A stretch of DNA of 38,960 nucleotides from Atopobiaceae bacterium (lineage in GTDB: Bacteria > Actinomycetota > Coriobacteriia > Coriobacteriales > Atopobiaceae). Where the stretch lies: the NCBI GenBank assembly GCA_017652285.1, contig JAGCBF010000031.1, forward strand, positions 1 through 38,960. Reading direction: 5' to 3'. How positions within the stretch are numbered: position 1 is the stretch's first letter; every line of letters starts with the position of its first letter. The position numbers were made by a program, and so were the translations under genes. A model generated the notes under the pieces. The model had not been told where the DNA came from and ran no database searches. It saw only the letters and a program-made list of their open reading frames with translations. Of the stretch, positions 1-38,960 are shown in pieces.

Positions 1-76
1 CGAACCGCCGCGTGGTGGTCAGTTACGTCCGCAGCGAGCAGCCCACGTCCCGCAAGCCCCAGAGCAGAGAGTGGGC
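1..76. other. Probable foreign or chimeric end sequence
   Basis: Bases 77-86 (CTGATTGCCG) are identical to the last 10 bases of the window. Joining the sequence there restores an uninterrupted tail-fibre reading frame. The first 76 bases therefore have no place in the circular phage map. In the displayed frame they encode a short tail ending in a stop at 23-25, with no resemblance to the fibre family. I saw no second copy of this stretch in the window. It may be an assembly chimera or a real alternative junction; the sequence alone cannot decide. Confidence 0.6.
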
Positions 77-922
77 CTGATTGCCGCCCGCATCGCACCT
101 CGTCACCGTGGGCGTGTTCGTGAAGTACGGGGCGATATGGTCGGGTTCCCATATCGTGTAGAGCGCGAGGTCGGCATCGGTCGAGTAGGTATCGCCGGGC
201 ATGTATGTCGTGCCCGTGCCGTCTGCGGCGGTGTTCCACTCCTTGAAGTGGTAACCCGTGAGCGTGTAGCCGCAGGAGGCGATGGAGGCATCGGTGCCCT
301 TGACCTTGACCGTGTCGGCGGTGGTGCCCGTGGCGGACGGGTCGTTGGCGTCATACGAGATTATGTAGGTCTCGAGCGGGGTGGTGTACGTGCCGCTGAT
401 TGAGACGGCGCTCGAGGGCACGTCAGACATGGTGGTGTAGAACGTCTTGGAGGAAACGGTGATGCCCGGGCCGACCGTGCCGCAATCGGTCACGATATAC
501 GGCTGATTGTACCAAATGATGTTGCCCGTTATCGTGGCGCTCGCGGGGTAACCCGTGCGCTGATTGGTGTTGAGGGTGGAGAAGAAACGGCCTACCGCGT
601 TGGCACCCGTGTAGTCCACGCCCGCCTCGTTCACGCCCGTCGTAGGCTTGGAGTTCAGGCGTTGGATGAGGAGCGAGTTCCTCGTATGGTAGTTGTTGAC
701 TACGGTGCCGGTCGTCGACCATGTGCCGTACTGCGCGATGATGTGATTTGCCAACTCGCTCGAGTCATCCGACATGAGGAAACGGACGGCGGCCTTCTGC
801 CACGACTCGCCGCCTCCCGTGCCGCTCGATACCGTCCATGTGGTGACGGGCCAATATGTCTTGCCGTTCCAGGTGATTGAGGACTCGCCCGGTATCTTGT
901 GGTCGTCGATATACGCCATCAT
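23..922 (-). CDS. Tail fibre / minor structural protein, N-terminal part (continues at 38960)
   Basis: This is the N-terminal part of a receptor-binding or baseplate protein following the tail-tip gene, whose stop it overlaps (ATGA at 919-922). Residues 1-180 form a Thr/Ser/Gly-rich structural region. Residues about 187-258 match an InlB B-repeat (Listeria-Bacteroides repeat), with the hallmarks YHFKEWNTAADGTG and ALYTIW. At about 274-282 a typical fibre motif, TRCDAGGNQ, starts and should continue as DDEGTKF. That continuation is found at the other end of the window (38950 downward). The last 17 displayed residues come from the chimeric end. The joined gene is 1,725 nt, 574 aa. A host-receptor role is inferred from position and domains. 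Confidence 0.8.
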   Translation of the reverse strand: MMAYIDDHKIPGESSITWNGKTYWPVTTWTVSSGTGGGESWQKAAVRFLMSDDSSELANHIIAQYGTWSTTGTVVNNYHTRNSLLIQRLNSKPTTGVNEAGVDYTGANAVGRFFSTLNTNQRTGYPASATITGNIIWYNQPYIVTDCGTVGPGITVSSKTFYTTMSDVPSSAVSISGTYTTPLETYIISYDANDPSATGTTADTVKVKGTDASIASCGYTLTGYHFKEWNTAADGTGTTYMPGDTYSTDADLALYTIWEPDHIAPYFTNTPTVTRCDAGGNQAHSLLWGLRDVGCSLRT

Positions 923-2883
923 TCGCTCCCTTCATACACCTTGAACGACAGATGCCCGTTCGAGCGGTGCTCGATCACGTAGGTGTAGGCGTTGCTGTTC
1001 GGATTGGTGAACATAGCCTGCTGGTGGCGGACAATCGGCGTGTCGAGGCGCGAGCTGTCGAGGACGGTGAGCGATGAAGCGCCGCCCGAGGATAGGGTGA
1101 CCTGCGATGAGGCCATCGTAACCTGCGAACTTCCGTTCGTTAGAACGAGGCCGCCGCTCGACATGGCGAGCTGCTGTGTCGGCGAGGTGCCGATGGTGAT
1201 GTTGTTGTTATCGATGCGCAGGTTCGTCTGCGCGCCGTTGTTCAGGGTGATTGCGTCCGCGCCAATGTCGGTATGGAACCCGCCTGCGGTGGCGTCGGTC
1301 GAGATACGCAGCACCTTGCCGCCGTTGCCGTCGTCTATGAAGTCGCAGAAATTGGCGGGGTTCGCGTTGACCATCGCCCATCTGTCGGGGAGCGAGACGC
1401 CGCCCACCACGCCTGCGGGAGCGAACACGAAACTCACCAACTGCCGCTCGTTCCATGTGTAGGTGGAGGGGTAGTTAAGCGGCGCGTTGTTCGCGTAGAT
1501 CGGGAACGTGCCCGTACCGTTGACGTTCATGGTGGGCGCGGAAACCTGATTGGTGAAGGCGAACCGAACCGTGATGCCCGCTCCGGCGTAGAGCGTGAAC
1601 CCATCGAGCACCACGTCCTTGTCAATCGTGGCGGAGGAGGTGTCGCAGGTTCCGTAGACTGCCGTCGTCTGCTCCTGGAGTGCCGCTACCTTGTCGGATA
1701 CCACCTTCGTGGAGGACGCGATGCGCGCGGCGATAGAGGTCTGCGCCGCCTCGGTTTTCTGTATCGTCTTTGCGGATATGGTCGTGGACAGTCCGCCGTT
1801 GTAGGTGTGGCGAATAGTGAAGGGAACAATGAAGTCCGTTGTCGTGACGCCCTTCATTGTTCGCTCGACGCTCATGCCGTCGAACGGTTCGATGTATGGC
1901 ATGCCCTTGATGGTGAGCGTGTGCCCTTGGTAGTGGAGGTTGCGGTACGGCTCCCCCACGAACTGATAGGGCATGAAGCGCCCATAGACAGTCTGCAACG
2001 CGGAAGTATCGGAGAAGTAGGTGTTGTCGAAGGACAAACCCACGCTCCCGGGCGCGAGGCTTTCGACCGTGGCGGCATCGGGATACTGCTCATCGTAAGA
2101 GCCGCTGTCACCTACCACGTTACAGGACACGTAGGTGATGAATGTCTTGTCCTTGCCGTCTATGTCGCAGGACTTGTACTCGTTCGGCGTGATTTGCAGC
2201 GCCGCGTCGATGGTGGTGAGGTCGGGAGGCTCCGTTGCGGGGAACGCGCACGTGATGGTGCCGGTGTTGCTCGCAATCAGGTTGCAACCCGCCGCGACCG
2301 CGAGGCGCGAGAGAACCTCGCGCACGGTCATGGTGTCCTCGATTATCACAGGGGTGTCTCCCGTGGTGTCCACGAGGCTGTAATCGAAGGACAAACCCGT
2401 GTACACGCTTGCGAAACCGGAAAAATTGTCGTATGTCGGAAGTGCGGCATCGAAGGTGGCGGTGGCGAAAAGCGGGTCGATTGCCTCATCCATGACCGCC
2501 GACATGAACACGTCGTATGCCACCAACTGCGTGAACAGGCCCATGTCCTTCGTCTGGCTGTCGTCGATCCAGAAAACACCCTCTTGGATGAGGGTGGGAA
2601 CTCCCGCAATCTCGAAACCCATGTACGGCTCGACCATCACGCCGTCAAGCGTCGCGAAACCCGCAAGGGATGAGGTGAGCACGGTCATGTGCAGCGTCGA
2701 GGCAACCGTCGAACCCAAGGTGAACGTCGAGGAGGAGCAGGCGGAGCGCTCGACCGTGAACTCCTGTATCTCGTTCTTGGTGAGCGTCGTGGTGACGCCG
2801 TTCACCGTGAGGTCGAGCGTGCCGAGGCATATCCTCGCGTTCGCCTTCGCCGCCGTGACATATCCGGGAGGTACGCTTATCAT
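919..2883 (-). CDS. Tail-tip / baseplate hub protein (Tal-like minor structural protein)
   Basis: A 654-aa structural protein encoded two genes after the tape measure, the usual place of the tail-associated (Tal/gp27-like) protein of Gram-positive siphophages. The first roughly 380 residues resemble a hub domain: a beta-rich start, a middle part with the repeated pattern expected of hub barrels, and FIVPFTIRHTYNGG near its end. A short helix at about 390-415 (QTSIAARIASSTKVVSDKVA) leads to a Ser/Thr/Asn-rich beta-solenoid-like C-terminus. I chose ATG 2883 because a GGGGGA ribosome site lies just upstream and the preceding gene stops at 2892; an upstream extension lacks a good site. No peptidase motif was recognised. 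Confidence 0.75.
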   Translation of the reverse strand: MISVPPGYVTAAKANARICLGTLDLTVNGVTTTLTKNEIQEFTVERSACSSSTFTLGSTVASTLHMTVLTSSLAGFATLDGVMVEPYMGFEIAGVPTLIQEGVFWIDDSQTKDMGLFTQLVAYDVFMSAVMDEAIDPLFATATFDAALPTYDNFSGFASVYTGLSFDYSLVDTTGDTPVIIEDTMTVREVLSRLAVAAGCNLIASNTGTITCAFPATEPPDLTTIDAALQITPNEYKSCDIDGKDKTFITYVSCNVVGDSGSYDEQYPDAATVESLAPGSVGLSFDNTYFSDTSALQTVYGRFMPYQFVGEPYRNLHYQGHTLTIKGMPYIEPFDGMSVERTMKGVTTTDFIVPFTIRHTYNGGLSTTISAKTIQKTEAAQTSIAARIASSTKVVSDKVAALQEQTTAVYGTCDTSSATIDKDVVLDGFTLYAGAGITVRFAFTNQVSAPTMNVNGTGTFPIYANNAPLNYPSTYTWNERQLVSFVFAPAGVVGGVSLPDRWAMVNANPANFCDFIDDGNGGKVLRISTDATAGGFHTDIGADAITLNNGAQTNLRIDNNNITIGTSPTQQLAMSSGGLVLTNGSSQVTMASSQVTLSSGGASSLTVLDSSRLDTPIVRHQQAMFTNPNSNAYTYVIEHRSNGHLSFKVYEGSE

Positions 2884-2891
2884 CGTCCCCC

Positions 2892-3284
2892 CTAGAACTC
2901 GATAATGTCGAAGGTAGCGCCGTTCCACAGGTCGAGGTGGAAGTTGTAGGCGGGCAACGTCCTATCGCCTACGTAGAACGTGCCCGTGTAGTACCCGCTG
3001 GGTTGCGTCGGGTCGACGATGGTAGCGGTGAAGGACGTGTGGACAACCCCCGAGACAATCTTCATGATGGGTTGCAGCTCCGCCGTGTGCATGGGCGGGA
3101 GCTGTATCTGGCATGAGCGTTTCTCCCCCACCTGATTGCGTTCCATCATGCCGCTCGCCACGCGCCCCGTGTCGTAGTCAACGCCCGAGATTACGAGCGA
3201 GTACTCCTGCGGGGAGAACGTGACCGTGTCCACGCCGTCCGTGATTGTGATTTTGAATGTGTCATCCAATACCAAGGGTGGCAT
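2892..3284 (-). CDS. Tail protein of DUF6711 type (distal tail-like)
   Basis: A 130-aa protein directly after the tape measure. The pattern is that of a small family I remember as DUF6711: SGVDYDTGRVASGMMERNQV, then KRSCQIQLPPM, then FYVGDRTLPAY and a final WNGATFDIIEF. Such proteins sit between tape measure and tail-tip protein in Gram-positive siphophages and probably cap the distal tail tube, a Dit-like job. The gap to the tape measure is 9 bases. The family name is from memory; the structural role is inferred from position. Confidence 0.7.
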   Translation of the reverse strand: MPPLVLDDTFKITITDGVDTVTFSPQEYSLVISGVDYDTGRVASGMMERNQVGEKRSCQIQLPPMHTAELQPIMKIVSGVVHTSFTATIVDPTQPSGYYTGTFYVGDRTLPAYNFHLDLWNGATFDIIEF

Positions 3285-3293
3285 ACGCTCCTC

Positions 3294-6200
3294 CTATGCG
3301 GTCACAAGCGGACGGCCCTGCTGCCGACTCGCGCGATTGATTGAGGCGGCAATCTGCTGTCCATCGAGGGAAACGCCGATTTCCTTCGCGAGCAGCTCCC
3401 TCAAGAGCGTATTCTGCTCCCTAAGTAGCGCGTCCGTGGTGCGGTTCGCGGCTGACACGCCGCTCGCGATGCCCGCGACAATGTCGGCGTTGTTCGCGAC
3501 CGCCGTGCGGCTGCCGATGGTGCCGACCATTTCGGGGCCGGACTCGCGTGCGAAGAAGAACTGTCCCGTCTCGGGGAAACCGCCTGCGGCGAAGCTGCTC
3601 ATCCTCGTGGAGAACGAGGAGATAGCGTTGCCGGTCACGTTGATGCTCGCGTTAATTTGCTTCGAGAGAGTGGAGCGAGTGGCCTCCCAGGAGGAACGCA
3701 TGCGGGAGCCGTAGTTCTCGAAGGCTGTTGCCATTGAGCCTAGCGAACTCGTAACCGCGTCGGCATCGGCCTCGACTGATCCCATAAGGAGCGAGGAGTT
3801 GGCAATCATAGCCTGCGTCTGCGCATCCCATAGGCCCATGCTGCTTGAGATTTTCTCATCAAGGTCATTGGCCCACTTCTCGACCGTGGAGAACATTTCG
3901 CCGGTTTCCCAATCTATGTAGCCGTCGAGGGCGCTCAACCCCGTCCGCGTCTTTTCCATGACCTTGTCGTAGGTATCTTCGGCGATCCTGATTTGCGCGT
4001 CCCTAGTCCGGGCGGCCTCCGCCTCCATGTCCTTGCCGTACTTCGCGTACTCATCGGGAGCGAGTTGCTTCATGTCCTCAATGAGCATCATCTGCTGGTC
4101 GTAGGCTTCTTGGGCCGCGTCGATGCGTCCCTTCTTCTCCTCCTGCGCCGACCTGATGATGTTCGAGGCCATTTCCGCAGCGGCCTTCGTCTGCCCCGAG
4201 TTGAACGCGGCGGTAATCGCGTCTATCTCCTCGGTGGTAGCACCGACAGTCTTGAGGTACTCGCTCGTGATGCGGTCGAGCAGGGTGCTCGCACGGTCGG
4301 CAGCCTCCTGCGAGATATACCCGCCGTTCTCTGCGGCGGTAGAGTAGATGCCGGTCAGCTCCTCCGCCCATCTGTCGAGGTTTGATTTCGCTAAGTCCGC
4401 TGCCTGCCTGAATATCTCCTCGAGGTGCGCCATATCCTCCTCCGCCATACCGACGGCCCCTCCGAGGATACGGATGTTCGCGAGGTTCGTATTGAGCTTG
4501 CTATCGAGGTTGGCTTTGGCGGCTTCTACTATCTCGTCAATCTGCGACTTGACGACGGCGGCATCTTCGGGGGATATGATGGCATTGGATAGGTCGAGCG
4601 TCTGCAAGGTGATATAGGCATCCTCGATAACACCCGACATATCGCCCATAGCGGACATGACGCTATCGGAAACAGCGCCGAACGGATCTTCGGCAACGAA
4701 ACGGAAGGCATCGTCCTTTAGCCAATTCACACCGCTAGAGATTGCCTTGAAAACGTCGATTGCAAGCAGAATATCACCGACCGGGCCGAGGAACGCCTTG
4801 CCTAAACCCTTCACTACGGTGCCGACAATCGGTATCTTGGTAATCATTTCGCCGATTGGCTTCAAGAAGTTGGTGAGTCCCGTGACGAGCTTCGAGGTCT
4901 TGACTGCCTCGACCGCCTTCTTGACCTTCTCGAAACCCTTGCCTATCGTCTCAAGCGCCTTAGCGCCCTTCTCGCCGACCTTGAGGTACTTCGCGGCATC
5001 CGCGCCTCCGAGGATACGGGCAATATCGAGCGCTCCGATGAGGTTTGAGCCTGTTCTCAACTTCGACACAATATCCCCGAGTTTCTTGGCTAACTTCAAC
5101 CCTGCGAGTATCTCGAGCGTTGCCCCGAGGCCGTGGATAGCCTTCTTCACCTTGTCCACGTTCGTCTGCACCGCATCGCCGAGGAAGTCATAGGTCGGCA
5201 GGTCGAAGTTCAATCCCAAACCCAAGTCATCGGGTCTGTTGCCGCGCCCGCCGGAGGATGGCGGGGAGATGTTGTTGATTTCATCGAACCCGAGCAACTG
5301 CTTCTTGAGCGCCTTCGCGCTACCCGTGGCGCGGTCGAGTTCGTCTGCGAGCGCTCCCGTCTCGTCGGTGCCGTAGGACACGCCCGAGTAGTCGATCTCG
5401 GGAATGGCGTAGCCTACCAAGTAGGCGATTTCCTGCGCCACGTCTCGGATAACCTGCGCCACGGCGATGCCGACCGTCAGGATGCCGTTCATGGCGGGCA
5501 GGAGGATGTTGCCGATTGCACGGGCGGCCTGCGTGACGTTGGCTCGGAGGATGCGGAGCTGATTGGCGGGGTTGACGAGTGTACGGCCCATATCACCTTG
5601 GGCGATGGTGACCTGATTGAGGATTGCGTAGTAGCGCAGCTCCGCCTTCTCCGCCTGGTTCATGTCCTGCACCAATTTGCCGAGGCCGAGCTCCTCGGAG
5701 ATTTCGTTCAGGTGTTGCTGCGAGAGGTCGAAACCGAGACGTCTCAACGGTTCCAATTCGCCGGACATGGCGGATTGGAGCTTCGTGGCGGCGTCGGCGA
5801 AGTCGATGTTGAACAGCGAGGAAAGGTCGTAGCCTAATTGGGTCAGGTTTTGCGACATGAGGTAGGCGCGGGACTCCTCGTTGCCGAAACCTCTAAGCAG
5901 GGTCATGAAGATGCCCTGATTTCTAATCCAATCGGAAATGTCGATACCCATGACCCGGTTCACGGTCTCGCCGTACTCGAGCGCGGCGTCCGTGTACTTC
6001 CCCATAGCGACGGTGAACAGGTTGAGGTTCTCGATGTACTCCATAGACTCGGTGATTGCGGAGCCTATGCCACGGGTGATTGCCCCGAATGAGATTACGC
6101 TCAAGATGCTGCTAAGCGCGCTGTTCGTGCGCTTCGCGGTCGTGTCGAGTTCCGCCATAGCGCGGTCGGTTGCCGTGATGGAGGAACGCGCCGCGTTCAT

Positions 6201-6899
6201 CTTCGTGGTGAGCTGATTGAGGTTCGCCGTCTGGTCTTTGAGCGCCTGGGCGGTTTTCTTGATTGCCTCCTTGTCCTTGACCTCGGCGCTGTTGAGGCGG
6301 TCAAGCTGCTCTTTCAGCTTGCGAACCGTATCTATCGAAGCCTGCATCTCCTCGCGCATGCGCGCAATGTCGGAGTTACCTGCAAGCTGGTCTGTCTTTG
6401 TTATGGCGGCCTGCGCGCGGTAGATTGAGGTATCGGCGTTGTTGCCTATCTTGGTGAGCGCGGCATCATCCATGCCGCTGACCGCGCGTGTCGCGCTTGA
6501 AAAGCCTCGGAGGTCTACGCCTTGGAGCTTTGAGAGCTGATTGGCGATCTGCCCGAGCTTGGAGATTGCGGAGTCTGGGATGTTCGCGATACCGCTCAAT
6601 GCGGCACCCATGCCCTCCAAGCCGGACACAACGGTCTTGCTTAACTTGACGCCCTTCATGCCGGACATTGCGTGCCCGAGGCGGGTCAGCTTGTCGAGGC
6701 CGTCAGGCGATACAGAGGCGAGCTTGCCGGTAGCATTGGCAAGCATGGTGATGCCGTTTGCGAACTCCGTGAGACTGTTCCCGTTCGGGAGGTTCTTCTT
6801 GACATACCCGAGTGCGGAGCCGAGCGTCCCGAGCGCCTTGGCAGCGGATCGTGCGTCTGATTTTATCTCTATGACAATATCTTCGAGGTCACCCGCCAT
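3294..6899 (-). CDS. Tape measure protein
   Basis: At 1,201 aa this is the longest gene. It sets tail length and lies inside the tail tube. The composition is that of a tape measure: long Ala/Leu/Gln/Lys-rich helical stretches (coiled coil at about 180-250), hydrophobic segments near 465-500 (NILLPAMNGILTVGIAVAQV) and 690-720, and a Gly-rich linker near 555. The N-terminus (MAGDLEDIVIEIKSDARSAA) is typical. It starts 11 bases inside the end of the second tail chaperone gene, the classic chaperone-tape measure arrangement. The length predicts a tail of roughly 180 nm at 1.5 angstrom per residue; that is a rule of thumb, not a measurement. Confidence 0.93.
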   Translation of the reverse strand: MAGDLEDIVIEIKSDARSAAKALGTLGSALGYVKKNLPNGNSLTEFANGITMLANATGKLASVSPDGLDKLTRLGHAMSGMKGVKLSKTVVSGLEGMGAALSGIANIPDSAISKLGQIANQLSKLQGVDLRGFSSATRAVSGMDDAALTKIGNNADTSIYRAQAAITKTDQLAGNSDIARMREEMQASIDTVRKLKEQLDRLNSAEVKDKEAIKKTAQALKDQTANLNQLTTKMNAARSSITATDRAMAELDTTAKRTNSALSSILSVISFGAITRGIGSAITESMEYIENLNLFTVAMGKYTDAALEYGETVNRVMGIDISDWIRNQGIFMTLLRGFGNEESRAYLMSQNLTQLGYDLSSLFNIDFADAATKLQSAMSGELEPLRRLGFDLSQQHLNEISEELGLGKLVQDMNQAEKAELRYYAILNQVTIAQGDMGRTLVNPANQLRILRANVTQAARAIGNILLPAMNGILTVGIAVAQVIRDVAQEIAYLVGYAIPEIDYSGVSYGTDETGALADELDRATGSAKALKKQLLGFDEINNISPPSSGGRGNRPDDLGLGLNFDLPTYDFLGDAVQTNVDKVKKAIHGLGATLEILAGLKLAKKLGDIVSKLRTGSNLIGALDIARILGGADAAKYLKVGEKGAKALETIGKGFEKVKKAVEAVKTSKLVTGLTNFLKPIGEMITKIPIVGTVVKGLGKAFLGPVGDILLAIDVFKAISSGVNWLKDDAFRFVAEDPFGAVSDSVMSAMGDMSGVIEDAYITLQTLDLSNAIISPEDAAVVKSQIDEIVEAAKANLDSKLNTNLANIRILGGAVGMAEEDMAHLEEIFRQAADLAKSNLDRWAEELTGIYSTAAENGGYISQEAADRASTLLDRITSEYLKTVGATTEEIDAITAAFNSGQTKAAAEMASNIIRSAQEEKKGRIDAAQEAYDQQMMLIEDMKQLAPDEYAKYGKDMEAEAARTRDAQIRIAEDTYDKVMEKTRTGLSALDGYIDWETGEMFSTVEKWANDLDEKISSSMGLWDAQTQAMIANSSLLMGSVEADADAVTSSLGSMATAFENYGSRMRSSWEATRSTLSKQINASINVTGNAISSFSTRMSSFAAGGFPETGQFFFARESGPEMVGTIGSRTAVANNADIVAGIASGVSAANRTTDALLREQNTLLRELLAKEIGVSLDGQQIAASINRASRQQGRPLVTA

Positions 6900-7212
6900 T
6901 TTCCACCTTCTTCTTCGCGTTATGGACGGCTGCGAACGCCTCGAAAGCCGCCACGTTCTCCTTCATGGTCTGCTCCTTCCTCGTCGGCGTCTTTAACCCG
7001 TAAGGCTCCTTCGGGTAATCGGCCTTCTTGCCGTTGATGCCCCTGGCTATCGCCACGGAAACGGCGTCGAGGAAGTACAACCCCTGCTTCCACTCCTCGA
7101 AGTCTCGGCGGTCACGCGCGATTTTCTCCTTCTTGAGGTACGCCTGCGTGAGGAAGCAGTCACCGTGCCAGAACTCATCGGCACTCATGCCGATGGCCAT
7201 GAAGTACGGCAA
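6889..7212 (-). CDS. Tail assembly chaperone, second frame (frameshift extension)
   Basis: This encodes the C-terminal part of a gpG-GT-type tail chaperone. The frame is open upstream of the nominal TTG at 7212 up to a slippery site at 7281-7287 and reads PIAQIFREQLPYFMAIGMSA. The familiar siphophage form of this region is 'YREQLPYYLSIGMTYEQFWYGD...VVAYR'. I therefore think it is made mostly as a minus-1 frameshift fusion with the upstream frame (about 244 aa in total), not from its own start, which lacks a good ribosome site. The chaperone coats the tape measure while the tail tube polymerises. It overlaps the tape measure start by 11 bases. Confidence 0.75.
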   Translation of the reverse strand: MPYFMAIGMSADEFWHGDCFLTQAYLKKEKIARDRRDFEEWKQGLYFLDAVSVAIARGINGKKADYPKEPYGLKTPTRKEQTMKENVAAFEAFAAVHNAKKKVENGG

Positions 7213-7262
7213 CTGCTCCCTGAATATCTGCGCAATCGGTTTTCTGCCGGCAGGAGACTGCT

Positions 7263-7622
7263 CTACTGCCAGCTCACCCCGTTTCCCTCGTCAGGCTCCT
7301 CGAACACCGAGGACACGGTGTAGATGAACAGCGTCATAAGGCGCAGGTGGAGCGCTGGCTTTTCGGTCATGGCCTCCCACATTTCCCCCGCGAGCTTGCC
7401 GCCCACATTCGGGTGGTGGAGGAGGAGCGCACCCTTGAACAGGTCGGGCGCGCACATGACGTGCTGTGTAATCTCCGCGACGTCGATGTTGTAGCGCTCC
7501 TCGGTGATGCGGGCGGTGTTGCGGGAGAACTCGAGGGTGTAGTCCGTCCCCTTGTAGGTGAAGTAGACGGGTTTCGGCGGCTGCGGGGTTTCTTCGGTTG
7601 CCGTGACTTCGTTCTCTGGCAT
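7263..7622 (-). CDS. Tail assembly chaperone, first frame (DUF5055-like)
   Basis: A 119-aa protein between the tail tube gene and the tape measure. The core reads PVYFTYKGTDYTLEFSRNTA, then DLFKGALLLHHPNVGG and a C-terminal VFEEPDEGNGVSW. This matches the Gram-positive siphophage tail chaperone family I know as DUF5055 ('F.YKG..YTLEFTR..v...', 'elFaGAF.aHH'). Residues 1-20 are a Pro/Glu-rich leader. Near its 3' end lies the slippery heptamer GGGAAAC in the right frame for a minus-1 shift into the second chaperone frame. It has an AGGAGG-type site before the ATG at 7622. Confidence 0.8.
   Translation of the reverse strand: MPENEVTATEETPQPPKPVYFTYKGTDYTLEFSRNTARITEERYNIDVAEITQHVMCAPDLFKGALLLHHPNVGGKLAGEMWEAMTEKPALHLRLMTLFIYTVSSVFEEPDEGNGVSWQ
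7281..7287 (-). promoter_or_regulatory. Minus-1 programmed frameshift site GGGAAAC
   Basis: On the minus strand the first chaperone frame reads GAG GGA AAC GGG. The heptamer G-GGA-AAC is a canonical X-XXY-YYZ slippery sequence in the zero frame. Slipping back one base gives GGG AAA CGG GGT GAG CTG. This joins the second frame, which is open from a TGA just upstream of the heptamer through to the second chaperone frame. This matches the conserved gpG/gpGT strategy of tailed phages. I did not confirm a stimulatory downstream structure. Confidence 0.8.
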
Positions 7623-7666
7623 GGCGGGTTTCCTCCTGTACGGTATTCAGGTACGCAATCTGCGTA

Positions 7667-8080
7667 CTAAGCCTTGGTAATCTCGGTGCTGGTGGTGATG
7701 GCGATACCCATGTCCACAGCGGCCTCAACGGAGCCGCCGGCCACCCAGCAGGTAATCTGTCCCTTGAACTCGAACTTGCCGGCGTTGCCGTCAGGCTGGT
7801 CGGAAACGTCCACGCCGAACCAAACGGCGAAGTCCTGCTCGCCGGTCAGGGCGGCGATGGTGGCGTAGTCGGTGGCGTCGTAGTTCGCGGTGAACTCGAG
7901 GATGCCGGGGTCTTTCAGGCCCATCAGGTACACGCGCTGGTGGTCGGTGAGGGTGGTCACGTCAACGGTGTTCGGAGCGCCGCCGAGGTCGGGGAACTCC
8001 TTGATGTCCACGAGCTTGCTGTAGGCAATCGGGGAGCCGCTGCCGAGCATCAGGAACGTGTTTTCGGTCGTTCTTGCCAT
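7667..8080 (-). CDS. Major tail tube protein
   Basis: A 137-aa beta-rich protein in the tail tube position between tail terminator and chaperones. Features typical of tube proteins are the N-terminal 'metal-tolerant' phrase LMLGSGSPIAYSKLVDIKEF, then PNTVDVTTLTDHQRVYLMGL and a C-terminal half with KFEFKGQITCWVAGGSVEAA. Two in-frame ATGs exist (8086 and 8080). AGGAGG lies 8 bases before the second but only 2 before the first, so I chose 8080. The gene starts immediately after the TAA of the previous one. It polymerises around the tape measure to form the tail. Confidence 0.85.
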   Translation of the reverse strand: MARTTENTFLMLGSGSPIAYSKLVDIKEFPDLGGAPNTVDVTTLTDHQRVYLMGLKDPGILEFTANYDATDYATIAALTGEQDFAVWFGVDVSDQPDGNAGKFEFKGQITCWVAGGSVEAAVDMGIAITTSTEITKA

Positions 8081-8085
8081 ATTCA

Positions 8086-8490
8086 TTACCTCCTGTATAA
8101 GGTTCCATCATGCCCGACCATCACGGTGTATCGGGCGGTTAAACGGTAGTATCTCGCGCCTGCGACCATATCGTTCGATAGGAGGCCGACGCGGGTGAAG
8201 TTCATCTTGTAGAGCATTTCGTCGATGGTGTTCAGGATTGTGAACGCCTCCGACTTGGCTCCGACGCGCTTGTTCGAGGACACGTCGACGACGTAGGTGA
8301 CGTTAGCGAACTTTTCGATGTGCGAGGAGTCCGCCCGTTCCCTAACGACGGTGTTGTTTTGCTCGTAGACAGCCACGCAAGGGAACTGCGCGGGCGTAAT
8401 CATCGGCGTGTTCGACACGAGCGTGCCGGGGTAGTTCGCGTCCACGAGCGCTGCGACCTCGTTGAGCACCTGCTGTTCAATCTGGATCAT
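8086..8490 (-). CDS. Tail terminator / tail completion protein
   Basis: A 134-aa protein in the usual position of the tail terminator: after the gp10-like neck protein and before the tube protein. The fold pattern fits: an N-terminal helix (IEQQVLNEVAALVDANYPG), FPCVAVYEQNN strand, then NVTYVVDVSSNKRVGAKSEA and a helix for the 'IDEML' segment, ending with the RYYRLTARYTVMVG strands. It overlaps the previous gene by 4 bases (8487-8490). Assignment rests on order and this strand-helix pattern rather than a strong motif. Confidence 0.6.
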   Translation of the reverse strand: MIQIEQQVLNEVAALVDANYPGTLVSNTPMITPAQFPCVAVYEQNNTVVRERADSSHIEKFANVTYVVDVSSNKRVGAKSEAFTILNTIDEMLYKMNFTRVGLLSNDMVAGARYYRLTARYTVMVGHDGTLYRR

Positions 8491-8924
8491 AGGTTCACCG
8501 CCTGTGCCATGCTCGGATACGCCTCCTTAGCCTCGCGGACTGCCTTCGACATGTAATCGTGGCTCCGCCCATCGCCTTCGCGGTCGTTCTCCGTGCGGGC
8601 GTAGTGCTGCCCCATCCATGTGCTCTTGCGGTGGCGGGTGCGCCAACGCCCGTCTCGGGTGTGAGCCTCGACGTCGACTACGGCCTCCGTGGTGAACACG
8701 AACTCGGGACTCTCGATTGTCTCCATAGCCGCCATGTTCTCCTGGATGTTGCCTTTGAGGTCGCCCGTAATCTCGTGCGCATAGGCGTCGGCTCCGAGCA
8801 TGATAATCTGCCCGAACATGGTCACCATCTGCTCGGTCGAGTAGCGGAGGTTCGCCTTCGCCTGCTCGATACGGTCGATGGCGTCGTCAATCGACTTCTC
8901 GGAAAGTGACAGTTCAATCTTCAT
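8487..8924 (-). CDS. Neck protein, HK97 gp10-like
   Basis: A 145-aa protein between the head-closure protein and the tail terminator. An N-terminal helix-rich part (SIDDAIDRIEQAKANLRYST) and the middle phrase GADAYAHEITGDLKGNIQ recall the HK97 gp10 / tail-completion group ('...A...tG.Lr.si'). A charged segment (TRDGRWRTRHRKSTW) precedes the C-terminus. It overlaps both neighbours by 4 bases, so translation is coupled. Its likely job is to join the completed tail to the head. Confidence 0.6.
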   Translation of the reverse strand: MKIELSLSEKSIDDAIDRIEQAKANLRYSTEQMVTMFGQIIMLGADAYAHEITGDLKGNIQENMAAMETIESPEFVFTTEAVVDVEAHTRDGRWRTRHRKSTWMGQHYARTENDREGDGRSHDYMSKAVREAKEAYPSMAQAVNL

Positions 8925-9322
8925 CGAACCTCAACCCTCCTAAGCGCGACTGCGGTGTAGTTCCGGTTGACCGCGACGAGCTCGACCACATGATCCCAGG
9001 GGACTGTCGGCTGGCCGTATGAGTCCACAATCAGGTTTCCCGCACCATCGAAGGCAGGCTCCGACTCGAGCCAGAAAACGGCTGTCTCGGTGATGCCCGT
9101 GTCGGTCGAGGCGAAGGTGGCAGTCCGGTCGTAGGATAGGTCGATGCCGAATACCTCGTGATTGACCGAGCCTCGCGAGGCCGTGATCGTGGGGAACACC
9201 CGGAACGGGGTGGAACGGGTGATAAGGTACTCACCCGTCCACTCTCCGTTCTCGATGAGCCGTTCCTTCGACTCGTACAGGCTAACCCACACGCCCTGCG
9301 TGTCCCGGTACAGGTTCCGCAT
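8921..9322 (-). CDS. Head closure / head-tail connector protein
   Basis: A 133-aa protein. The start MRNLYRDTQGVWVSLYESKE at 9322 overlaps the stop of the previous gene and gives the expected length of a small beta-barrel head-closure (stopper) protein. The rest, with FGIDLSYDRTATFAS, VFWLESEPAF and VELVAVNRNYTAVALRRVEV, is beta-rich, as in the SPP1 gp16-type stoppers. The last 20 residues, ending in ALRRVEV, are typical for this neck group. The function is mainly inferred from its place in the connector cluster. Confidence 0.6.
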   Translation of the reverse strand: MRNLYRDTQGVWVSLYESKERLIENGEWTGEYLITRSTPFRVFPTITASRGSVNHEVFGIDLSYDRTATFASTDTGITETAVFWLESEPAFDGAGNLIVDSYGQPTVPWDHVVELVAVNRNYTAVALRRVEVR

Positions 9323-9651
9323 TACAGCACCTCCGCAGGCACGCCCACGAACGGGGTGATCCCGACGAACATGGACGGCGGAATGGAGGCGGACTCGTAG
9401 GTGCGCGAGACGCCGCTCTCGGTGTGCTGCGTCTCTCCCTCCGCACCGCGCTTGTTCAGCAGATAGACGGCGATCTCGCAGGTTCGCGCATGGAACCTCT
9501 GCGGCACATCGCTCCAATCGGCCTCGCGGTACGGGTAGAGCCTTGCAACTACAGCGCCCTTTGCCAACTCGAGGTAGGCGGGAATGACCGTAGCGTACCG
9601 CTCGTCATCCACCATAGCCTCTACCATCGCGGTCATCTCTGCGTCAGTCAT
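9322..9651 (-). CDS. Head-tail adaptor (gp6/gp15-like)
   Basis: A 109-aa mostly helical protein. The first 60 residues (TDAEMTAMVEAMV..., LELAKGAVVARLYPY) resemble the helical adaptor that binds the portal in HK97/SPP1-type phages. The later segment FHARTCEIAVYLLNKRGAEG followed by GETQHTESGVSRTYES is a pattern commonly seen in the 'phage gp6-like head-tail connector' family (helix, then '..GvsrtYe'). It is followed directly by the stopper, as expected. Confidence 0.65.
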   Translation of the reverse strand: MTDAEMTAMVEAMVDDERYATVIPAYLELAKGAVVARLYPYREADWSDVPQRFHARTCEIAVYLLNKRGAEGETQHTESGVSRTYESASIPPSMFVGITPFVGVPAEVL

Positions 9652-9653
9652 GG

Positions 9654-9785
9654 CTACTCCTGCTGCCCATTCCCGTCGTCGTCCTCGCTCTCTTCGAAGC
9701 GCTTCTTGACGAGGTAGCCGTTGGTATTCCGCTGGATTGCACGGCGGCGGGCGCGGCGGAGCATCATAGTGCTGTTGTCAGCCAT
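9654..9785 (-). CDS. Small basic protein after capsid (43 aa)
   Basis: A 43-aa gene fits exactly between the capsid stop and the adaptor gene. It has a very good AAGGAGGT site 5-6 bases before ATG 9785. The protein has a basic middle (MMLRRARRRAIQRNTNGYLV) and an acidic C-terminus (EESEDDDGNGQQE). I do not recognise a family. Small proteins in this place in other phages are sometimes head decoration or assembly factors. It may also simply be translated along with the capsid gene. Confidence 0.7.
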   Translation of the reverse strand: MADNSTMMLRRARRRAIQRNTNGYLVKKRFEESEDDDGNGQQE

Positions 9786-9795
9786 TGCGACCTCC

Positions 9796-10608
9796 TTAGT
9801 AGATGCGGATAGCCTTGCTCGCGTCATACAGGTGCACGACGTAGTTCTTGTCGGCGGAAATGACGGTGGACTTCGCCAGAATGTCGCGCGCGAACTCGAT
9901 GTTGGTGTCGCGCTTGAGGTACAGGCGCAGGGCACCCGGCTTGACGATGTAGGCTTCGCCGGCGGTGACGCGGTTGCTCACCACGACGAAGCAACCCTGA
10001 ACCATGCCGATGACGCCGCGCACATAGAGGTCGGCGGCAACGTCGGAGGCGGGGAGCCAACTGCCGGACTTGCGGAGATCGGCGTAGAGGGTGGGGTCGA
10101 CGTAGAGCACCTTGAGGCCGTCAATGTCCTCGCCGAACAGCGCGAGGGCGTCGGCGACGTCGTCGGCGACGATGGACGCGCCGGCCTTGGCGTGCGCCAT
10201 AGTGCCCGTGATGCCCGCGAGGATGGCGGCGGCGTCGTTGTTGATCTTGTCGGCGATGGACAGGCCGAGCTGCTTGGCGGCCTCGCCGATGGGGTCGCCG
10301 AGACCGGACAGGGCGGCGACGTCGGTGATTTCGGCGGCCTGCCCGACCATCTTGATGGTGGCGGAGTCCGTGGCCGGGGTCAACTGCGCAATCGGAATGT
10401 CGTTGCCCTCGGTAATGTCGGAGGCCATGCCGATGTAGTTGAAGGCGGGGATGGTGATGGTGGAGCCAGGCTGCCCGACGAGGGTGCGGTCAACGGTCAT
10501 CACGCGGTCGAACGCCAGCTTGTCAATCAGCTTGGCGTCGAGCAAGTCCGCGAAAACAGGCGGGTCGATGAGGTTGGTGAGCAGCGTTGCGTTAGGGGAA
10601 ACAGGCAT
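9796..10608 (-). CDS. Major capsid protein (HK97 fold)
   Basis: A 270-aa protein right after the scaffold gene. The N-terminal segment LIDPPVFADLLDAKLIDKLA, followed by GQPGSTITIPAFNYIGMA and then GNDIPIAQLTPATDSATIKM, is typical of a group of Gram-positive siphophage capsids in which the coat and scaffold are separate genes. A central P-domain-like region (DALALFGEDIDGLKVLYVDP) and GVIGMVQGCFVVVSNRV near the C-terminus support an HK97 fold. There is no fused protease and none encoded nearby. The strong site upstream and clean 3-base gap to the scaffold gene suggest high expression. Confidence 0.9.
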   Translation of the reverse strand: MPVSPNATLLTNLIDPPVFADLLDAKLIDKLAFDRVMTVDRTLVGQPGSTITIPAFNYIGMASDITEGNDIPIAQLTPATDSATIKMVGQAAEITDVAALSGLGDPIGEAAKQLGLSIADKINNDAAAILAGITGTMAHAKAGASIVADDVADALALFGEDIDGLKVLYVDPTLYADLRKSGSWLPASDVAADLYVRGVIGMVQGCFVVVSNRVTAGEAYIVKPGALRLYLKRDTNIEFARDILAKSTVISADKNYVVHLYDASKAIRIY

Positions 10609-10611
10609 GTT

Positions 10612-11220
10612 TTACTCTCCTTGCTTCGTGAGCTGCGCGTAGAGTTCAGGCTGTGACTTGTAGAGCTCTGCGCGCTCCTGATAGGTCATTCCGGCGAACT
10701 GTTCTCTGGTCATCGCCGGCGTTGAGCCTGCATTGCCCTGCGGGGTCGGCGTCGAACCGAGGAGCGACTTCTTCGTGGCGGCCTCTACTGCGGCCTTCTG
10801 CGCCGCGAACGCCTCGAGGAAGGCGGTCACGGTGTCGTTCGTGGCGGTGGCATCCGCCGAGACGATGCGGTTGAGTATCTTCTCCGCCTGCTCGCCGGTG
10901 ATGCCCTGCTCCTGTAGCCGTGCCGCCGCTCCGACGCGGTTCGTCTTGGTATCCAACTCGGCCTGCTTCTTGGCAACCGCGTCCAGCTGCCGTTGGAGCA
11001 ACTCTTCCTTGGATAGGGTGGCCTGCTCCGCCTTCTCCTTCTCGTCCTGGAGCGCCTTGAGTTCCGCCTCGAGCGCCGCAATCTTCTCATCCTTGGCTTT
11101 GAGCGGCGATTTGGCGGTGTTCACGTCCTTGCCGTTCTCGTCCATGATGAAGTCGAGCACCTTGGCGTAATCGCCGTCCTGGACTTCCTGGAGCTTCTGC
11201 AATACAGTCTCGCGTTTCAT
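10612..11220 (-). CDS. Scaffolding protein (DUF4355-like)
   Basis: A 202-aa protein with a long charged coiled coil (about residues 40-95: KDEKIAALEAELKALQDEKE and following) and a Gly/Pro/Thr-rich hinge before the C-terminus. Its C-terminal segment MTREQFAGMTYQERAELYKS is the classic scaffold C-terminal helix that binds the coat. It directs procapsid assembly and is normally lost on maturation. It sits between portal and capsid genes as in many Gram-positive phages. Confidence 0.88.
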   Translation of the reverse strand: MKRETVLQKLQEVQDGDYAKVLDFIMDENGKDVNTAKSPLKAKDEKIAALEAELKALQDEKEKAEQATLSKEELLQRQLDAVAKKQAELDTKTNRVGAAARLQEQGITGEQAEKILNRIVSADATATNDTVTAFLEAFAAQKAAVEAATKKSLLGSTPTPQGNAGSTPAMTREQFAGMTYQERAELYKSQPELYAQLTKQGE

Positions 11221-11295
11221 AAACTCTCCTTGTCTACGCTGTTGATAACGGGGGTTGCATCCCCATGACGGAGAGGAATTATGCGAACTAAGTAC
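11221..11295. other. Short spacer between portal and scaffold genes
   Basis: 75 bases without a gene. It contains the scaffold ribosome site (AAGGAGAG on the minus strand) and a small hairpin, GGGG-TTGCAT-CCCC, near 11251-11264. At its right border is the motif TAGGTACTTAGT (minus strand), which includes the portal stop and recurs at the TerL stop. Confidence 0.5.
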
Positions 11296-12756
11296 CTAAA
11301 CATTCAGTTCAGGCTGTCCCGCCGCACTCTCCATAGCGAGCGCGACCGTGCCGTCATCCAACTGCGGCTCCTGCTCGTGCTCGGCGAGGTACTCCACCGA
11401 CATGAGGTACGCCGCCTCGGGGTCGGTGAACAGGCCGCACGCCTGGAACGCGAGCAGCGGGTGTATCTTCTCGGTCGCGAGCATGGTGGTGAGGACTTGG
11501 GACTTCGTCAGGATGTTGTCGTAATTCCTGCGGTTGAAGGCAATGTCAATGTCGCGCACCCGGAGGTGGATGTTCTCATTCTTGGCTGCGGAGCAGATTT
11601 TGAGCACGACCCGGAGGAAGTCCCGCTCCGCCTTCTTGAACTGCAGCTCGTAGGACTTGGCGTGCGACTCGGCGAGCGTCCAGCCGTCCCTCAAGAGGAC
11701 TGCCGCGCCCGTATCGGACGAGGCGGAACCCGAGCTGCGGTTCGGCATGCCGGTGATGTTGACGAACGCCTGGTAGAGGTCATCCTTGGTGACCTGCGTC
11801 TGCCCTTGGTCGAGGTCGTTGTGCAGGATTTCCACGTCCCCCTGCATGCCGTCGACTGCGGTCACCTTGACGGCTCCCAACTGAAGCATCGCCACAAAGT
11901 CATCCTGCGTCACGTCGCAGTTGACGAACTTCATGAGGCTCTGGACGGTCTGCTCGATGCCGTCGAGGCGGTTCGACTCGATTGCGTTCATGGCATCGAG
12001 GATAGGGAGCACACTCTCGAAAACGCCCATTCGCGCGTTGTTCAGGTCGTACTCGATGATGGGGATTGAGCCGAGGATATGGACTCTCTGCTCTACGATG
12101 ACGTCCCCGACGACCTTGAAGAACTCAACAGGCGTGTAGACGGAGTAGATAGGCTGTCCCTCGGTGTCCTTGGTGATGTAGACGCCGCAGAGCGGTCGGT
12201 GGTCGTACTCGGGCGAGTACACGACAAACGTGTTCATGGGTTCGAGCACGTGCATCTTGAACGGCGCGGTGCCGACCTCCCAATCGTAAGGCTCATCCGG
12301 GAGTACGATGCGGTAGCCTACGCCGCAGATGCACTCCCACTCGAACAGGTCGTGGTCGGATGATGCCTTGTCCTCGGCGAACATGAGGTCGTTGAGGTTC
12401 TTGATCTGCTCGGAGTCCTCCTCGTTGTCCTGGCCCGCCCGGGAGATGTACTGAACGGGGTCGGAGAGCTGGTAGCCGATCTTGAAGTTCACGCACTCCT
12501 GGGCGTGATTTTCGACGATGCGGTTGCAGATTTCGGGGCGCACCTCCTTGGTGCGGTAGAGGGCAGGCTGATTGCCCCTGTAGTAATTCCACAGGTAGCG
12601 GATCTCGTCTGCGTTGGCGGCGTGGATGGGGATGGCCTCGGCGAGTATCCTGCGGATGTTTCTGGCATCGCAGTAGTTGTCCTTCGAGTATATCCTGCGC
12701 CTTCCGAGCATCAGGCGCGAGGGCGGAATGACCGTGAATGTCGACAATTCTCCCAT
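11296..12756 (-). CDS. Portal protein (SPP1 gp6-like)
   Basis: A 486-aa portal, which forms the dodecameric gate at one head vertex through which DNA is packaged. Typical elements are RYLWNYYRGNQPALYRTKEV near 50-70, the RIVENHAQECVNFKIGYQLS segment, a middle beta region (IEYDLNNARMGVFESVLPIL), and the C-terminal helix region with SGSASSDTGAAVLLRDGWTL followed by QFKKAERDFLRVVLKI. This is the order seen in SPP1-type portals. No minor head protein (gp7-like) follows; the next gene is the scaffold, which is a slightly reduced module. Confidence 0.9.
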   Translation of the reverse strand: MGELSTFTVIPPSRLMLGRRRIYSKDNYCDARNIRRILAEAIPIHAANADEIRYLWNYYRGNQPALYRTKEVRPEICNRIVENHAQECVNFKIGYQLSDPVQYISRAGQDNEEDSEQIKNLNDLMFAEDKASSDHDLFEWECICGVGYRIVLPDEPYDWEVGTAPFKMHVLEPMNTFVVYSPEYDHRPLCGVYITKDTEGQPIYSVYTPVEFFKVVGDVIVEQRVHILGSIPIIEYDLNNARMGVFESVLPILDAMNAIESNRLDGIEQTVQSLMKFVNCDVTQDDFVAMLQLGAVKVTAVDGMQGDVEILHNDLDQGQTQVTKDDLYQAFVNITGMPNRSSGSASSDTGAAVLLRDGWTLAESHAKSYELQFKKAERDFLRVVLKICSAAKNENIHLRVRDIDIAFNRRNYDNILTKSQVLTTMLATEKIHPLLAFQACGLFTDPEAAYLMSVEYLAEHEQEPQLDDGTVALAMESAAGQPELNV

Positions 12757-12886
12757 GTGTGCTCCTTAATCGACGCGCTACGGGCGGAGATGCGCCTGCC
12801 CAATTTCCGTGTGTGTGCGCGCGCTCCGCCCTTCGCGACCGTAAACGGGAGGAAACCCGTCGCAGGGCAGTATCCCGACTAAGTAC
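12757..12886. other. Spacer between TerL and portal
   Basis: 130 bases without a gene. It holds the portal ribosome site and a possible long-range pairing of GGGCGGAG near 12783-12790 with CTCCGCCC near 12824-12831. I see no promoter with confidence. Confidence 0.4.
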
Positions 12887-14587
12887 CTAGAAGATGCGCT
12901 TGACCGGCTGGACGCGCGCCATGGCCGTGGTGTCGACGAACCTCTTGTAGAGGCTCATGGCATCGGGGACGTCATCATGCTCGCGCTTGTGATTTGCCTT
13001 GACCGCGTAGGTGGTGAGGAACTTGAGGAACAGCGAATACTCGCGCTCCGAGGTCGCCTTGAACATGCACCGCTGCTTGACCCAACCCGCGTCCGCCTCG
13101 ATGCGCACCTCCTTGTTCTCGGTCGAGTACTTCGTGCGCATGTCGATTGCCAAGCCTTTGAGGCGGCATGCGTTCTCGACCTCCTTCGCGATTGTCCCTC
13201 CCGCCACGTTGCTCTCGAACCGGCATATCTGCACCCTGTTGCGCACGAGCGCGTCCACAATCCTCGGGACTATGTTCTCCATGAGGCTGTCGGAGCAGAT
13301 GACCTCCTCGATGTAGTGGTAGAGGCCGTAGGCATATCCTATGACGAGCACGCAGTAGTCCGCGCCCTTCGTCTTGGTGTCGCATACCGCCAATACCGCG
13401 TCAGGCTCGCCCTCGGGGAGCTCCTCGTAGAAGTTCAGCTCATCCATCGTGTAGAGTACGCCCTCCCGCCAATACGGGGAGCACATGTACTTTGCCGACC
13501 ATGCGTCCTCGTTCCCGGCTATGAGGAGCGATTGGTACATGTCCTCGTAGTATTCGGTCGAGAACCCGAGGTCGTATTGGTACTCGAAGTTCGACCTGCC
13601 CAGCGGGTGCCTTATCACCCTCCCGTCCCGCTCCTCCTCCCAGGGAACGCCGTCGAGCGCGGGAAGGGAGGTGAAGCGATAGCGGGGATTTCCCCTGTAC
13701 TGCTCCTCTATGCGCCCAATCGGGTCGTTGGGAACCCACCTTGTTCCGATGAAGAGCTGCTTGGCACCGTCGAGCATGCGGTCTTTCAGCTGATTGAGGT
13801 AGGCGGAGTAGAGGTTGTCCATGCGGTCGCGGTTCATCGCCTCCTCGTAGTCCTCCACGAGGTCGTCGCAGTAGAGCAGGGCATCGCGCCCGACCTCCAC
13901 GGCACCCGTGAGCGTGCCCTCCACCGACCGGCAGGTGAGCGTGGGGAAACGCCGGACGTTCTTCAGGTGTATCGTCTCGTTCGCCATGTCCTTCTTCTTG
14001 AAGCGGGCATCCGGGAACACCCTCTGGAAACGGTACGTCTCCGAGTCCGTGATAATCGAGAGAACCTCCATGTGGAACGAGGAGGTCAGCTTGTCGGAGA
14101 ACCCGGACATGACGTTGGCGCGCTCGGGGTGGCTCCCCATGACGAATGAGACGAAAAAGCACCCCAATGTGGACTTCCCCACTCTCGGAGGGGTGGAATA
14201 CGATAGGAAGTCCAGCTTGTCGTCGAACAAGTCCTGCAAGTCCTGGACAATCGGGTAGAGCACGTGCCTCCTGGGTTGGTAGAACCTCTTGTCAGGCTCC
14301 CTCCCCCACTCCATGAACAGCATGTAGGCGTCGAAGTCGTCGCGGCAGTCGATCTCGAGCATCTGCTCGACCATCGCGAGGAGGTGGTAGGCGACGTCCG
14401 TGTCCGTCATGGCGGCCTGCACCACCTTCTTGGAGGCGAAGTCCCTCATGTAGCGGTTGTAGGCGCGCTCGATGACCGGCTCCTCCTCCTTGAAGGACGT
14501 GAGGAGGGATACGGCATCGGTTATCTGCTCGGCGCAGAGCGTGTCATCCAACGTTGATATGAGGGCATCGAGGAACTGCTGGTACAT
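12887..14587 (-). CDS. terL: Terminase large subunit
   Basis: A 566-aa packaging motor and nuclease. The ATPase has a Walker A-like TPPRVGKST at about 132-140 and a Walker B ALLYCDD at 236-242. The RNase H-like nuclease shows D403 in VLAVCDTKTKGAD, a middle region FESNVAGG at 458-464, and HDDVPDA at 537-543 near the end. It starts at an AAGGAGGAGG site. Unusually, its partner, the probable small terminase, is 5 kb away at 19752-20357. A plus-strand island and a bidirectional terminator lie between them, so TerL probably needs its own promoter or antitermination. Confidence 0.95.
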   Translation of the reverse strand: MYQQFLDALISTLDDTLCAEQITDAVSLLTSFKEEEPVIERAYNRYMRDFASKKVVQAAMTDTDVAYHLLAMVEQMLEIDCRDDFDAYMLFMEWGREPDKRFYQPRRHVLYPIVQDLQDLFDDKLDFLSYSTPPRVGKSTLGCFFVSFVMGSHPERANVMSGFSDKLTSSFHMEVLSIITDSETYRFQRVFPDARFKKKDMANETIHLKNVRRFPTLTCRSVEGTLTGAVEVGRDALLYCDDLVEDYEEAMNRDRMDNLYSAYLNQLKDRMLDGAKQLFIGTRWVPNDPIGRIEEQYRGNPRYRFTSLPALDGVPWEEERDGRVIRHPLGRSNFEYQYDLGFSTEYYEDMYQSLLIAGNEDAWSAKYMCSPYWREGVLYTMDELNFYEELPEGEPDAVLAVCDTKTKGADYCVLVIGYAYGLYHYIEEVICSDSLMENIVPRIVDALVRNRVQICRFESNVAGGTIAKEVENACRLKGLAIDMRTKYSTENKEVRIEADAGWVKQRCMFKATSEREYSLFLKFLTTYAVKANHKREHDDVPDAMSLYKRFVDTTAMARVQPVKRIF

Positions 14588-14624
14588 GGCCTCCTCCTTT
14601 CGGCGTACAGGTTATCCGCTAAGA

Positions 14625-14644
14625 AACCCTCCGCATGGGGGGTT
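14625..14644. terminator. Hairpin upstream of TerL
   Basis: Plus strand AACCCTCC-GCAT-GGGGGGTT forms an 8-bp stem (one G:T pair) with a 4-base loop. On the plus strand it is followed by ATTTCGG; on the minus strand by TCTTAG. It resembles a weak rho-independent terminator or attenuator in the TerL leader. The T tracts are short, so activity is uncertain. Confidence 0.4.
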
Positions 14645-14659
14645 ATTTCGGTTCGTTTC

Positions 14660-14749
14660 GGCATTTTATGCAGTTTCGGGAGTATTACCGCCTGATTTCT
14701 GGCATTTTTATGCAGAGTTACCGCCTGATTTCTGGCATTTTATGCAGAG
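14660..14749. repeat. Tandem 32-33 bp repeats upstream of TerL
   Basis: Two adjacent near-identical units, 14685-14717 (33 bp) and 14718-14749 (32 bp), differ by a single T in a T run. Each begins TTACCGCCTGATTTC and ends with GCATTTTATGCAG, itself a short palindrome (GCAT-TTT-ATGC). A third, partial copy of the last part is at 14660-14673. Their position beside the TerL gene suggests a terminase recognition (pac/cos) site or an iteron-type origin. Neither can be shown from sequence alone. Confidence 0.75.
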
Positions 14750-15041
14750 GGCGCTTTTGCAGATTTCGGCTATTCGAGGGGGTAAGACGGCATTTTTTCA
14801 CTCCGGCAGCGCGGGGTGGGGGTGCCTCGGAGGGGTTCGGCGGCATGCTCTCGCGCGGTTTTTGGGGTGTGGGGTGCCCTTTTTGGGGTTCAGGCGCACT
14901 ATATATTGTGCGTTCAAATAGGGTATAGCCTAACGATAGGCGCGGATAGTCCGCCGAGGTGGCGCGGCAGTTTCCAGCACGGCGCGCGCGGTTTTGGTAG
15001 GCTCGAATAGTCGCGGGGGTGAGTCTCTTCCCATGTTCGGC

Positions 15042-15370
15042 GGGTTCGGCGTGCTCGATGCTCTGCCCTTCGGCGGCGAACACGGGCAGACACTACCACG
15101 GCGCGCGGGTGCCCTCTGTGGCGCGTTCTCGTGCCCTGCAAGGCTCGATCTCGTGCGGTGGCGTGTGTCTGCCCTCCCTCCCTCCCTCCGAGGCTCTCGG
15201 AGGCTCTCACGGGTTCGGCGCGTGCTCTGCCCAACCGGGCAGCGCGTGGCGGTTCATCGCACCAGGGCGCGCGCGTGGCGCTCTCTCGTGCCCTGTAGAG
15301 CTCTATCTCTGCGGGTTCGGGTTCTCGGTGCTTTCCCTTATCTGTAAGGCTGTAGGCGGGTTTCTTTGGC
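15042..15370. repeat. Diverged ~160-bp duplication, non-coding
   Basis: Two related stretches follow one another. Landmarks repeat in order: GGGTTCGGCG at 15042 and 15211, then GCTCTGCCC with a later CGGGCAG, and TCTCGTGCCCTG at 15127 and 15284, followed by similar GCTC-ATCTC-TGCGG sequence. The offset changes from about 169 to 157 bp, so units have drifted by indels. Both contain self-complementary pieces (CTGCCC/GGGCAG). This fits two copies of a structured element or an eroded tandem duplication. Confidence 0.55.
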
Positions 15371-15387
15371 TTTCTTCAATTTCCCTC

Positions 15388-15416
15388 TTGCGCGCTGTAG
15401 CACTCCCTGCTATAGT
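15388..15416 (+). promoter_or_regulatory. Promoter P1 of island with overlapping inverted repeat
   Basis: TTGCGC (15388-15393), a 17-base spacer and TATAGT (15411-15416) form a good sigma70-type promoter. The spacer and -10 contain the inverted repeat TAGCA-CTCCC-TGCTA, a probable operator. The same promoter-plus-repeat design occurs before the gene at 16593. It would transcribe the gene at 15477. Confidence 0.7.
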
Positions 15417-15476
15417 GTCCTCAAGCCGCAAGGGGCGGCGAGTCTAGAGCCTGGCAAGGCGGGAAGAAGGGACACA

Positions 15477-15782
15477 ATGCAGAACCTATTTAACATCGAA
15501 ACGCGCGAGGATATGAAACGGCTTGAAGAGCACGCGTACGCGGCACTCGGTTGCGGGTGGCATCTCGAGGACACCGGCGGCGGCGTTTTCGCCATTGTCT
15601 ACGACAGGAACGACGGCGGGCGCATCGAGCTTTACGAAACGGGTTATATCCTGCGGGATGCCGATTTCGAAACGTTTTTCGAGGCTTACGGGCTCGACGA
15701 GGAAGGCATCGACGCCAACACGGCCGAAGGGTTGCGGAGGCTTGCGAGGGGCGCATTTTTTGACTATGGCACCATGCAGTAA
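15477..15782 (+). CDS. Small island protein, unrecognised (101 aa)
   Basis: A 101-aa acidic protein. I chose ATG 15477 because GAAGAAGGGA lies in front and the promoter ends 60 bases upstream; the frame is open further upstream but without a ribosome site. The sequence has a short helix (TREDMKRLEEHAYAAL), strands (GGGVFAIVYDRNDGGRIELY) and an acidic helical end (FETFFEAYGLDEEGID). I do not recognise a family. It has its own promoter and a strong terminator right behind it, so it is a one-gene cassette (moron-like). Confidence 0.75.
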   Translation: MQNLFNIETREDMKRLEEHAYAALGCGWHLEDTGGGVFAIVYDRNDGGRIELYETGYILRDADFETFFEAYGLDEEGIDANTAEGLRRLARGAFFDYGTMQ

Positions 15783-15800
15783 GGCGGGGCGCTAGAGTTT

Positions 15801-15835
15801 CGAGGGGGGCGGCTATGCCGCCTCCCTCGCTTTTT
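15801..15835 (+). terminator. Rho-independent terminator
   Basis: A 13-bp GC-rich stem with the triloop TAT (GGCGGC-TAT-GCCGCC core, one G:T pair) is followed by CTTTTTG. It ends transcription of the gene at 15477 and faces the terminator of the opposing gene at 15914. Confidence 0.88.
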
Positions 15836-15854
15836 GCCATAGTCCGGACATAGT

Positions 15855-15889
15855 CGAAAAGAGAAGGCCCGCTGAATATGGCGGGCCTT
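15855..15889 (-). terminator. Rho-independent terminator of convergent gene
   Basis: The 9-bp stem AAGGCCCGC / GCGGGCCTT (15864-15872 and 15881-15889) has an 8-base loop. On the minus strand it is followed by CTCTTTTCG. It ends the minus-strand gene at 15914-16357. ATAGTCC (15839) and ATAGTCG (15850), 11 bp apart, lie between the two facing terminators. Confidence 0.8.
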
Positions 15890-15913
15890 GCGTTTGGCGT
15901 GTCCTGGTGCGCT

Positions 15914-16357
15914 CTACTCGGCGCGCCACGTCTCGCCAGTCTCGGTGTTCAGGGCGAACACTTCCACCACGGCGGGCGAGTTTATCCGCGTTGCGAGGTT
16001 GCGCACGTTCTCGGCGATTACGCGCGCACACAATCCGCTGCTCGTGGTTTTGAAGTCGCTCCCGTCAATAGTCACATGGTAGACAAGCACGCCGAGAAGC
16101 TCGGCGGCGTACTCGCACAGTCGCGCGGGGTTGCCCCAAAACGGGAACTCCTGCGCGGTTCCGTCGTTCTCGAACACCTGCACGAAGTGCGGGCCGCTCG
16201 GCGTGAAGCCGACAAGCGCGAATTTCTCGCCGTTCTCGGTGTCGAGGCTGTACACGGGGTAGCGCTCGCCGTTCTCGTTCTCGTATGCGTCGAAGGGTTC
16301 CATACCGTAGCGCGCGGCGATCTCGGCGGCGGTGGGGTTGATTTCTGATACTAGCAT
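15914..16357 (-). CDS. Island protein, unrecognised (147 aa), opposite strand
   Basis: A 147-aa acidic protein, the only minus-strand gene in the island. ATG 16357 follows GAAAGAGAG. The sequence alternates strands and helices (ENENGERYPVYSLDTENGEK, FALVGFTPSGPHFVQVFEND, LCEYAAELLGVLVYHVTID) and ends in VFALNTETGETW. I do not recognise a family. It has its own terminator (15855-15889) and probable promoter in the divergent region near 16412-16463. Confidence 0.7.
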   Translation of the reverse strand: MLVSEINPTAAEIAARYGMEPFDAYENENGERYPVYSLDTENGEKFALVGFTPSGPHFVQVFENDGTAQEFPFWGNPARLCEYAAELLGVLVYHVTIDGSDFKTTSSGLCARVIAENVRNLATRINSPAVVEVFALNTETGETWRAE

Positions 16358-16411
16358 CTTTATCTCTCTTTCTGCCCGGCCTGGGCGGTAGTCTCGGCGG
16401 CTTTTCCGCCT

Positions 16412-16463
16412 CGCGGATAGTCTATCAGACTGCACTATATAATGCAAGCGGCAGCGCGGCGAA
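16412..16463 (-). promoter_or_regulatory. Divergent control region with TGCA palindrome
   Basis: TGCA-CTATATAA-TGCA (16431-16446) shares GCACTATATA with the palindrome-like site at 14895-14912. ATAGTCT lies at 16417. On the minus strand, TTGCAT-17-TAGACT or TTCGCC-18-TATAGT could be the promoter of the gene at 15914-16357. Which one is used cannot be told from sequence. Confidence 0.4.
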
Positions 16464-16501
16464 TAGCTCGCAAATTATGCGCACAATCTCGCAAAGATCA
16501 C

Positions 16502-16530
16502 TTGCGCGCTATAGTAGCACCTGCTATACT
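16502..16530 (+). promoter_or_regulatory. Promoter P2 of island with overlapping inverted repeat
   Basis: TTGCGC (16502-16507), 17 bases, TATACT (16525-16530). The spacer and -10 again contain an inverted repeat, TAGCA-CC-TGCTA. This is the same layout as P1 at 15388, so both are probably controlled by one repressor. It drives the gene at 16593 and perhaps the following operon. Confidence 0.72.
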
Positions 16531-16592
16531 TTCCCCGGCGGGCAAAATGGCCCGAGTCAAGCGCCCAGGCAGGGCAGAAGGGATATAGAGCA

Positions 16593-17024
16593 ATGCTAGA
16601 CGTACAGCAGACTATCAAAAACATCGGCAGGAACGCCGACAAGCGCACCTACTACAGGCGCGCGATCATGCACGACGCGCTCGAGATGATCGACAATCTC
16701 GACGCGCGCGACGTGCTCGAGCTCGACAACTTCGACGCGCTCGAGACTCGACTGCTTAACGGGGCAGACTCCACAATCAAGCTCTTTTGCGGTTCGCTCG
16801 ACGGGCACCGGCTCGAGGCGTGGCGCGTCTATTCGTGGGGCGGTTGCGCGCTCGTGTACAATGAAGATATTGCGCGCCACTACTTGACGCCTAGCGAATT
16901 CCGCAAGTACGAAAAGCGGCGCGACTCTAGCACGGCTCCGGGCGGCGTCGAGTTGCTCGAAGTGCAGGCGCGCGCTCTGCTCTCGGCGTGCAGACTGATA
17001 AAGAAAAGCGCGGTTTTCTGCTAG
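16593..17024 (+). CDS. Island protein, mobile-element-type hypothetical (143 aa)
   Basis: A 143-aa protein with ATG 16593 behind GCAGAAGGGAT. The central part (LEAWRVYSWGGCALVYNEDI followed by ARHYLTPSEF) and the late VELLEVQARALLSACRLI resemble a small hypothetical protein I recall from plasmids and conjugative elements of gut bacteria ('YSYGGCALIYDEDIAERLCTPSE'... 'LDVQARAL..A'). I know no function for it. Its presence suggests the island was assembled from plasmid-like material. The first 60 residues are helical and charged. Confidence 0.72.
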   Translation: MLDVQQTIKNIGRNADKRTYYRRAIMHDALEMIDNLDARDVLELDNFDALETRLLNGADSTIKLFCGSLDGHRLEAWRVYSWGGCALVYNEDIARHYLTPSEFRKYEKRRDSSTAPGGVELLEVQARALLSACRLIKKSAVFC

Positions 17025-17036
17025 TTTCTCGCAACC

Positions 17037-17060
17037 TAGGGCAATCCCGCGATTGCCCTA
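17037..17060 (+). terminator. Hairpin after gene 16593
   Basis: Perfect 10-bp stem TAGGGCAATC-CCGC-GATTGCCCTA. There is no T tract afterwards, so it is either a weak terminator or a 3'-end RNA-stabilising structure. ACAGTCG, a variant of the island motif, follows at 17081. Confidence 0.5.
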
Positions 17061-17114
17061 TCTGCGGCAAACTTGCCGAGACAGTCGAAAGCCAATAGGC
17101 GGAAGGGGTTCAAC

Positions 17115-17342
17115 ATGTGGAAGCGGGAAAAGAAGGAACTCACGGCGGAACAGGTGGCGCGCGGCGTGTACTTCTCGTCGGCCCTGGTGCGTGACGGCGA
17201 AACGGAGGCCGAGACGGTGCACGAGGTGTTCGCGAGTGATCCCAACCGAAAAGAGAAGATCGCGCGGCTGCAGGATGTGAGGTTCTTCCGCAACCTGGCG
17301 GCCGATGCCGGGTACAACGTGCGCGAGATTGTGAGGTTCTAG
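17115..17342 (+). CDS. Small island protein, unrecognised (75 aa)
   Basis: A 75-aa charged protein. ATG 17115 follows GGAAGGGG at a good distance. The sequence begins MWKREKKELTAEQVARGVYF and ends FFRNLAADAGYNVREIVRF; overall mixed charge and probably helical. I do not recognise a family. It stops 6 bases before a large hairpin and the 9-bp repeat array. Confidence 0.65.
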   Translation: MWKREKKELTAEQVARGVYFSSALVRDGETEAETVHEVFASDPNRKEKIARLQDVRFFRNLAADAGYNVREIVRF

Positions 17343-17347
17343 CACAT

Positions 17348-17384
17348 CGCCACGCCGGGGCACCTGCTCGGTGCCTCGGTGGCG
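17348..17384 (+). other. Intergenic hairpin before 9-bp array
   Basis: A stem with core GGCACC-TGCTC-GGTGCC (17359-17375), extended by CGCCA/TGGCG arms with a bulge. No T tract follows. It is immediately upstream of the five 9-bp repeats. Confidence 0.5.
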
Positions 17385-17397
17385 GTGTGCTGCCGTA

Positions 17398-17440
17398 ATA
17401 GTCGCAATAGTTGCAATAGTCGCAACAGTCGCAACAGTCG
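17398..17440 (+). repeat. Five tandem 9-bp repeats (A-T/C-AGTCGCA)
   Basis: Units start at 17398, 17407, 17416, 17425 and 17434: ATAGTCGCA, ATAGTTGCA, ATAGTCGCA, ACAGTCGCA, ACAGTCGGA. The spacing is exactly 9 bp. They lie between a hairpin and the ribosome site of the gene at 17464 and belong to the island-wide ATAGTCG family. Confidence 0.9.
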
Positions 17441-17463
17441 GAAACGATGGAACGGAGGAAGAG

Positions 17464-17889
17464 ATGACGAAAGAAAAGTATGCAGTTATCGAGCGCGAGG
17501 TGTTCGCAGCAACCGAGGGAGGCCGCCGGACGTATTCATGGGGATTGCCCTGCGGAGGCGAGGGGAACGAACTCTATTACGGGGATAGCGAGGAACATGC
17601 CCTTAGCGCCTATCACAAGGCGTGGATTGATATGCTCAAGGGCGAGGGATACAAGCTCGTCAAGGCCGCGCGTGGTCTTGATACCGTGGAGTATATGTCC
17701 TTGGAACTTGTCCGGTACACATTCGATGAGGATGATGAGGACGGGTGTCCGCTGGATGTTTTCACTGTTAGCCGCGAGAACAGCCTACCGTGGTTTGTGG
17801 AAAAGGCCATGCGCCAAGCGGAAGGTGAGTATATAGCCTGGTGCCGCTATGAGGCCGGTACCTGGCGCAACGTGCGCGACCTTATCTGA
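17464..17889 (+). CDS. Island protein, unrecognised (141 aa)
   Basis: A 141-aa acidic protein. ATG 17464 is preceded by GGAGGAAGAG. Features: strands at the start (YAVIEREVFAATEGGRRTYS), a helical segment (SAYHKAWIDMLKGEGYKLVK), an acidic DEDDEDGCPLDVF turn, and a C-terminal helix (WFVEKAMRQAEGEYIAWCRY). I do not recognise a family. It sits between two ATAGTCG repeat regions. Confidence 0.68.
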   Translation: MTKEKYAVIEREVFAATEGGRRTYSWGLPCGGEGNELYYGDSEEHALSAYHKAWIDMLKGEGYKLVKAARGLDTVEYMSLELVRYTFDEDDEDGCPLDVFTVSRENSLPWFVEKAMRQAEGEYIAWCRYEAGTWRNVRDLI

Positions 17890-17895
17890 TCCCCT

Positions 17896-17926
17896 ACAGT
17901 CGAAGTGCTGCGATAGTCGATAGTTG
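17896..17926 (+). repeat. ATAGTCG motif cluster
   Basis: ACAGTCG at 17896, ATAGTCG at 17913 and ATAGTTG at 17920 lie between the stop at 17889 and the ribosome site of the gene at 17940. This cluster is irregularly spaced (17 and 7 bp). Confidence 0.75.
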
Positions 17927-17939
17927 AATGGAGGTTACG

Positions 17940-18245
17940 ATGGAAAACTACAAACGAGCTCTTTTCATGTCCGCCTACGATATTATGCTGAGCACGCGCC
18001 GAACCCGCAACCCGCTTATGATCGAGGACGTGGTGGACGCTGTGCGGTTCGTCTCCACGGCGCTGGTGGGGATGCTGAACGGCGAGCGCCTGTTCCCGGA
18101 TGTTACGCTCGACCTGGCGGACACGCTGGAGTGGATCAATGATGACAAGATCGGCGAGATCGAGGACGCTGTGCACATCATCCGGTGCGCGAATGAAGAA
18201 CTCGCATCCCGCCAAGTCGGTACGCCGAACATCTGGCGGCAGTAG
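17940..18245 (+). CDS. Island protein, unrecognised (101 aa)
   Basis: A 101-aa largely helical protein. An upstream in-frame ATG (17928) lies inside the ribosome site TGGAGG, so ATG 17940 is the start. Sequence: SAYDIMLSTRRTRNPLMIED, then VVDAVRFVSTALVGMLNGER, DLADTLEWINDDKIGEIEDA. No family recognised. A 12-bp inverted repeat follows. Confidence 0.65.
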   Translation: MENYKRALFMSAYDIMLSTRRTRNPLMIEDVVDAVRFVSTALVGMLNGERLFPDVTLDLADTLEWINDDKIGEIEDAVHIIRCANEELASRQVGTPNIWRQ

Positions 18246-18256
18246 CTCTCGATAGA

Positions 18257-18285
18257 GATAGCACATTCCCCTAGAATGTGCTATC
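18257..18285 (+). other. Perfect 12-bp inverted repeat
   Basis: GATAGCACATTC-CCCTA-GAATGTGCTATC, a perfect 12-bp stem with a 5-base loop. No T run follows, so it may be a terminator-like hairpin or a dyad operator. It lies just before the ATAGTCG pair at 18294/18305. Confidence 0.7.
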
Positions 18286-18293
18286 ATCTGTCG

Positions 18294-18311
18294 ATAGTCG
18301 CGAAATAGTCG
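18294..18311 (+). repeat. ATAGTCG pair, 11-bp spacing
   Basis: Exact ATAGTCG at 18294 and 18305, one helical turn apart, just upstream of the GGAGG site for the gene at 18326. Confidence 0.88.
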
Positions 18312-18325
18312 GAATGGAGGAACAA

Positions 18326-18541
18326 ATGACGCAGACGGAGGCACAGAAGCGGGCGGTGAAGAAGTGGCGCAAGGGCAATATGCGCTCAATCACGCTGCAC
18401 TTCTACGTCGGCGGCGATGCCGATATTATCGCGTTCCTTGATGCGACGGAGAACAAGTCCCGGGCCGTGAAAGACGCTATCCGCGCCTATATCGCGCATC
18501 AGGGGCAAGACACCGAGGCAAGGGAAAACGGGGCGCTGTAG
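18326..18541 (+). CDS. Ribbon-helix-helix (Arc/CopG-like) DNA-binding protein
   Basis: A 71-aa basic protein with ATG 18326 behind GGAGGAACAA. The segment RSITLHFYVGGDADIIAFLD followed by NKSRAVKDAIRAYI is strand-helix-turn-helix as in ribbon-helix-helix proteins, and the N-terminal AQKRAVKKWRKGN is common in plasmid-borne members. Such dimers are repressors of plasmid copy control, toxin-antitoxin or conjugation genes. It sits directly behind an 11-bp-spaced motif pair, which may be its operator. No toxin partner is evident next to it. Confidence 0.65.
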   Translation: MTQTEAQKRAVKKWRKGNMRSITLHFYVGGDADIIAFLDATENKSRAVKDAIRAYIAHQGQDTEARENGAL

Positions 18542-18591
18542 GGCATTACAGAGCCTCACACGACGGCCCGCGAGGGCAGAAGGGATCGACC

Positions 18592-19179
18592 ATGAGATAC
18601 GGATACGTGCGAGTGAGCTCCGCCGAGCAGAACGAGGGCCGGCAGCTTGAGAAGATGGACGCGCTCGGCATCAGCCGCGAGTGCGTTTTCGTGGATAAGG
18701 CGAGCGGAAAGAGCCTCGACCGGCCCGCATGGAACGCGCTCCGCCGGGTGGTGCGCCGTGGCGACGTCATCGTGATCGACAGCCTCGACCGCCTCGGGCG
18801 CAACTACGACGAGGTGACTGCCGAGTGGCGCAAGCTCACCCGGGAGCAGGGCGTGGACGTGGTGGCGCTCGACCTCGAGTTTATGAACTCCGAAAACTTC
18901 CGCAACATGGGGGAAGTCGGAAAGCTGCTCGAGGATATGGTGCTCAATCTGCTTGCCTGGGTTGCGCAGACGGAACGCGAGAAGATCAGGCAGCGCCAAG
19001 CGGAGGGCATCGCCCTCGCGAAAGCGGAGGGCAAGTACACCGGCCGCAAGGCGCGCGAGCTCGGTGCCGAGGAGATCGAGGCGATCCGAGGCATGAAGGA
19101 TGCCGAGGCCATGCAGGCGCTCGGGGTGTCGCAGGCAACCTACTACCGCTGGAAACGGGAAGGGAAGCTCGCGGGATAG
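18592..19179 (+). CDS. Serine recombinase (resolvase/invertase family)
   Basis: A 195-aa small serine recombinase. The N-terminal domain has YVRVSSAEQN with catalytic Ser (S9), the DRLGR pair R67/R70 in IDSLDRLGRN, and the E-helix region (NLLAWVAQTEREKIRQRQAE). The C-terminal part from about 150 is a helix-turn-helix (QALGVSQATYYRWKREG). Length is normal for Tn3 resolvases and invertases. ATG 18592 follows AGAAGGG. The stop TAG is embedded in an ATAGTCG motif. The phage already has a tyrosine integrase, so this enzyme probably resolves multimers, inverts a segment or is a relic of how the island moved. No matching crossover site was identified. Confidence 0.92.
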   Translation: MRYGYVRVSSAEQNEGRQLEKMDALGISRECVFVDKASGKSLDRPAWNALRRVVRRGDVIVIDSLDRLGRNYDEVTAEWRKLTREQGVDVVALDLEFMNSENFRNMGEVGKLLEDMVLNLLAWVAQTEREKIRQRQAEGIALAKAEGKYTGRKARELGAEEIEAIRGMKDAEAMQALGVSQATYYRWKREGKLAG

Positions 19180-19228
19180 TCGGGTGATAGTCGCGGCGGA
19201 TAGTCGCGTCATAGTCGAATGATAGTCG
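19176..19228 (+). repeat. Five ATAGTCG copies at 11-13 bp spacing
   Basis: Exact copies start at 19176, 19187, 19200, 19211 and 19222 (spacing 11, 13, 11, 11), filling the gap between the recombinase gene and the regulator gene at 19248. All face the same side of the DNA helix. This is the densest array in the window. Confidence 0.93.
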
Positions 19229-19247
19229 CAAGACGGAAGGGAAGAAG

Positions 19248-19682
19248 ATGGACGAACAGCAGATGATGCAAGACCGGAAGGAGAGGGCGGAGCTGCGCGC
19301 GGTGCGCACCCTGGTCGGCCTCACACAGCAGGACTTGGCGGCGAAGTTCGGAGTGGCAATCGGCGATGTGTCGAATTGGGAGAACGCCAAGAAGCGTCAC
19401 TTCCCCGTTCCCGCCGACGTGCTCGACTACGTGCGCCGGGTCAAGCGGTTCCATGACGACGAGGTGGCGCGGCGCGCCGACAAGATACTCGACAGCGGCG
19501 CGAGCGAGGTCACGCTCACCTATTGGCGCTCGCAGCCGATCTACGAGAGGAGCGGCATGCCCGGCTACTTCTCCGTTGAGAACGGTATCAGCATCGCGGT
19601 GGCGTCGATAGTCGAATACGAGGGAGTGAGGGTGGAGTGGGAGTACCCGCCCGTGCCCGTGAACCCCGAACAGCAGGGATAG
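19248..19682 (+). CDS. HTH transcriptional regulator, YdiL/Aca2-like layout
   Basis: A 144-aa regulator. Residues about 15-50 form an XRE-type helix-turn-helix (VRTLVGLTQQDLAAKFGVAI, then DVSNWENAKK). This is followed by PVPADVLDYVRRVKRFHDDE and a mixed C-terminal domain with TLTYWRSQPIYERSGMPGYF. The 'HTH, then vP-d-v...' layout recalls the YdiL/DUF1870 group, to which Aca2, the repressor of anti-CRISPR operons, belongs. It is the last gene of the island and lies between ATAGTCG arrays, so it is the leading candidate to bind them. ATG 19248 follows GGAAGGGAAGAAG. Relation to Aca2 is a hypothesis. Confidence 0.7.
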   Translation: MDEQQMMQDRKERAELRAVRTLVGLTQQDLAAKFGVAIGDVSNWENAKKRHFPVPADVLDYVRRVKRFHDDEVARRADKILDSGASEVTLTYWRSQPIYERSGMPGYFSVENGISIAVASIVEYEGVRVEWEYPPVPVNPEQQG

Positions 19683-19749
19683 TCGCGCCATAGTCGCAAA
19701 AGAAAAACCCCTCCGAGCGGAGGGGTTTCTCATAGTCGCGTGATAGTCG
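19679..19749. repeat. Two ATAGTCG pairs flanking the terminator
   Basis: Pairs start at 19679/19690 and 19732/19743, both 11 bp apart, one on each side of the terminator at 19705-19728. The distance between inner copies is 42 bp, four helical turns. The first copy contains the stop codon of the HTH gene. Confidence 0.9.
19705..19728. terminator. Bidirectional rho-independent terminator
   Basis: Perfect 10-bp stem AAACCCCTCC-GAGC-GGAGGGGTTT with an A-rich 5' side (AAAAGAAA) and a T-rich 3' side. It can stop both the plus-strand island operon and minus-strand transcripts from the small terminase gene. It therefore separates the two terminase genes transcriptionally. Confidence 0.9.
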
Positions 19750-19751
19750 TG

Positions 19752-20357
19752 TCAGCTTTTCTCCGGCAGTTTCTTTTGAGCGTCCTCTACGGACACGATT
19801 TCGACTCCGACGAGTTCCGCGTACTTCCTCGCCGCGTCCTCCCCGCTCGCGAGCTGCGGCGTGGCATCGACGCGCACCACCGTCTCCTCGCGGGTGTCGC
19901 GGTATCCGAAGTGATTTTTGAGCAGAAAAATGTCACCCGCCGGGTTCGTGTTCTTCTCGTTCAGGCTCGCCTCGGCGTATGCCGCCATGATGGAGTACCA
20001 CCAATGGAGCTCCTCGACCACCTCGGGGTAGACGGTCATGCCCTTGCACGTCTTGACGCCACGGAAGATGCTCGAGAGGTCGTCCCGAGAGATGCCGAGC
20101 GCCACGCAGTACCCGTTCACCTGAAACTTGATGCCGTGCTTGGCGCAGAGCTCCATGTACTTGTCGGTGCGCTCCCGCACCGCGTCAATGTCCTCGATTG
20201 TGATTTTCGGGAGCGCCTTGAGCTCGCGGATGAACGCGATTATGCGCCTGTTGGTGTCGGCGTTCGGAACCTCGGGGTTCTGCGCCATGACGACGGGACT
20301 CTTTGCCCGCGCCTTGCTCATATCGTCCCTATATCCTCCGCTACCCTTGCCGCCCAT
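19752..20357 (-). CDS. terS: Probable terminase small subunit
   Basis: A 201-aa protein that starts MGGKGSGGYRDD behind AGGAGGG. It has a helical N-terminal half with a DNA-binding-like part (CVALGISRDDLSSIFRGVKT). The C-terminal part AEASLNEKNTNPAGDIFLLK followed by NHFGYRDT is the signature I know from Gram-positive phage small terminases ('...NPa..iFLLKNhFGYkD'). It would recognise the packaging site and recruit TerL. It ends 9 bases from an ATAGTCG box, then the bidirectional terminator. The distance to TerL is abnormal. Confidence 0.72.
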   Translation of the reverse strand: MGGKGSGGYRDDMSKARAKSPVVMAQNPEVPNADTNRRIIAFIRELKALPKITIEDIDAVRERTDKYMELCAKHGIKFQVNGYCVALGISRDDLSSIFRGVKTCKGMTVYPEVVEELHWWYSIMAAYAEASLNEKNTNPAGDIFLLKNHFGYRDTREETVVRVDATPQLASGEDAARKYAELVGVEIVSVEDAQKKLPEKS

Positions 20358-20778
20358 CTTCCCTCCTAACAAGGTAAACCCGACCGTCCGCCATCGTGAC
20401 GGACACTCCTTTGTACTTTCCGCGCCCCACGAGGCGGTAGAAGGCGTTGTACTCCGCCTTCCCGCCCTCGATGACCGCCTTCTCGTGCCCTGCCGCCAGG
20501 AACTCGTCGAGCGTCGCCCGCGCGAGGCTCGCGCGTGTCGGAACCTCATCCACGGGTTCCAGCGGCATCGACCGCACCGCGAGGCGGATGAGCATGACCT
20601 GCCCGTCCCGCACGCAGCACGTGACCGTCCTCTGCCTGCCTACCCTGCGGATTTCGGCGTTCATCACCTCGGAGGTGTGGCGCGCCGTGAAGGGCGTGGG
20701 AACGATTGCGAACCCATCCCCGCCCATCAGGAACCGCTTGAGCGCGGCGGAGCAGTATTGGCTACACCTGCTCTTCAT
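20341..20778 (-). CDS. Phage protein, unrecognised (145 aa)
   Basis: A 145-aa protein overlapping the small terminase start by 17 bases and the upstream gene by 17 bases. The start MKSRCSQYCSAALKRFLMGG at 20778 is the first ATG inside the upstream gene's end; the longer upstream frame has a shadow-like composition. Later segments RRVGRQRTVTCCVRDGQVML and GKYKGVSVTMADGRVYLVRR are beta-rich. I do not recognise a family. It is probably expressed with the late genes. Confidence 0.65.
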   Translation of the reverse strand: MKSRCSQYCSAALKRFLMGGDGFAIVPTPFTARHTSEVMNAEIRRVGRQRTVTCCVRDGQVMLIRLAVRSMPLEPVDEVPTRASLARATLDEFLAAGHEKAVIEGGKAEYNAFYRLVGRGKYKGVSVTMADGRVYLVRREDGRQG

Positions 20779-21025
20779 CGCCGCCCGCCTTGTCGAAGTC
20801 CGCGAGGAAGTACCCCGCCCAGCTGCCGTTGACCTGCCAGACGTTGAGGTGCTCCCCGTCCTCCTCGACGCGGATTGCGACCCGGATGATCTCGTTTGCC
20901 ACGATTGCGGGTTGGCGCGAGAGTCCCCTCCGGTCATCGCCCGCATCGTAGAGGTAGCGCACCGTGGGCGTTTTCGCCGTGTACTGCGCCGTGGTATTCC
21001 TAGTCGGCTTCTTCGCTTTTGCCAT
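20762..21025 (-). CDS. Phage protein, unrecognised (87 aa)
   Basis: An 87-aa protein. ATG 21025 (MAKAKKPTRNTTAQYTAKTP) follows GGAAGGAGAG at the right distance. A basic N-terminal tail leads into ANEIIRVAIRVEEDGEHLNV and WQVNGSWAGYFLADFDKAGG, a compact beta-helix pattern. No family recognised. It heads the short late-type group that ends with the small terminase. Confidence 0.7.
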   Translation of the reverse strand: MAKAKKPTRNTTAQYTAKTPTVRYLYDAGDDRRGLSRQPAIVANEIIRVAIRVEEDGEHLNVWQVNGSWAGYFLADFDKAGGDEEQV

Positions 21026-21166
21026 GTTCTCTCCTTCCGACCGTGTGCAGAGTAACCGCAACGTATCTCGTTTGTTTGTGCGTGTTTTGTGTAGTAGGTT
21101 TCGCGTGTGCGAAGGGCAGTCCCGAAAAACCGCCCTCCGCCTGCGTATTCGTTGCTATGAACTTTG
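21026..21166. other. Spacer upstream of late group
   Basis: 141 bases without a gene, lower in G+C than its neighbours. It holds the ribosome site for the 21025 gene and a GGGC...TTTTT...GCCC stretch. A late promoter is expected here, because the gene just upstream looks like a regulator, but I see no clear -35/-10 pair. Confidence 0.4.
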
Positions 21167-21730
21167 TTACTGCTTTTTCTGATGCTTGCGCCAACGATGC
21201 TCGCGTCCCTTGAGCGCGATGATTTGCCGCTCGAGAACGCCTATCTTCCAAGCCTCAAACGCCACGTAGTAGCCGTCGAGCGTCTTGCGCGCCATGTAAT
21301 CGGTCATGCCGCACACGCTCGGTCGCTTGGGTTGCTCGCCCTTGACGAACGAGAGCACCTCCTCGTGGTCGGCATCGGAGTGCGGCGAACCCGAGAGCGT
21401 CCGGCTCTGGTAGTCCGGCTCGAGCGTCCTCCACAGCTCGAAGGCGGTGTCCTTGTGCGAGCGCACGAGGCGCTCGAGGTTGCACACCTTGCAGGTGCCG
21501 TTGCGGTAGAACTGCGAGCGCAGCTCGTGGCACTCGGGGCACTCCCGCGTCTTAGGCTCGTAGTACCTTAGCGAGGTTCCGAGCGCTCCCGTCTTGCGCA
21601 ACTCGCACGCGCGTTTCCGCACGGCACCCTTAGTCCTGCGGAGGTGAGCCGCAATCGAGGACAGCGGCTCGTAACCCGCCTGCTCGCAGATGTACGCATC
21701 CTCCGACTCGCGCCACGGACGGCGCGTCAT
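21167..21730 (-). CDS. HTH and zinc-ribbon protein, possible late-gene regulator
   Basis: A 187-aa protein. An N-terminal helix-turn-helix (RRPWRESEDAYICEQAGYEP followed by SSIAAHLRRTKGAVRKRACE) resembles a Myb/SANT or HTH domain that reads DNA. A zinc ribbon follows (CPECHEL, then CKVCNLE) and then a helical C-terminus. Proteins of this build immediately before the terminase often control late transcription. Direct evidence is lacking. It overlaps the small membrane protein gene upstream (ATGA). Confidence 0.65.
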   Translation of the reverse strand: MTRRPWRESEDAYICEQAGYEPLSSIAAHLRRTKGAVRKRACELRKTGALGTSLRYYEPKTRECPECHELRSQFYRNGTCKVCNLERLVRSHKDTAFELWRTLEPDYQSRTLSGSPHSDADHEEVLSFVKGEQPKRPSVCGMTDYMARKTLDGYYVAFEAWKIGVLERQIIALKGREHRWRKHQKKQ

Positions 21731-21852
21731 CGTTTCCTCCGCTCGTCAAGCGCGACTAGGATGAGCGACACGCCCAGGAGGATGAGAAACACCGCCACGA
21801 CGAACATCGTTAGTCCGGCGGCGATACCGAGAGCCAATTCCCATGCAGTCAT
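21727..21852 (-). CDS. Small membrane protein (41 aa)
   Basis: A 41-aa gene joined to both neighbours by ATGA overlaps (21849-21852 and 21727-21730). The peptide starts MTAWELALGIAAGLT, continues with about 22 hydrophobic residues forming one membrane helix (MFVVAVFLILLGVSLILVAL), and ends DERRKR, so the C-terminus should stay in the cytoplasm. The function is unknown. The tight overlaps are strong evidence that it is real. Confidence 0.78.
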   Translation of the reverse strand: MTAWELALGIAAGLTMFVVAVFLILLGVSLILVALDERRKR

Positions 21853-22334
21853 TCTTCCACCACCTTCGCTCCGCACCATGGGCAATACTTAACGACGTAG
21901 CCGTACCAAGGTCTTCCGCAGGCAGAGCACCCCCAATCAAACGGTGATACTTTGTCCCCGTGACACGTCCGCAGCGGCACATAGGTTTGCAGTTCACCTT
22001 CCGACACCGTAGTGATGGGGGACATGAGTGTGATAGGCTCCTCGCGGGTGTTCCATGCTTTGATAGCCGCAGCCTCCGACGGGTAGTTGTCGATGAAGTG
22101 TCCGTGCATCTCTCCGTCCTCATCGCAGAAGATGCCCCAAACGCGCCCTTCGTTTGGGTAGTCAAGATGCCACAAGCTTGCTCCGCTGCCGCAGAATGGA
22201 CAGGGGAGCAACCCGTTGGCGTTCATGACGGGTTGCGGCTCGCCGAACAGCGGCTCATCGAACGGTTCATCGGGTGCGCAATCTTCGGGGGCATCCCATC
22301 CCCATAGCGCAATATCCCATAGTTCTTCGCTCAT
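21849..22334 (-). CDS. Lar-like restriction alleviation protein (copy 2, extended)
   Basis: A 161-aa protein. The middle LLPCPFCGSGASLWHLDYPN, FCDEDGEM and PSEAAAIKAWNTR match the Lar restriction-alleviation family, which softens host type I restriction. An additional C-terminal zinc ribbon (CSACGRPWYGYVVKYCPWCG) and an acidic N-terminus extend it. ATG 22334 overlaps the stop of the first Lar-like gene (ATGA). Whether it truly alleviates restriction is unproven; the family is often assigned on the zinc motif alone. Confidence 0.75.
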   Translation of the reverse strand: MSEELWDIALWGWDAPEDCAPDEPFDEPLFGEPQPVMNANGLLPCPFCGSGASLWHLDYPNEGRVWGIFCDEDGEMHGHFIDNYPSEAAAIKAWNTREEPITLMSPITTVSEGELQTYVPLRTCHGDKVSPFDWGCSACGRPWYGYVVKYCPWCGAKVVEE

Positions 22335-22624
22335 TTCTCCACCACCTTCGCTCCGCACCCGCCGCAGTAGATAGGTTCATCGGCTTCAACCCACCCACAT
22401 TCGGAGCACTCGAAGCGGCCTGCAATGCCGGTTCTGTCTGCGTTGCGGCACGTCCGCTCGGCGCGGGTGTTCCAGCATCGTACCGCCTTGATTGCCGTGG
22501 TGTACATCCCGGTTTCCGCACCGCACCGCATGCAACGGACACGGTAATCGAGAAAAACCGAGGAACTTTGCACAATCGCCGCCTCCCCACCGCAGAAGGG
22601 GCAGGGTTTGATGAGTACCTCCAC
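22331..22624 (-). CDS. Lar-like zinc protein (copy 1)
   Basis: A 97-aa protein with a GTG start at 22624 (GGAG site 5 bases upstream). It reads EVLIKPCPFCGGEAAIVQSS, then RVRCMRCGAETGMYTTAIKA, VRCWNTRA and a second ribbon FECSECGWVEADEPIYCGGC. This is again the Lar arrangement with an extra C-terminal zinc ribbon. The two neighbouring copies are clearly related (PCPFCG..., A-A-I/V-K-A-WNTR, C-x2-C...C-G-A-K-V-V-E) and so are a local duplication. Confidence 0.75.
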   Translation of the reverse strand: MEVLIKPCPFCGGEAAIVQSSSVFLDYRVRCMRCGAETGMYTTAIKAVRCWNTRAERTCRNADRTGIAGRFECSECGWVEADEPIYCGGCGAKVVEK

Positions 22625-22625
22625 G

Positions 22626-23516
22626 CTAACTCCTTTCTCGGTTCGTAGGGCAGTCGTAGTCCTCGAACCGTGGTATCGACTTGAAAAGCACTTTGTTGTT
22701 GCACCAACGAGCAAGGTCGCGTTGGTATCTGTCGTTCTTGTCGAACGGCATGACAAAAGGGTTCGTTCCGAGATCGCGCAGGGTGTATATGCGGTACAGG
22801 TCGTAGTCCCGCTTCGTGCCGAACCCGACCAACACGTAGAACATGAACCTCCACGGCTTCAACCCGGCATCGGCGAGGTATTTCAACCCGCGCGGCACGG
22901 CATCGTCTTGCGCGTGGCTGTCCCAGGCGAAGTGTATGCTCTTGCCCTGCTTCACACTCGCGAGCGCACGTGCCGTCTCGGGTGTCACCAAACGAATGTC
23001 GAGCGCCTCCCATATCACCTTCACCTCGGCCTTGCTCAACTGCTCGCAGGCGCGGCAGAAAATGTCGCTGTCCGCCATGATGTTGTCGTCAAGCAGGCGC
23101 ACGACCTTCTGCCCATCCCAAAACTCGTTGAGGTCGGCAACCTGCCGAACCTCGTGGCCGTCCATGCTCGGGACAACGCACCAAGGGCAGTTGTTGGGGC
23201 AACCCCGCGTGAACCGACCGAGCGCGTACTCGCAGTTGTAGAGGCCGTAGTCCGGCATGATGTGCTCGGCCTCCTCGGGGAGGTGGAGTTTTCTATCATA
23301 GGCAACCCCCCCCCGCACGATTTCGCAATCGGGCCAATAATCAGGCTCGGGCGTGAAGTCGAATATCTTGCTCGCGTAGCACAGGTCGGGATGATCCAAC
23401 AGCGGCTCATAGAACTTCACATTGTCCCCGTGGCGCTTGTGGTAGGCGGAGAGCTTCATCAGCGCCAGGTTCGGTATCTTGCTGTCGACGTCGATGAGCG
23501 CTACTTCCATCTCCAC
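22626..23516 (-). CDS. Radical SAM protein
   Basis: A 296-aa enzyme. The 4Fe-4S binding motif is RGCPNNCPWC (C-x3-C-x2-C). It is preceded by an N-terminal domain like those of B12-binding radical SAM enzymes (VALIDVDSKIPNLALMKLSA) and followed by strands VVRLLDDNIMADSDIFC and RFMFYVLVGFG. S-adenosylmethionine cleavage makes a radical that modifies an unknown substrate. The gene lies in the nucleic-acid/anti-restriction block next to MazG-like and methyltransferase genes, so a nucleotide or tRNA modification is conceivable. Substrate and product are unknown. Confidence 0.82.
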   Translation of the reverse strand: MEMEVALIDVDSKIPNLALMKLSAYHKRHGDNVKFYEPLLDHPDLCYASKIFDFTPEPDYWPDCEIVRGGVAYDRKLHLPEEAEHIMPDYGLYNCEYALGRFTRGCPNNCPWCVVPSMDGHEVRQVADLNEFWDGQKVVRLLDDNIMADSDIFCRACEQLSKAEVKVIWEALDIRLVTPETARALASVKQGKSIHFAWDSHAQDDAVPRGLKYLADAGLKPWRFMFYVLVGFGTKRDYDLYRIYTLRDLGTNPFVMPFDKNDRYQRDLARWCNNKVLFKSIPRFEDYDCPTNRERS

Positions 23517-23519
23517 CTC

Positions 23520-24023
23520 CTAAGAGTTCCCCGCCAATCCCTCGAACTGCTCGCTTACAATCGGAGCGACCTCGAGTGAGGTGTACCCCTCCCGCTTCAG
23601 GAGCTCGCAGAGCTGATGCACGTCGGGGAGCTTCTGCCCGTCCTCGACCATCTTGACCGCGAAACAGCGCGTCTCCGGCGGTTGACCGTAGTAGCCACGC
23701 TCGAGGTTCTTGCGGATGACCGCCTCCTTGACCTTGTCCATATCGCTGTTGAAGTTCTCCCACGTCTCAATCATCCGCAGCGCGGTCTCGCAGGCGTGGA
23801 TGACGTCCATGAGCTCGGTGGCGAGGCGCTCGGGGTCGCAGGCGGGAACCTCATCCCAAACCTCGAGGAGCTCAACGTCGACCTTCTCGAGCTGGTGGTG
23901 AATGTCGACGCCCTTCAGCGGCTTCGCCTTGATGCTGGGGAACTGATACAGGAACCTATCGGGCGGGATTGTCCCCAGCAAGTCCACCCTCACCCAACCC
24001 AGCAACTCTTGAGTTGACTTCAT
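23520..24023 (-). CDS. MazG-like nucleotide pyrophosphohydrolase
   Basis: A 167-aa protein. The core 'EVWDEVPACDPERLATELMD' followed by VIHACETALRMI, and VKEAVIRKNLERGYYG near 110-125, resembles the phage MazG-like family ('EL.DvihA.et.lr', 'V..Kn..RGYY'). MazG enzymes hydrolyse nucleoside triphosphates and are thought to affect host ppGpp or nucleotide pools in infection. The catalytic Glu pattern is only partly evident to me. The start overlaps the end of the methyltransferase fragment by 68 bases. Confidence 0.65.
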   Translation of the reverse strand: MKSTQELLGWVRVDLLGTIPPDRFLYQFPSIKAKPLKGVDIHHQLEKVDVELLEVWDEVPACDPERLATELMDVIHACETALRMIETWENFNSDMDKVKEAVIRKNLERGYYGQPPETRCFAVKMVEDGQKLPDVHQLCELLKREGYTSLEVAPIVSEQFEGLAGNS

Positions 24024-24315
24024 CTAATCTCTCTCCTATCCAACGCATGACCGGCACAGCCATCGAATTGCCGAGCGCCTTGTAGCGCGCCGTGTCAGAA
24101 GCGTTCTCGATCATCGTGTAATCGTCGGGGAACCCTTGAAGGCGCTCGCACTCCCTCGGAGTGAGCCTTCTCACTATCCAAGCCATCAAACACCCCCCCC
24201 CGTAAACTGCTGCGGGAACATGACCTCGTATGACGGTCGGCGATATGTCGAAGTCCGCACCGAACGAGCGTGCCTTGCTCCCCTCGTGGTAGTCAAATGC
24301 TATGACCATACGCAA
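23956..24315 (-). pseudogene. DNA C5-cytosine methyltransferase, C-terminal fragment (motifs IX-X)
   Basis: In the same frame as the upstream part but after an in-frame TAG at 24340-24342. It reads IVRRLTPRECERLQGFPDDY (motif IX) and YKALGNSMAVPVMRWIG (motif X). These are essential parts of the enzyme. No start with a good ribosome site exists except perhaps an internal ATG (MAWIVRRL). It may be expressed by stop readthrough, after correction of a sequencing error, or not at all. Confidence 0.75.
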
Positions 24316-24339
24316 ACTACCTTCCCTTCGGAGACTTCG

Positions 24340-25758
24340 CTACAATGAACGGCGTACCCCCCCCACGTGGAGCGTGCCGCAGAGGTCATCGTCGACCGAC
24401 GACTTCCCCGCGTCGCTCCCTACGCAGATTGAGCTAGGGATACTCCTTGCAGATGATTTTCCCCTCCGACCAGGACTGTCCTGTGACTCCTCCCGGGCCG
24501 TCCTTTGCGCATAGGGTTCCGACGACCTCCCCGAGGTTTGAAAGCAGCACACGGGCGGGTCTTTGTACATTCTCTGCGTGAGGGCACCTAGAGCACCCCC
24601 CCCCGCGACTATGCAGGTGTTGGGTTGCGTGTCTGTCATGCAGACGATTTCGTTGGCTCGGGACTCCCCCACATCGAAGGTGTTGAGCGTGTTCGCGCAC
24701 TCGCTCGGGACGTAGGTCGTGGCATCTGTCGCGGACATACTCCTGTGCTGCTTGGAGTAGACCTGCTGCGCGACGCAATGCACGTCCACCGTATTCTGCG
24801 TGAAGCACACCTCCTCGTTGACGCCGGAGCCGTTGGGCGCGTCCTTGTCCTTCCTGCCTATCACCTTGCCTTGGATGCAGTAGGTTGGGGACTGCTGGAT
24901 GATTGTCTTTGAGGGCGTTCCCGTCTCGGCGGCTGCGGCGTTGAGGGCAGGTGCGGCATCCTCCCCGTAGGGGTTGAACACTCTCACCGCCTGCCCGTCC
25001 CAAGGGGTCAGACAGCCGTTTTGGAACAATGTCTGATCCTGCGAGGTGCCGATTGTGCCGGACGCTTCAGTCTGCATCAGAGCGCCTGCACCCCCCCCGA
25101 TGTTGGGGGTGCCGGTGTGTCGGAGCTTGAGAGTGTAGCTATGTACTCCTCCAAGGCCTGCTTCAAGATCGGCGGTAATTGCTTGCCGTTTCGCTCTGCC
25201 CGTCTGATAATCCCTTCGCAGGCCTTCTTCGTCAAAAAGTATTTCGGCGGAGGACATGTCTCCAAGACTTCCGACAAGAAACACACGCTCTCGCCGCTGT
25301 GCGACGTCGAAGAATTGCGCGTCCAGAACTCTCCACGCCAAACCGTACCCGAGGTCGGCCATTTCTCCAAGCAGTTGTCGGAAAGCCTGCCCGCGCTCGA
25401 CCGAGAGCGCGCCTGGTACGTTTTCCCAGATGAACCATCGAGGACGGAGCTCTTGTACCGCTCGAATGAACTCGTACATGAGTCCCGACTGCCCTCGCAG
25501 TCCTTCGCGTTTTCCGGCAACGGAGAAAGATTGGCAAGGACTTCCGCCGACCACAACGTCAACTGTTCCATACTCCCGTTTCACTTCCTCCCATTCAATC
25601 TTCGTAATGTCCCCGAGGTTTGGCACGTCCGGGTAGCGCTCCGCAAGAAGCCTGCAGCAATACGGCTCGATCTCGCTGAACGCCACAGGTTCCCAACCTA
25701 GAGGCTCCCATGCGACGGTAGCGGCCTCTATGCCACTGAACAGGGATATGTAGCGCAT
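24340..25758 (-). CDS. DNA C5-cytosine methyltransferase, N-terminal part (motifs I-VIII)
   Basis: A 472-aa piece from ATG 25758. Motif I SLFSGIEAATVAWEP, motif IV GGSPCQSFSVAG with catalytic Cys75, motif VI ENVPG (112-116) and motif VIII QRRERVFLVG (154-163) are all present. A long target-recognition region of about 300 residues with Gly-rich stretches follows. It then ends at an in-frame amber codon before motifs IX-X, which follow in the same frame. Four runs of 8-9 G on the coding strand (three inside this part at 24357, 24596 and 25091, one in the C-terminal piece at 24193) make homopolymer error or phase variation plausible. An enzyme lacking IX-X would probably be inactive. Confidence 0.88.
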   Translation of the reverse strand: MRYISLFSGIEAATVAWEPLGWEPVAFSEIEPYCCRLLAERYPDVPNLGDITKIEWEEVKREYGTVDVVVGGSPCQSFSVAGKREGLRGQSGLMYEFIRAVQELRPRWFIWENVPGALSVERGQAFRQLLGEMADLGYGLAWRVLDAQFFDVAQRRERVFLVGSLGDMSSAEILFDEEGLRRDYQTGRAKRQAITADLEAGLGGVHSYTLKLRHTGTPNIGGGAGALMQTEASGTIGTSQDQTLFQNGCLTPWDGQAVRVFNPYGEDAAPALNAAAAETGTPSKTIIQQSPTYCIQGKVIGRKDKDAPNGSGVNEEVCFTQNTVDVHCVAQQVYSKQHRSMSATDATTYVPSECANTLNTFDVGESRANEIVCMTDTQPNTCIVAGGGALGALTQRMYKDPPVCCFQTSGRSSEPYAQRTAREESQDSPGRRGKSSARSIPSSICVGSDAGKSSVDDDLCGTLHVGGVRRSL

Positions 25759-25760
25759 GA

Positions 25761-25955
25761 TTACCTCCCCGAGAGCTCGGTGAGGGTGAGGTCGAGTGCG
25801 GAGGCTATCTTCTCCCATGTCGCGATTGTGCCCGCGCGCCTTCCGCAGAGAATGGAGTCGATGCACCAACGGGTCACGCCCGCCTTCTCCGCGAGCGCAG
25901 ATGCGGTGAGCCTCCGCTCGCGCATGATTGCCCTAAGCCTATCCTTCCTCTCCAT
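25761..25955 (-). CDS. Small XRE-type HTH protein
   Basis: A 64-aa DNA-binding protein, almost only the helix-turn-helix: RAIMRERRLTASALAEKAGV followed by TRWCIDSILCGRRAGTIATW and LDLTLTELSGR. It overlaps the upstream gene end and is followed after 2 bases by the methyltransferase start. It may regulate the methyltransferase or the replication block. Such small lone HTH proteins are often called Cro-like. Its operator is not known. Confidence 0.78.
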   Translation of the reverse strand: MERKDRLRAIMRERRLTASALAEKAGVTRWCIDSILCGRRAGTIATWEKIASALDLTLTELSGR

Positions 25956-26112
25956 CGCCCACCTTCTCCAACTCGTCCGCCATGACGCGCAGCACCTCCC
26001 GCAGGGGCAGGTCGGCGTAGGTAACTACCTCATGCTTGCCATCCCATTCCAATTCGATGTTGTCCGCCACCCGGCGGAGCTTCTTCGTGATGCGTTTCAG
26101 TTCTTCCTTCAT
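25939..26112 (-). CDS. Small phage protein, helical (57 aa)
   Basis: A 57-aa charged helical protein starting MKEELKRITKKLRRVADNIE at ATG 26112 behind GGAGG. It overlaps the RecU-like gene stop by ATGA. The rest (HEVVTYADLPLREVLRVMAD) is helical. No family recognised. The overlap on both sides makes it a credible coupled gene. Confidence 0.7.
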   Translation of the reverse strand: MKEELKRITKKLRRVADNIELEWDGKHEVVTYADLPLREVLRVMADELEKVGDGEEG

Positions 26113-26576
26113 GCCAAACCTCCGAAGTCGAGCGCCCACAAGCCTCCCTGAACCCGCTTTTGGAGCCTTCCGCACTCCTCCAGCCACTTGCGCGGGATAG
26201 AGGCTCTGCCGGCCTCCAGAGCGGCTTTGACGAGGTGCTCGTAGGCGGTGTAGTTGATAAGGATGCAGTCGTTGACCTCCTTGAGGTTCTGCCCGTAGAA
26301 GTTGATTGCGATTACGCTCCTGTGGTGGGCGGAAACCTCCTGATACGTCTTGAGCTTCGCCATCTGCTCTGCCCTAAGGTTCGCGATGGGAAACGACTTC
26401 TCGCGGGTCGCCTTGCACTCGATGAGCCAATCGAACCCGTCGTAATCCCAATAGAAGAAGTCACCGTACTGCTGATTTTTCGCGACTCCCCCGCCGTCCT
26501 CAATCCTCATCGAGGCTCCTGGCAGGTCGTGGAGGCTCCTTGCGAACCTCGCCTCGAACCGCTTTCCAGACTCCAT
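26109..26576 (-). CDS. RecU-like Holliday junction resolvase / PD-(D/E)XK nuclease
   Basis: A 155-aa protein. The pattern GKRFEARFARSLHDLPG, then QYGDFFYWDYDGFDWLIECK with the nuclease D...E-x-K, SFPIANLRAEQMAKL, and a C-terminal IPRKWLEECGRLQKR, matches RecU-type junction resolvases of Gram-positive bacteria and their phages. It would cut recombination or replication intermediates. ATG 26576 was chosen; GTG at 26582 is an alternative. It overlaps the HNH gene by 77 bases. Confidence 0.75.
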   Translation of the reverse strand: MESGKRFEARFARSLHDLPGASMRIEDGGGVAKNQQYGDFFYWDYDGFDWLIECKATREKSFPIANLRAEQMAKLKTYQEVSAHHRSVIAINFYGQNLKEVNDCILINYTAYEHLVKAALEAGRASIPRKWLEECGRLQKRVQGGLWALDFGGLA

Positions 26577-27054
26577 TCTCACCCCTCACCTCCTTGTAGG
26601 TGAAACCGCGTGCATAGCGCGGGTCTTTGAACTCCCAATGCCCCAACTCATACAATCCCTTGGAGTGGGGCATGTATTTGAGCTGCCAACTCAATTCCCC
26701 ATTCCAGTAATCCTCCTCGGATTGGGGCGTATCCCAAACCCAATCCGCCGTGAGCGCCTGATGATGGAACTTGTCGTGGCAGAAGCGGCACAGCGCGAAC
26801 AGGCTCGGCTTGAGGACGAACCAACCCCGTTTCGTGCGCATAGTCCACAAACCCTGATACGACTTGCCGATTGGAGGCCAATGGTGCGTGTCGGTCGCCA
26901 TAGCGCCGCAGACTACGCACCGGACTCCCTGCTGCCGCTTGTAGTGATGGACGTCATCGACGAAACGCCGGTCGTACTGCGCGCCGATATTCGGTTTGCC
27001 GTAACGCTCGCACTCCGCCTTGGAGCGCCCGTTGTAGCGGTCTTTCTCCATCAT
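26500..27054 (-). CDS. HNH endonuclease
   Basis: A 184-aa protein. The zinc/HNH core is VRCVVCGAMATDTHHWPPIG, followed by LFALCRFCHDKFHHQALTAD: two CxxC pairs with the HH and the final HxxFHH typical of HNH nucleases. It lies between helicase loader and RecU-like genes, in the replication-recombination block. It could be a homing endonuclease or a recombination nuclease. No intron is visible. The start codon overlaps the previous stop (ATGATG). Confidence 0.8.
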   Translation of the reverse strand: MMEKDRYNGRSKAECERYGKPNIGAQYDRRFVDDVHHYKRQQGVRCVVCGAMATDTHHWPPIGKSYQGLWTMRTKRGWFVLKPSLFALCRFCHDKFHHQALTADWVWDTPQSEEDYWNGELSWQLKYMPHSKGLYELGHWEFKDPRYARGFTYKEVRGENGVWKAVRGEVRKEPPRPARSLDED

Positions 27055-27689
27055 CGCCTATCCGCCCCCTCGACCTTCACGACCGTGAAGCGCTTGAGCC
27101 TTGAGGCGAACGCCTGCGCCGTGGTGGTGTCACCGTCGACCACGAGGCGCTCGAGGAGCTCGCGGTGCGTGTAGTTCGTGGTGATGATCGTCTTTCGGTG
27201 CGTCGACACCCGCTTGTCGAGGAGTTGAAACAGGCAGCTCGTGACGTACTCGCTCGCGCGTTCCTTGCCGAGGTCGTCGAGCACGAGAACCCGAGGCGAG
27301 TAGTACGCCTCCTTGTTCCCCTCCCGGCACTCGTCTATGTAGTCCGCTGCGGTGATGAACCTCCCCGAGCACGTCCACTTCGCCATGAACGCCTTTAGAG
27401 TGGCGCTCGCGAGCCATGTCTTGCCCGTGCCGATGCCTCCCGTAAGTATCACCCCATCTGTCGGAGCGAAAACCCACTTTGCGAGTGCATCGCCATGAGG
27501 CGCGCCCTCGAGCACCGCCCCCTCATAGCGCTTCGGTATCCTTGCCATGAACGCGCGGTGCCGGTTGTCGGCGGCCTCCCGTTCAGCCTTCCACGCCTGC
27601 GCCGCAAGGTGCATCTGCGCGATTTCCTCCTCCGTGAAGGTCGGCTTGACGAACCTACCAACCTGCGTTTCCGTACTCTCCGAAGTCAT
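27051..27689 (-). CDS. DnaC-like helicase loader
   Basis: A 212-aa AAA+ ATPase. Walker A GGIGTGKTWLA near 84-94 and Walker B VLVLDDLG near 134-141 are present, with sensor region TIITTNYTHRELLERL. The N-terminus is helical and charged. It loads the replicative helicase on the phage origin with the DnaD-like organiser encoded upstream. Their ends overlap (27655-27689), a common pair in Gram-positive phages. Confidence 0.9.
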   Translation of the reverse strand: MTSESTETQVGRFVKPTFTEEEIAQMHLAAQAWKAEREAADNRHRAFMARIPKRYEGAVLEGAPHGDALAKWVFAPTDGVILTGGIGTGKTWLASATLKAFMAKWTCSGRFITAADYIDECREGNKEAYYSPRVLVLDDLGKERASEYVTSCLFQLLDKRVSTHRKTIITTNYTHRELLERLVVDGDTTTAQAFASRLKRFTVVKVEGADRR

Positions 27690-28380
27690 GCTCCTTCACC
27701 TCCCCCGTCCTTGAGCGCTCCCAGGTTGCGCATGCCGCCTTCCATGACTTCATCTTGTTCCTGCCTACCCACCACCCCTTGCTCTCGTAGAAGTTCCAGA
27801 ATGTCTCCGCATCGAAGTGGTAGTGCTTCTCGTCGATATAGGCGCGTACCTCCTCGATTGAAGGCTTCGCAAACCCTTTCTCTTTGTTTGTTTCTCTTTT
27901 ATCTATCTCTATCTCTTTCTCTATCTCTGTCGGACATTTTTTGGACATTGGAAGGACATTTGTCCTTGACGTGTCCTCATTTCGGGACACTCCAAGTTCA
28001 GGTTCCGATTTCTTGCGCCGGTATTCCATCTTCTTTGCGGCCTGTTTTGACTGCGAACCTATGAGTTCCTGCACATGTGTGACGTAGATCGTGCGGTCAT
28101 CCCACACCTCAATCAAACCCATGCCCTTGAGCACGCTTATCGCTCCACGGACGGTATCGACATTCGTGTCTGTAATGACCGCGAGCATCTGCTCGTCGTA
28201 GGGAATGAGCTCGGAGAACCTCAACTCGCCGTTGTGGTCGATTGACTCCACCATGAGTTGTAGGTAGAAAAGCAGGTATTCGGTGCCGTTCGGCATCGCC
28301 TTTAAGATTTTCACGTCATGCCGCTTGAAGAAGTCGCGCTTGAGCCGGAGCCAATAGTAGACTTCGCTCGCGTTCTCCAT
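27655..28380 (-). CDS. Phage replisome organiser (DnaD-like)
   Basis: A 241-aa protein. The N-terminal WLRLKRDFFKRHDVKILKAM, then YLLFYLQLMVESIDHNGELR and LAVITDTNVDTVRGAISVLK, matches the phage replisome organiser N-terminal winged helix. A charged linker with repeated Glu/Ile (EIEKEIEIDK) is followed by a DnaD-like C-terminal part (FWNFYESKGWWVGRNKMKSW, KAACATWERS). It should bind the origin and recruit the helicase loader. Start ATG 28380. Confidence 0.88.
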   Translation of the reverse strand: MENASEVYYWLRLKRDFFKRHDVKILKAMPNGTEYLLFYLQLMVESIDHNGELRFSELIPYDEQMLAVITDTNVDTVRGAISVLKGMGLIEVWDDRTIYVTHVQELIGSQSKQAAKKMEYRRKKSEPELGVSRNEDTSRTNVLPMSKKCPTEIEKEIEIDKRETNKEKGFAKPSIEEVRAYIDEKHYHFDAETFWNFYESKGWWVGRNKMKSWKAACATWERSRTGEVKEHDFGEYGNAGW

Positions 28381-28381
28381 G

Positions 28382-28681
28382 TCACAGCTCCGGCACGTGA
28401 TTGATAACGGAGTTCACCATGTCTGCGATGACCCATGCGGGCGCGTCCTCGTGGAAACGGTAGGTTCCCGCGATGAGCGAACCGACAGCGTATGCCTGCG
28501 CCTCGTCGGGGAACACCCTATCGACCGCATCGCAGAAGGAGAAGAACGCCTTGTCCGCCTCCTCCGACTGCTCGTAGGCGTCGATTGCTCGGAAGTCGAG
28601 GTACTTCCCGACAAGCGCGGTCATGGCCTCCAAGGACACGGCGGGTTTCTCGCATGCCCTTTCATAGAAGTCGTCAAGCAT
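28382..28681 (-). CDS. Phage protein, unrecognised (99 aa)
   Basis: A 99-aa acidic helical protein. ATG 28681 (MLDDFYERACEKPAVSLEAM) follows AGGAGG. Later segments: DAYEQSEEADKAFFSFCDAV, and FHEDAPAWVIADMVNSVINH. No family recognised. It lies between SSB and the replisome organiser with a 1-base gap, so it probably takes part in replication or is co-expressed with it. Confidence 0.72.
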   Translation of the reverse strand: MLDDFYERACEKPAVSLEAMTALVGKYLDFRAIDAYEQSEEADKAFFSFCDAVDRVFPDEAQAYAVGSLIAGTYRFHEDAPAWVIADMVNSVINHVPEL

Positions 28682-28691
28682 CGCAAGCCTC

Positions 28692-29093
28692 CTAGAACGG
28701 GCAATCTTCCTCGTAGAGGTCATAAGCCGTGTCTGGAGCGGACGTGGCCGCAGAGCGGCTCTCATTGGCTCTGGTGGACATTTCCAGCTCGTCTACGATA
28801 ACCTCGACCTTGGTGCGGACTCCGCCGCCCTTCGCCTCCCATTGGCTCCAGCGCAGCTTGCCCTCGATGGTGACCTTGGTGCCCTTGGCGAGGTAGGAGG
28901 CGAGCGACTCGGCGCGCTTGCCGAACATCTTGCAGTCGAAGAAGTTGGGGCGGTCGGTGTAGTTGCCGGACGCATCCTTCACGCGGTCGTTGACCGCAAC
29001 CGAGAAACCGAGCACAGACATGCCCCCGGCTGTCTGCGCCAACTCCGCATCGCGGGTGAGATTGCCCGAAATGAAAACCTTGTTAATACTCAT
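28692..29093 (-). CDS. ssb: Single-stranded DNA-binding protein
   Basis: A 133-aa SSB with an OB fold: NKVFISGNLTRDAELAQTAG, SVLGFSVAVNDRVKDA, FFDCKMFGKRAESLASYLAK and GTKVTIEGKLRWSQWE. A short linker leads to the acidic tip EEDCPF, the interaction peptide. It covers ssDNA during replication and recombination. ATG 29093 lies in the end of the upstream gene. Confidence 0.95.
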   Translation of the reverse strand: MSINKVFISGNLTRDAELAQTAGGMSVLGFSVAVNDRVKDASGNYTDRPNFFDCKMFGKRAESLASYLAKGTKVTIEGKLRWSQWEAKGGGVRTKVEVIVDELEMSTRANESRSAATSAPDTAYDLYEEDCPF

Positions 29094-29442
29094 AGAAACC
29101 CTCCGTCATGTTCCTTCCGACCCTCTCGAACTCCATCTGGCTCTTGAGGGTGTCCATAATCTTCTTGTTGTTGTTGATGATCTCCTTGTCGGAGTCCGCG
29201 TCAGCCTCCGCCAGGTTGGATTGGAGTTTGGCGAGGGAAACCTCCTCGTCTCCCTCCGCCAAGTCCTTCACCATGCTCGCGGGATGCCCGAGCGCCCTAA
29301 GCTCAATCTCCTTCTTGGCGCGGAGCATCTTGTAATCGCGGTCGTAGCGCGCCGCCTTGTAGCCGGCCTCGCGCATGTGCTCGGCGTGTGCGCGGTTCTC
29401 CTCGCCGAGATCGAGGATGCGCGTGTAGAGGTCGAGTTCCAT
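29083..29442 (-). CDS. Coiled-coil phage protein, unrecognised (119 aa)
   Basis: A 119-aa protein dominated by charged heptads: LGEENRAHAEHMREAGYKAA, then KMLRAKKEIELRAL and KEIINNNKKIMDTLKSQMEF. Likely a coiled coil. ATG 29442 follows TAGGAGGTCGG, which overlaps the stop of the acidic small gene. No family recognised. It may serve recombination, given SSB and the annealing protein on either side. Confidence 0.72.
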   Translation of the reverse strand: MELDLYTRILDLGEENRAHAEHMREAGYKAARYDRDYKMLRAKKEIELRALGHPASMVKDLAEGDEEVSLAKLQSNLAEADADSDKEIINNNKKIMDTLKSQMEFERVGRNMTEGFYEY

Positions 29443-29451
29443 TCCGACCTC

Positions 29452-29607
29452 CTATGAGTAGATAAGTCCGGAGGGAGGAAGGTGGTCGCACCAATCCTCC
29501 CACTCTGCGAGGTAGTCCTCGCAGTCCTCGTCGTACCCCTCGTCGTCTCCGATATTCTCGTCGTCGAGTTCGTCGAGCTCCTCGTCGTCAACGTAGAACT
29601 CCACCAC
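29452..29607 (-). CDS. 51-aa extremely acidic protein (possible DNA mimic)
   Basis: A gene with a GTG start at 29607 (a second GTG at 29604). It fits exactly between the stop of the annealing protein (29612) and the start region of the next gene. GGGGG lies 8 bases upstream of the start. I count 22 Asp/Glu and no Lys/Arg in 51 residues (VDDEELDELDDENIGDDEGY is typical). A C-terminal LAEWEDWCDHLPPSG adds Trp residues. Such charge is found in DNA-mimic proteins that block restriction or CRISPR nucleases (Ocr-like idea); a regulatory or binding role with SSB partners is equally possible. Confidence 0.72.
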   Translation of the reverse strand: MVEFYVDDEELDELDDENIGDDEGYDEDCEDYLAEWEDWCDHLPPSGLIYS

Positions 29608-29611
29608 GGCT

Positions 29612-30253
29612 CTACCCCCTAGCCTGCTGGTCGAGGAGGCTCCTGATGATTACCTCCGCCTGCTTCATTTCATCCGCCGTGTACTCCGAGGTTTTCTTGT
29701 CCCCGATGTTGAGCACGAGGAGGCTTTTCACCTCCTGGTCGCTGATGCCGGCCTTGAGGTATTCGGCGCGGAGTTCCTGCATGCGCGAAGGCTTGCGCTT
29801 GGCTACAGGCTTCTTAGGCTCCTCTATCGGCTGTTTATCCTCGGTTTTCTTGTCTGATTTCTGCGTTTCTCCAGCCGATGCGCCCGTGGCGCGGATAACC
29901 TCGTCTGCGGACGCGATGGACTCCACCGAGCCGTACCCGGCGATGCCCAGGCTGCGTCCAACGGCGCTGCTTTCGCAGTTCTCGATGAACGAGGTGGCGT
30001 TCACCTTCCCTTGGCTCTTGAACTCCTTGGCGGTGCCTTCCGCAATCACGCGCCCCTCGTTGTCGTAGCACGTCGCCTTGCAGCAGCACCAATCAGGCTC
30101 GAGCACGAGCCACTCGATGGTGATGCGCCCGTTCGGGTACATTTCCCAGAACCCCTGCACGCGCTGCGCGACGGTGACGTAGGGTTTCCCCCCGATGTTG
30201 ATTTTCTTGAGCCGCGCGTTAATGTCGGCGCGGGTGACCTTATTCTCCGGCAT
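29612..30253 (-). CDS. Putative ssDNA-annealing recombination protein
   Basis: A 213-aa protein. The core is KPYVTVAQRVQGFWEMYPNG, WLVLEPDWCCCKATCYDNEG, then NATSFIENCESSAVGRSLGI and AGYGSVESIASADEV. This 'Y..i.NCetSAvGRaLg..G' pattern belongs to a phage family I associate with annealing proteins next to a RecB-like exonuclease. A Lys/Glu-rich linker and a helical C-terminus (MQELRAEYLKAGISDQEVKS) follow. Start ATG 30253. Pairing with the exonuclease gene just upstream supports a Red/RecET-type system; the family label itself is less certain. Confidence 0.7.
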   Translation of the reverse strand: MPENKVTRADINARLKKINIGGKPYVTVAQRVQGFWEMYPNGRITIEWLVLEPDWCCCKATCYDNEGRVIAEGTAKEFKSQGKVNATSFIENCESSAVGRSLGIAGYGSVESIASADEVIRATGASAGETQKSDKKTEDKQPIEEPKKPVAKRKPSRMQELRAEYLKAGISDQEVKSLLVLNIGDKKTSEYTADEMKQAEVIIRSLLDQQARG

Positions 30254-31136
30254 CTGCAATCTCCTTCTGGTAGAACGGGCACCATCTTGTGACCGTGCAA
30301 TACTTGGTGCATTTGGTGTACTCGGCGGGCCGGTGCTCGACCTCGTACTTGACCTTCGGGTTCGCCTCCTCAAGCTCGGAGACGATTGCCAGCGCCTCCT
30401 CCTCGGTGTCGCAGAGCTTGGAGGCGCGCACGTTGCCCTTCTTCTTGACCGCGTACTTGGCGGATTTCTCCCAACGCTCCTCGGGGGAGCAGGGGATAAG
30501 GTCGGCATCGGGCGTTGCCTCCGCCACGGCTATCTCGGCGAACTTCTTGAGGATCGCGGCTTCGGCGGCACGTAGCTCCGACTCTGTGTACTCCCACCCG
30601 ATGATGAAAACGGGGTGCTGTGGGTAGTCTCGGTCGGTTTCCGCCTTCGTTGCGCTCCAATCCTTCAAGAGCGCGACCACCTGCCCCGCATGGGCGTTGA
30701 ACCCGTTGGCGCGCATGAGCACGCAGTAGTAGAGGAGCTGGGTTCGGTAATCCTCCCAATCGTTGAACTGAACCTTCCAGACGCTCGCGGTTTTCCAATC
30801 CGTGAGCAGTCCCGTGCGGTCGTTGTACGAGTCGAACTGCCCGGACATGACGTAGCCGTCCGTGCCTGGCACATCCATGCTGATCCAGCACTCCTTGAGC
30901 TCGGTGTCCTCCTCGCGCCCCTCCTCCAAGATTTTATGGACGGCGGTGCCGAAGATGAGCCAGACCATATCCGAGACGTCCTGCACAATCTCGTCGTCGT
31001 GGCGGCGTTGGAGCACCGCCTCGCAGGAACCCTTGAGCAGGCTCGTCACGCTGTAGCGCTTGGGCGTGTAGGTGTGCTCGCTCTTGGCGGCGTCTACGAA
31101 CTGCGAAGGCAGGTTGAACATGTTGGTGAACTGCAC
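30240..31136 (-). CDS. RecB-family PD-(D/E)XK exonuclease, Cas4-like
   Basis: A 298-aa nuclease. Motifs: YSVTSLLKGSCEAVLQRR, FGTAVHKILEEGREE, GQFDSY, then LLTDWKTASVWKVQ (D...E/D-x-K core), and a C-terminal Cys cluster CTKYCTVTRWCPFY that could bind an Fe-S cluster as in AddB/Cas4. It would resect ends for the annealing protein. The start is GTG 31136 directly after the TAG of the small membrane gene. The annealing protein start overlaps its stop. Confidence 0.82.
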   Translation of the reverse strand: MQFTNMFNLPSQFVDAAKSEHTYTPKRYSVTSLLKGSCEAVLQRRHDDEIVQDVSDMVWLIFGTAVHKILEEGREEDTELKECWISMDVPGTDGYVMSGQFDSYNDRTGLLTDWKTASVWKVQFNDWEDYRTQLLYYCVLMRANGFNAHAGQVVALLKDWSATKAETDRDYPQHPVFIIGWEYTESELRAAEAAILKKFAEIAVAEATPDADLIPCSPEERWEKSAKYAVKKKGNVRASKLCDTEEEALAIVSELEEANPKVKYEVEHRPAEYTKCTKYCTVTRWCPFYQKEIADAGE

Positions 31137-31244
31137 CTAGATCACCCCCGCCCACAGCGCGATTGCGGTCATCCAATACGGAGCCGTGAACGCCACCACG
31201 GCGAGGATGCCGAGGATTGCGAGCTCCTTCTTCGTGTACTCCAT
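31137..31244 (-). CDS. Small membrane protein (35 aa)
   Basis: A 35-aa peptide, ATG 31244 to TAG 31137, with one hydrophobic helix (LAILGILAVVAFTAPYWM and following) after MEYTKKE. It fits exactly between the 31245 gene and the exonuclease start (the stop is next to the GTG). The compact fit suggests it is real. The role is unknown; small membrane proteins in early phage operons can act in superinfection exclusion. Confidence 0.68.
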   Translation of the reverse strand: MEYTKKELAILGILAVVAFTAPYWMTAIALWAGVI

Positions 31245-31625
31245 CTAAACCCCCTTAACTTCGATGGGAATGAGGCCGTAGGTGTCGATGTCGGAGCGCT
31301 GGAACTCAATCGGATTGTGGATGAGCGACGGGTCGAAATACGCCATGTAGCGCGTCAACCCCGCCCACAACCCGTTTGCGAACATGTACCCCTTGTCCTC
31401 GAACCGGACTCCCCTGTTCATGGCCTCGGTTACGACCCTATCGCGGAGCCGGCCCTGCAGGTTGCTCCGCTGAATGTCCTTGACGATTGCGTAGAGCGCG
31501 AGGAAATCCCCCTCGTTCGCCTCAATCCATCTTGCCGTCTGCTCTGCGAGCCTCCTGCCCGCGAGCCAGCTTTCGCTCGTCCAGGGCGAGCGTCCCTCAT
31601 AGTTAGGACTCGTCCACGGCTTCAA
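31245..31625 (-). CDS. Phage protein, unrecognised (126 aa)
   Basis: A 126-aa protein. The likely start is TTG 31625 behind the very strong site GGAGGGGGAG; no ATG fits as well. Sequence: LAEQTARWIEANEGDFLALY, IVKDIQRSNLQGRLRDRVVT, and ANGLWAGLTRYMAYFDPSLI. Helical, partly like a phage regulator, but I do not recognise a family. It overlaps the excisionase-like gene by 23 bases. Confidence 0.68.
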   Translation of the reverse strand: MKPWTSPNYEGRSPWTSESWLAGRRLAEQTARWIEANEGDFLALYAIVKDIQRSNLQGRLRDRVVTEAMNRGVRFEDKGYMFANGLWAGLTRYMAYFDPSLIHNPIEFQRSDIDTYGLIPIEVKGV

Positions 31626-31821
31626 GTCTCTCCCCCTCCTTGACCCATTCGGTGATTGCCTTCCTGCTGACCCTCATCTCGTTCATTCCCGGCAGCTTGA
31701 CAGCTTTGAGGTGCCCCTCGGAGATAAGCCTCCTGCACGTTCCAATCGAGATGTTGAACATGCCGCAGACCTCCGACAGAGCGAACCATTCCTGCCGAAC
31801 TGCCGGCTTCGCTCTCGCCAT
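31603..31821 (-). CDS. Excisionase-like / MerR-type HTH protein
   Basis: A 72-aa DNA-binding protein. EWFALSEVCGMFNISIGTCR followed by RLISEGHLKAVKLPGMNEMR and VSRKAITEWVKEGE is the excisionase-family winged helix-turn-helix. It is the first gene leftward of the switch region and opposite the repressor-integrase pair. Likely jobs are excision with the integrase or early gene control. Start ATG 31821. Confidence 0.75.
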   Translation of the reverse strand: MARAKPAVRQEWFALSEVCGMFNISIGTCRRLISEGHLKAVKLPGMNEMRVSRKAITEWVKEGERLEAVDES

Positions 31822-32172
31822 CTTCCCCCCAATCCTTTTTCGGTTGATTTCCTTGGGCGTATGCCCTGCCGCGCCGCTCCCGCCTTAACATCCCTGCTGG
31901 CATGTCGTGGCCCTGCGGAGGCTCTATGCCATTTCGACAACAGCGCGGCTATGCGGTTCTCAAGTTGCACGTGAAACTTGCAACCGAACCCACAGAAAAA
32001 GCCAACGGCGAGGCTCGCCATCGGCTCCGGGTTCTAGTTCAGAGTGATATTTGCGCGGTTAAACTGCAATTCGTTCTCCATTTCGGTTGCGATGCAAGTT
32101 TAACATGCATTTGTACGTTTGCAAGCGTTTTTGTATAATTTGCCTAAAAAACTTTCGCGGAATGGAGGAACA
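31822..32172. promoter_or_regulatory. Lysis-lysogeny switch region
   Basis: 351 bases between divergent genes, lower in G+C. It holds the repressor promoter (32111-32139) and repeated half-sites: CAAGTT-N8-AACTTG at 31961-31980 (a perfect 6-bp inverted pair) and GCAAGTTTAA near 32094. These are likely operators. An opposing promoter for the excisionase-like operon is expected, but I could not pick one with confidence. There is no other gene in it. Confidence 0.6.
32111..32139 (+). promoter_or_regulatory. Repressor promoter
   Basis: TTGTAC (32111-32116), 17 bases, TATAAT (32134-32139). The -10 is a perfect consensus. It starts a transcript about 25-30 bases upstream of the repressor ATG. Confidence 0.8.
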
Positions 32173-32514
32173 ATGGAGGAGGGCAGCCTTGCCGCCAACA
32201 TCAAGAGGTTACGCGAAGAACGCGGTTTAAGCAAGACCGATTTAGGTGACTTAATCGGAACCTCCCACACGGCAATCTACCAATACGAGGCAGGGCAGAT
32301 TGTCCCGCGCATGAACAAGATACAGCAGCTCGCGGATGTTTTCGGCGTGTCGGTGTTCGAGCTCCTCGGGAAGAAAAGCGACCCCCATGAGATGACCGCC
32401 GCCGAGGTTGCCCTGATTGCCAACTACCGCAAGATGAACGCCAAGGGCAGGAATATGCTCTTTGAGCAGGCGCAGATGATGGTGGCGAGCGGAATGTACG
32501 CGAGGGAGCAATGA
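32173..32514 (+). CDS. CI-like XRE repressor
   Basis: A 113-aa repressor. The N-terminal HTH is LAANIKRLREERGLSKTDLG, DLIGTSHTAIYQYEAGQIVP and MNKIQQLADVFGVSVFELLG. The C-terminus has only about 40 residues, so there is no LexA-like cleavage domain. ATG 32173 follows GGAGGAACA; an upstream in-frame extension would read through the promoter. Its end overlaps the integrase start by ATGA, so lysogeny genes are coupled. It should repress the opposing early operon. Confidence 0.85.
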   Translation: MEEGSLAANIKRLREERGLSKTDLGDLIGTSHTAIYQYEAGQIVPRMNKIQQLADVFGVSVFELLGKKSDPHEMTAAEVALIANYRKMNAKGRNMLFEQAQMMVASGMYAREQ

Positions 32515-33554
32515 GGCGCGGCTACGGGCACATAGAGGCTCTGGGGCAGGGGCGCTACCGCTGCTATTGGCGGGAGAACGGAAGGCAGCGCTCGAAGGTG
32601 GTGCGCGGCACGAGGCGCGATGCCGAGCTGCTCTTGGCGGAGAAGGCGTTGGAGCAGACGGGTTCCCTCAAGTCCGGCATAACCTACTCCGACTATTGGC
32701 GGATTGGAGTGCGCCCGACATTCGGCAACCTTGCGGAGCGGACTGTAATCGACTACGAGCGGCTGTGGGAGGTCGAGTTGCTCCCGCGCATCGGCGGAGT
32801 GGAAGTCGAGCGCACGACATGGCGCTTCGTCCAGAGCGTGCTCGCCGAGGTGAACTCCCCCACCGTCCAGCACTACGCCTACAGGCTTTGGAAGAAGGTA
32901 TGCAACCTCGCGATCCGCGATGGACTTCTATCGGCGAACCCTGTAGATCGCCACATAGTATTATTGCCCATCAAAAAACGGGACAAGCGGATGCTCACCC
33001 CGGAGGAGGTGGCGGCGCTCCTGGAGGGCGCGAAGGACTACAAGCACATCTACCTCGTGGCTGTCGAGATTGGCGCGGGACTGCGCCATGAGGAGGCATG
33101 CGCCCTCACCCGCTCCGACATATCCTTCGAGGACGGCAGAGCCATTCTAAGCGTTTCTAAGGCTTTGACGGTAGGCAATGGCAAGATTATACGCAAGGAC
33201 ACCAAAACGGCCCTCTCACGCCGTCTGGTGGCTTTAGGGGAGCCTTTCTTGCGTGTCCTGCAAGACAATCTTGCGCGGGTGCCGGAGAATGTGGAGCAGC
33301 AGTCCTCCCCGCAGACGATTACGAGGAATTGGAAGGCGTACTGCGACCGGCACGGGTTGACGCATATCCCGTTCGGTCAGATGCGCACCCTGTTCTCCGT
33401 CCTCCATCAGCAGGCGGGTTCAATCGACAGCCTCGTGTCGCTCGCTATGGGGCACTCCGACGGCACAACCCGTGGTGCGAACTACCTAGTGCAGACGCTC
33501 CCCGCCATGCGCATGCTCGCGGACAACATGGCGCTTTTGTTTACGGAAATGTAA
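32511..33554 (+). CDS. int: Tyrosine integrase
   Basis: A 347-aa integrase. Arm/core-binding parts come first (IKKRDKRMLTPEEVAALLEG leads into the catalytic domain). Catalytic residues: R192 in GAGLRHEEACAL, a Lys in RKDTKTALSRR (about 232), R292 in QMRTLFSVLH, H315 in MGHSDGTTRGANY and Tyr325. The usual His of the HxxR box is replaced (GQMR), an unusual but tolerated change. It recombines attP, just downstream at 33785-33830, with a host tRNA-Arg gene. Confidence 0.93.
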   Translation: MRRGYGHIEALGQGRYRCYWRENGRQRSKVVRGTRRDAELLLAEKALEQTGSLKSGITYSDYWRIGVRPTFGNLAERTVIDYERLWEVELLPRIGGVEVERTTWRFVQSVLAEVNSPTVQHYAYRLWKKVCNLAIRDGLLSANPVDRHIVLLPIKKRDKRMLTPEEVAALLEGAKDYKHIYLVAVEIGAGLRHEEACALTRSDISFEDGRAILSVSKALTVGNGKIIRKDTKTALSRRLVALGEPFLRVLQDNLARVPENVEQQSSPQTITRNWKAYCDRHGLTHIPFGQMRTLFSVLHQQAGSIDSLVSLAMGHSDGTTRGANYLVQTLPAMRMLADNMALLFTEM

Positions 33555-33673
33555 ACTAAACTTTAGAATAACTTTCTTTTGTCAAGATTTGTTGCGCAAC
33601 TGAAATATGGGCGGAGATAGATAAACCCGCCTGGGGGGGAGCGGGTTCGTGTACCATTATACACCCACCCCTA

Positions 33674-33886
33674 TGGAGTAAAGTGGAGCAACGGTATGGT
33701 GCGGTATGGTGCGTATTGCTCCGTTTTGACAATCGGCTGTTATCCACCCTTCCCGAACATCTGCCGCTTGACCTGCGGCTTTGTTGGCGCGCCCAGCAGG
33801 ACTCGAACCTGCAACCACCGGATTAGAAGTCAGATAGAAGAATATGGGGTGACCTGCTGTTTTCTGCCTCATGGTGGAGTAAAGTG
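33674..33886. repeat. Direct repeats flanking attP (probable integrase arm sites)
   Basis: TGGAGTAAAGTG occurs at 33674-33685 and 33875-33886, in the same orientation, about 100 and 45 bases from the core. Between them GGTATGGTGC is repeated twice (33693-33702, 33703-33712), bracketed by GGAGCAA/TTGCTCC. Arm-type integrase sites are expected around a tyrosine-integrase core; their role here is inferred. Confidence 0.65.
33785..33830 (-). other. attP core: 3' half of tRNA-Arg(TCT)
   Basis: On the minus strand this is the tRNA 3' half from the anticodon loop CTTCTAA (anticodon TCT), through TCCGG and the T arm GCAGG-TTCGAGT-CCTGC, to TGGGCGC-G-CCA. The 5' half of the anticodon stem does not pair (TCTGA instead of CCGGA), so it is not a working tRNA. 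Integration restores the 3' end of the host tRNA gene. The integrase gene is next to it, as usual. Confidence 0.85.
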
Positions 33887-33927
33887 CATCATTTTCAGGC
33901 TGTTTGGCGCAGAAACGCTCACCAAGA

Positions 33928-33974
33928 AGGCAAAACGGAGCCGGAGGAAGTGGGGGAAAGGCCGGCTCCGTTCG
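33928..33974 (-). terminator. Late operon terminator
   Basis: An 11-bp stem AACGGAGCCGG / CCGGCTCCGTT (33934-33944, 33962-33972) with a 17-base loop. On the minus strand it is followed by TTTTGCC. It ends the lysis/phosphoesterase operon, whose last gene stops at 34015. Confidence 0.75.
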
Positions 33975-34014
33975 CTATGTCAAACGGGGTGAAAGGAGGA
34001 AAGGCCCCGTTGAC

Positions 34015-34800
34015 TCACCATTCGACCGTGAGGCGCTTGTCCGCGTTGTTGCTCCCGACCCAATGGAGCACGAGCGCCTGCGGGCGGGACTGCACCTGCG
34101 GCTGGAACATGCCGCGTGCGCCGTATCCCGCGTAATCGCACCACGAGCAACCCGTGACCTGCACGACCTCGCGGAGCATGATCTTGTTCGCGTTCGTGAG
34201 GCACAGGTGCGCGGGGATACGAGTGACCGGCTGGTGGCTGTGCCCCGTGACGAGGGCATCGAACCCCTCCACGTTGTTCGCCATCTGCCGCACCTTGAAG
34301 TCGGAGCCGCCGTGGAACGCGAGTATGCTGTACGCAATCCGCGTACCCTTGCTGTTGTCGCGAACCTCGGTCGAGCTCATGCGGATGCGGACTGCCGCGA
34401 AGTCCCGCCGGTACACATTCTGTATGCCGAGGCGAACCGCGACGTCGTAGAGCGGGTCAATCGAGGTTTCCCGCGCCACCCGCAGCTCGTGATTGCCCGT
34501 GAGCATGGCTAGTATCTTGCCCTCGTGTGCGAGGTTGTAGAGGGTGTCGTGTATGTACTCCATCTGCTCGCGCGGGTTCATGCCGTGGAACACGTCTCCA
34601 ACCGAGGACTTCGTGGCGGTGTCCATGAGGTCACCCGTGAATATGACGTAGGCATCGGGGTCGTTCTCGATCTCGGCAATCCAGCGCTCGAACTCCTTGA
34701 GCTGGCAGTTCTCCGCGCCCACGTGCACATCTCCGCACACCCATACCTTTATCGTGCGGGGAGCGAGCTCGTGCACGATGACGTCGGTATCAGGGCGCAT
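34015..34800 (-). CDS. Calcineurin-like metallophosphoesterase
   Basis: A 261-aa enzyme with all family motifs: VWVCGDVHVGAENC (D-x-H), VIFTGDLMD (GD), MLTGNHELR (GNH), AFHGGSDF and VTGHSHQP (GHxH). It binds two metal ions and hydrolyses a phosphoester; the substrate is unknown (DNA ends, nucleotide signals or wall phosphates are possible). ATG 34800 overlaps the endolysin stop (TAATG), so it is co-translated with the lysis gene. Its place at the end of the late operon is less common. Confidence 0.85.
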   Translation of the reverse strand: MRPDTDVIVHELAPRTIKVWVCGDVHVGAENCQLKEFERWIAEIENDPDAYVIFTGDLMDTATKSSVGDVFHGMNPREQMEYIHDTLYNLAHEGKILAMLTGNHELRVARETSIDPLYDVAVRLGIQNVYRRDFAAVRIRMSSTEVRDNSKGTRIAYSILAFHGGSDFKVRQMANNVEGFDALVTGHSHQPVTRIPAHLCLTNANKIMLREVVQVTGCSWCDYAGYGARGMFQPQVQSRPQALVLHWVGSNNADKRLTVEW

Positions 34801-35696
34801 TACTTCCAACTTCCTTCGAGCCGGACGTCGATGTAGAACTTCGGGATAGACTTGTGGGAGGACTTCACCCAGAAGTTCGCCTTGTTCTTGTAGAGCGAGT
34901 AGAACTGCACCTCGCACGCCCAACCTACGTCCGCCCTACAGGACAGTCCCGTGATGTACGGAGGCTCCGCGAACTCGGGCGCTCCGTCTCCCTGCATGCT
35001 CGGGAACTCCAGCACCTTGGAGAGATAGTATCCGTTGCGGTAGGAGGTGCCGTTGCCTCCGTTGAAGTAATCCGAGACGATGCACACGAGCTTGCCGCTC
35101 GCCCACTTCTCCCACCTGTAGGAATACTTCTGCTGCGCGAACTGATGCGCCACGTTGTTGCTGCCCTCGCCGATAATGTAGTCAACCGCTTCGCCTGCTG
35201 GCATCGGTTCCACCTCCTGCGGCCACTTGACGGCGGGAACCGTCTCGGGCCAATAGAAATAGCCTTCCCAACCCTTCCTCGCCGGACTCAACCGCGTCTC
35301 CTGCGCTTGGTCACCCGCACGGCCTCCACGGGAGCCTCCCGCCTCATCGCCGTATGCCTCGCACAGGTAGCGTCCCGTCCAGCCTGCCGTATGCCCCGAT
35401 TTCCAAGCGATTGCGCCTGCGGGCATGTTCGCCGCGTTCACCTCATTAATCCACTTGAACCCGGCGGCTTGAAAGTCACGTTTCATGGTGCCCGTGTACC
35501 GCGTCCCGCTCGTGGGGAGCGCGAAACCCGCGAGCACCGCGCAATGGTACATGAGCGAGGAGCAATCGCACTCCCCCGCGTACTGCGTATCGCCGTACTT
35601 CGGGAAGTCCCAGCGGTTGCCTTGGTCGTAACCGAGGTTCGCCTCGCCGCAATACCACAGCCACAGGTCAATCATCTTCTGTACTCGTGCGTCCAT
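34800..35696 (-). CDS. Endolysin (NlpC/P60- or CHAP-type peptidase)
   Basis: A 298-aa lysin. The N-terminal catalytic domain has GYDQGNRWDFPKYGDTQYAG and GECDCSSLMYHC, with the second-block Cys as nucleophile and the His in IAWKSGHTAGWTG. The C-terminal part (from about 170) is rich in Trp/Tyr, likely wall-binding. ATG 35696 follows AAGGAGGTGAC; an upstream frame start would run into the holin stop and hairpin. It degrades the host wall at the end of infection. The holin-like genes lie directly upstream. Confidence 0.85.
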   Translation of the reverse strand: MDARVQKMIDLWLWYCGEANLGYDQGNRWDFPKYGDTQYAGECDCSSLMYHCAVLAGFALPTSGTRYTGTMKRDFQAAGFKWINEVNAANMPAGAIAWKSGHTAGWTGRYLCEAYGDEAGGSRGGRAGDQAQETRLSPARKGWEGYFYWPETVPAVKWPQEVEPMPAGEAVDYIIGEGSNNVAHQFAQQKYSYRWEKWASGKLVCIVSDYFNGGNGTSYRNGYYLSKVLEFPSMQGDGAPEFAEPPYITGLSCRADVGWACEVQFYSLYKNKANFWVKSSHKSIPKFYIDVRLEGSWK

Positions 35697-35716
35697 GTCA
35701 CCTCCTTGGCAACACT

Positions 35717-35747
35717 CCGAAAAGTGTGTTTTCACACACTTATTCGG
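35717..35747 (-). promoter_or_regulatory. Hairpin between holin-like gene and endolysin
   Basis: On the minus strand CCGAA-T-AAGTGTG / CACACTT-TTCGG forms a 12-bp stem with one bulged T and a 6-base loop. It spans the holin-like stop and precedes the endolysin ribosome site by about 10 bases. No T run follows, so it probably tunes endolysin translation or mRNA stability instead of ending transcription. Confidence 0.55.
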
Positions 35748-36033
35748 AACGCTCATCCTCGCCGGCGGCCTTCGCCTCCTCGAGGAACACGCTCACCTGG
35801 TCAGGAGTGAGCACCTCCTGCTTGATAGCGTCGAGGACTTCCTGCCCGAGGCACGCCGCCACGGTCAGGTTGTGATTTTTCCAGCACGCCCACGCCACGA
35901 GCGCCACAATCGCGATACCCATGCCGATTGCCTCGCCGGTGCTCTCATCGAGGTGGATGCCGAAAAGACCGGCAATCGTCACGATGAGGATGCCGAGCAT
36001 TGACACGAGGCTCCTGATTTGTTCTTTGTTCAT
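35740..36033 (-). CDS. Holin-like membrane protein (phi LC3-type)
   Basis: A 97-aa protein with two hydrophobic segments: SMLGILIVTIAGLFGI and AIGMGIAIVALVAWACW, then NHNLTVAACLGQEVLDAIKQ and an acidic end. The length and two-helix pattern match the phi LC3/LL-H holins. It should pierce the membrane to release the endolysin. Start ATG 36033 behind AGGAGAGACGC. Confidence 0.78.
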   Translation of the reverse strand: MNKEQIRSLVSMLGILIVTIAGLFGIHLDESTGEAIGMGIAIVALVAWACWKNHNLTVAACLGQEVLDAIKQEVLTPDQVSVFLEEAKAAGEDERSE

Positions 36034-36086
36034 GCGTCTCTCCTATCGACCAAGTACGTCCGTTCGCCATTTTCGGGGGAACATAC

Positions 36087-36416
36087 CTAATGCCCGTCGG
36101 GAATTGGCGTCCCCTTTATCGGCATGTTCTTCGCCTGCTTGACTAGAGCGTCGATATAGGTGTTGCCTCCAAGCGCCTGATAGCTCTCGTAGGAGCGGCA
36201 CATGACGTCCAGCTCCATCGGCGTGATGTACCCCCTATCCGAAACCTCCTGGTACTTGGTGACAATATCCGACTTGATTTGCTGGCGCTGCGAGTCCTTG
36301 AGGACGGTGTACTCGTCCGTCATCTTGCGGTAGAGCTTGATGAGCGCACCTCCGATTGCGGTCACCACCGCGAGCGTCAACCCTTGGAGAAGTCCCGGCA
36401 GTACAGTCTCAAGCAT
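36087..36416 (-). CDS. Membrane-anchored holin-associated protein
   Basis: A 109-aa protein with one N-terminal membrane segment (LLQGLTLAVVTAIGGALI) and a charged helix. The C-terminal 'YITPMELDVMCRSYESYQAL', then GGNTYIDALVKQ, is a phrase I know from small proteins next to Gram-positive phage holins ('YITp.EL.nl..lY..YhaLGGN'). It may be a second holin or an antiholin. The exact role is unknown. Confidence 0.7.
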   Translation of the reverse strand: MLETVLPGLLQGLTLAVVTAIGGALIKLYRKMTDEYTVLKDSQRQQIKSDIVTKYQEVSDRGYITPMELDVMCRSYESYQALGGNTYIDALVKQAKNMPIKGTPIPDGH

Positions 36417-36418
36417 GG

Positions 36419-37051
36419 CTACCCCCCTATCAGATCGACTAGATTGATACCGTATACACGCGCCGTATACGCATTATTGATGGTGCCCGTCGTGGTGCTG
36501 TTGTAGCGCATATAGATGGGCATGGTGACGTTGCTCCCGCTGATTGACGCGGAGTTCGGATAGATGCCGTAGGAACCCGTGCGCGAGGATACCGTGCCGT
36601 TCGAGCTTGCTTTGAAATTGAGGCGCGTCGTATACGGCGAGGAGCCGTTCTTCGTCGATACGGTTGAGGAACCCGATAGGAATATCGTCTCGACCGTGCT
36701 GAGGTGCCTGCCGTTCACCGCCGAGTCCACCGAGATTTCCACGACAAGCAGGTCGTAGCCGTGGGCGTTGCTCACGGTGACGCTCTTGCCCGTGTCGGTT
36801 GCCGAGGTGGCCGTTGTCGAGATTGTGCCGAGCGATACCGTGGCTATCGGCGTGAGCGCTCCGCCCGATGCGGTGCCTGCGGTGCGCACCCCCGCTGCGG
36901 TGTAGAAATACTTGCCGCTCGCCACATCAGCCGCAGCCGCCGTGGTGTCCGTGACGTCGGTGAATGATGCCGTGCCGCCGCCGCTCTTGGGAAGGGTTAC
37001 GGACGGGACAGCGGAATAGGACGCTCCCAAGAGGGTGATATTCTGCGCCAT
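36419..37051 (-). CDS. Tail fibre accessory protein, paralogue A
   Basis: A 210-aa Ser/Thr/Gly-rich structural protein. Residues 1-60 (LLGASYSAVPSVTLPKSGGG, TASFTDVT, then VASGKYFYTAAG) are closely related to the N-terminus of the next gene (37060-37458). The C-terminal 100 residues (VSNAHGYDLLVVEISVDSAV, SISGSNVTMPIYMRYNS) form a beta-rich tip and differ. Such paralogues often carry interchangeable tips. It lies between fibre and holin genes. Confidence 0.75.
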   Translation of the reverse strand: MAQNITLLGASYSAVPSVTLPKSGGGTASFTDVTDTTAAAADVASGKYFYTAAGVRTAGTASGGALTPIATVSLGTISTTATSATDTGKSVTVSNAHGYDLLVVEISVDSAVNGRHLSTVETIFLSGSSTVSTKNGSSPYTTRLNFKASSNGTVSSRTGSYGIYPNSASISGSNVTMPIYMRYNSTTTGTINNAYTARVYGINLVDLIGG

Positions 37052-37059
37052 GACCGCTC

Positions 37060-37458
37060 CTAACTGATGGACAGCACCTTTGTGGTCGAGTCCTGCGAGA
37101 TATTCGGCATGGCGAGCGTGCCGGTCACGCCGAGAATGGACTTTCCTGCGAGGATGTTGCCACCAACGCAGTCCGAGACGTTGCCGAGGCCGACTGTGCC
37201 GCCGCTGGTATAGCCTGCGGGGATGGTGTAGGTGCCGTTCTTGGTGCTGATGGAGCCGCCGAGTGCGCCGTTGTTCGTCATGGAACCCGTGTCGATGCCG
37301 GACGCACCGCCGAACTTCTTTCCGTCGAGCACGTCCGCAGCGGAAGCGTCCGCGCCGGAAATGTCGTAGAACTTGGCGGTGCCGCCGCCGCTCTTGGGAA
37401 TGTCGACCTCCGGCACGTTGGAGTAGCTCACTCCATTGATGATTACGTTTTGCGCCAT
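37060..37458 (-). CDS. Tail fibre accessory protein, paralogue B
   Basis: A 132-aa protein starting MAQNVIINGVSYSNVPEVDI, PKSGGGTAKFYDIS and continuing DVLDGKKFGGASGIDTGSM. Its N-terminal module is shared with the neighbour. The rest (NGTYTIPAGYTSGGTVGLGN) resembles the common fibre repeat 'G.YTIPaGYhsG.G.V'. It probably sits on the fibre or baseplate. Confidence 0.75.
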   Translation of the reverse strand: MAQNVIINGVSYSNVPEVDIPKSGGGTAKFYDISGADASAADVLDGKKFGGASGIDTGSMTNNGALGGSISTKNGTYTIPAGYTSGGTVGLGNVSDCVGGNILAGKSILGVTGTLAMPNISQDSTTKVLSIS

Positions 37459-37466
37459 TTGTCCTC

Positions 37467-37733
37467 CTAGGAAACTGTCAGGGTCGAGCCGTTCCAGGTT
37501 ATCAATCCGTAATTGCTCGGAACGGGGTCGACCAAAATATCGGAATAGACGCTCGTGTTCTTGGTCAAGAGCACCTGCGCCTCCGCAGAGGGTGTCACCC
37601 TCGTTGGGCCATCATACGCGGGGAGCGAGGCTCCCGCGCCGCCTCCGCCGATGCGGATGTTCACCGAGTCCCGCGCTCCCCCGTGGAGAACGACGGCATC
37701 GGAGGGGCGGACATTCAGTATCAGTCCGCCCAT
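37467..37733 (-). CDS. Tail fibre accessory protein (88 aa)
   Basis: An 88-aa protein from ATG 37733 (GGGGC site) or ATG 37745. A middle YDGPTRVTPSAEAQVLLTKN leads into SVYSDILVDPVPSNYGLITW and NGSTLTVS. The phrase 'vTPs.e.qvL.T....y.dI.i.piP.NYGlItWnG..ltVs' is widespread in small structural proteins of gut siphophages. It overlaps the previous gene by 13 bases. Virion location is inferred from that family. Confidence 0.75.
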   Translation of the reverse strand: MGGLILNVRPSDAVVLHGGARDSVNIRIGGGGAGASLPAYDGPTRVTPSAEAQVLLTKNTSVYSDILVDPVPSNYGLITWNGSTLTVS

Positions 37734-38062
37734 GTGTTGCCCCATTCGTCAAGCAGGATAGAGCCGTCGACCTTCATGTGTCCGACGGGTGTCCCGACGA
37801 TTGAGCCGTCCGTGAACTGAACCTGCGCCTGAACCTCGACGAGCGGGGTCGGGAACGCGAGCGTCTCCGCCTGCGTGAGCGGGACAAGCCAACGTCCCGT
37901 GTAGCGTCCGTTCGCATACTCGGCGACAATGTCGCCGTCGGCGTAGGACTTCTCGAGGCTCCCCATCTTCACGCGCATGTCTGCGCAGTTCTCTGGAGTG
38001 ATTGCCTCACCATCCGACAACTCAACGGTGATTGGAAGTGCGTACTGATCTCCTTGCTGCAT
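37721..38062 (-). CDS. Baseplate/fibre-associated protein (113 aa)
   Basis: A 113-aa beta-rich protein. MQQGDQYALPITVELSDGEA, CADMRVKMGSLEKSY, then RWLVPLTQAETLAFP and VEVQAQVQFTDGSIVGTPVG resemble BppU-like small baseplate proteins ('...LPLTQ.ET..', 'vq.QVrf.dG.V.gT..g'). It follows the fibre gene with an AAGGAGG site. The role as a fibre neck or baseplate wedge is inferred. Confidence 0.72.
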   Translation of the reverse strand: MQQGDQYALPITVELSDGEAITPENCADMRVKMGSLEKSYADGDIVAEYANGRYTGRWLVPLTQAETLAFPTPLVEVQAQVQFTDGSIVGTPVGHMKVDGSILLDEWGNTWAD

Positions 38063-38071
38063 CTGTCCTCC

Positions 38072-38960
38072 TTATTTCCATCTGCCAATCGAATGGAAGT
38101 AGAGCTGTCCTGTCGTGTTGCTGCCCGTCGTCGGGCGCAAGAGGCCATATGCCCTCGTCTGCACCTCTGACGTTGAGCCGCTGCGCGTATACATGAAGGT
38201 GTCGAGGCCGGTAGCGCTCGCACGCGCAATCTCCACCGGCCCGGAGACGAACAGTCCGGTCGGATACGCGATTTGCGGAATGGAGTTGTGGAAGTACAGA
38301 CTGCCCCATGCCGTCCACCCCGAGATCGACCATGTGGTCTGTCCCCAACACTCCGACTTGCCCGAGTTCCACTTGGCATAAGTCCATATCCCGCTCGTGC
38401 CGGTTTCGACGATGAAGTCCGCGCCGACATTTGAGAGTATCGCAACGATGAGCTTCTTGAGCGAGATCACGTCGGTATCGTTGTATACGCCGCTGATGCC
38501 CGCTGCGGTGATTGCCGCCGCGAGCGCGTCATCCTGGGCGTGCCCCGGCAGGAGCGTTAACTGCTCATCCCATGCCGCGCCGATGGTAAGCGCGCCGTTG
38601 AAGTCGGCGGATACGGCCTCGGGAGCGCTCGTGCCGATTGCAACCGAGTTATCGCCGTAGAGGTCGAGCGGAAAAGCGGTCGTCGAGATGAACGTCTGGA
38701 ACGTATCCCCCGGCCCGTATGGGTCGGCGAGCGATATGCGCACGTTGTAGGCGCTCGCCTGCGATAGCGTGACGCCCGCCGCGTAACCCGCGTAGGAGCC
38801 GTCCGTGTTCGTTGTGAGGGTGAGCGTGGCGCTCGACCACGTGCTTGAACTCGTGAGCTTGTACTGCACAGTCTTGGTAACGTCCGTGTACACGGTGTTC
38901 GGGTCGTGTCCGTAGGTGAACGAGACGAGGAACTTCGTGCCCTCGTCATCCTGATTGCCG
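38072..38960 (-). CDS. Tail fibre / minor structural protein, C-terminal part (runs off window end)
   Basis: The frame is open through the right edge (GNQDDEGTKFLVSFTYGHDP upstream of the first possible start) and continues into the N-terminal part at 87-922 through the 10-base shared sequence. Joined, the gene is 1,725 nt, 574 aa. The C-terminal half has NTVYTDVTKTVQYKLTSSST, an AFPLDLYGDNSVAIG segment and PTTGSNTTGQLYFHS near the end. These match the DUF859-type fibre core ('...DeGTy..v.f.w', 'a.plDi..dn.vAig'). The last residues end at 38072. It is probably a receptor-contacting part of the tail. Confidence 0.85.
   Translation of the reverse strand, partial: GNQDDEGTKFLVSFTYGHDPNTVYTDVTKTVQYKLTSSSTWSSATLTLTTNTDGSYAGYAAGVTLSQASAYNVRISLADPYGPGDTFQTFISTTAFPLDLYGDNSVAIGTSAPEAVSADFNGALTIGAAWDEQLTLLPGHAQDDALAAAITAAGISGVYNDTDVISLKKLIVAILSNVGADFIVETGTSGIWTYAKWNSGKSECWGQTTWSISGWTAWGSLYFHNSIPQIAYPTGLFVSGPVEIARASATGLDTFMYTRSGSTSEVQTRAYGLLRPTTGSNTTGQLYFHSIGRWK

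Follow-up and report, generated by a model that had tools for sequence, protein, structure and literature searches.

The window analysed here, a stretch of 38,960 b that makes up one entire contig (C128) of a draft genome (364 contigs, 3.05 Mb, 91.8% complete), is the genome of an ordinary temperate tailed (siphovirus-like) phage, and it is very probably a circular genome that was opened within its tail-fibre gene and that carries about 75 foreign bases at its left end. The large terminase, portal, major head protein, tape measure, major tail protein, holin and tyrosine integrase are all encoded on this one contig, and it was by this gene set that we recognised a temperate tailed phage. Features that bear on the reading of the contig ends are collected in Table 1. 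Neither Rfam families nor a complete tRNA were found in the window. Searches of viral, genus and genome collections with the fibre halves and the neighbouring tail genes returned no near relative of the phage, and no intact junction at the DNA level in such a relative. Two repeats were observed away from the contig ends. Just upstream of the terminase gene, at 14674-14739, TTTCGGGAGTATTACCGCCTGATTTCTGGCATT is repeated in tandem as two 33-nt units that are 85% alike and may serve as a regulatory or packaging site. A direct repeat of 29 nt (93%) lies at 21849-21877 and 22331-22359; its copies fall at the 3' ends of a pair of adjacent small genes, which encode similar zinc-ribbon-like C-termini (GAKVVEE and GAKVVEK).

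Table 1. Positions of the contig-end, fibre, tail, lysis and recombination features in the window.
Feature	Position	Strand	Remarks
Extraneous contig-end piece, resembling an unrelated gene's 3' end	1..75	+	...NRRVVVSYVRSEQPTSRKPQSREWA, then stop; frame from base 3, TGA 78-80
Terminal 11-base match CCTGATTGCCG, left copy	76..86		
Tail-fibre gene, 5' half	77..922	-	Listeria-Bacteroides repeat domain (Flg_new)
Tail gene immediately upstream of fibre	919..2928	-	ends ...HLSFKVYEGSE
Hin/Gin-type serine recombinase	18592-19179	+	phrog_125 DNA invertase, E 4e-45
Tyrosine integrase	32511..33554	+	
attP candidate	33784..33831	-	3' part of tRNA-Arg gene adjoining integrase
Small tail proteins, holin-like genes, probable lysin	34800..38062	-	follow fibre across the join
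Holin-like gene	35740-36033	-	phrog_263; within the 34800..38062 block
Tail-fibre gene, 3' half	38072..38960	-	phrog_2712 (tail fiber protein) match in the C-terminal part
Terminal 11-base match CCTGATTGCCG, right copy	38950..38960		contig's last bases

The evidence for a circular map begins with the two ends of the contig, which share an identical stretch of 11 bases, CCTGATTGCCG. The initial annotation had described this match as 10 bases long (77-86); the match is real, and its length is 11. The sequence has no further copy elsewhere in the window, and extension to a 12-mer produces a mismatch. When all window 11-mers from base 1000 onwards were considered, 6 of 37,949 recurred within the first 100 bases, corresponding to a chance probability of ~1.6e-4. 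The extra piece to the left of the overlap had been counted as 76 bases and comes to 75-76 b, depending on where the boundary is placed inside the shared 11-mer. Joining the contig at the overlap brings together 836 b of the fibre gene (87-922) and 889 b (38072-38960), and the resulting 1,725 b read as 574 codons plus a stop with no change of frame, exactly as the arithmetic of the initial annotation had it. Left unjoined, the 5' fibre half continues as ...RCDAGGNQAHSLLWGLRDVGCSLRT and reaches a stop at base 23 after 18 extra residues; this is the premature stop that had been ascribed to bases 1-76. The closed circle, about 38,874 b in length (38,960 - 86), would read ...CCCTCGTCATCCTGATTGCCGCCCGCATCG... 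across the join. The fibre matches the phrog_2712 profile (E 2e-7) over its C-terminal 120 residues only, at profile positions 580-699 of 700. Its Flg_new (InlB-type, Listeria-Bacteroides) repeat lies at 158-367 of the window, or fibre residues 186-255, and is of the same kind as repeats in many large proteins of the host genus.

Homologous fibres were found to run through the position of the join. We searched the 574-aa joined fibre against genus and family genomes and obtained four uninterrupted fibres that align through the junction, two from one genome (G003, L016 and L032) and one each from two others (G080, L060; G072, L061). All four carry the motif RCD..G..DDEGT, or a divergent form of it, at the junction. 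In the closest relative (G080) the sequence at this point is RCDSQGVADDEGTY, compared with RCDAGGNQDDEGTK at the join, and over a longer stretch APKITSLTAVRCDSQGVADDEGTYMKV stands against APYFTNTPTVTRCDAGGNQDDEGTKFLV in the joined fibre. The family motif that joining was said to restore, DAGGNQDDEGT, is indeed present in relatives, in the forms RCDSQGVADDEGTY, RTNSSGASQDDGTY and VRWQNNKADDSGTQ. A control profile, built solely from the four relatives' fibres, was used to score every join that results when 0-60 b are removed on the right and 0-160 b on the left of the contig (9,821 joins, 4,795 distinct proteins). Of all 9,821, the microhomology join ranked first with 87.1 bits, followed by the next different join with 85.1 bits; the contig as assembled scored 52.9 bits and the median join 51.4 bits.

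Gene order is likewise continuous across the closed ends. Both G080 and G003 have the fibre as one open reading frame directly after a tail gene, which in G080 ends ...NMTLKWLESGE where the equivalent gene of the present phage has the C-terminus given in Table 1. In G003 the fibre is followed by a holin-like and then a lysin-like open reading frame, and the same order is obtained here once the ends are joined, so that the genes are continuous and the tail-fibre-holin-lysin order is unbroken. tRNA-like matches to the attP candidate were found across the genus; the candidate itself was not called as a full tRNA. The contig reads straight through the attP candidate, which indicates an excised or circular form of the phage and not a prophage in a host chromosome. 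Taken from the sequence, then, the circular map is well supported by the reading frame, by homology through the junction and by synteny, and the attP candidate fits with it; the artificial cut in a circular genome proposed in the initial annotation stands. As a separate observation, the draft host genome contains no exact match to the attP-like tRNA-Arg 3' end; the best match there (82%) is on contig C204. Either the draft lacks the contig with the tRNA, or binning placed the phage with the genome of an organism other than its host.

Bases 1-75 are part of neither half of the fibre gene. Read on the plus strand in the frame from base 3, their GC content by codon position is 0.58/0.54/0.92, and the third-position value resembles the third-position bias of the genes in the window (0.67-0.89); the same phase on the minus strand contains a stop. 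By these measures the piece resembles the final 25 codons of an unrelated plus-strand gene reading toward the phage. Searches at the DNA level of its own genome, of 15-16 genus genomes, of 140 family genomes and of 398 class genomes returned no meaningful match. The family genomes gave only stretches of 19-40 b at 83-100% identity (E 0.001-0.009), which are chance-like in GC-rich DNA, and a looser search of the own genome gave only matches of 14-23 b. Exact patterns of the piece recovered nothing from viral and genome collections; phage records held no match, plasmid records held two 31-b chance matches only, and the piece does not recur elsewhere in the window. The 25-aa peptide matched nothing outside the window at better than E 0.28, and its matches form no family. 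We infer from this absence from everything searched that bases 1-75 are foreign to the phage.

The explanation that we favour is the following. The phage map would be circular, whether as an excised circle, a replicative concatemer or permuted virion DNA, and the assembler would have broken it at an arbitrary point within the tail-fibre gene. About 75 foreign bases would have been kept at the left end, joined to the phage at the 11-base microhomology CCTGATTGCCG, and their most likely source would be a chimera, in a library molecule or a read, or an erroneous extension where the assembly graph breaks. The true neighbour of base 76 would then be base 38949, and the true fibre a normal 574-aa protein. 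A chimera formed at the microhomology, be it in a library molecule, a read or an assembly path, is the simplest source of bases 1-75, and the status of these bases as an artefact, like the way in which it arose, is deduced from the pattern described above. The overlap that remains when a de Bruijn assembler closes a circle is normally k in length, and not 11 bases (PMC10914622, PMC8116208). Since the overlap here is not of k length, the proposed artefact leaves the exact assembly step unexplained.

Alternatively, bases 1-75 might be true flanking DNA, from a minority of phage molecules that recombined with or integrated into another replicon at an 11-base core. The resemblance of the piece to the end of a real gene agrees with this, as does the clean 11-base direct repeat at the boundary, which is what a recombination core would leave. 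However, the tRNA-Arg attP that the phage itself carries next to its integrase is far from the fibre site, and neither the host genome nor its congeners contain bases 1-75. For these two reasons integration at the 11-base core is unlikely, and it would moreover split the fibre gene; we regard this account as improbable. More broadly, that bases 1-75 mark a real alternative junction, with a second recombination core in the fibre that either joins another replicon or swaps sequence, appears very unlikely.

The initial annotation had left the choice between an assembly error and an alternative fibre end. We favour an error of library or assembly, as deduced above, and disfavour the alternative end. 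In the latter case, phase-variable inversion or cassette exchange would supply a second 3' end, truncated after the 18 extra residues, and the DNA-invertase-like serine recombinase of the window would perhaps be the enzyme acting on it. Since a recombinase of the invertase type is encoded, we tested for an invertible fibre end. Over the 9 kb that surround the join, inverted repeats did not exceed shuffled expectation, and no Hin/Gin-like (hix-like) site in the fibre region was better than those in shuffled sequences. A Hin/Gin-type invertible fibre segment was rejected, there being no inverted recombination sites flanking the fibre end. Furthermore, bases 1-75 have no second copy in the window or the genome, the codons that they add are unlike those of any fibre, and their coding signal lies in the opposite orientation, leaving the alternative end with hardly any credibility. 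For the serine recombinase itself, no inverted target sites could be recognised in the tail region. That the contig is a linear fragment whose end match and in-frame join are coincidental would suit an overlap of only 11 bases, below the 20-b threshold of CheckV (PMC8116208), but the overlap alone has the low chance probability given above, before frame, motif, best profile rank and synteny are considered, and we consider this reading barely tenable.

If the phage genome is circular and was opened in its fibre gene, as we propose, the split gene and the extra piece are a bookkeeping error and not new biology, and their value is mainly in setting the record right. The deposited sequence has the fibre gene in two pieces, one of them with a false 18-residue C-terminus, and a closed phage genome of ~38.87 kb would be entered as a fragment, its overlap being too short and too far offset for the usual circularity rules. 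Continuity of frame and motif across contig ends can recover genomes that such rules miss.

Among known cases, the contig resembles those with a direct terminal repeat (DTR) in CheckV or those called 'self_circular' by COBRA, whose ends overlap as the assembler opened a circular or concatemeric genome. CheckV calls a contig circular when its ends are identical over at least 20 b (PMC8116208), and COBRA expects an end overlap equal to maxK, or of at least minK (PMC10914622). The present contig differs from both in that its overlap is 11 b, neither of k-mer length nor of at least 20 b, and sits 75 b inside the left end, behind the extraneous sequence; with an overlap this short and offset, the stated rules of both CheckV and COBRA would miss it. 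In the meeting of unrelated sequences at a short shared stretch, here of 11 b, it is like microhomology-mediated chimeric reads or library chimeras. The fibre itself resembles the phrog_2712 fibres with Flg_new repeats in phages and prophages of the family, with which it shares the C-terminal match, the repeat, the RCD..G..DDEGT motif and the position between tail and lysis genes, and from which, once joined, it differs by sequence divergence alone.

Follow-up and report, generated by a model that had tools for sequence, protein, structure and literature searches.

What recognises the short word ATAGTCG, which is scattered in many copies, all in one orientation, between the two terminase genes of this Atopobiaceae prophage? 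In the window, i.e., the whole 38,960-nucleotide stretch that was analysed, the stretch 15007-19749 contains 17 exact copies, every one on the + strand; two others occur elsewhere in the window, at 24606 and 32690, and these are on the - strand. The total of 19 compares with a mean of 3.55 in shuffled sequence (sd 2.14, maximum 10), and none of 100 shuffles reached it. The same region contains the near-matches ATAGTCC (14946 and 15839), ATAGTTG (17407 and 17920) and ACAGTCG (16117, 17081, 17425, 17434 and 17896). Fourteen of the 17 exact copies lie outside genes, one (19608) lies within a coding sequence, and two (19176 and 19679) supply a TAG stop codon; intergenic DNA makes up 34.5% of the region, and the binomial probability of at least 14 of 17 intergenic copies is 7e-5, with gene starts set by the analyst. 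These counts bear out the first-pass annotation, which had reported 17 exact copies, far above chance, together with the three variants, a nearly complete restriction to intergenic DNA and no enrichment in the rest of the phage. The genome-wide scan that it had suggested as a check gave 293 copies in the 3.05 Mb of the prophage's own genome, about 0.1 per kb (142 for the word read backwards), against 17 copies in the 5.2 kb between the small (TerS) and large (TerL) terminase genes, about 3.3 per kb; this low genomic density rules out a repeat of the host genome. The spaced pair ATAGTCGN4ATAGTCG, with copies 11 bp apart, has six matches in the own genome, all between TerS and TerL, and occurs in one of 140 genomes of the host family, namely the own genome, which rules out a host-family-wide element.

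The large terminase gene (12887-14587, - strand) is recognised by phrog_38 (E 1.1e-51). The gene at 19752-20357, on the same strand, looks like a P22-gp3-type TerS of 201 amino acids, judging from its predicted fold and the family alignment, and is the candidate reader of the array. By itself this protein matches PF16677 with E 0.0061 (17.1 bits, cut-off 29.4) and has no phrog_606 match; in the family alignment A1, 21 of 25 members match PF16677 at E of 0.01 or less (best 1.8e-15), and 20 of 25 match phrog_606, terminase small subunit. The structural model (pLDDT 80) superimposes on P22 TerS (3p9a) with Z 10.4 over 112 residues (rmsd 3.4), the next entry having Z 4.1; this match emerged when 173 chains ranked by Foldseek were re-examined, and for helical bundles a Z below about 13 may carry little meaning. 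Foldseek by itself gave nothing with E < 2 for the TerS model. TerS and TerL are on the same strand in all 45 non-redundant loci that have both.

Between the two genes lie a serine resolvase/invertase (18592-19179, + strand, inverted relative to TerS; PF00239, E 5.9e-29), an HTH_3 protein (19248-19682, + strand; PF01381, E 2e-05, above cut-off) and a 71-aa protein, called RHH in the first-pass annotation (18326-18541, + strand; no Pfam match above cut-off, no PHROG). The other accessory genes, at 15477-18245, have no Pfam match; five are on the + strand, starting at 15477, 16593, 17115, 17464 and 17940 (no PHROG), and one, 15914-16357, is on the - strand. On sequence comparison, what had been called an island is the TerS-TerL accessory region usual in this family, not a one-off insertion: in 43 of 45 loci its length is 2.6-6.1 kb.

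The array consists of several + strand blocks placed among these genes. Two copies spaced 11 bp apart (19732-19749) adjoin the TerS stop codon, the same place as the arrays of relatives. Next to them is a hairpin (19702-19731, inverted repeat I21) whose flanks are T-rich in both reading directions, possibly a two-way terminator, which is absent from the terminator-scan list; on its other side stand two more copies with spacing 11 (19679-19696), the first providing the TAG codon that ends the HTH gene, and a single copy within that gene (19608-19614). Five copies stand at 19176-19228, in steps of 11, 13, 11 and 11, and the first of them provides the TAG stop of the resolvase gene. Further blocks are an 11-spaced pair in the leader of gene 18326 (18294-18311), a run of ACAGTCG, ATAGTCG and ATAGTTG (17896-17926), five 9-spaced units of which two are exact (17398-17440), ATAGTCC followed 11 bp on by ATAGTCG (15839-15856), and a single site, the exact copy nearest TerL (15007-15013).

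Read on the TerS strand, the word is CGACTAT, and many divergent phages have one-strand arrays of this word and its variants CGACTTT and CGACTCT at the stop codon of their TerS gene. A search of viral contigs for ATAGTCGN4ATAGTCG gave 102 loci, mostly single chance-like pairs, with TerS in 27; where at least four copies occurred per 250 bp, TerS was present in 17 of 22. Of five dense loci in which TerS was not at first found, four are still without it in records of 4-17 kb, which counts against a packaging site. When viral contigs were scanned by motif alone, for (CGACTTT)x3, 27 loci came up, 19 with TerS, and in all 19 the array begins 0-30 bp past the TerS stop, on the TerS strand; the scan ran after the word classes described below had been defined, but its pattern was chosen once such arrays had been seen. 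These 19 TerS represent ten proteins at 90% identity, nine of them without counterpart in the earlier set (in one of the 19 loci, L268, TerS does not differ from that of L175, a locus of the earlier set with nine CGACTTT in tandem). The reversed-word control had TerS in none of 120 among the matches listed, and at most three copies per 250 bp.

Selection by TerS led back to the word. Among 59 non-redundant loci (85 before near-copies were dropped), CGACTAT lies within -150 to +400 of the TerS stop in 24, with two or more copies in 17, and on the opposite strand of this interval in none. Phage-collection records, likewise retrieved after the word classes had been set and with class-A TerS queries, have CGACT arrays at the stop codon in three of five, and no opposite-strand CGACT arrays within 800 bp. 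The relatives in that collection are unannotated faecal scaffolds only.

Removal of near-copies at 90% identity over the last 120 residues reduced a larger collection from 142 to 106 loci, comprising the window, 22 pattern-scan loci and 83 TerS-search loci, the last of which do not include contigs represented by pattern-scan entries. The data that served to define two word classes are also those that supply the class counts: class A has CGACT-type words and class B has GCAGAA at the same place, and the TerS-search loci are 35 class A, 23 class B and 25 neither. Both are strongly one-sided, with 529 copies on the TerS strand and 14 on the other in class A, and 201 against 8 in the 23 class-B loci. 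CGACT-type arrays are carried by 56 non-redundant loci besides the window.

These arrays are best read as multi-site directional protein-binding arrays, and that of the window is quite probably, as far as sequence and structural models can tell, a terminase recognition (pac-like) site of the prophage. Two traits of pac sites are present, the location in cis at or near the terminase genes and the asymmetry that would fix direction, seen in the lack of opposite-strand CGACTAT noted above. We count in favour of a packaging site that selection by motif finds TerS and selection by TerS finds the motif; that GCAGAA takes the same place in other members; that the P22 TerS fold is matched and the P22 pac lies inside its TerS gene; and that two off-site arrays, L093 and L032, still have a family TerS on the expected strand, about 7 kb away in the same record and about 9.5 kb away, respectively. 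The clustering of the word on the TerS tree is counted likewise: word class needs 21 changes on this tree (103 of 106 loci; fragments under 110 residues left out), against a shuffled mean of 41.9. By these alignments, the putative packaging word is different in different branches of the TerS family.

TerS binding, ring assembly, TerL recruitment, a nearby cut and the direction of packaging are steps that we infer: a ring of P22-type TerS subunits would dock on several directional heptads at once and bring TerL to the concatemer, and the array would thereby mark the start and direction of packaging, with the cut nearby. By analogy with P22, a headful (pac) packager is likelier than a cohesive-end (cos) one.

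In P22, TerS gp3 (PF16677) has a similar fold and an asymmetric pac located at the TerS gene (annotated at 4-25 of record BK000583, within gene 3). In contrast to the window, P22 has one 22-bp pac with no array noticed in 4 kb of its sequence, a point against a packaging site here, and is without a TerS-TerL accessory region, its gene 2 overlapping gene 3. P22 pac is ruled out as the same word, being single and having its AGTCG in the direction opposite to the window word, an orientation that also counts against a packaging site here. Phages SPP1 and SF6 also have sets of direct repeats in a pac located at the TerS gene, and a TerS ring of HTH domains, but the boxA repeats of SPP1 are absent from SF6, and the SF6 DNA-binding domain shows little preference for the repeats in vitro (accessible part of PMC4737164); in the window's family, unlike this pair, dense near-identical heptads are common to divergent phages. 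Phage 9g has direct repeats before a mapped terminase cut, but instead of a heptad array it has two repeats of 21 bp with a core of 12 bp (PMC5567051, in excerpt). HK97 likewise has a sequence-specific TerS site, but it is one 15-bp site in a cos packager whose TerS encircles DNA (PMC11331095, in excerpt). Binding of TerS to pac in vitro was weak, unsuccessful or sequence-independent for P22, Sf6, SF6 and SPP1, with the exception of one report of nanomolar binding by SPP1 TerS (excerpts of PMC9611059 and PMC4737164). How TerS recognises a packaging site is thus a long-standing question on which these arrays bear. No description of them was found among the literature matches listed, and the whole words ATAGTCG and CGACTAT occur in two papers, both unrelated to phages judging from their titles and the opening lines of their abstracts.

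Several observations count against a packaging site. About a quarter of the non-redundant TerS loci (26 of 106) belong to neither class; L242, L244 and L245, which make up three of the four relatives in the host's own bacterial family, are in this group. Among the TerS search hits, the one most identical to the window protein (L127, 43% over 100 residues) lacks an array in the 7.9 kb available downstream of TerS; the sequence upstream is cut off. CGACT arrays adjoin very divergent TerS, with 13-30% identity to that of the window, which is not expected under a strict recognition code, unless a shared part of the protein reads the arrays. In addition, where TerS, TerL and resolvase are all present (37 loci), the word class needs 11 changes on the TerS tree, 10 on the TerL tree and 12 on the resolvase tree, which are almost equal.

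This last result suits an alternative that we regard as distinctly improbable, in which the array would consist of serine-resolvase binding sites, i.e., accessory sites of a recombination system. The resolvase is usual in the family: where 3.5 kb or more of sequence follows TerS, it is found there in 31 of 33 class-A, 9 of 14 class-B and 17 of 23 other loci. It lies between TerS and TerL in all 41 loci with both genes, on the TerS strand in 61 of 62 loci (the window is the sole exception), and the record with the off-site L093 array has a homologue. Against it, none of 18 loci selected by the resolvase alone has at least four copies in 300 bp (at most three of either word), and in 58 loci the word class follows the TerS tree (11 changes) and hardly at all that of the resolvase, on which it needs 19 changes (mean of shuffles 22.2; 10 of 200 shuffles were as low). 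Two class-A loci with enough sequence, L091 and L042, lack a resolvase. Known resolvases use inverted half-sites of about 12 bp, and 7-bp heptad steps leave little space for them.

It is very unlikely that the array represents operators of an island repressor, the product of HTH gene 19248 or of 18326, with the leader copies regulating an accessory operon. Ten of the 17 copies do lie 14-65 bp 5' of the next + strand start, and phage TLS is known to have 18 intergenic 21-base repeats, each before a predicted start codon and in the direction of transcription, which are not linked to the terminase in the available part of PMC11447400. But homologues of 19248 are found in none of 234 other loci, and of 18326 in two of 234 (phmmer, E 1e-4), though 56 non-redundant loci besides the window carry such arrays; and the arrays adjoin TerS rather than genes of these types. 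The first-pass idea of a protein bound at many sites holds in its general form, and these two proteins are not supported as the binders; the recombinase, which it had also named, stays as a minor rival.

To an equally small degree we credit replication-origin iterons, or another maintenance site merely near the terminase: the L093 array adjoins genes resembling replication genes by eye, but that record, too, has a family TerS on the matching strand, and in other loci the array borders directly on TerS, with a word that varies over the TerS tree. An RNA element acting in the 3' end of TerS mRNA or in accessory-gene leaders is the least probable, since the array, at the TerS 3' end and sense to TerS in most relatives, has 15 of its 17 exact copies in the window past the 19702-19731 hairpin as seen from TerS, stands just upstream of TerS in L133 and about 7 kb off in L093, and is without any Rfam match at 14500-20400 (the window also has no tRNA).

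Returning to the terminase recognition site, a broader combined proposal is tentative and rather doubtful as a whole: that the terminase family reads directional words, at least two (CGACTWT and GCAGAA, and perhaps GGGACATT and TTTGACC), which are swapped along with the terminase, and that the array here is a cassette boundary. If true, the packaging site would be spread over 4.7 kb and cassettes would be exchangeable at the array. Array pieces flank each of genes 17464, 17940, 18326 with 18592, and 19248. In 26 locus pairs with TerS 75-99.5% identical, the fraction of the following 3 kb that aligns ranges from 0.00 to 1.00 among the 25 listed. The scatter over 4.7 kb among accessory genes is unusual in the TerS family; no other class-A locus (0 of 36) has it, since the 144 kb that lie 500-5000 bp past TerS in these loci contain no CGACTAT in the TerS orientation, and this scatter, too, counts against a packaging site. 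Dense near-identical directional repeats of at least two words beside related TerS make specificity testable by swaps of proteins and words in vitro; for uncultured phages, the sequence could reveal where packaging sites lie, and the arrays would help to predict the DNA that such phages could transduce.

The regular one-turn spacing proposed in the first-pass annotation does not extend to the family. Its 11-bp pairs are there in the window, but 19176-19228 includes a step of 13 and only two of the five 9-spaced units at 17398-17440 are exact. In the 35 TerS-selected class-A loci the steps are 7 bp (57), 9 bp (30), 8 bp (10), 11 bp (9) and 13 bp (7); the commonest are thus 7 and 9 bp, and a full helical turn is not the general pattern. 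A fixed 11-bp phasing is therefore rejected as an artefact of the first search pattern, and a tally that pools pattern-selected loci overstates 11 bp. As a lead only, from sequence, a TerS N-terminal motif xGG[NTKYS], picked after seeing the data and counted with some N-termini lost at contig ends, occurs in none of 23 class-B and 4 of 26 other loci, and in 25 of 57 class-A loci.

The window holds 19 copies of ATAGTCG, 17 of them on the + strand at 15007-19749 and the remaining two on the - strand outside that stretch, versus a mean of 3.55 in dinucleotide shuffles of the whole window, where 19 was reached in 0 of 100. The first-pass annotation had reported 17 exact sites in excess of chance and no enrichment elsewhere in the phage, and both claims hold; the motif count that it suggested for the organism's own genome gives 293 copies per 3.05 Mb. 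It also rightly described the copies as nearly all intergenic: 14 of the 17 are outside genes, two supply a stop codon and one is within a gene. Its regular one-turn spacing survives in part, as 11-bp steps are frequent in the window, but steps of 13, 18 and 42 bp are also present and other spacings prevail in relatives.

The window is a prophage. Its late genes, including those for tape measure, major head protein, scaffold and portal, are on the - strand; the large terminase gene TerL (12887-14587, -) is followed, in rising coordinates, by the array stretch and then by gene 19752-20357, the candidate small terminase, TerS. The product of 19752-20357 has only a weak Pfam match (E 0.0061). Alignment A1 of its relatives, with PF16677 in 21/25 and phrog_606 in 20/25, plainly marks these, at the sequence level, as terminase small subunits. 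The AlphaFold model of the product (pLDDT 80) matches P22 small terminase with Z 10.4, the runner-up entry scoring 4.1. Because Z below about 13 may mean little in helical bundles, according to the tool, and Foldseek by itself found no match for the model, this predicted fold supports the TerS name without proving it. A pattern picked post hoc in the N-terminal arm of TerS, xGG[NTKYS], occurs in 25/57 class-A loci (CGACT[ATC] arrays at TerS), 0/23 class-B loci (GCAGAA arrays) and 4/26 others.

The scan of viral contigs for ATAGTCGN4ATAGTCG, which preceded any thought of terminase, returned 102 stretches; chance pairs are expected among them, and some are dense one-strand clusters with variable spacers, many flanked by sequence reading as the C-terminal end of TerS. 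The TerS family is encoded in 27/102 of these loci, and in 17/22 of those with at least four copies in 250 bp. Of the five dense loci without TerS in the stretch, L093 has one about 7 kb off in its record, on the rule-predicted strand; the records of L080, L071, L013 and L018, just 4-17 kb long, contain none. In the control scan, with the word read backwards (at least 120 loci), TerS was found in 0/120 and no four-copy cluster was seen among the matches listed. A scan for (CGACTTT)x3 yielded 27 loci, 19 encoding TerS, and in 19/19 the array begins 0-30 bp past the TerS stop codon on the same strand; these represent 10 TerS at 90% identity, 9 without a 90% counterpart in the earlier set, and the other 8 loci have no TerS within the stretch examined. 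This word was picked after such arrays had been seen, so the scan tests the link to TerS and not the word.

Starting from TerS, CGACTAT (ATAGTCG read on the TerS strand) occurs at -150..+400 of the TerS stop codon in 24/59 loci, with at least two copies in 17/59, and on the opposite strand of that interval in 0/59. Over a wider stretch, when CGACTT and CGACTC are added to the count and the window and pattern-scan loci are included, 106 non-redundant loci comprise 57 of class A, 23 of class B and 26 of neither; the 83 represented by TerS searches alone divide into 35, 23 and 25. In class A, CGACT[ATC] is found 529 times on the TerS strand versus 14 on the other, and in class B GCAGAA 201 times versus 8, a bias to which coding may contribute, because the GCAGAA array is mostly inside TerS codons. 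Rates per kb elsewhere in the loci are 0.62 and 0.41 for CGACT[ATC] and 0.77 and 0.34 for GCAGAA. Near the TerS stop codon, L151, of neither class, has GGGACATT, and L211 and L232, likewise unclassed, have TTTGAC in common; GGGACATT and TTTGACC (L211, L232) are possible further packaging words. Class-A TerS queries also retrieved five phage-collection records: three have CGACT arrays at the TerS stop codon, with the other strand free of them, and two lack a CGACT array.

Three proteins are candidate readers of the array: TerS, TerL and a serine resolvase/invertase (the resolvase). The analogy of P22 and SPP1, treated in PMC9611059 and PMC4737164, points to TerS as the recogniser. Motif class changes 12 times on the TerS tree and 11 times on the TerL tree in 41 loci with TerL, and 11 (TerS), 10 (TerL) and 12 (resolvase) times in 37 loci with all three genes; with counts so nearly equal, tree evidence, which is moderate as to the reader, does not separate TerS from TerL. 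The resolvase has position in its favor, lying 3' of TerS in 57/70 loci that extend 3.5 kb or more beyond it, the window not counted (31/33 class-A, 9/14 class-B and 17/23 other loci), but resolvase-fetched loci carry the array in 0/18, and in 58 loci with TerS and resolvase motif class changes 19 times on the resolvase tree against 11 on that of TerS (shuffled means 22.2 and 22.0).

An accessory region between TerS and TerL is, as such, usual. The distance from TerS to the TerL start is 2.6-6.1 kb in 43/45 non-redundant loci with both, window included (the two outliers have 0.46 and 1.5 kb), and the resolvase is between the two genes in 41/41 non-redundant loci with both. The 3 kb that follow TerS can be unalignable between phages even when their TerS are 99% identical (L180/L193). 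In the window this region has nine small genes, with Pfam matches above cut-off only for the resolvase (18592-19179), which alone of 62 is opposite to TerS, and an HTH_3 protein. At 500-5000 bp after TerS, on the TerS strand, CGACTAT occurs 12 times in the window and 0 times across 144 kb from 36 further class-A loci. Pieces of the window array are interspersed among accessory genes mostly antiparallel to TerS; either these genes may have entered a packaging array by insertion, or genes and array may have been amplified together.

In the likely mechanism, a ring of TerS would dock on several heptads, and tethering of its DNA-binding domains would account for the loose spacing of the heptads, which in the 35 TerS-selected class-A loci is 7 (57 cases), 9 (30), 8 (10), 11 (9), 13 (7) and only twice 10 bp. 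Since the heptads all point one way, they would set the direction of packaging; TerL would then be loaded, cutting nearby. Direct repeats are described for pac sites of SPP1 (PMC4737164) and phage 9g (PMC5567051), and therefore this kind of site was already known. Among the matches listed in the literature searched, none described densely arrayed heptads common to divergent phages, with words differing between branches of a single TerS family.

Two further features of the prophage are a pair of imperfect 33-bp direct repeats, 85% alike, immediately upstream of TerL (14674-14739), and a DNA methyltransferase at 24340-25869 (phrog_116, E 1.2e-70).
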